Assembly: GCA_903931835.1 (NCBI GenBank)
Contig: CAIZEE010000514.1
Span: forward strand, 1 to 36,302
Reading direction: 5' to 3'
Source: an uncultured Elstera sp.
Lineage (GTDB): Bacteria > Pseudomonadota > Alphaproteobacteria > Elsterales > Elsteraceae
Length of the DNA: 36,302 nucleotides
Shown here one piece after another: positions 1 to 36,302 of the stretch. A model generated the notes under the pieces. The model was given only the letters and a program-made list of their open reading frames with translations, did no database searches and was not told the origin of the DNA. Numbering within the stretch: position 1 is the stretch's first letter; each line of letters starts with the position of its first letter. Made by a program: the position numbers and the translations under genes.

Positions 1-1323
1 GACGGGCAGCGTCAGCTCGATGACGCGATCCGCGCCGCACGGGCGCTGCCCGGCGAAGGATGGGCGAGTCGGCTACGCGAGGGTCAGCCGCTTGGGCCGG
101 TCGAGGCGTTTTTGACACTGGCACGCGCGCAAGTGCTGGCGCGCGCGGTTGGTCGGGATGAGGATTTCAGCCAGGAGGCGGATACCACGCCCCCTATCGA
201 GGGGCTGCCTGAAGCTGCTGTCAAAGCTGCAACAGCGCTGTCGCAACTGGTCAAACCACTGAGCGATCTGCGTTTGACGCTGCTGAAACGTCTTGCGGAC
301 GATACCGACGAACTGGATACCGCCATGCGCCAGCGCATCGAGGCGATCGCACGCAGCCTGATGCGGCGCGCGATCAATCCGCTGGGCGGCTGGATCGCCA
401 TGCTGAAGACTCTGGACCAGCCGACCCCCGACGCCTTTGTCGATTGGTTCGCCATCGATCGGCGGGGTGGTGACGAGGTCGATGTCGGCATGTCGCGGCA
501 TTGGGTCGACCCGACCGAGCCGCTGGCGCTTGCCATCGCCGGGGCGGCGCACGGCATCGTCGTGACCTCGGCGACACTCACCGACGGGACCGGTGATGCG
601 GAGGCGGACTGGGCGGCGGCGGAACAGCGGACCGGAGCGGTTCATCTGCCCGCCCCGGCACTTCGGGCAAGCGTGCCCTCGCCCTTCGACTACCCAGCCA
701 ATACGCGCGTCTTCATCGTAACCGATGTGCGCAAGGACGATCTGGCCCAGGTCTCGGCGGCCTATCGCTCGCTGTTCCTCGCGGCCGGCGGCGGAGCACT
801 CGGCCTGTTCACCGCGATCAGCCGGCTGCGCGCGGTGCACGGCAATATCGCGCAGGCGCTGGACGATGCCGGGCTGACACTCTTGGCTCAGCATGTCGAT
901 GGCATGGGCACGGCCTCGCTGATCGATATATTCCGCGCAGAGGAAGACGCCTGCCTGCTCGGCACCGATGCGGTGCGCGACGGCGTCGATGTGCCGGGGC
1001 GTTCGCTGCGCCTGATCGTGTTTGACCGGGTGCCCTGGCCCAGGCCGGATATTCTGCACCGCGCCCGCAAGGCTCGATTTGGTGGCAAAATCTATGATGA
1101 CAGCCTGACACGATTAAAGCTGAAGCAGGCGTTCGGCCGATTGGTTCGGCGCGCCGACGACCGCGGCATCTTTGTGCTGCTGGACCCGATGATGCCGTCC
1201 CGATTGCTCGGCGCCTTCCCACCCGGCGTTGACGTCGCGCGCGTCGGCATCAAGACCGCGATCGACGAGACCAAGGCATTTTTCGATGGTTCTTGTCACC
1301 GCGAGGGCGAAACGGTTAAGTAA
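1..1323 (+). CDS. ATP-dependent DNA helicase, DinG/XPD-like, C-terminal part (5' truncated by window edge)
   Basis: Frame 1 is open from base 1 to TAA at 1321-1323. Helicase C-terminal motifs: GIVVTSATLTDG, LLGTDAVRDGVDVPGRSLRLIVFDRVPWPRP, LKQAFGRLVRRADDRG. Confidence 0.85.
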   Translation, partial: DGQRQLDDAIRAARALPGEGWASRLREGQPLGPVEAFLTLARAQVLARAVGRDEDFSQEADTTPPIEGLPEAAVKAATALSQLVKPLSDLRLTLLKRLADDTDELDTAMRQRIEAIARSLMRRAINPLGGWIAMLKTLDQPTPDAFVDWFAIDRRGGDEVDVGMSRHWVDPTEPLALAIAGAAHGIVVTSATLTDGTGDAEADWAAAEQRTGAVHLPAPALRASVPSPFDYPANTRVFIVTDVRKDDLAQVSAAYRSLFLAAGGGALGLFTAISRLRAVHGNIAQALDDAGLTLLAQHVDGMGTASLIDIFRAEEDACLLGTDAVRDGVDVPGRSLRLIVFDRVPWPRPDILHRARKARFGGKIYDDSLTRLKLKQAFGRLVRRADDRGIFVLLDPMMPSRLLGAFPPGVDVARVGIKTAIDETKAFFDGSCHREGETVK

Positions 1324-1345
1324 CCGCGATTTCAGGAGCAGTTAT

Positions 1346-1750
1346 ATGATCAGTCATCACGTCGCCTTGGTCTACACTATGGTTCTGGCGTCTGCCGCCG
1401 ATCAGGATATGAGCGATCGCGAGCTCCACATGATCGGCGAAATCATCGGCTTCCTGCCGGTCTTCGAAGGTTTCAATCACAGCGGTCTCGGCGAAATCTC
1501 GAACGCCTGTGTTGATTTGCTGCAGGATGAAGACGGCATCGACACCGTTCTGGAACTGGTGAAGAATGGCCTGCCGGTGCGCCTGCGCGAGACGGCCTAT
1601 GCACTTGCCTGCGACGTTGTGGCAGCCGATGGCACGGCCTTGCAGCAGGAACTGCAGATGCTGGAATTGCTGCAGCAGAAGCTGGAGCTGGATCGGCTGA
1701 CAGCAGCAGCGATCGAGCGCGGTGCCAGAGCGCGTTTCATTAGGGCGTAA
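1346..1750 (+). CDS. TerB-family (tellurite resistance TerB-like) protein
   Basis: ATG at 1346 preceded by an AGGAG-like RBS (ttcaggagcag). All-helical protein MISHHVALVYTMVLASAADQDMSDREL..; two D-x-x-D/E-type segments typical of TerB-like domains. The annotated ORF extends further upstream into the helicase 3' end, so the internal ATG is preferred. Confidence 0.7.
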   Translation: MISHHVALVYTMVLASAADQDMSDRELHMIGEIIGFLPVFEGFNHSGLGEISNACVDLLQDEDGIDTVLELVKNGLPVRLRETAYALACDVVAADGTALQQELQMLELLQQKLELDRLTAAAIERGARARFIRA

Positions 1751-1791
1751 AGCATCAATACCCGTAAATCATCAGTACCGGGGGGTTAGCA

Positions 1792-2196
1792 ATGAATCGG
1801 GTTGTTCCGCGTTACGTGCCAGCCAACACCATTGAAGAGCGATTTGGCTTTCTGGTTACGGCCGAAAAGACCGAGGGCGGCCGCGTCTACCTCGCCCGCG
1901 GCGGCCATTGGAGCGATATCGCCGATGCCCGGTTTTATGATGAGCCGCTGCATGCCGCCGATGGACTGAAGGAAATGCGCGAGCAATCAAGCGATGGCGA
2001 GGTCAATCTTGAGAGTATCGAGCTGGTCCGCGTCGTCGGCATGCTGATCCCAACGATCATCAGCGAGGCGGAATTGCGCAAACAGCGCCGCGCCGAAGCG
2101 ATGTCGAAACTGTCCCAGGACGAGATCGAGGCGCTCGGCCTCGACAAGGTCAATTTCGAGGCGCTGGAAAAAGCCGAAAGAAACGCCCGCCGCTAA
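1792..2196 (+). CDS. hypothetical protein, 134 aa
   Basis: ORF with GGGGG-type RBS just upstream (ccggggggttagcaATG), co-directional with TerB-like gene, no overlapping better ORF. Confidence 0.6.
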   Translation: MNRVVPRYVPANTIEERFGFLVTAEKTEGGRVYLARGGHWSDIADARFYDEPLHAADGLKEMREQSSDGEVNLESIELVRVVGMLIPTIISEAELRKQRRAEAMSKLSQDEIEALGLDKVNFEALEKAERNARR

Positions 2197-3404
2197 TCGG
2201 CCCTAACCTGCGTCCGCTCTTTCGTTCCCAATACGGCGAAGGTGGCGACGGCCAGTATCGCGCAGGTTCCAACAGCGAGGCCAAGTGGATGGGCATCGGG
2301 CCCGCCCTGATCAACCAGCTTGCCGATGGCGACCGGACCCAAAAGGCTCCCGATCGTGTACGAATCCATACCGAGAGTTACAGCGCGAGCCAATGCCAAA
2401 CCCGAAAACCGGCTGCCCAGGGCGACCATCGCCAGGGCAAAGGACACGCCTTGTGCCGCACCCCAGATCATCAGTACGGCCCATAAAGCCGGGATTTGAA
2501 GGCCGGGTGACAAACGCAGCGCCAGGGGCATGAGAAACGGCATGGCCGCCGAAATACCGATCGCCCAAAGTTGAACCTGCCGGCGATCAACCTTTGCGGC
2601 AAAGGTGGCGACACCGAGCGCACCGCCTAATGCGCCGACCTGAAGCGCCGTTGACAAGGTCGTGGAGATATCGGCGCTAAAGCCATAGGACAGGCCGTAT
2701 AGCGGCAGCAAGGCGACATTGCTCGCCTCGACCATCCCGACCATCAGCAGACCGAGATAGGCGATCGGCTCGAGACGCGGGATCGACCAGAATGACGGGA
2801 TATCGGATGTCGCCTGCCCTGCTTGTTCGTCATGAAGCCTGGGTGCGCTGCGCCAGATCAGTACAAGCGGGACCAGCGACAGCGCCTCGATCGCGGCTGC
2901 AACCGGAAAGCCGACATTGCCATCGGTGCCGACCACGACCAGCAAAGCAGGCCCGGCGCCTACTGCGGTACACATGATCATTTCCAGGATGCCGACGACG
3001 CGGTTGCGGATCGCGTCCGTGACAACGCCATTCAACCATGTATCGCCAGCGACCCAGCGTATGGCGAGTGCGACGCCCTGCAGGAAATAGAGGACATACC
3101 AGACGGGCAACGACGCTGTAGCGGCGAACAGGACCAGCGACACGGCACCCAGCAGGACGCCGAGCAAAGTCGCCCATGCGAGGCCGAGATGGCGCATCAG
3201 GAACGGCAGGATCGGCGACACCGCCAGCAAGCCAAACCAGGGCATCGCTGCGAATATGCCGATTTCGCCGGCGCTGACGCCGCGATCTTTCAGAATGATG
3301 GTGAGCAAAGGCACCGACATCCAGAACGCCACGACGGAGGCGAAATCCAGGAAGAAGATGGCGGCAATGCGCGGCGACGTCGATGGCTTTGATTGACCTG
3401 GCAA
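2193..3404 (-). CDS. MFS transporter
   Basis: 403 aa with about 12 hydrophobic helices and MFS-type organisation (GEIGIFAAMPWFGLLAVSPILPFLMRHLG). Confidence 0.8.
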   Translation of the reverse strand: MPGQSKPSTSPRIAAIFFLDFASVVAFWMSVPLLTIILKDRGVSAGEIGIFAAMPWFGLLAVSPILPFLMRHLGLAWATLLGVLLGAVSLVLFAATASLPVWYVLYFLQGVALAIRWVAGDTWLNGVVTDAIRNRVVGILEMIMCTAVGAGPALLVVVGTDGNVGFPVAAAIEALSLVPLVLIWRSAPRLHDEQAGQATSDIPSFWSIPRLEPIAYLGLLMVGMVEASNVALLPLYGLSYGFSADISTTLSTALQVGALGGALGVATFAAKVDRRQVQLWAIGISAAMPFLMPLALRLSPGLQIPALWAVLMIWGAAQGVSFALAMVALGSRFSGLALARAVTLGMDSYTIGSLLGPVAIGKLVDQGGPDAHPLGLAVGTCAILAVATFAVLGTKERTQVRAD

Positions 3405-3614
3405 GACCCTTATTCCTTTAGCGTCTTCCGGCCACGGCTACGCGCACAGCAAAACGAACAACAAGGCCAATCCTGCCTGCGCCGGGTTCAAGGGTCAATC
3501 GCAGTGCAACATTGCGGCGCATAAACCCGCCGTTTGACCCAGAAGATGGACAAACGGGCTCAGCATGGCGCATTTTTGTTAAGGCTCGGCATTTGGGCCG
3601 TCTTTGGGGGAAGA

Positions 3615-4658
3615 ATGGCGTTTAATAATCACGACTTGCCCGACCCGTCACAGCCGCGGCCGGAACTGGCGCGGCCGCCACGTCGACCTGGCGTTAAACA
3701 TCTGAGCGTGGCATTGCAGGGCGGGGGATCGCACGGCGCCTTTACCTGGGGTGTCATGGATCGGCTGATGTCGGATAGCCGCATCTATATTGATGGCATC
3801 AGCGGGACCAGCGCCGGCGCGATTAATGGCGTGGTCTTCGCCGATGGGTTCTTGAAGCGCCAGCGCCAGGGCGCCATCGACGCGCTGGCGCAATTCTGGC
3901 GCGAGATCAGCGAGAAGAGCTTCCGTTCCTCCATCGATCCGGCGGTGCTTTCGGTCATGATGGATTTCATCACAAGGCTTTATTCGCCCTATGAGCTGAA
4001 CCCGCTGAACCTCAACCCGCTGCGCGACGTGCTGGTCGATATGGTCGATTTCGCCGGGTTGCGCGCCCGGCCGGACGTCAAATTATTCGTCACGGCGTCG
4101 AACGTGCGGACCTGCAAGCCACGGGTTTTCCGAACGCCGGAAATGCGCGTCGACATGCTGCTCGCATCGGCCTGCCTGCCGCTGTTGTTTCAGGCGGTCG
4201 AGGTCGATGGCGAGTATTACTGGGATGGCGGCTTCCTCGGCAATCCCGCGATCTATCCGCTGATCCATGAATGCTACAGCAACGATGTGGTGATCATTCA
4301 GATCAACCCGATGAACCGCGCCGACGTGCCGACGACATCGCGCGAGATTCTGAACCGGATGAACGAAATGAGCTTCAATTCGAGTCTGGTTCGCGAAATG
4401 CGCGGTGTCGCGACGATATCCCGGCTGGTCGAGCAGGGCGCGTTGCAGAAAACCGGCTACGAAGCCGTGCGGTTTCACATGATCGAGGCCGAGACGGACA
4501 TGGCGCGGCTGGGTGCGCTCAGCAAGTTCAACACGCATTGGCCGTTCTTAAAGGATCTGCACGATCTCGGCTTCGAGACCACCGATAAATGGCTGAGCGA
4601 CAATTTCGAGCGCCTGGGCGTCGAAAACACGATGGATGTCTTCGAAACCTTTATGTGA
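3615..4658 (+). CDS. patatin-like phospholipase
   Basis: Oxyanion-hole GGGSHGAFTWGV, nucleophile elbow GISGTSAGAING (GxSxG) and catalytic Asp motif DGGFLGNP. Start chosen at ATG 3615; ORF track opens at 3534. Confidence 0.85.
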   Translation: MAFNNHDLPDPSQPRPELARPPRRPGVKHLSVALQGGGSHGAFTWGVMDRLMSDSRIYIDGISGTSAGAINGVVFADGFLKRQRQGAIDALAQFWREISEKSFRSSIDPAVLSVMMDFITRLYSPYELNPLNLNPLRDVLVDMVDFAGLRARPDVKLFVTASNVRTCKPRVFRTPEMRVDMLLASACLPLLFQAVEVDGEYYWDGGFLGNPAIYPLIHECYSNDVVIIQINPMNRADVPTTSREILNRMNEMSFNSSLVREMRGVATISRLVEQGALQKTGYEAVRFHMIEAETDMARLGALSKFNTHWPFLKDLHDLGFETTDKWLSDNFERLGVENTMDVFETFM

Positions 4659-4699
4659 CGCCTGATCTTGGGCGGTGGAGCACTCCATTGGAAAATTCG

Positions 4700-5731
4700 A
4701 TGCGCCGGGCCTTATTGCTGTTCGGCATGGCGGTTGCCGCCTGCCTCGGCTTTGGCGGAACGGACGCAGCCCATGCGGGCGAAACGCTGGATGCGGTCAG
4801 GGCGCGCGGTTTCGTCAATTGCGGCGTCAGCGATGGCGTGATCGGGTTCAGCCTGACCGATGCCAAGGGCAACTGGGCAGGGCTTGAAGTCGATGTCTGC
4901 CGGGCCGTTGCGGCGGCGGTGTTCGGGCGGGCTGACAAGGTAAAGTTCCTGCCCTTCAACGCGCTGCAGCGCTTCACCGCTCTGCAATCGGGTGAAATCG
5001 ATATTCTGGCGCGGATCACCACCTTCACGCTGAAACGCGACACGTCGCTCGGCCTCAGTTTCGCGCCGCCGACCTTTTATACCGGTCAGGGCGTGATGGT
5101 TACGGCGAAGCTTGGCGTGAAAAGCCTGAACGATCTGGGTGGGGCGACGTTCTGCATTGCGACCGGGACGACGACCGAACTCAACCTTGCCGATTATTTC
5201 CGCAGCCATAAGATGGAATACAAGCCGGTGGTGATCCAAAGCATCCCGGAACGCGACGACGCGTTTTTTGCCGGCCGCTGCGACGCCTTGACCGATGACG
5301 GTTCGGGTCTGGCCGCAACCAGGACCAGCCATCACGCGACCGATGCGGAATATGTGATCCTGCCCGAAATCATTTCGAAGGAGCCGCTGGCCGAGGCCTA
5401 TCGCAAGGGCGATCCGCAATGGGGCGACATCATCACCTGGACTGTCTATGCCCTGTTCCAGGCTGAGGAATCCGGCATAACCCAGGCGAACGTGGAGGCG
5501 ATGAAGAAATCGCCCAATCCGGAAATCCAGCGCATGCTCGGCGTCGATCCTGGGCTTGGAGCGGCATTGGGCCTGAGTGAGGATTGGGTGGTCAATATCG
5601 TCAAGGCGGTCGGCAATTACGGCGAAATTTATGAGCGCAATGTCGGCATGGGCTCGGCGCTGAAATTGCCACGCGGCCTCAATGCCCAATGGACGAATGG
5701 CGGGCTGATATACGCGATCCCGCTGCGCTGA
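4700..5731 (+). CDS. amino-acid ABC transporter substrate-binding protein (AapJ-like)
   Basis: Signal peptide MRRALLLFGMAVAACLGFGGTDAAHA, then ETLDAVRARGFVNCGVSDGVIGFSLTDAKGNWAGLEVDVCRAVAAAVFG, typical of SBP_bac_3 polar amino-acid binding proteins. Confidence 0.85.
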   Translation: MRRALLLFGMAVAACLGFGGTDAAHAGETLDAVRARGFVNCGVSDGVIGFSLTDAKGNWAGLEVDVCRAVAAAVFGRADKVKFLPFNALQRFTALQSGEIDILARITTFTLKRDTSLGLSFAPPTFYTGQGVMVTAKLGVKSLNDLGGATFCIATGTTTELNLADYFRSHKMEYKPVVIQSIPERDDAFFAGRCDALTDDGSGLAATRTSHHATDAEYVILPEIISKEPLAEAYRKGDPQWGDIITWTVYALFQAEESGITQANVEAMKKSPNPEIQRMLGVDPGLGAALGLSEDWVVNIVKAVGNYGEIYERNVGMGSALKLPRGLNAQWTNGGLIYAIPLR

Positions 5732-5839
5732 GCCACCACAACTCCGCCAAAACCTCCTAGATTAATTAAAGGACAGGTTTGGAATTTCGGCCTTCTTGCT
5801 CTCGTAACCCTAAGTGAGATGCAATGAATGGAGGCCACC

Positions 5840-5980
5840 ATGGCTAAGATGTTCAAGTCCCTTGTCCACAGCCCGTTGGCGCTGATGATCGCTCTTGGGC
5901 TGGTTTGCGGATCGCTCAGCGGCTGCGTCATCGAACCCGCCCACCCGCATTACTATCATTACGGCTATTGGTATCGCTAA
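5840..5980 (+). CDS. very small putative lipoprotein with His/Tyr-rich tail (46 aa)
   Basis: Not in ORF track. ATG at 5840 with GGAGG RBS (gaatGGAGGccaccATG). Translation MAKMFKSLVHSPLALMIALGLVCGSLSGCVIEPAHPHYYHYGYWYR*. Hydrophobic signal plus lipobox-like LSGC. Confidence 0.65.
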   Translation: MAKMFKSLVHSPLALMIALGLVCGSLSGCVIEPAHPHYYHYGYWYR

Positions 5981-5999
5981 GCCGTAGATTTGAGACCCG

Positions 6000-6021
6000 C
6001 CAGGCGGGTTCGCCCGCCTGG
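6000..6021. terminator. perfect GC-rich hairpin (9-bp stem, TTCG loop), candidate transcription terminator/attenuator
   Basis: CCAGGCGGG (6000-6008) TTCG CCCGCCTGG (6013-6021), immediately downstream of the small lipoprotein stop; no obvious T-tract follows. Confidence 0.5.
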
Positions 6022-6095
6022 GAGCGCCATTGAGCCCGCTCCAACCGGCAATTTTCATTGTCATTCGGCCTGCAATCGCGGACTCTTCCGTCATT

Positions 6096-6521
6096 ATGGT
6101 TCGATTGATCTTCCTGTTTGCACTACTGGCGCTCACTTGTGCGGGTGAGCCGAGCTTCGCCGCCGATACGAAACTGTTCGATACGTTTGGCGGTGAGGCC
6201 GGCGTTACCAGCCTCGCCAACGATCTGATCGACCGCGCCCTCGTCGATCCCCGCATCCAGCACAGTTTTGACGACAGCAATATCAAGCGCGTCAAGCGGG
6301 AGCTTGCATCGCAGTTTTGCGAGTTGCTGGGGGGACCGTGCGTCTATAAAGGCCGCGACATGAAGGAAGCGCATCAAAAGCTCATGATCACCGATGCCCA
6401 ATTCAACGCCCTGGTCGAAGACCTGCAGGATGCGATGGAACAGCTCGACATCCCGTTCGGCGCGCAGAATCAGTTGCTGGCGAAACTGGCGCCGATGCAT
6501 GCGACGATCGTTACAAAATAG
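6096..6521 (+). CDS. group 1 truncated haemoglobin with N-terminal signal sequence
   Basis: MVRLIFLFALLALTCAGEPSFAADTKLFDTFGGEAGVTSLANDLIDRALVDPRIQHSFDD..SQFCELLGGPCVYKGRDMKEAHQKLMITDAQFNALVEDL matches the truncated globin pattern with proximal His (AHQKL). Start set at ATG 6096. Confidence 0.85.
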   Translation: MVRLIFLFALLALTCAGEPSFAADTKLFDTFGGEAGVTSLANDLIDRALVDPRIQHSFDDSNIKRVKRELASQFCELLGGPCVYKGRDMKEAHQKLMITDAQFNALVEDLQDAMEQLDIPFGAQNQLLAKLAPMHATIVTK

Positions 6522-6524
6522 CCG

Positions 6525-8291
6525 ATGACGGCTGCGGCATCGCGTAGCAAGCCCGCCACAGCCAAGCCCGCGGTCGAGCGGCGTGCTCCGGCACCGCCAC
6601 GCGGCGACGAAACCAAGGAGGCGCCGAGTAATCTCGCCGGTTGGCTTCGACGCTATCGACTGGCGACCGGGCTGACGATGTTCAGCTTTGTTTTCCTGCA
6701 TCTGACCAACCACAGTTTCGGGCTGATCGGCATCTCCTTCATGGAGGCGGCGCAGCCCTATATGGTTGGGCTGTTCCGCCTCGGCTGGCTGAGCCTTGTC
6801 TTCGCCACCGCCGCGTCATCGCATTTGGCGCTCGGCTTCTGGTCGCTGTATTTGCGCCGGAACCTGCGCATGCCGTTATGGGAGGCGATGCAGCTTTCGC
6901 TCGGCCTGCTGATACCGGTGTTCCTCACTCATCATCTGGTCGAAGTCCGCATTTCGATGCTGCTATACGGTACCGAGCTCAATTATTCCTATGTCGTCTG
7001 GCAGTTCCTCGACCATCCGTTCCAGATCCTGCGCCAGATCAGCCTGCTGATCATCGCGTGGTCGCATGGCTGTATCGGCATCCATTTCTGGCTGCGTTTC
7101 CGCCCCTGGTATCCGCGCGGACGGATCGTGCTGTTCGCGGGCGCGCTACTGATGCCGGTTCTGGCTCTGACGGGATTTCTGGCTGCCAGCCGCGAAGTCG
7201 CGGCCCTCAATGTGCAACCACGCGAACACCGCGCCTTCGTCGCCAATGCCAATATTCCGGGGCCGGAAGGCGAGGAACTTTTGCGCGAATTGGAGCACGC
7301 CCTCTATTACGCGCTGGCCGGCACGCTGGCGCTGACCTTGATCGCGCGCTACATACGCGACCGGCCAGGCAAAACCCTCGGCCAGATCAGCGTCACCTAT
7401 AATGACGGCCGGGTGGTGATGACGCCGCCGGGGCCAACCGTGCTGGAAATCAGCCGGTCAGCTGATATTCCCCATGCCAGCGTGTGTGGCGGACGCAGCC
7501 GTTGCAGCACCTGCCGCGTGCGCGTCGGTGGCAATGCCCGCCTGCCGCCACCGACCGCCGACGAGGCGCGTATCCTGGAGCGGTTTGGCGCCGCAAGTGA
7601 TGTGCGTCTTGCCTGCCAGATCCGGCCGACCACCGATATTTCCGTCTTTCCGCTGTTTCAATTCCCCGCCGATAACGAGCATCAGCGTCGCTTCGACACC
7701 GGCAAAGCGCCACGCGAAAAGGATATCGTCGTGCTGTTCGCTGATTTGCGCGATTTCACGCGGATATCGGAATCCAAACTGCCCTATGACACGGTGTTTT
7801 TGCTCAACCGCTATTTCGCCGGCATGGGACGGGCGGTTGAGCAAAGCGGCGGCTATCTCGATAAATTCGTCGGCGATGGCGTCATGGCTCTGTTCGGGCT
7901 GAATAAACCGCTCAGCGAGGCGGGCCGCGACGCGCTTCGGGCTGCCAAGGCGATGTCCTACCAGCTCGCCGAGATTAATCGGGAATTCTCCGATTTCGGC
8001 GAGACCTTGCGCATCGGCATCGGGCTTCATGCCGGTCCCGTGATCACGGGCGATATGGGCTGGGGCACCGCCTTGTCGCTGACCGCAATCGGCGACACGG
8101 TGAATACCGCAAGCCGCGTTGAAGAATTGACCAAGCGCTTCAAGGTGGAGCTGGTGATCGCCGATTCGCTGGCAACCTTATGCGGCATTCCGCTGGACGA
8201 GTTTGAACCACACACCGTTGCTGTCCGCGGCCGCACCAGCGAACTGACCGTCCGGACCGTAGAGAACGCGCAGACTCTGCCGGACTTCTAG
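6525..8291 (+). CDS. class III adenylate/guanylate cyclase with N-terminal 6TM SDH-like (putative dihaem cytochrome b) anchor and [2Fe-2S] ferredoxin domain
   Basis: Six hydrophobic helices with conserved His (HLTNH, SSHLALG, THHLVE, SHGCIGIHFWL). Ferredoxin motif CGGRSRCSTC...LACQ (CX5CX2C...C). Cyclase motifs VVLFADLRDFT, DKFVGDGVMALFG, AIGDTVNTASRVEEL. Confidence 0.88.
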   Translation: MTAAASRSKPATAKPAVERRAPAPPRGDETKEAPSNLAGWLRRYRLATGLTMFSFVFLHLTNHSFGLIGISFMEAAQPYMVGLFRLGWLSLVFATAASSHLALGFWSLYLRRNLRMPLWEAMQLSLGLLIPVFLTHHLVEVRISMLLYGTELNYSYVVWQFLDHPFQILRQISLLIIAWSHGCIGIHFWLRFRPWYPRGRIVLFAGALLMPVLALTGFLAASREVAALNVQPREHRAFVANANIPGPEGEELLRELEHALYYALAGTLALTLIARYIRDRPGKTLGQISVTYNDGRVVMTPPGPTVLEISRSADIPHASVCGGRSRCSTCRVRVGGNARLPPPTADEARILERFGAASDVRLACQIRPTTDISVFPLFQFPADNEHQRRFDTGKAPREKDIVVLFADLRDFTRISESKLPYDTVFLLNRYFAGMGRAVEQSGGYLDKFVGDGVMALFGLNKPLSEAGRDALRAAKAMSYQLAEINREFSDFGETLRIGIGLHAGPVITGDMGWGTALSLTAIGDTVNTASRVEELTKRFKVELVIADSLATLCGIPLDEFEPHTVAVRGRTSELTVRTVENAQTLPDF

Positions 8292-8293
8292 TC

Positions 8294-8629
8294 CTACTTC
8301 ACCGTGATCATCAGATGCATCTTGGTGTGGATGTCGCAGCCGACCATCACCACGCCCGGGTGATCGAAAGTGATTTCCTTGATCTCGCCCGGCTTCTGCA
8401 ATTGCAGATCGAATTCGAACCCAGGCGTTTCGGACAGCATGTTATGCGCGAAGCTGTCCTCGTTCAGGAAGCGGACCGTATCACCGACATGGATCGTCAC
8501 CTCGGCCGGGCTGAAGGCGCGATCCCGCTGGACGATTTCGACGATTTCCCCGCCGCGAGCCGGCATTGCCAGCAATGTCAGGACGGCTAGGCACGATATC
8601 AGACGGAAGAGTGTCACATCGCTATCCAA
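8294..8629 (-). CDS. cupredoxin / plastocyanin-like type 1 copper protein
   Basis: Signal peptide; RAFSPAEVTIHVGDTVRFLNEDSFAHNMLSE...GVVMVGCDIHTKMHLMITVK has the His...Cys-His-Met type 1 copper ligand pattern. Confidence 0.85.
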   Translation of the reverse strand: MDSDVTLFRLISCLAVLTLLAMPARGGEIVEIVQRDRAFSPAEVTIHVGDTVRFLNEDSFAHNMLSETPGFEFDLQLQKPGEIKEITFDHPGVVMVGCDIHTKMHLMITVK

Positions 8630-8704
8630 TTATAAGGATCGGTTTGATGATACGCCGCAGCCACCCAGCATCGCCAGATTATCTGCAACTTTATCAAAGG
8701 ACCG

Positions 8705-9604
8705 CTAAAACCCCGTCTGCAAGGACAGATAGAAACCGTGCTGGTCCTCGACCGTGGCAATAGTGCCGGCATCGACATAGGCCAAGGTCAGCGACGCGTT
8801 CTTGGTCAGGAAATACGCGATAAAGGCATCCTTCCACGCATTTTGTTCCGAGAATGACAGGTTGGATGGCATGGTCCGATATTCGGCGCCAATCGCCAGA
8901 TGGCGGGTGACCAGATAGGCGGCCGATGCGGCCACCTCCGTACTGTAGGCATCACCCTTATTGCCGCCGAATCCCAGGATGCCGAGCTGATTTTCCCTGG
9001 TCTCCATCAGGGTGACATCGACCAGCAGGCTTTCGCTCAGAAACAGCTTGGTAGCAGCGGCGTAGAAATCGACGCCGTGATCGTTCCGGGCGCCGATGGC
9101 AGTCAGGATATTGCCCTGGTCGGTCTGCTTGTACTCAAGTCCAAGGGCCAATTGCGGCAGCCAGTCGTCCTGCTCATAGACCGCATCGCCGATCACCCGG
9201 ACCTTGGCGCCGAACACATCCTCGTGAAAGGTGAAATCCCGGCCAAGTCCCAATCTGGCGCCAGTATCCCCCGTCTGGAACCACAGCCTGGCATAGGAAA
9301 GCTCGACCCGGTCGAACAGCCCAACGGCGAAGCCGCCGGACTGAACATCGAAATCCGGCAGGCTGACATAGGTATAATGCGCATTAGCGCCTATCGCATC
9401 GCGGGTCTCGTAGCCGGTGATCAAAGCCCAGGGCGTGATACCGCCGCCACCCTCCCCCTCAATCGCCGTCACGCCAGCGGTCGCCAGCAGTTTGCCGCTG
9501 TCAAAAAGATCAGCATCGGCTGCATAAGCTGCCGCCTGCGAAAGAACTACTATGATACCGACGAAAGTCTCAAAAAGACGCAAACAGTGCCGCATTATCC
9601 CCAA
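8705..9604 (-). CDS. DUF3034-like outer-membrane beta-barrel protein
   Basis: Signal peptide; GKLLATAGVTAIEGEGGGGITPWALITGYETRD; alternating amphipathic beta-strands; C-terminal aromatic Phe (LSLQTGF). Confidence 0.75.
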   Translation of the reverse strand: MGIMRHCLRLFETFVGIIVVLSQAAAYAADADLFDSGKLLATAGVTAIEGEGGGGITPWALITGYETRDAIGANAHYTYVSLPDFDVQSGGFAVGLFDRVELSYARLWFQTGDTGARLGLGRDFTFHEDVFGAKVRVIGDAVYEQDDWLPQLALGLEYKQTDQGNILTAIGARNDHGVDFYAAATKLFLSESLLVDVTLMETRENQLGILGFGGNKGDAYSTEVAASAAYLVTRHLAIGAEYRTMPSNLSFSEQNAWKDAFIAYFLTKNASLTLAYVDAGTIATVEDQHGFYLSLQTGF

Positions 9605-9679
9605 ACGCCCAGTCGCTGACGCTGGACTTTAAGTAGCGCGGAACAGGTTATCGTCCACTTAAGACACGATGAGAAATAT

Positions 9680-11233
9680 TTAGGCTGCCGTCTCGCCGAT
9701 TGCGACCTCCGCCTCGGCGATTTCACGTTGGCGTTTGGCAATCATGTCGCCGATCGGCGGGCCCTGGAAGCGATGCCGTTCGAAGACGACCCAGATGATC
9801 GCGGCAATCACCAGATAGGCCAGCAGGATCCACGCCGCCTTATCGTTGGGCGGCTGAATGCCGACATAGACGATCAGGGCCGCACCGAGCAGGACAAGCA
9901 CCGCAATCGGCCGGAACCAGATGCCGAGATCCCACGGCCCCATCTTGGTCCAACTACGCTTATAGGCAAACAGGCCAAGCCCGATCGGCAGCGCATAAGA
10001 CAGGAAGATCGAGATCACCGTGGCCGACACGATGGTCGTATAAGCCGAGGTATAGAGCGTGCAGATGATCGCCGCGATCGCTGCCGTCCAGATCGCCGCC
10101 ACCGGTGAACGGTGACTCTTGCTGACATGTTTCAGGCTGCTCGAGAAGGGCAAGCCATTATCGCGGGCAAACGCGAAGATCATGCGGGAGGCCGACGTCG
10201 TGGTCGCAAGGCCGCAGATGAACTGCGCCACCAGGATACAGAAATAGAGCGCCAGGCCGAGCTTGTGCGGCAGCACCGTATCGATCATCCAGAAGAAGAC
10301 ATTGCCGCCTTGCTGAGCCGCATCGTCCATGTTGGGGAGCGCGATGATGATGGCGCACAGCATGATCCAGCCCGATACGCCACCGCCAACCACCGCGTTC
10401 ACCATCGATTTCGGCACAGACAAGCTGGCGTTGCGCGTTTCCTCCGAGGTGTGGGCCGAGGCGTCATAGCCGGTGATGGTATAGAGCGGCAGAAGCAGCC
10501 CTAGCCCCATCAGGTAGAGCAGCGAGTCGGATTTCGGCCAGACGGCGCCATCACCCTCCGGCAGACCTGAGTAATTTGCAAAGGTCCAGAGCCGGGAAAA
10601 CTCCCAATGCGGCGCATAGACTATGCAGGAGATCGTCAGTACGGCCGCCGTGATCATGATGAGGTAACCGGCGAAATCCGTCAGCTTCGCGGTTAGCCCG
10701 ATGCCGACATGATTGATGATCGCCTGCGCGATGGTGATCACCGCCACGAAGACGGCCTGTTCGTAATAGAACGTCCAGCTATTCTGATCGGGATCGACGC
10801 CGACGGCTTCGCCAAACGAGCCGACAAAGAACACCCAGACGCCGACATTGACGGCGGCCAGCACGGTGATCAGCCCGATCAGATTGAGCCACGCCGTCAC
10901 CCAGCCCGTGAAGCGGTTACCGAGGATCGAACCCCAATGATACAGCCCGCCGGAGGTTGGGTAAGCGGACGCGATCTGTCCCATACCAAGCGCGAAGGTT
11001 GCGGATATCAACGCACCGATAATCCAGCCAATGCCGATCCCGGCACCGCCGATGCCGCTCGTCACCTGGGAGATATTGTCGACGCCACCGGCGATGATGC
11101 AGATGATCGAGAACGAGATGGCGAAATTGGAGAAGGCGCCCATACGCCGTTCCAATTCCTGCGCGTAGCCCATGCTGTGCAAAACCTGCAGGTCCTGCTT
11201 GTGCTCTTCCTCGCTGTAAGCCTGATGGTCCAT
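9680..11233 (-). CDS. APC-family amino-acid permease (GABA/amino-acid permease-like)
   Basis: 517 aa with about 12 TM helices; ELERRMGAFSNFAISFSIICIIAGG start is typical of this permease family. Confidence 0.85.
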   Translation of the reverse strand: MDHQAYSEEEHKQDLQVLHSMGYAQELERRMGAFSNFAISFSIICIIAGGVDNISQVTSGIGGAGIGIGWIIGALISATFALGMGQIASAYPTSGGLYHWGSILGNRFTGWVTAWLNLIGLITVLAAVNVGVWVFFVGSFGEAVGVDPDQNSWTFYYEQAVFVAVITIAQAIINHVGIGLTAKLTDFAGYLIMITAAVLTISCIVYAPHWEFSRLWTFANYSGLPEGDGAVWPKSDSLLYLMGLGLLLPLYTITGYDASAHTSEETRNASLSVPKSMVNAVVGGGVSGWIMLCAIIIALPNMDDAAQQGGNVFFWMIDTVLPHKLGLALYFCILVAQFICGLATTTSASRMIFAFARDNGLPFSSSLKHVSKSHRSPVAAIWTAAIAAIICTLYTSAYTTIVSATVISIFLSYALPIGLGLFAYKRSWTKMGPWDLGIWFRPIAVLVLLGAALIVYVGIQPPNDKAAWILLAYLVIAAIIWVVFERHRFQGPPIGDMIAKRQREIAEAEVAIGETAA

Positions 11234-11326
11234 GCCCCACTATCCCCGCTATCGATCCGCCGCTCCCGATAGTAGGAAAAGAAGCAACAACTGCGCCAGC
11301 ACCGAACGTCAGGCGACCTTAGAATC

Positions 11327-11923
11327 TCAACCGTGCAGCGAGAAGATCGCCTGTTCGCCCAGCAGATTGGCGATGCGCCCGACACGCCCCTGCGACCAGG
11401 AGCGCCCCTTAGGATCGAGAGTAAGGAACCGCTCGACCGTGATATCCAAACTATGCGCCAGCGCGATGAAGTCGGTGATGGTGCAAAGATGGATATTGGG
11501 TGTGTCGTACCAGTCATAGCTGAGCGTACCCGTCCGTGGCATCCGTCCCGTGGCCAGCAATTGCAGCCGCACCCGCCAATGCCCGAAATTCGGGAAGGAC
11601 ACGATCGCGTGCTGACCGATGCGCACCAATTCGCGCAATACCTGTTTGGGATTGCGCGTCGCCTGCAGGGTTTGGCTCAAGATGACATAATCGAAGGCGG
11701 CGCTCGGATAGAAGCTGAGATCGGTATCGGCATCGCCCTGGATGACCGACATGCCATTGCTGACACAGGCATTCACGCCAGCCTGGCTCAGCTCCACGCC
11801 ACGCCCGTCGACACGCTTGGTTTCCGCCAGATAGGCCAACAATGCGCCATCGCCACAGCCGACATCGAGCACGCGGCTGCCAGGCTCGACCATGTCGGCG
11901 ATCAACCGTAAATCGGCCCGCAT
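11327..11923 (-). CDS. metW: methionine biosynthesis protein MetW
   Basis: MRADLRLIADMVEPGSRVLDVGCGDGALLAYL..KRVDGRGVELSQAGVNACVSNGMSVIQGDAD; directly downstream of metX. Confidence 0.92.
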   Translation of the reverse strand: MRADLRLIADMVEPGSRVLDVGCGDGALLAYLAETKRVDGRGVELSQAGVNACVSNGMSVIQGDADTDLSFYPSAAFDYVILSQTLQATRNPKQVLRELVRIGQHAIVSFPNFGHWRVRLQLLATGRMPRTGTLSYDWYDTPNIHLCTITDFIALAHSLDITVERFLTLDPKGRSWSQGRVGRIANLLGEQAIFSLHG

Positions 11924-11928
11924 GATAT

Positions 11929-13101
11929 CTACCGCCGCCCCAATCCGCGCAGCTCAGCGCTGCCGCTTAAGAATCCGTCCAACACCTGATGAAATTCCGG
12001 CTCGTCGAGCAGGAAAGCGTCATGGCCGCGATCGGTCGGGATTTCGACGAAGCTGACATTGGCCGCGACTGAATTCAGCGCGCGCACCAGAACGCGGCTT
12101 TCGGCTGTCGGGAACAGCCAGTCGGAACTGAAAGAGACGACGCAGAACCGCGTCGGCGTGCGCGCGAAGGCATCGGCTAACTGCCCGCCATGCTCCGCCG
12201 CCAGATCGAAATAGTCCATTGCGCGGGTGATGTAGAGATAGGAATTGGCATCGAACCGGTCGACAAAGCTCGACCCCTGATGGCGCAGATAGCTTTCAAC
12301 CTGGAAATCCGCCTCAAAGCCATAGGAAAGCTGCTCGCGCGCCTGTAGAGACCGGCCGAATTTCCGGTGCAAGGCCGGTTCCGACAAATAAGTGATATGG
12401 GCCGCCATACGCGCGACCGCGAGACCGCGATGAGGGCGCTTGCCGGCGATCTGATAGGCGCCGCCGCACCAATCGGGATCGGCTCGGATGGCCTGACGCC
12501 CGACCTCATGAAACGCGATGTTCTGGGCCGAATGCCGCGCGGCCGTCGCGATCGGCACGGCAGCGAAGACGCGGGTCGGATACCGCGCCGCCCATTCCAA
12601 CACCTGCATGCCACCCATCGAGCCGCCGATCACGGCGAAAAGCTGGTCGATGCCCAGATGATCGATCAACTGCGCCTGCGCACGGACCATATCGGCGATG
12701 GTGATGACCGGAAAATTAGTACCGAACGGTTCGCCCGTCGCCGGGTTCACGTCGCTTGGGCCGGTGGTACCCATGCAGCCGCCCAGCACATTGCTGCAGA
12801 TCACGAAATAGCGGTCGGTATCGAGCACCTTGCCAGGCCCGATCAAGATATCCCACCAGCCGGGCTTACCGGTGACGGGGTGGGGTTCTGCCACATACTG
12901 ATCGCCGGTCAGCGCATGACAGACGAGAATCGCGTTGGAGCGATCGGCGTTCAGTTGGCCGTAAGTCGTATAGGCGAGCGTGTAGGGGGCGAGCGACAGC
13001 CCGCAATCGAGCGCGAGACCCTGCGTCGAGACGAATTGATGACCGGGCAGACCGGTCACGCCGTCGCCGGCGGGATTCAATAAGGATGCTTGATCGATCA
13101 T
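11929..13101 (-). CDS. metX: homoserine O-acetyltransferase (alpha/beta hydrolase)
   Basis: [23 protein letters not shown] nucleophile elbow, SSDWLFP and GHDAFLLD catalytic motifs. Confidence 0.92.
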
Positions 13102-13234
13102 GGGCGGTTACCACTCCCGTACAGTACCGGAACCGAGGCTGGGGAAAGTCGTCTTCCCTCCCCCTGCTGTCAATCTTTATCTCGCGGCAAAGAACGCAAC
13201 GGCTATTTACAGGCGCGGCATCGGCGGAATACCT

Positions 13235-13271
13235 GGGTCTGATCGGTTCAATTGAACCGTGAATCAGACCC
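13235..13271. repeat. 37-bp hairpin palindrome
   Basis: GGGTCTGAT-CGGTTCAATTGAACCG-TGA-ATCAGACCC: outer 9-bp arms plus inner perfect 16-bp palindrome with a 3-nt bulge. Confidence 0.85.
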
Positions 13272-13284
13272 TAACCATATGAAG

Positions 13285-13336
13285 TAGAGTGAGATTCACG
13301 TTTTAGGTTGATTCAACCTAAAACGATCGCACTCTA
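13285..13336. repeat. nested inverted repeat
   Basis: TAGAGTG (13285-13291) / CACTCTA (13330-13336) enclosing CGTTTTAGGTT-GATTC-AACCTAAAACG (13299-13325). Confidence 0.85.
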
Positions 13337-13361
13337 TGCCCCGATAGGGGAATGAGCAGCG

Positions 13362-14162
13362 ATGACGACGCAAAATCTGAAATTGGCGGAAATCCGGCAG
13401 GCGCTGGACGAGATCGACGGGCGAATCCATGAGCTGTTGATCGAGCGCAGCCGCTTTGCCCCTGCCGTTGTCGCGGCCAAGCAGGGTGGGCCGTATTGGA
13501 GGCCGGCGCGCGAGGCGCAGATGCTAAGGCGGCGCCAGGCAGCCCATCACGGCGATTTCCCGGTGCGCTCTCTCCTGCGCATTTGGAACGAAATCATCGC
13601 CGGCATGGTCCGCATCGAATCCAATTTCCGGGTGGCGCTGGCCAGCATCGTCCCCGATCTCGACCTGACGATTCGCGATTATTTCGGCCTCAGCGTGCCG
13701 GTTACGCGCTATGCGGAGGCACGTGCGGCACTGGCCGAGGCACGCGCCACCAGCGACATCGTCGCCATCCTGCCCTGGCCGGCAGCCGAGGACCCCAATC
13801 CCTGGTGGCCGCAATTGCTGGAGAAATCGAAACGTGGAGCGGCGCCCCTCGCGCTGCAGTTCCGCCTGCCCTTCGTCGGCCATCATACCGCACCGGCGGC
13901 GCTGGTTTCCTGCATCCCGTCAGAGCCAAGTGGACTCGACCGATCGTGGCTGGTCGTTGACAAGGAAGCGCCGCTTGGTGACTTCGGCACCGATTTGGTC
14001 GATCTTGGTTGTCACGAAGGCTGGCGCCTGATCGATGTGCCGGGCTTTATCGCACCCGGCGCTTTACAGGCTGGCGAGGGGAGCCCGACAGCGCTACAAG
14101 GCGTCTCGCGTTCCGGGTTCTGCATCGGCGCCTATGCCGCACCGATCGATCTCGCCCTTTAG
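13362..14162 (+). CDS. chorismate mutase (type II) with about 170-aa uncharacterised C-terminal domain
   Basis: LAEIRQALDEIDGRIHELLIERSRFAPAVVAAKQGG..RPAREAQMLRRR..LLRIWNEIIAGMVRIE is an AroQ-type CM domain. The next genes are hisC and tyrA. Confidence 0.82.
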   Translation: MTTQNLKLAEIRQALDEIDGRIHELLIERSRFAPAVVAAKQGGPYWRPAREAQMLRRRQAAHHGDFPVRSLLRIWNEIIAGMVRIESNFRVALASIVPDLDLTIRDYFGLSVPVTRYAEARAALAEARATSDIVAILPWPAAEDPNPWWPQLLEKSKRGAAPLALQFRLPFVGHHTAPAALVSCIPSEPSGLDRSWLVVDKEAPLGDFGTDLVDLGCHEGWRLIDVPGFIAPGALQAGEGSPTALQGVSRSGFCIGAYAAPIDLAL

Positions 14163-14185
14163 CTACCAGTTTTAAGGACTAGGCC

Positions 14186-15274
14186 TTGCCCGCTCCCACT
14201 CCGCGTCCCGGTATTCTCGACATCGCCCCGTATATCGGCGGCGAGTCCAAAATCCCCGGCCGTGATAAAGTCATCAAGCTCGCCTCCAACGAGAGCGCGA
14301 TCGGCCCGAGCCCCGCAGCGATGGCGGCCTATTCAGCACTGGCTGGCGAACTGCACCGTTATCCCGATGGCGGGGCGACAGCGTTGCGCCAGGCGCTCGC
14401 TTTGCGCCACGGCATCGATCCCGACCGCATCGTCTGTGGCAATGGCTCCGATGAGCTGATCCAGCTTCTGGTCCGCGCCTATGCCGGTCCGGGCGATGAG
14501 CTGGTCTATAGCGCGCATGGCTTCCTAGTCTACGCGCTCGCAGCCAAAGCCTGCGGCGTGACACCGGTTGCAGCGCCCGAACGCAACCGGCGCAGTGATG
14601 TCGACGCACTGCTTGCCGCCGTCACGCCGCGCACTCGGGCAGTGTTCATTGCGAACCCGAACAACCCGACCGGCACCTACCTGCCAGCTGACGAGATTGC
14701 CAGGCTGCATGCGGGATTGCCGGCCGGCGTCCTGCTGGTGATCGACGCCGCTTATGCCGAGTTTGTCGGGCATAACGACTACACAGCGGGCGCCGAGTTG
14801 GTCACGCGGTTCGACAATGTCGTGATGCTGCGCACCTTCTCGAAGCTATATGGCCTGGGCGGCCTTCGTCTCGGCTGGGCCTATTGCTCGCCCGATGTGG
14901 CCGACGTGCTGGGTCGCGTGCGCGGACCGTTCAATATTAACGCGGCAGCACTGGCAGCGGGCCTGGCTGCGCTCAACGATGTCCAGTTTGTCGCTGAGGC
15001 GCTGCATCATAATCACGTGTGGCGCGCCTGGTTTACTGACCAGTTAACGGCGCTTGGCCTGGATGTGACCCCGAGTGCCGGTAATTTTGTGCTGGCCCGC
15101 TTCCCGGCCGATCCCGCCCGTAATGCCGACGCCGCCTTCGAGCATCTGAAAGCGAACGGCATCCTTGCCCGCAAGATGCATGCCTATGATCTGGGCGACA
15201 GTTTGCGCATCTCGATTGGGACAGAGGCTGAGCTGAAATCGGTCGTCGCCGCCCTGACAAGCTTCCTTGGTTAA
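14186..15274 (+). CDS. hisC: histidinol-phosphate aminotransferase
   Basis: Class I/II aminotransferase motifs: LASNESAIGPSPAAMAAY, ANPNNPTGTYL, FSKLYGLGGLRLGWAY. TTG start at 14186. Confidence 0.9.
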   Translation: MPAPTPRPGILDIAPYIGGESKIPGRDKVIKLASNESAIGPSPAAMAAYSALAGELHRYPDGGATALRQALALRHGIDPDRIVCGNGSDELIQLLVRAYAGPGDELVYSAHGFLVYALAAKACGVTPVAAPERNRRSDVDALLAAVTPRTRAVFIANPNNPTGTYLPADEIARLHAGLPAGVLLVIDAAYAEFVGHNDYTAGAELVTRFDNVVMLRTFSKLYGLGGLRLGWAYCSPDVADVLGRVRGPFNINAAALAAGLAALNDVQFVAEALHHNHVWRAWFTDQLTALGLDVTPSAGNFVLARFPADPARNADAAFEHLKANGILARKMHAYDLGDSLRISIGTEAELKSVVAALTSFLG

Positions 15275-15278
15275 GCCG

Positions 15279-16157
15279 ATGGAGAAGTTCGGCGATGTCG
15301 TCATCATCGGGATGGGCCTGATCGGCTCGTCGCTGGCCCGCGTCATCCGTCGCGACGGCCTGGCAACGCGGCTGATCGCAGTCGATATGTCGGAGGAGGT
15401 AAGGCGGCAGGCGATCGAACTCGACCTGGCCGATCTCGCCATGGACGATGCGGCTGAAGCCGTTAAAGACGCTGATCTGGTAATCATTGCGACACCGATC
15501 GGCGCTTACGACTCAATCGCAAAAAAGATCGGCCCGGTGCTGCCAGCAAAGACGATCCTGACCGATGTCGGATCGGTCAAACAGGCGGTGTTCGAGGCCG
15601 TTTCGCCGCATCTGAAGCCGGGTGCTAGGTTCATACCGGGCCATCCCATTGCCGGTACCGAGTTTTCCGGACCGGCAGCCGGCAAAGCCGATCTCTTCCA
15701 GGGACGCTGGTTGATCCTGACGCCGCCCGAAGGGGCCGATCCTGCTGCCGTCGAACGGTTGAGCGAGCTGTGGCGTCAGGCGGGTAGCGACATCGCGGTG
15801 ATGGACGCCCAGCATCACGACCGCGTGCTCGCCATCACCTCGCATCTGCCGCATCTCATCGCCTATACGATCGTCGGCACCGCGACTGATCTCGAAGAAC
15901 ACCTGCAGGAAGAGGTCATCAAATACTCGGCCAGCGGCTTTCGCGATTTCACCCGCATCGCCGCATCCGACCCGATCATGTGGCGCGACGTCTTCCTGAA
16001 TAATCAGACGGCTGTGCTGGAGATGCTCGGCCGTCTGCAGGAAGACCTGGCAGGGCTCCAGCGTGCCATCCGTATCGGCGACGGCGCGACGCTGGAAAAC
16101 CATTTCACCCGAACCCGCGCCATTCGCCGCGGCATCATCGCGGCGAAGCAGGCCTAA
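15279..16157 (+). CDS. tyrA: prephenate/arogenate dehydrogenase
   Basis: VVIIGMGLIGSSLARVIRRDG Rossmann motif; GHPIAGTEFSGP; DAQHHDRVLAITSHLPHLIAY. ATG at 15279. Confidence 0.88.
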   Translation: MEKFGDVVIIGMGLIGSSLARVIRRDGLATRLIAVDMSEEVRRQAIELDLADLAMDDAAEAVKDADLVIIATPIGAYDSIAKKIGPVLPAKTILTDVGSVKQAVFEAVSPHLKPGARFIPGHPIAGTEFSGPAAGKADLFQGRWLILTPPEGADPAAVERLSELWRQAGSDIAVMDAQHHDRVLAITSHLPHLIAYTIVGTATDLEEHLQEEVIKYSASGFRDFTRIAASDPIMWRDVFLNNQTAVLEMLGRLQEDLAGLQRAIRIGDGATLENHFTRTRAIRRGIIAAKQA

Positions 16158-16161
16158 CCCG

Positions 16162-19100
16162 TTACTCCGCCGCCGGGGCCGGAACCGGCCCCTCCTTCGG
16201 TGTCAACATCCGGCTGAATTTCGGTCCCATCCAGGCCTGGATGTCATCCACTATCGTGAAGACGACCGGAATGAAGACCAGCGACAGCAGTGTTGAGGAT
16301 GCCAGGCCGCCGATCACAGCAACCGCGATCGGCTGATGGAAATCGGCATCGTTGCCGAAACCAAAGGCGACCGGCAGCATGCCCGCGACCATCGCGATCG
16401 TGGTCATCAGGATCGGCCTCGCACGCTTGGCGCCCGCATCCATCAACGCCTCGAGCCTCGTCATGCCGCGATCGCGCCTTGCCATAATCACGTACTCGAC
16501 CAGCAGGATCGAGTTCTTGGTGACGATGCCCATCAGCATGATGATGCCGATCAGGCTCGGCAGCGAAATCGACATATGAGAGACCCAAAGTGCTGCGATC
16601 GCCCCACCGAGACTAAGCGGCAAGGCCGCCATGATGGTGAAGGGCTGGAAGACATTGCGGAACAACAGGGTCAACACTGCCAGATTGAGCAGGATGCCGG
16701 TGACAAGCGCGATCAAGAAGCCGACGAACAGAATCTGCATCTGCTCGCTATCGCCATAGCTCGGCAATGTCACACCCGCCGGCAGGTTTTTCATCGCCGG
16801 CAACTCGTTGATCACCTTCATGGCGTCGCCGACATCCTTGCCGTGCAGATCGGCCTCGACGGCGACTTTCCGGGAGCGGTCGAACCGGTCGATTTCGGCT
16901 GCCGATGAGCCCATGCCGATCTCCGCCACGGAAGTAAGCGGCAGCAACTGGCCGGTGGTGGTACGAACCCGCAAGTTGGAGATGATGCCGAGCTCATCAC
17001 GCCATTTCTGGTCGATCTGAACGCGGATCGGCACTTGGCGATCGGATAGATCGAACTTGGCCGTATTGGTGTCGATATCGCCGAGCGTCGCGATCTTCGC
17101 CACCTGGGCGATCTCGGCTACCGACACGCCCTGTTCGGCCGCGCGATCGAGGTTGGGCTTGATCAGAATTTCGGGCCGTTGCAACGCAGCCGTCGTATTG
17201 ACGTTGGTGAGGAATGGCAATTGCTGCATCTCGCTGCGCAACCGATCGGCAGCCCCTTCCAGCGACGCTGGGTCATTGGACGTCAGATAGACGCTGATAT
17301 CCTTGTTGCCGGTGACGCTGGTGGTCGAGTTGAAGCCGGCGCGGATACCCGGGATCTGCTTGATCAGCGGCTCCATCCGCGCCTCGAACTTTTTCTGGCT
17401 GACGCGCGTATCGCGGTCGGTCAGGATCGCGAACATGCGGCCTTGCTGAATGCGCGACCGCCTGCCGGCAACCGTCCAGACATGCTCGACTTCCGGCTGC
17501 GCCCGCATCAGATCGCCCAGCCGCTGCATGACGGCGTCGGTATCGGCCAGCGTCTGGCCGGGCGGCAATTCGACGTTCAGCTGGGAGAAGCCGATATCCT
17601 GCGGCGGCAGGAAGCCCGACGGAAGATTGGTCGCAAGACCGACGGCGCCGACGAAGAATATGATCCCCGCGACAATGGTGACAACGCGATGGCGGAGCGA
17701 CCAGCTGAGCAGCCTCAGATAGCGCGGCATCCAGAACGGCTCGTCATGGTCCTTCTGCGTCGGCAGCATTAGATAGGCCGCCATCATCGGCGTGATCAGA
17801 CGCGCGACCAGCAGGGAGAACAGCACGGCGACCGCGACTGTGATGCCGAAGGAGCGAAAATACTGGCCGGCGATACCAGGCATGAAGGAAACCGGCACGA
17901 ACACCGCAACGATCGTCATCGTCGTCGCAATGACGGCGAGACCGATCTCCTCCGCTGCCTCCTGCGAGGCGACATAGGGACGCTTGCCCATACGGATGTG
18001 CCGGACGATGTTTTCGATCTCGACGATCGCATCATCGACGAGGATGCCGACCACCAGAGACAGGGCCAGCATGGTGATGCCATTGAGCGTGAAGCCGCAA
18101 AACTTCATCACAAGGAAAGTCGGAATGGTCGATAGCGGCATCGCCAGCGTCGAGATGAAAGTGGCGCGCCAATCGCGCAGGAAGAGCAAGACGACCAGCA
18201 CCGCCAGGATGGTACCCATCACCAGCGATTCGACCGAGGCCTTGAAGCTTTCCTTGGTGAACTTGACGAAATCGAGCACCAGCTCGAATTTGACGTCCGG
18301 ATAGTCCTTATGGAGCTGCTCAACCGCCTTGGCGACGCCCGCCGCCACCGTCACTTCAGACGATTTCGGCGCACGATAGATCGCAAAGCCGAGGCTCGGC
18401 TGGCCATCAAAGCGTGACAGGGTGCGCAGTTCCGCAGCGCCGTCGACGACCTCGCCCAGATCGCGCAGGCGCACCTTGGTGCCATTTGGCACGGTGATTT
18501 CAGCACCACCCAATTGCTCGACACTGCGTGCGGCGCCCAACGTGCGGATCGATTGCTCGGCGCGCCCGATATTGCTGCGTCCGCCCGGCAAGTCGACATT
18601 GAGGTCGCGCACCTGCTGGTTGACCTCGTCGGCGGTCAATCCCACCGCCATCAGGCGCCGGGGGTCGAGATTGACGCGGATTTCCCGGTTCTGGCCGCCG
18701 AAGCGCTCGATCTGGCCGACACCCGGAACATGGGTCAAGGCGCGAGTGATGTCGTCATCGACCAGCCAGGTCATCTCATCATAGGACCGCTGGGACGAGG
18801 TGACGTTGTAGATCAGGATTTCACCGCCGGACGTATCCTGGCGCACCACCTGGGGCTCATAGATATCCTGCGGCAGTTCGGGCCGGACCCGGCCGACCGC
18901 GTCGCGCACGTCACTGACCGCGCGATCTGTATTATAGCCGATCTTGAATTCGAGCACGGTCAGCGAGGAGCCGTCTGTCACCGTCGAGCTGACATGATCG
19001 AGGCCCTGGAGATTGCCGACCGCATTCTCGATCTTCTTGGTAACCTGGGTCTCAAGCTCGGTCGGTGCTGCACCGGGGCGATTGACCTGGATGGTGACCA

Positions 19101-19239
19101 CTGGGAAATCGATATCCGGGTTGTTGGTCACGTCCATCGTGAAATAGGCGGCAATGCCGGCGAAGACGAGGACCGCGAACAACACGATCGGCGGCATCGG
19201 GTGGCGGATGGCGATGCCGGAGATGTTTCCATTCGACAT
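16162..19239 (-). CDS. RND efflux transporter permease (HAE1/AcrB type)
   Basis: 1025 aa; [68 protein letters not shown]. Confidence 0.92.
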
Positions 19240-19247
19240 GATCGACC

Positions 19248-20468
19248 TCAGAACCGGCTGGGGGCGGGATTGGAGGCTTCGCCGGTGCTGGGCAAGGCCT
19301 GGCTGTCGTCAACGATGGTCACGGCTTCGCCGTTCTTGAGATAGCCGGCACCTCGCAGGGCGACATGCTCGCCGGCCTTGACGCCGCTCAAAACCGCGAT
19401 CTGGCCGTTATCGCGCGGACCCAACTGCACCGAGCGCAGCTCCGCCGTGTTGTCGGCGCCGATGACATAGAGGCGCGGTTTGCTGTCCTGATAGACAACC
19501 GCCTTCTCCGGCACGGTCAGGCCATTTTGCTGGCCCAGCAGGATGCGGCCGGTCACGAACATGCCGGGACGCAAATCGGGGCTTTTGGCGACATCAATGC
19601 GCACGCGGCCGACGCGGGTTTTCTGGTCGACCGAGGGTTCGACAAAGCGAACCTCGCCCTGCACCTCGGCCGCTCCTTCGACGCCGAGCGTCACGGGCTG
19701 GCCCTGCTTGACGGGTAGTAGATCAGTCTCCGGCAGTTCGGCCACCAACTCGACCCGGTCGTCGCGGATCATGCGGAACAACTCGGTACCGCCGGCCGAC
19801 ATCACGGCGCCCAGATGCGCCGAACGCTGTGTGATCGTGCCATCGGCGGGCGCTCTCACTTCAGCCTGACGCAATTGCGCCTGCGCCAAAGCCAGATTGG
19901 CCTCCGCCACGCCCACACGGGCAGCCGTGGTCAAGGCGCCGGCCTTGCGATTGTCGTAATCCTTGCCGCTCATCCAGCCGTTTTTCACGAGCTGATCGGC
20001 GCGATGGACGTTTGCGTCGGCCTCGCTGGCATTGGCGCGCGCCTCATTCAGGCTGGCTTGCATCTGCTGTACCGTGGCGCGCAGCAACCGGTCGTTGAAG
20101 CGGGCGAGCAATTGCCCCTTCGTGACGTGATCACCCACTTCCACCAGAACTTCCGACAGCGCCAGACCGATGGTCTCAGTGCCAATGGGCAATTCATCGC
20201 GGGCGGCGAGCGATCCGGTGACGACCAGGCTGCGGGGGATCATGCCCTGCTGCACCGGCACAACGGTTACAGTCAGCGCTGTCACCTTGGCATCCGCGCC
20301 CTTGGCTGCCGGTGCTGCGGGCTGCATGACATAATAAGCAGTCCCGGCTGCGACAACGCCGACAATGAGGGCTAGCCCCACCCAGTTGCGGTACCTGGCC
20401 ACCATTGAGCGCGGCGCTCGATGGGTCGCGAAACTTGGGCCCCCGCCCACATCGGTCAGTGCATCCAT
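19248..20468 (-). CDS. RND efflux periplasmic adaptor (membrane fusion) subunit
   Basis: Lipoyl/hairpin architecture LLARFNDRLLRATVQQMQASLNEARAN..QAEVRAPADGTITQRSAHLGAVM; 8 bp upstream of the RND permease. Confidence 0.9.
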   Translation of the reverse strand: MDALTDVGGGPSFATHRAPRSMVARYRNWVGLALIVGVVAAGTAYYVMQPAAPAAKGADAKVTALTVTVVPVQQGMIPRSLVVTGSLAARDELPIGTETIGLALSEVLVEVGDHVTKGQLLARFNDRLLRATVQQMQASLNEARANASEADANVHRADQLVKNGWMSGKDYDNRKAGALTTAARVGVAEANLALAQAQLRQAEVRAPADGTITQRSAHLGAVMSAGGTELFRMIRDDRVELVAELPETDLLPVKQGQPVTLGVEGAAEVQGEVRFVEPSVDQKTRVGRVRIDVAKSPDLRPGMFVTGRILLGQQNGLTVPEKAVVYQDSKPRLYVIGADNTAELRSVQLGPRDNGQIAVLSGVKAGEHVALRGAGYLKNGEAVTIVDDSQALPSTGEASNPAPSRF

Positions 20469-20554
20469 GATCCCAATTCCCGTCTTTTTCGCAAAACTGT
20501 TCTATCAATGTGCCGAAATTGCGACCGGCATTATGGTTTTATTGGCAGGAGCAT

Positions 20555-20956
20555 TTATGCCCCTAAGTTACGGAATTCCCGGTCGAGCGTGAAATCCGGC
20601 GACGTAACGCGCTTTTCCATCTTGGCTAAACGCTGGTCGAGATCCGCGAAGGTCCGGTTGAGATCGCCCACCGTTCCGCGCGGCCGGGCATTGACCGATT
20701 GCCAGAAGCTGCGCTCCGTTTCGCTTTGAAACAGCTGGCTTGGCGCCTCCGGCATCACCATCCACATGACGATATAGGTGAAAAAGGTAAACGGACCGGC
20801 AACGAACAGCGAGGCAACCCAGGCAAGGCGGACCAGCGTCTTGTCCCAACCGAGGTAATCGGCGATGCCTGCCGCGACGCCGCCAACGACACGTTCCTTG
20901 CGGTTGCGATACAGACGTTTTGGGTCTGGCGGCACCATGCTTTGAAAGCCGTTCAT
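20555..20956 (-). CDS. pspC: phage shock protein C (PspC domain)
   Basis: PKRLYRNRKERVVGGVAAGIADYLGWDKTLVRLAWVASLF is a canonical PspC domain. Start set at the ATG overlapping the pspB stop (TGATG). Confidence 0.9.
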   Translation of the reverse strand: MNGFQSMVPPDPKRLYRNRKERVVGGVAAGIADYLGWDKTLVRLAWVASLFVAGPFTFFTYIVMWMVMPEAPSQLFQSETERSFWQSVNARPRGTVGDLNRTFADLDQRLAKMEKRVTSPDFTLDREFRNLGA

Positions 20957-21165
20957 CACAAAGACTCCTTGGTATCGAGCACACGCTCGAGATTGGTGAT
21001 GCGCTGCTCCAGCCGTTGAGCCAGGGTGAAAAGCTGTTGCAGCAGAAGCTGATCCTCGCTCGACAATCCCCGGGTCTTCTTCCACTGCGTGACGTAGTGA
21101 AGAATGACCGCCGGGCAGGCGACGAACAGAATGGCGCAGACGAAGATCGGCACGAGTTCCCCCAT
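20956..21165 (-). CDS. pspB: phage shock protein B
   Basis: 69 aa; single TM helix then LHYVTQWKKTRGLSSEDQLLLQQLFTLAQRLEQRITNLERVLD; between pspA and pspC. Confidence 0.9.
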   Translation of the reverse strand: MGELVPIFVCAILFVACPAVILHYVTQWKKTRGLSSEDQLLLQQLFTLAQRLEQRITNLERVLDTKESL

Positions 21166-21170
21166 GGCGG

Positions 21171-21857
21171 CTACGCTTTCGCCGAGACGCGGTTGCTGAG
21201 ACGCTCCTTCAGCGCCGCCAGTTCATCCTCGACCTTCGTATCGGTCTCGAGTTCAGCGAATTGTTCTGACAGGCTGGGCCCGCGGCCGTTGCGGCCGAGA
21301 TCATAGGCGTCGACCTTGCCGTCCATTTCGTCGAGCGCGCGTTCGACCTGCTGCATGCGCGACAGGGCGTCATCAACGCGGCTGTCGTAGAGCGCGCCGC
21401 GCGTCTTAAGACGCGCATGGGCCGATTGCGCACGAGCGATCATTGCCGCCTCGCGCTGCTTGGCGTCGTCCAGCTTGGCCTGCAGCTTCGCCACATCCTC
21501 ATTCTGGTGCGCGAGATACGCGTCGAGATCGGCAAGCTGGGCCTGCCCCGCCTCGATCGCCTGCACCGCGCGGCTCTTTGCCACCAGCGCACCCTTGGCC
21601 AGATCCTCGCGGCCCTTCTCGATCGCCAGTTCCGCCTTGGCTTCCCAGCTGTCGCGTTCGCGGACCAGCGTGTTGAGCTTGCGCTCCAATTCCTTCTTAT
21701 CGGCGATCGACCGGACGGCGGCCGAGCGCACCTCGACCAGCGTGTCTTCCATCTCCTGCACGATCAGCCGAATGATCTTCTGCGGATCCTCGGCGCGGTC
21801 GAGCAAGGCGACGATGTTGGAATTCACGATGTCTGATAGGCGAGAGAAAATACCCAT
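21171..21857 (-). CDS. pspA: phage shock protein A
   Basis: MGIFSRLSDIVNSNIVALLDRAEDPQKIIRLIVQEMEDTLVEVRSAAVR is a canonical PspA/IM30 start with extended coiled coil. Confidence 0.95.
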   Translation of the reverse strand: MGIFSRLSDIVNSNIVALLDRAEDPQKIIRLIVQEMEDTLVEVRSAAVRSIADKKELERKLNTLVRERDSWEAKAELAIEKGREDLAKGALVAKSRAVQAIEAGQAQLADLDAYLAHQNEDVAKLQAKLDDAKQREAAMIARAQSAHARLKTRGALYDSRVDDALSRMQQVERALDEMDGKVDAYDLGRNGRGPSLSEQFAELETDTKVEDELAALKERLSNRVSAKA

Positions 21858-21893
21858 GATGGCGATTCCTTTAGTTGACCTACCCCTCTCTAT

Positions 21894-21909
21894 AGCAGGG
21901 TGCGTGCCA
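21894..21909 (-). promoter_or_regulatory. sigma-54 (-24/-12) promoter driving pspABC
   Basis: Minus strand reads TGGCACG-CACC-CTGCT against consensus TGGCACG-N4-TTGCW, one mismatch, about 37-52 nt upstream of the pspA ATG. Confidence 0.85.
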
Positions 21910-21916
21910 ACTCATA

Positions 21917-21940
21917 AAATGGCTGAAATCCGCCATTTCA
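21917..21940. promoter_or_regulatory. candidate PspF enhancer (UAS) inverted repeats
   Basis: AAATGGC-N8-GCCATTT (21917-21938) interleaved with TGAAAT-CCGCC-ATTTCA (21924-21940), just upstream of the sigma-54 promoter and between the divergent pspA and pspF genes. Confidence 0.5.
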
Positions 21941-22007
21941 ATTCGGCCAATCGCTAGCCCAATAACATATTATTTTATCGAATGACAAAAAGTGCTATTC
22001 GTCGCGG

Positions 22008-22994
<987 letters not shown>

Positions 22995-23119
22995 GTACGC
23001 CGTTGTCATGGTCAGCAGATATCGTTACGACGCGGCCCGTAGTTGATTTGGCCGTCTGATTAACCTATCGGTTCAGGACAAGGCGTGACCTCGGAATTTT
23101 ATCGGCGGGCAATACGGGC

Positions 23120-25249
23120 GTGAACGAACCCACCCTGACCATTCAGCAGGCCTTCGATATGGGCCTGGCGCATCATCAGGCCGGGCGCCTTGCCGAGGCC
23201 GAGCCGCTGTACAGGCGTATCCTTGCGACCATGCCGGAGCATTACGAGACGCTGCATCTGCTGGGCGTGCTGGCGATGCAGGTCGGCCGCAGCGATGTCG
23301 CGATCGAGTATATCGGGGCGGCTTTGAAGCATCAGCCGCGTGCGGCCGTCTATCTCAGCAATATGGGCAGTGCCCTCAACAATCTCGGCCGGCACCGCGA
23401 GGCCGCAGTCTATTGCGCCGACGCTATCCGCGCCAAACCCGATTATCCGGACGCCCATGTCAATCTGGCGCTGGCGCTGAAGGGTCAAGGGCGGATCGAT
23501 GACGCGGCCGTGTGTTACCGCGAGGCGCTGCGTCACGCGCCAGCCTCATCGGGCATCCGCATCAACCTTGGCAATCTGCTGTTTGAACAGCGGAAATTCG
23601 CCGAGGCCCGGGTGATGTTCGAGGAGGTGCTGCGCCGCGAACCCAATCACCCGGATGCGCATAACGGCCTGGGCGTACTGGCCTTCGAGGAGCTGAATCT
23701 GGAGCAGGCGGAGCGGCATTACCGGGAGGCGGTGAAACATAATCCGAACCTAGCCAGCGGCCATAGCAATCTCGGGCTGCTGATGCGCGACATCAACAAG
23801 CTGGAAGAGGCGGAATTCCATTGCCGCGAAGCGATCCGCCTGGACCCCAAGCTGATCCACGCGCATGGCAATCTGGGCCTGGCCCTCGCCGATCGAAACC
23901 GCTTTGAGGAGGCGGAAGCCCATTACCGCGATGCGCTGGCCCTCAAGCCCGATTTCATGCAGGTCTCGGCCAATCTCGCGATCGCACTTTATGAGCAGGG
24001 ACGCTACGCCGAATGCGCGGCACAAGCGCGCCATGCGCTTAGCCTCGATCCCACTCTGGCGCAGGCGCATAACAGCCTGGCTGCCGCTCTCTTCGAACTA
24101 GGCGATGTTGAAGAAGCGGAACGCGAGGCGCGATTGGGGCCGGAACTTCAGCCGAAATCGCCGCTCGCCGCGCGCGACCATGCGTTGCTCTTACGCGATT
24201 GGGGTCGGATCGAGGAATCGATCATTGCCTGTGAGGAGGCTATCCGTCGCGCCCCGGATAATCCGGAAGGCCATGTCAATCTGGCCGGCACGCTACTGCT
24301 GAACGGCCAACTTGAAGAGGGCTGGCGAGAATATGAATGGCGTCAACGCTCATACAAAAGCGCGCTCCGATCGCGCCATTTACTGCAACCGCAGTGGAAG
24401 GGCGAAAGGCTGAACGGCAGGACGCTGCTGATCTATACCGAGCAGGGCGTCGGCGACAACATCCAGTTCGTCCGCTATGTGCCGATGATCGAAGGCGTGC
24501 TGGAGCCGGGAGCGAAGGTAATCCTGAGCGCGCCCAAGGGACTGTTGCGGCTGTTCCGCGATTTGCACGGCATCGAGCGGCTGTTGGAAATCGACAAATC
24601 GCTGCCGCCCTTTGACCTGCATTGCCCGATGTTGAGCCTACCCCTCGCCTTCGGCACCACCGTCGAGAGCATTCCGGGCGACACCCCCTATCTCAGCGTC
24701 GACCCGGAAGAGGTGGCGGCATGGCGGAGGCGTCTGGCACCGCTCGAAGGCCTGAAAATTGGCATTGCCTGGCGCGGCAATAAATTGTTCAGCGCCGACC
24801 GGCGGCGTTCGATCCCCTGGGAAACGCTGGCGCCGCTTGGCCAGGTGCCGGGCATCTCGCTGATCTCACTCGACAAGCGCGAGCCTGGCGTCGCCGAGCC
24901 GCCGCCGAGGGAGGGGATGGTTCTGCATGACTGGACGGACGAGCTGCATGATTTCGCCGCAACCGGCGCTTTGATCGAGGCGCTCGATCTGGTCATCAGC
25001 GTCGATACCGCCATCGTCCATCTGGCGGGGGCGCTGGCGAAGCCGGTCTGGCTGCTCAACCGGTTCGCGTCGGATTGGCGCTGGCTGCGCGAGCGTGAGG
25101 ACAGCCCCTGGTACCCCACGCTGCGGCAATTCCGCCAAAGCCGGGCGCATGATTGGCATAGCGTCATTGAACGGGTCGCGGACGAACTCAGCAAATTGGC
25201 CTCCCGCCGTCCAAAGGGCCGCAACGGGCGCGTCATCAAACCGGCCTAA
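23120..25249 (+). CDS. TPR-repeat protein with C-terminal glycosyltransferase-like domain
   Basis: Many consecutive 34-aa TPRs (HANLGLALADRNRFEEAEAHYRDALALKPD); C-terminal GRTLLIYTEQGVGDNIQFVRYVPMI and LVISVDTAIVHLAGALAKPVWLLNRFASDWRWL. GTG start. Confidence 0.85.
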   Translation: MNEPTLTIQQAFDMGLAHHQAGRLAEAEPLYRRILATMPEHYETLHLLGVLAMQVGRSDVAIEYIGAALKHQPRAAVYLSNMGSALNNLGRHREAAVYCADAIRAKPDYPDAHVNLALALKGQGRIDDAAVCYREALRHAPASSGIRINLGNLLFEQRKFAEARVMFEEVLRREPNHPDAHNGLGVLAFEELNLEQAERHYREAVKHNPNLASGHSNLGLLMRDINKLEEAEFHCREAIRLDPKLIHAHGNLGLALADRNRFEEAEAHYRDALALKPDFMQVSANLAIALYEQGRYAECAAQARHALSLDPTLAQAHNSLAAALFELGDVEEAEREARLGPELQPKSPLAARDHALLLRDWGRIEESIIACEEAIRRAPDNPEGHVNLAGTLLLNGQLEEGWREYEWRQRSYKSALRSRHLLQPQWKGERLNGRTLLIYTEQGVGDNIQFVRYVPMIEGVLEPGAKVILSAPKGLLRLFRDLHGIERLLEIDKSLPPFDLHCPMLSLPLAFGTTVESIPGDTPYLSVDPEEVAAWRRRLAPLEGLKIGIAWRGNKLFSADRRRSIPWETLAPLGQVPGISLISLDKREPGVAEPPPREGMVLHDWTDELHDFAATGALIEALDLVISVDTAIVHLAGALAKPVWLLNRFASDWRWLREREDSPWYPTLRQFRQSRAHDWHSVIERVADELSKLASRRPKGRNGRVIKPA

Positions 25250-26277
25250 TCCAAGGGCAGCGCCGACAGCTTGACCAACCGCGCCGGCCCGATTGACAGC
25301 CAGCCATCCTGGATCGAGATCGGCAGGGCGAGTTTGGTCTTGCCCGTATCGCCGTCCGTCTGGGCCATGGAGGCTAGGACCGCTCGGGCGAAATCAGCAT
25401 TCTTCGCCGATATCCGGCCATCGGCGACCAATTGATCGACGACCGCGTTATAACCCTGAATCTGTGTCGCAAATGCGCCAAGCGGCCGCATCTCAGAATC
25501 GAGCGCTAACGTTCCCGACCCCTGAATATCCACCGGCCCGGACTGGAACGACGCGTGGCTGACTTCGATGGTCCCGCCATCGTCGCGCCAGGCGGCGAGG
25601 CCATCCTTCAACCGACCGGGTGGAATCGCCCCAAGCAGCCGCGCGGTCACCGCGCCATCGACGCTGGCCGATGATAGAGCGACGCCGCCGATCACTGTGC
25701 CAAGCCCCTTGAACTCAAGATCGAGATCGCCGGCATCGCCTAAGTGATCGCCCGGCTCGATGTGGTGGGTGAACAGCTTTGAGGTGAGGGAGGCGGCTGA
25801 CACGGAAAAGGCGTCGACCGTCAGCTTCGCCATCTTCGCGGCGACATCCACTTCACGATCATCGCGTTTGCGCCGGGGCATGACGATGGCGAACTCGGTC
25901 GTCTCCAGCCTCAGCCTGTCGATCTTATCGCCGCTGTAGCGTTCAATGTCGTGGGGGCCGGCAGCACTCAACCGCAATTCGGAGCTGAACACGTGATAGC
26001 CGAAGGTGAGTTCCGGCGCCTTCCAGTTCCAGCCCTGCGATCCAGCGGCACCGGGCCTGGCAGTGATCGACGGATTGACCAGGGTTGCGAAGAAGCCGAC
26101 CGGGAAGCCGGAAATGCGTTTCGCCTCGAAATGCACGTCGACGCCCTCTGCCTGCCGGGCGGCAAGCCAGTCGTCGAGGGCAGCCTCGAACCGGTTCGCG
26201 CCAACAAACCAGGCGGCCGAGACGGCGAGCATGACCAGCACCATCGCTGTGAGAGCGAGCAGAATTTTGCGATTCAT
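25246..26277 (-). CDS. DUF2125-family protein
   Basis: N-terminal TM MNRKILLALTAMVLVMLAVSAAWFVGANRFEAALDDWLAARQAEG; SGFPVGFFATLVNPSI. ATG at 26277 preferred over the ORF-track start at 26376. Confidence 0.75.
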   Translation of the reverse strand: MNRKILLALTAMVLVMLAVSAAWFVGANRFEAALDDWLAARQAEGVDVHFEAKRISGFPVGFFATLVNPSITARPGAAGSQGWNWKAPELTFGYHVFSSELRLSAAGPHDIERYSGDKIDRLRLETTEFAIVMPRRKRDDREVDVAAKMAKLTVDAFSVSAASLTSKLFTHHIEPGDHLGDAGDLDLEFKGLGTVIGGVALSSASVDGAVTARLLGAIPPGRLKDGLAAWRDDGGTIEVSHASFQSGPVDIQGSGTLALDSEMRPLGAFATQIQGYNAVVDQLVADGRISAKNADFARAVLASMAQTDGDTGKTKLALPISIQDGWLSIGPARLVKLSALPLD

Positions 26278-26497
26278 CGCCGCGCTGAAGCTCCAGGGCC
26301 GGCTGCCATAAACCGAGGCAGGTTGAGGACACAGGTAGACCCAGCCTTTAAACGTCGCAAGCGCGCAAACTGTCATGCGTCAAGGCGTCGCCATCGGCGT
26401 GAATTCGCCAGCAAGATCAGCGTTAAACGCCGGAGTACCGATACGCCCGAACTAAGTTTTTGGCCACAGGCCGAATGTTTTGAACAATGATGGCGGC

Positions 26498-27118
26498 ATG
26501 ACGATCGGAATCAAGGACGGCCCGACCTTGTTGGGCGATGAAGCGGATAATTTCTGGGTGTTCGGCTACGGCTCCCTGATGTGGAATCCGGGTTTTGTTC
26601 ATCTCGACGCGAGACCGGCCGTCGTCAATGGCTGCCATCGACGGTTCTGCGTCTATTCGCATCGCTATCGCGGCTCCCCCGCGCGGCCCGGGCTGGTGCT
26701 CGGCCTCGACCGCGGCGGCTCATGCCGGGGCGTGCTGTTCCGTCTTAGCCACGATCAGATGGCCGCAGCCCTGCCCTATCTTGAGGACCGCGAAATGAGC
26801 TCCGCCTCCTATCAGCCGAGGCTCCTTCGCGTCCGCCATGCGGCCGGACAAAGTCAGGCCTTGTGCTTTGTCGTCGATCGCACGCATCCGCAATACGCCG
26901 GCATGCTGGATGACGAACAATGCGCCCGCATCATCGCGCATAGCAGTGGCGAGCGCGGCAGCAATCCCGATTATCTGGAAAACACGCTTGAGCATTTGCG
27001 CGAACTCGGCATCGTCGACCGCGATCTCGTCAAACTATCCAAACGCGTGCGCGCCCTAATTGCCTGTGGCGACAAGGCGAGGCCTTTGCCCGAGTATATT
27101 GAGGACTGGTCGATTTAG
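26498..27118 (+). CDS. gamma-glutamylcyclotransferase, ChaC-like
   Basis: WVFGYGSLMWNPGFVHLDARPAVVNGCHRRFCVYSHRYRGSPARPGLVLGLDRGGSCRGVLFRL. Confidence 0.88.
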   Translation: MTIGIKDGPTLLGDEADNFWVFGYGSLMWNPGFVHLDARPAVVNGCHRRFCVYSHRYRGSPARPGLVLGLDRGGSCRGVLFRLSHDQMAAALPYLEDREMSSASYQPRLLRVRHAAGQSQALCFVVDRTHPQYAGMLDDEQCARIIAHSSGERGSNPDYLENTLEHLRELGIVDRDLVKLSKRVRALIACGDKARPLPEYIEDWSI

Positions 27119-27555
27119 GGGCGCTTGGCCCAATTGCCGAGGGTGATGAGCGCGTCCTCTGCGGCAAGTGTAGCGGCCATCGCAGTTGTTTCCGCATCGA
27201 CCCAATCCGGGAAAGGCACGGCACGGCGGATATGGCGGCCGGAAGCGGTGTGCTCCTCCGACGTCTTCGCGAGATGATCCGCCGGAAACCGTGCTGCCGC
27301 GCTGACAAGGGCTGGCCATAGGCGCCGATGTACAAGCGTGATTTTTCCACCAACGATGCGGCAGACCAGAATATCGGGTGAGTTTTCCAGCACCTGAAGA
27401 ACCTGGAAGATCTCCCTGCCCTTCGGATGAGCCCACCAGCTTCCCATGATCGCCTCGCCCGCGATGATCTCTGTCATGCGGGGAACGGGGCCTTTGGTAG
27501 AGGCGAGTACGACGCCCTGTGTCTCGACAAAGGACAGGGCCTCGTCCGGTGTCAT
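27115..27555 (-). CDS. hypothetical protein, 146 aa
   Basis: Open frame MTPDEALSFVETQGVVLASTKGPVPRMTEIIAGEAIMGSWWAHPKGREIFQVLQVL; co-directional with nrdJ; internally consistent globular composition. Confidence 0.65.
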   Translation of the reverse strand: MTPDEALSFVETQGVVLASTKGPVPRMTEIIAGEAIMGSWWAHPKGREIFQVLQVLENSPDILVCRIVGGKITLVHRRLWPALVSAAARFPADHLAKTSEEHTASGRHIRRAVPFPDWVDAETTAMAATLAAEDALITLGNWAKRP

Positions 27556-27574
27556 CCGCGTTCAGCGACGACGT

Positions 27575-27763
27575 TCAGCGTGGGAAGTAGTGGCTGCTGC
27601 CATTTTCGATATAGCCGACGATAGTCACGGTCCCGCCGATCGCCCGGCGTACGGCCTCAACGGCTTGACGATCTGTACCGCCGGCGACCGTCGAATGACG
27701 ATGGACGATAGGATCCATCTGGCCCGCTTGGTAAACCATCGAATCAACTATCCAAAAACGCAT
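27575..27763 (-). CDS. small hypothetical protein, 62 aa
   Basis: MRFWIVDSMVYQAGQMDPIVHRHSTVAGGTDRQAVEAVRRAIGGTVTIVGYIENGSSHYFPR. Strong RBS on minus strand (ATAGAGGAGATCAACATG). Confidence 0.6.
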   Translation of the reverse strand: MRFWIVDSMVYQAGQMDPIVHRHSTVAGGTDRQAVEAVRRAIGGTVTIVGYIENGSSHYFPR

Positions 27764-27793
27764 GTTGATCTCCTCTATACGGTTAACCCCACG

Positions 27794-30058
27794 TTACGAG
27801 CATTTCGAATACCCGCACGCTGTGCAAACGTCGCAGCCTTCCTGATGGATCAGCGCCGGCTGCGCGCAGCGGGGGCATGAGGCGCCACGCGCGCCCTCAC
27901 GGTCGAGATTAACGACTTGGCGCTGCGGCTCCTCGACCGCCTCGTCGCCACGCCCGGGCAGCATGCCGATACCGATCAGGTGCCGTTCGATGACCTCGCC
28001 GATCGCGGCCAGCAGCGACGGCACGTAATGCCCGTCCATCCATTGCCCGCCTCGGGGATCGAACACCGCCTTCAACTCCTCCACCACGAAGGAGATATCG
28101 CCGCCGCGCCGGAACACGGCGCTGATCATGCGGGTCAGCGCCACGGTCCAGGCGTAGTGGTTCATGTTCTTGGAATTGATGAACACCTCAAACGGCCGCC
28201 GGCGCCCATCCTGGATCACGTCGTTGACGGTCACGTACATGGCGTGGTCGCTATCGGGCCAGCGCAGCTTATAGGTCTGGCCGGGTAGCGCCTCCGGCCG
28301 TGACAAGGGCTGGGTCATGTAGACCACGCCGCCATCGCTGCTGGGGACGGGAACCGGTTCGGCCGGCTTTGCCACCTCCAGCACCGATCCGGTAATCGCA
28401 TTTGGCCGGTACGTCGTGCAACCCTTGCAGCCAAGCGCAAACGCCTGGCGATAGACATCGCGGAACGCCTCGAACGGCAGATCGACCGGGCAATTGATCG
28501 TCTTGGAAATGGCGCTGTCGACATGGCGCTGGGCAGCGGCCTGCATCACCAGATGATCGTGCGGCGACAGCGTCTGCGCATCGACGAAATAGGCTGGCAG
28601 AGCCGCGTCCTCGCCAAACAGGCGGCGGAATAGGCGATAAGCGTAGTCGCTCACCTCCTCCTGCCGCTTGGTGCCGTCACCCATCAGCACGGTGCGCTTG
28701 GAGCGGAAGCTGAATACCGGCTCGATACCGGACGAAACATTATCGGCCAGCAGCGAAATCGTACCGGTCGGCGCGATCGAGGTCAGCAGCGCGTTGCGGA
28801 TGCCGTAAGCCGCTATGGCCGCCCGGATGTCAGGGTCCAAGGCTGAGACCGTTTCACCGGCGAGATATTTCTCCGCGTCAAATAGCGGGAACGGCCCCTT
28901 TTCCTTCGCAAGCTCGACGGAGGCGAGATAGGCCGCACGGCTGACCGCGCCGAGCCAGGTTTCGGTAAGGCGCACCGCCTCCGCCGAGCCATAACGCTGA
29001 CGCACGAGGATCAAGGCATCGGCAAGACCGGTAACGCCGAGGCCGATGCGCCGCTTGGCCTTGGCCTCCGCCTTTTGCGCCTCCAGCGGGAAACCCGAAA
29101 CGTCGATCGCGTTGTCGAGCGCCCGGACAGCGACCCGCACCAGTTGGTCGAGTGCGGCCAGATCAAGCTCCGCCTGTTCGGTAAACGGCTGGCGCACCAG
29201 CTTCGCCAGATTGATTGATCCGAGCAGACAAGCGCCATAGGGCGGGAGCGGCTGCTCGGCGCACGGGTTGGTCGCGAAGATCTGCTCGCAGTAATACAGA
29301 TTGTTCCGCTGGTTGATCCGATCGATGAAGATCACGCCAGGCTCGGCATAGGCATAGGTCGCCTGCATGATGCGGTCCCACAGCTCCGCCGCCTTAACGG
29401 TGCGATAAACCACGCCATCGAATTGCAGATCCCAGTCGCCGGCGGCATCAACCGCCGCCATGAAAGCGTCCGTAATCAGGATCGACAGGTTGAAATTGCG
29501 CAACCGGCCAGGTTCGCGCTTGGCATCGATGAACGCTTCGATATCGGGATGATCGCAGCGCAGCGTCGCCATCATCGCGCCGCGGCGTTGCCCGGCACTC
29601 ATGATCGTGCGGCACATCGCGTCCCACACATCCATGAAGGATAACGGCCCGGATGCGTCCGCCCCCACCCCCTTGACCAAGGCGCCGCGCGGCCGCAGCG
29701 TCGAGAAATCATAGCCGATCCCGCCGCCCTGCTGCAGCGTCAGCGCCGCCTCGCGCAGATGGGCGAAAATCCCGCCCATGTCATCCGGGATTTCGCCCAT
29801 GACAAAGCAGTTGAACAGCGTCACCTGCCGTTCCGCCCCGGCGCCCGAAACAATGCGGCCGGCCGGCAGAAACGCGAAATCCTGCATCGCCTCAAAGAAG
29901 GTCTTGGCCCAGGGCTTGGGTTTTGCCTCAGCCGCCGCCAAGGCACCGGCAACGCGCGCCCAGGTATCCTCGATCGCCTGATCGATCGGCGTTCCATCCG
30001 GCTGTTTCAGCCGATATTTCATGCCCCAGATCTGCTGGGAGATAGCGGCGAGGGTCAT
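27794..30058 (-). CDS. nrdJ: adenosylcobalamin-dependent (class II) ribonucleoside-diphosphate reductase
   Basis: NCFVMGEIPDDMGGIF, LQQGGGIGYDFSTLRPRGA, TNPCAEQPLPPYGACLLGSINLA, LTSIAPTGTISLLADNVSSGIEPVF; C-terminal Cys motif CPRCAQPALIHQEGCDVCTACGYSKCS. Confidence 0.92.
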   Translation of the reverse strand: MTLAAISQQIWGMKYRLKQPDGTPIDQAIEDTWARVAGALAAAEAKPKPWAKTFFEAMQDFAFLPAGRIVSGAGAERQVTLFNCFVMGEIPDDMGGIFAHLREAALTLQQGGGIGYDFSTLRPRGALVKGVGADASGPLSFMDVWDAMCRTIMSAGQRRGAMMATLRCDHPDIEAFIDAKREPGRLRNFNLSILITDAFMAAVDAAGDWDLQFDGVVYRTVKAAELWDRIMQATYAYAEPGVIFIDRINQRNNLYYCEQIFATNPCAEQPLPPYGACLLGSINLAKLVRQPFTEQAELDLAALDQLVRVAVRALDNAIDVSGFPLEAQKAEAKAKRRIGLGVTGLADALILVRQRYGSAEAVRLTETWLGAVSRAAYLASVELAKEKGPFPLFDAEKYLAGETVSALDPDIRAAIAAYGIRNALLTSIAPTGTISLLADNVSSGIEPVFSFRSKRTVLMGDGTKRQEEVSDYAYRLFRRLFGEDAALPAYFVDAQTLSPHDHLVMQAAAQRHVDSAISKTINCPVDLPFEAFRDVYRQAFALGCKGCTTYRPNAITGSVLEVAKPAEPVPVPSSDGGVVYMTQPLSRPEALPGQTYKLRWPDSDHAMYVTVNDVIQDGRRRPFEVFINSKNMNHYAWTVALTRMISAVFRRGGDISFVVEELKAVFDPRGGQWMDGHYVPSLLAAIGEVIERHLIGIGMLPGRGDEAVEEPQRQVVNLDREGARGASCPRCAQPALIHQEGCDVCTACGYSKCS

Positions 30059-30095
30059 GGATGAGGGTTCGCTTTGACGGGCAACAGGGACCATA

Positions 30096-30866
30096 TTATA
30101 TGGCTGAAAGCGGCTCAGAATCAAGCTTGTTCGATTTTTGTTCCGCGCGCTCAAGCGCCAGCGTCGCGGTCTCGATCCGCTCCACCAGCAGGCTCATGAA
30201 CTGCTTGCGATCGATGCCGGGTGGGATCGGCGGCAGATATTCGAGCACGATCACGCCGGGGCGTTTCAGGAAGGCGTTGCGCCCCCAAAAAAGGCCCGAA
30301 TTCACGGCCACCGGAACACAGGCGACGTCACATTGACGGTAGATCGAAAAGATGCCGGGCAGGAACGGGCCGGTGACACCGGGCGGCATGCGGGTGCCTT
30401 CCGGGAAAATCACCACTGAGCGGCCGGCTGCCAGGGCCGCGCGCGCCATCTTCGTCATCTTCTTCAGCACCGCCCCGCCGCCCTGGCGATCGATGCCGAT
30501 CATGCCGAGCTTGCGAGCAAACCAGCCATAGACCGGCAGGCTGAACAATTCCTGTTTGATGATGTAAGCCGGGTTGTCGAGTAGATCCAAAAAGATCATC
30601 GTCTCCCAGGCTGATTGGTGCTTGCAGGCGATCAGCACAGCACCAGGCGGCAGGTTTTCAATCCCCCGAATTTCGTAGCGGAGCCCGACGACCACGCGCA
30701 GCAGCCAGCTAACGACACGCGCCCAAGTCCAACCCAGCGGCGTGCAAAATCGCCGGGGCAGCACCAGCAGGAACCCGGCAACGACGCCGAGCACCGCAAT
30801 CCACGCGTAAAACAGGATGTTGAATAGCGTGGCCCGCGCCACCACCAGGGGCGAAGTGCTGGTCAT
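30096..30866 (-). CDS. 1-acyl-sn-glycerol-3-phosphate acyltransferase (PlsC-like)
   Basis: CKHQSAWETMIF (H-x4-D/E-like motif), VVIFPEGTRMPPG, CVPVAVNSGLFWGRN. Start at 30866, 4-bp overlap with upstream gene. Confidence 0.87.
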   Translation of the reverse strand: MTSTSPLVVARATLFNILFYAWIAVLGVVAGFLLVLPRRFCTPLGWTWARVVSWLLRVVVGLRYEIRGIENLPPGAVLIACKHQSAWETMIFLDLLDNPAYIIKQELFSLPVYGWFARKLGMIGIDRQGGGAVLKKMTKMARAALAAGRSVVIFPEGTRMPPGVTGPFLPGIFSIYRQCDVACVPVAVNSGLFWGRNAFLKRPGVIVLEYLPPIPPGIDRKQFMSLLVERIETATLALERAEQKSNKLDSEPLSAI

Positions 30867-31522
30867 AGCAAACCTCTGGTCAGATCGGTCACGGCGTGAC
30901 GCAGCCAGGCGCCGATATATTTGTGATATTCGCCAACCACCAGGCTTCGGCTGCTGCCATGACGCCACCAATCATCGCGGGTGAAGCCGGCCGGATAGAC
31001 TGGATTGGGGACGAAGGCGACATCGGGCATCTGCCATTTAAGCTCCATCAGGCTGCGCGGCATGTGATAGGCCGCCGTGACCAGCCGCACTGAATGGATG
31101 TCATTGCCGGCGACCCATTGCGCGGTTTCGACCGCATTGCCGATCGTATCATCCGCAGCATGGCCAAGCGTGATGCAACAGGGTGGCGAGGCCGGGTCCT
31201 GACCAGAGGCGGTGAGCAATTCCGATAGTTCGACATCTCGATTGACGCCCGACACGAACAGGCGATGCGACCGTCCCTCTCCCAACAGCTTCAGCCCAGT
31301 GACGAGCCGTTGACTGCCGCCGGTCAGCACCACGATCGCATCGGTATCGCGCGCTGTATCAGCAATTCCATCTGGGATCGACCGAACAAACTCGCCAAGC
31401 CCGACCACATAGATCATTGCGCCCAAAAAGATCAGAATCCCGAAATTGCGCAAACGCCGGCGTCGCGCCCGACGCCGCGCGCGCTCTCGACGGCTGACCG
31501 GCCAGTCATGCAGCCCGGTCAT
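30863..31522 (-). CDS. YdcF/DUF218-family protein (SanA/ElyC-like)
   Basis: DAIVVLTGGSQRLVTGLKLLGEGRSHRLFVSGVNR...GNAVETAQWVAGNDIHSVRLVTAAYHMPRSLMEL. Confidence 0.85.
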   Translation of the reverse strand: MTGLHDWPVSRRERARRRARRRRLRNFGILIFLGAMIYVVGLGEFVRSIPDGIADTARDTDAIVVLTGGSQRLVTGLKLLGEGRSHRLFVSGVNRDVELSELLTASGQDPASPPCCITLGHAADDTIGNAVETAQWVAGNDIHSVRLVTAAYHMPRSLMELKWQMPDVAFVPNPVYPAGFTRDDWWRHGSSRSLVVGEYHKYIGAWLRHAVTDLTRGLL

Positions 31523-32071
31523 TCACCCGCCCCCAAGGATAAATGATACGGCCTGACCCAGATCGTCATGGATGCGAACGACAGCGTCGCTTGGCAGTGC
31601 CGCCTCGGTTTCCCGTCCCTTGCCAGAGCGGACCAGATGAAAGGCAACACCGGCGGCGACCGCCGCCAGGCGGTCCGTCTCGGCATCGCCAATCATTTCT
31701 GTCGCATCCGGCGGGACATCGAATTGGGTCATCGCCTCCCACAACATGCCGGCACCAGGCTTGCGGCGGATCGATGCGCCTTCCGGCCGATCGGGAGCGA
31801 CGAACACGGCGTCGATCGCGGCGTTGTGCAGGCGCAAGGCGGCAAAGAGCTTGTCATGAATCGAGTCCAGCATGGCTTGGTCGATAATACCACGGCCGAT
31901 ATTTGCCTGGTTCGTCACGATCGCTGTCTTGACGCCGGCGCGGTTGAGCCGGGCGATCGCAGCCGCTGCACCGTCGACCATCACGAACTCATCCGGCGAT
32001 TTCACCGAATCGGGACGGTCGTGATTGATCACGCCGTCGCGGTCGAGCAGCACCAGGCGCGGTATGGTCAT
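31523..32071 (-). CDS. HAD-IIIA family phosphatase (GmhB / histidinol-phosphatase-like)
   Basis: RLVLLDRDGVINHDRPDSVKSPDEF, VKTAIVTNQANIGRG, EMIGDAETDRLAAVAAG. Start at 32071 overlaps the ftsX stop by 4 bp. Confidence 0.83.
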   Translation of the reverse strand: MTIPRLVLLDRDGVINHDRPDSVKSPDEFVMVDGAAAAIARLNRAGVKTAIVTNQANIGRGIIDQAMLDSIHDKLFAALRLHNAAIDAVFVAPDRPEGASIRRKPGAGMLWEAMTQFDVPPDATEMIGDAETDRLAAVAAGVAFHLVRSGKGRETEAALPSDAVVRIHDDLGQAVSFILGGG

Positions 32072-32985
32072 GCCAGTCTTGCCAGTACCGTCAGCACCGT
32101 CAGGCGCGCGGTCAGCGCCGCCAGAACTGCTGCCGCAATCGGCAGGCAGGCGATGATGCCCCAGGCATAGGGGCTGAGTGTCAGACTGGGCAGCAAGCCC
32201 ATCGCAAAATCCGCCTCTGCAAGGCGCAGGGACCATAAGGCTCCCGCCGCCAGCACCGTGCCGCCGACCCCGCCCCGCAACGCCAGCATCGACGCGTAGC
32301 GGGAAAAGCCGCTGGCGATGTAATCGTCCCGGGCACCGATCAGATGCAGCACCTCGACCACCTCGCCATGCACCGCCAGCCCGCTGCGCGTCGCGAATAC
32401 GATCGCCAAGATGGCAACGCTGCCGACCAGGACCAGAACGGCAAAGGCAATCGCCTGCAGCGACTCCGCAAGGCTGCGCAGCGCATTGACCCAGCGCCGG
32501 TGATCGTCGAATTCGGCCCCTGGCACTGCAGCGGTCAGCCGGGCCTGCAGCGCCTTCGCGTCGAGGCGATCCTGATCGATGGTAAGTTCGACTAATTGCG
32601 GCATGGCGATATCGCCGAGATCGCCGGCGCCAAGCCAGGGGGCGACAAGGGCGCGCGCCGCCGCATCGCTGATCGGTTTCGCTGCGACGACGCCTTCTGT
32701 CGCGTTCAAGACGCCGAGTACGGCCTGCATGCGCGCCTCTGGCTTGTTGTCCGGCGACGGTTTGTCGGTCGGTGCCGGTGCTATCTGGACGGTAGCGCTA
32801 CTCGACAATTCGGCGTTCCAACGGCTGCTTGCCGCCGAGATTGCCAAAGCTGACGCCATGGCCAAGGCCGCCAGAAAAACCATGCTGCCAATGATCCAAG
32901 GCAGGAACCGCCCAGCCTCGTCATCCCCCAGCGGCACCTCGTTGCGCCGGCCAAACAGGCCAATGACACCGATCATATCAGGCAC
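32068..32985 (-). CDS. ftsX: cell division protein FtsX-like
   Basis: Four TM helices with large extracytoplasmic domain; directly downstream of the ftsE ATPase with 8-bp overlap. Confidence 0.85.
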   Translation of the reverse strand: MPDMIGVIGLFGRRNEVPLGDDEAGRFLPWIIGSMVFLAALAMASALAISAASSRWNAELSSSATVQIAPAPTDKPSPDNKPEARMQAVLGVLNATEGVVAAKPISDAAARALVAPWLGAGDLGDIAMPQLVELTIDQDRLDAKALQARLTAAVPGAEFDDHRRWVNALRSLAESLQAIAFAVLVLVGSVAILAIVFATRSGLAVHGEVVEVLHLIGARDDYIASGFSRYASMLALRGGVGGTVLAAGALWSLRLAEADFAMGLLPSLTLSPYAWGIIACLPIAAAVLAALTARLTVLTVLARLA

Positions 32986-33664
32986 CGGCCACGGATGCGG
33001 CGCCGCGCTGGCGAACCGTCAGTTCACCAGCGTCGAGTTCCAGCACACGATGATTGAACCGGCTGATCAGCGCCTCGTTATGAGTGGCGATGACGACGGT
33101 CGTACCGACCTTGTTCAATTCCTCGAACAGCCGCATGAGGCGCAGCGCCAATGGCTCATCGACATTGCCGGTCGGCTCATCGGCCAGCAGCAGCGACGGA
33201 CGGCCGATCACCGCCCGGGCAATGGCGACACGCTGCTGCTGCCCGCCAGATAATGTGGTCGGGCGCGCATCCAGATGATCGGCGAGACCGACCCAGGCGA
33301 GCAATTCAGCCACATGGTTGCGTATCTGTTCATCGCTGGCACCAGCGACACGAAGCGGCAGGGCAACATTGTCGATCGCCGACAAATGCGACAGCAGCCT
33401 GAATTCCTGAAAGACGACACCAATTTTGCGCCGGATCGCCGGCAACTGATCATGCGAGACGGTCGACATGTCGTTGCCGAACAGATGAATGAGGCCGCGG
33501 CTCGGCCGCTGCGCCAGATACATCAGGCGCAGCAGGCTGGTTTTGCCAGCCCCGCTCGGCCCCGTCAGAAAGGTAAAGGAGCCTGGTTCCAACTCAAAGG
33601 TAAGGTCATGCAGAACCTCCGGCCCTGCACCATAGCGCATTCCCACGTTGTCGAAGCGAACCAT
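32978..33664 (-). CDS. ftsE: cell division ATP-binding protein FtsE
   Basis: [73 protein letters not shown]. Start at 33664. Confidence 0.92.
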
Positions 33665-33913
33665 AAAATGCGGCGGACCAGAAAATCGGCAAAGACCACC
33701 CGAACAATGGCACGTCTCGCGGGGAGCGTCCACCAACGAGGCGTCGTCGCGTGCAACAATCATGGGTCGCGGCAAATAGTTTGTGGATAAAGCCGCTGTG
33801 ATGCGACATTAACATGATGGCAAATGACCACCGAGCTCGACCAATTGCGTGCTTTTCTTGCTGTTCGTTTCTAGCGCACCTATAAAGAACCATCTGGTAA
33901 CTGGACTAACGCA

Positions 33914-34678
33914 ATGATTCTGACTTGCCCTTCCTGCTCCACCCGGTATGTGGTCGACCCCAATGCGATCGGTCGTTCGGGCCGAACCGTGCGTTGCGCG
34001 AATTGCCACCACACGTGGCAGGAAGCGGGAACGGCGCCTGGAGACAGCTCAGTGATCAGTAATTATTCGGAGCCCGTGGAAGCAAGTTCAGCGGCGGCCG
34101 AGTTCGACAGCCCAAGCTTTGGCGCAGATACTCGCGCTGAGGGCGATTTGGACGGCGGCGGCTTTGACGATCGCCCGGTCGATGCCGACGATTACCGGAC
34201 CTTAGCGCCCGGATCCAACCTGCCCGCCTTGATGGAGGATGCACCGCGCAAGCGATCCGTTATGGGCTGGCTGATCTTCCTGGTCGTTTTCCTCGGCACC
34301 ATTGCCCTGATCGTGGTCGAGCGGAATGTTGTCGTTCATTACTGGCCGCCGGCAACAAGACTTTACGCGGTTCTGCACCTGCCCTTGAAAACACTGGGAG
34401 AAGGTTTGGAGCTGAAGGATGTCAGCGTGACCAGACGCGATGATTCAGGCGCGCTGACGCTTGAAGGCACGGTTGCCAATACGTCCAAGCTGACCCATGA
34501 AGTGCCGCGCCTTGTCGCGATCATCAACACGGGTGCGAGCCCAACGCCCTGGCAGCATGCCTTTATGGCCGGGCCGCTGGCGTTGCAACCGGGCGAAACC
34601 GCGCATTTCACAACGGAATTAGCCGATCCGCCAAAGGGCGGAACCTCTCTGGCGGTTACGTTCACCGATCAGCGTTGA
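33914..34678 (+). CDS. zinc-ribbon (MJ0042-type) / DUF3426-like membrane protein
   Basis: MILTCPSCSTRYVVDPNAIGRSGRTVRCANCHHTWQE N-terminal zinc ribbon; single TM GWLIFLVVFLGTIALIVVERNVV. Confidence 0.85.
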   Translation: MILTCPSCSTRYVVDPNAIGRSGRTVRCANCHHTWQEAGTAPGDSSVISNYSEPVEASSAAAEFDSPSFGADTRAEGDLDGGGFDDRPVDADDYRTLAPGSNLPALMEDAPRKRSVMGWLIFLVVFLGTIALIVVERNVVVHYWPPATRLYAVLHLPLKTLGEGLELKDVSVTRRDDSGALTLEGTVANTSKLTHEVPRLVAIINTGASPTPWQHAFMAGPLALQPGETAHFTTELADPPKGGTSLAVTFTDQR

Positions 34679-34695
34679 GGACTGTTGGAATGGAG

Positions 34696-34959
34696 CTAGC
34701 CGTTATCCTGGTCGAATTTTTCACCCAGCACGATCGGCTCCCACCCGGAAATCCAGGCCGCCTCTTCGTCCGCGCCCAGTAAGCCAAATAGATAAACGGC
34801 CCCCAAGGCGCCGGCCAAGGGCCCCCCCGCGCCGCTTTTCCGCGCTACGGGCTCACCCTTAGCTCCAACAGGCCGCCTTGGATTCTCGCCGTCCAACCGT
34901 GCACGCGCCATAATCCCGACACCCTTTCGAGCAGGCCCTCTGGACCATCCACGCCGCAT
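34696..34959 (-). CDS. hypothetical short ORF of uncertain coding status (possible remnant)
   Basis: 87-aa ORF in an otherwise empty interval; plausible C-terminal codon usage but no recognised family; contains a C7/G7 run at 34822-34828. Confidence 0.2.
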   Translation of the reverse strand: MRRGWSRGPARKGVGIMARARLDGENPRRPVGAKGEPVARKSGAGGPLAGALGAVYLFGLLGADEEAAWISGWEPIVLGEKFDQDNG

Positions 34960-35109
34960 TTCTTCGTCCCGACGCTGGACACAAAACTGGATCCAGGCAG
35001 GTCACAATAAGTCGCACAGGATAGCCCCAGAAAACGACGACAGCGACGACTATAACTACTTATGCCGAAAGATTCGGTTGATTGGCCACCAATCGGATGA
35101 TGCGAGTAG

Positions 35110-35958
35110 TTAGATCGAGTAGTCGAGCGGCGGAAAACATTGATCCATTGAGAAGGCGGGCATCTCATCGCCCACTCCGTCACGGCGCGCGACCAGCTGA
35201 GCCGGCACGCCGGCCACGGTCGTGAAGGGTGCCACGCCGGTCAGCACCACGCTGCCAGCACCGACCTTTGCCCCTTCGCCAATCTCGATATTGCCGAGAA
35301 TCTTGGCGCCGGCGCCGATCAGCACGCCACGGCGAACCTTTGGATGGCGGTTGCCGGTCTCCTTGCCAGTACCGCCCAGCGTGACGCCCTGCAGGATCGA
35401 GACATCATCCTCGACCACCGCCGTCTCGCCGATGACGACGCCAGTGCCGTGGTCGATGAACAGCCCACAGCCCAGCACCGTGCCGGGATGGATATCGATC
35501 GCGAAAACATCGCAGCAGCGGCTGTGGATCAGCGTCGCCAAATGCTGGCGGCCGGAAACCCAGAGGTGATGGTAGATCCGTTGCCATTGGGTCGCCTGAA
35601 AGCCCTTGAAGTATAAGAACGGCGTCACGTGATCGCGATAGGCAGGGTTGCGCTCACGGCTAGCGCGGAGATCGCGGATCGCAACCGGGATCAGATGCGG
35701 GTTGCGCTCGATCGCCTCCCAGGCGATCCGGTAAAGCGTCTCGGCATCAAGCGCCCCACCCGCCAGACGATTGACCAGCGTGCTGACCATGGCCGAATCG
35801 AACCGCGCGAAATCCAGAATGGCGCGGCGCATGACCCCCTCGACCACCGGTTCGCCGCCGCCGATCTTTTCCGCCTCACAGCGCAGCACAGCCCAGAAAT
35901 CCAGGACATCCGGGCCGTCCTGGGCTGAGCAATCGATGATTTCATGCGTATCGGGCAT
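35110..35958 (-). CDS. cysE: serine O-acetyltransferase
   Basis: Left-handed beta-helix hexapeptides GCGLFIDHGTGVVIGETAVVEDDVSILQGVTLGGTGKETGNRHPKVRRGVLIGAGAKILGNIEIGEGAKVGAGSVV. ATG at 35958. Confidence 0.93.
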   Translation of the reverse strand: MPDTHEIIDCSAQDGPDVLDFWAVLRCEAEKIGGGEPVVEGVMRRAILDFARFDSAMVSTLVNRLAGGALDAETLYRIAWEAIERNPHLIPVAIRDLRASRERNPAYRDHVTPFLYFKGFQATQWQRIYHHLWVSGRQHLATLIHSRCCDVFAIDIHPGTVLGCGLFIDHGTGVVIGETAVVEDDVSILQGVTLGGTGKETGNRHPKVRRGVLIGAGAKILGNIEIGEGAKVGAGSVVLTGVAPFTTVAGVPAQLVARRDGVGDEMPAFSMDQCFPPLDYSI

Positions 35959-35972
35959 AATCCTGCTTTCGC

Positions 35973-36302
35973 TTAGCCGAGATGCGTCCAGACCGATTTG
36001 GTCTGCGTGACGGTCAGCAATGTTTCCAGGCATTTGTCGCGGCCCATGCCGGATTGCTTGAACCCGCCCCAGGGCAAGGTCATGTCGCCATGATCGAAGC
36101 AATTGATCCAGACAATGCCGGCATCGATGTCGCGCGCCGCTTTGTGCGCCACCGAGATATCGGAGGTCCAGATGCTGGCGGCCAAGCCATAGATCGAATC
36201 ATTGGCGATGGTGATCGCCTCCTCAAGCGTCTTGAAGGGCAATACCGTGCCGACCGGTCCGAAAATCTCTTCCTGCGCGATGCGCATCGAGTTGTTGACG
36301 CC
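35973..36302 (-). CDS. aldehyde dehydrogenase, C-terminal part (truncated by window edge)
   Basis: Frame open to window end: GVNNSMRIAQEEIFGPVGTVLPFKTLEEAITIANDSIYGLAASIWTSD...WINCFDHGDMTLPWGGFKQSGMGRDKCLETLLTVTQTKSVW. Confidence 0.9.
   Translation of the reverse strand, partial: GVNNSMRIAQEEIFGPVGTVLPFKTLEEAITIANDSIYGLAASIWTSDISVAHKAARDIDAGIVWINCFDHGDMTLPWGGFKQSGMGRDKCLETLLTVTQTKSVWTHLG

Follow-up and report, generated by a model that had tools for sequence, protein, structure and literature searches.

The closest described relative of the signalling enzyme considered here is the adenylate cyclase CyaC of Sinorhizobium meliloti, which has six helices, two haem b and a [2Fe-2S] cluster, in which the redox state of quinone sets cAMP synthesis, and whose gene is preceded by that of a TetR-type regulator (PMC10463352). 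Among the truncated haemoglobins of group N, Tyr at B10 together with Gln at E11 is used for NO dioxygenation and tight binding of O2, and Leu at positions E7, E11 and G8 has been tied to low O2 affinity (PMC4720485). Proteins of these two kinds are encoded side by side in a stretch of DNA of 36,302 nucleotides from an uncultured Elstera sp. (hereafter the window), together with a small lipoprotein, a cupredoxin and a protein of the DUF3034 family (Table 1). An earlier note on this DNA had claimed five genes at 5840-9604 and had read them as one system; Pfam matches and translations place all five there.

The genes are arranged in two converging units, with the lipoprotein, globin and cyclase genes on the forward strand and the DUF3034 gene followed by the cupredoxin gene on the reverse strand. 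The globin and cyclase genes are separated by a 3-bp gap, and 2 bp lie between the stop codons of the cyclase and cupredoxin genes. The globin open reading frame as listed begins at TTG 6030; the ATG at 6096, which gives a normal Sec-type signal, is judged from the sequence to be the most likely start, and GTG 8617 is the likely start of the cupredoxin. A search at E 0.01 returned no match to the window lipoprotein in ten related loci, and this protein probably lies outside the module discussed below. The proposal that the five genes form one system is retained for the linkage of DUF3034, globin and cupredoxin (the triad) and probably fails for the lipoprotein; the five do not make up a single operon.

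Table 1. Genes of the locus, with positions in the window and the evidence for each assignment.
Gene product	Position	Strand	Evidence
Small lipoprotein, 46 aa	5840..5980	+	LSGC lipobox, from translation
Group 1 truncated haemoglobin, exported	6096..6521	+	PF01152 E=1e-13; C75-x6-C82, proximal His93, Ile B10, Leu E11
CyaC-like adenylate cyclase	6525..8291	+	PF00111 Fer2 E=3.4e-7; PF00211 E=2.6e-18
Type 1 cupredoxin, exported, short form	8294..8629	-	PF00127 E=1.3e-7; C-x2-H-x2-M loop
DUF3034 protein, predicted 12-strand outer-membrane barrel	8705..9604	-	PF11231 E=4.5e-95

Conservation of the triad extends over Alpha-, Beta- and Gammaproteobacteria. Of the genomes sampled, 11 of 289 in the class and 41 of 398 in the phylum Pseudomonadota have DUF3034, and neighbourhoods were counted at 51 loci, namely the window and 50 DUF3034 loci from these two samples. 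A gene for a truncated haemoglobin of this type adjoins DUF3034 at 47 of the 51; 39 have a cupredoxin nearby and 34 a GGDEF-EAL protein. Named genomes, when scanned, contributed 80 loci, or 81 with the window, and here the globin is found in 78/81, the cupredoxin in 58/81 and a GGDEF-EAL match in 44/81, some of the transducer matches being weak. Outside the class, the sampled genomes of the phylum mostly have these genes on one strand and almost without gaps, in the order cupredoxin, GGDEF-EAL, DUF3034 and globin. Two further orders gave 19 loci, and 19/19 have DUF3034, globin, cupredoxin and histidine kinase genes (one with DUF3034 broken by a stop and one with the kinase cut by the contig end; some of the contigs also belong to the named set); the genes follow one another as just listed in 18 of these, the kinase preceding the cupredoxin in the remaining locus. 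The co-occurrence search that the earlier note had asked for bears out a strong and wide linkage of DUF3034, globin and cupredoxin, often beside a membrane signalling protein.

The same gene set is carried by annotated plasmids of Caballeronia and Novosphingobium, where the products are named DUF3034 family protein, group 1 truncated hemoglobin and EAL domain-containing protein, and where the cupredoxin is annotated as a methylamine utilization protein or a carboxypeptidase regulatory-like protein. In the open literature searched, no description of the module was found and no paper contained two of these annotation names; DUF3034 was mentioned there only incidentally. Judged by eye, five loci (L246, L255, L211, L265 and L220) have open reading frames near DUF3034 that look like those of an ECF sigma factor and of an anti-sigma factor.

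An adjacent membrane signal transducer is often present and its output varies by lineage. The partners comprise dCache_3-HAMP-GGDEF-EAL proteins, HAMP-PAS histidine kinases (HisKA), 4HB-HAMP-PAS-GGDEF-EAL proteins, one chemoreceptor (L194) and, in the window, CyaC. At one locus (L018) the kinase runs via another hydrophobic stretch into the cupredoxin, forming a fusion. Among 67 GGDEF-EAL partners, the EAL catalytic residues are kept and the GGDEF motif is often unrecognisable; no Cys or His is conserved in their periplasmic sensor, so that sensing of redox state or gas by these partners would call for a cofactor carried by another protein. No response regulator is conserved beside the module kinases in the loci checked. 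In globin-coupled sensors the globin is fused to a signalling domain; in the window the two are separate genes, and no globin-transducer fusion was found among the open reading frames of 131 loci scanned for module domains. At three loci (L077, L080 and L086) the usual module is immediately preceded by one more GGDEF-EAL gene.

The window cyclase is, by its sequence, of the CyaC kind and resembles the S. meliloti enzyme, and this part of the locus belongs to what is already known. Hydropathy gives six hydrophobic segments that precede or flank the Fer2 and cyclase domains. In an alignment of 62 homologues, conservation is 98-100% for histidines 59, 100, 137 and 181, 100% for the Fer2 cysteines 321, 327, 330 and 364, and 89-97% for the class III catalytic residues D407, D451, K447, D524, N527 and R531. 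The previous description of a haem-b/[2Fe-2S] cyclase is upheld for the six segments, the histidines, the cysteines and the catalytic residues; that the protein binds two haem b is a putative assignment by homology, from histidine conservation only. Counted over the matches listed, about 110 genomes out of 385 in the class have a full-length CyaC homologue.

CyaC lies with genes of the triad in two places, the window and a Rhodospirillaceae contig (L187). On the latter, CyaC, DUF3034 and the globin follow each other in this order on the same strand, with 59 bp between the end of CyaC and DUF3034; the contig breaks off inside the globin gene, and a cupredoxin may lie beyond it. Gene order, strand and flanking genes differ between the window and this contig, and none of the window genes outside the module region has a match on it. 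The two cyclases are sisters in a quick tree (99% SH-aLRT) with 50% identity. We read the linkage as one recruitment that survived rearrangement, or as a transfer of the genes as a unit; it amounts to no more than one or two events, perhaps with a single origin. The two orders with close DUF3034 relatives yielded no further CyaC-linked loci and have the kinase version only. Upstream of the cyclase on the Rhodospirillaceae contig (1192-2548 and 3169-4149), open reading frames were noted by eye that look like the bicarbonate transporter SbtA, accompanied by a small PII-like protein, and like TerC.

None of DUF3034, the module globin and the cupredoxin was found in the 60 other CyaC neighbourhoods of the class (0/60). 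The cyclase, which the earlier note had placed in one system with the other genes, is linked to the triad genes in two loci only, and CyaC as a constant member of the module was rejected. This count also speaks for a neutral neighbour, that is, for a CyaC which alone senses quinone and which came to lie beside the globin through rearrangement, and such an account is helped by the self-contained sensor of CyaC (PMC10463352). It is nevertheless somewhat unlikely, since the Rhodospirillaceae contig keeps CyaC close upstream of DUF3034 and globin despite its different order, strand and flanks, and the window globin and cyclase genes are nearly contiguous.

The globins of the module form a distinct kind. 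A Cys-x6-Cys pair is found in 113 of 124. The other 11 include 8 that have lost both cysteines at once, which fits the disulfide that the pair probably forms. A hydrophobic leader was recognised in 112 of the 113 globins with the pair and a lipobox in 20 of these, by a rule of our own rather than a trained predictor. When the haem pocket is aligned with that of HbN, B10 is apolar in 114/123 and E11 in 123/123 module globins, while 6 of 7 cytosolic control globins have Tyr B10 and Gln E11; the proximal His F8 is kept in 123/123 and Phe CD1 in 122/123. The window globin likewise has neither the Tyr B10 nor the Gln E11 of the NO dioxygenases, and its model (pLDDT 89.5) has the helix order of a truncated globin, with HbN as the best solved matches. 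From an apolar pocket without the usual O2-stabilising residues, weak O2 binding is predicted; a function as NO dioxygenase or O2 store appears unlikely, and a role in sensing NO or redox state may be envisaged.

Truncated haemoglobins that are exported, bear a lipobox and have Cys-x6-Cys and an apolar pocket were also met in a plain globin search (L277, L280 and L282). In six further loci (L273, L275, L278, L287, L288 and L293) group 1 globin matches lie within long open reading frames, several of which have an Hpt-like CheA start, as if the globin domain were inside a chemotaxis kinase.

In the cupredoxin, the copper ligands H62, C98, H101 and M104 are invariant in the alignment and make up a complete type 1 electron-transfer site. 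To our knowledge DUF3034 has no known role. The window protein matches PF11231 over positions 1-255 of 255, and its model (pLDDT 81) has 12 strands; by sequence, solved relatives give weak partial matches only, and by fold the best solved matches, at TM about 0.5, include FapF (TM 0.50), COG4313 channels and OmpG. The model makes DUF3034 a likely channel, and this channel-like predicted fold is the direct support for the candidate roles that the earlier note had given the barrel, as a target or as the way in for the ligand.

We propose, with about an even chance of being right, that this locus is one form of a conserved sensory module of the envelope, with cAMP as output here and c-di-GMP or a phosphorelay elsewhere, in which sensing and contact between the proteins are presumed. 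Together with the copper protein, the globin, which is without the usual O2-stabilising residues and has a probable disulfide, would signal either a ligand, NO being the leading candidate, or the periplasmic redox state. The DUF3034 barrel would pass a solute or the ligand, or would anchor the complex at the outer membrane, and the neighbouring membrane protein would convert this state to an output: turnover of c-di-GMP, signalling by a kinase or, in the window, cAMP. There, the periplasmic input would act jointly with CyaC's own quinone-sensing haems. That the globin or cupredoxin hands ligand or electrons to the cyclase, as the earlier note suggested, is a hypothesis, CyaC being already described with a sensor of its own (PMC10463352). 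Four points are counted against the module reading: part of the named loci have no recognised transducer near the core, the CyaC linkage goes back to one or two events at most, CyaC has a sensor domain of its own and is little exposed to the periplasm, and the triad is divided over two strands in the window.

A different function for the triad would be that of a periplasmic chemistry unit, with the globin and cupredoxin reducing or detoxifying NO, O2 or peroxide, the barrel admitting a small molecule and the signalling neighbours being merely co-regulated. O2 reduction has been proposed for a periplasmic truncated haemoglobin of cable bacteria (PMC12093952), and no transducer was recognised near the core in 23 of 80 named loci (short contigs among them), so that the core may function without one. 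Such a unit is unlikely all the same, as the module globins are without Tyr B10 and Gln E11 (PMC4720485), and at one and the same place partners with several unrelated signalling outputs are met repeatedly, one of them fused to the cupredoxin. Handling of copper or haem, with the barrel importing or exporting a metal or haem compound and the globin and cupredoxin as carriers, would suit the channel-like predicted fold and the company of one haem and one copper protein, but is very improbable given the complete electron-transfer site of the cupredoxin and the loci examined, where no copper pump or haem transporter was recognised as a recurrent partner.

A further step would see in the sensory module an undescribed class of envelope sensor, in which the barrel, an exported globin of low O2 affinity and the cupredoxin are the common input to interchangeable inner-membrane outputs (c-di-GMP, histidine kinase, chemoreceptor and cAMP); this step is tentative, and we hold it to be somewhat less than evenly probable. 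What stands out is the triad with exchangeable outputs, and its link to cAMP in the window is one of its rare forms. Few studies deal with exported globins, and we know of no bacterium in which a free globin senses gas or redox state in the periplasm; a phylum-wide gene set with exchangeable outputs gives a direct way into the function of DUF3034 and of the globin, and possibly a periplasmic input added to the CyaC redox pathway.

Compared with known systems, the window cyclase shares with S. meliloti CyaC the order of six transmembrane segments, [2Fe-2S] domain and class III cyclase domain as well as the four membrane histidines, and differs in being linked to an exported globin, a cupredoxin and DUF3034 instead of a TetR-type regulator gene. 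The module globin has the fold, the proximal His F8 and the Phe CD1 of Mycobacterium tuberculosis HbN; it differs in being exported, with an apolar B10 and E11 and Cys-x6-Cys, where HbN lacks the Cys pair and has Tyr B10 with Gln E11. The outer-membrane channels FapF and COG4313 are the best fold matches of DUF3034, yet with about 8-13% identity. In overall design the module resembles H-NOX and NosP, stand-alone haem proteins that are encoded beside signalling enzymes of varying output, kinases or c-di-GMP enzymes; these haem proteins are cytoplasmic and of other folds, whereas the module consists of an exported truncated haemoglobin, a copper protein and an outer-membrane barrel.
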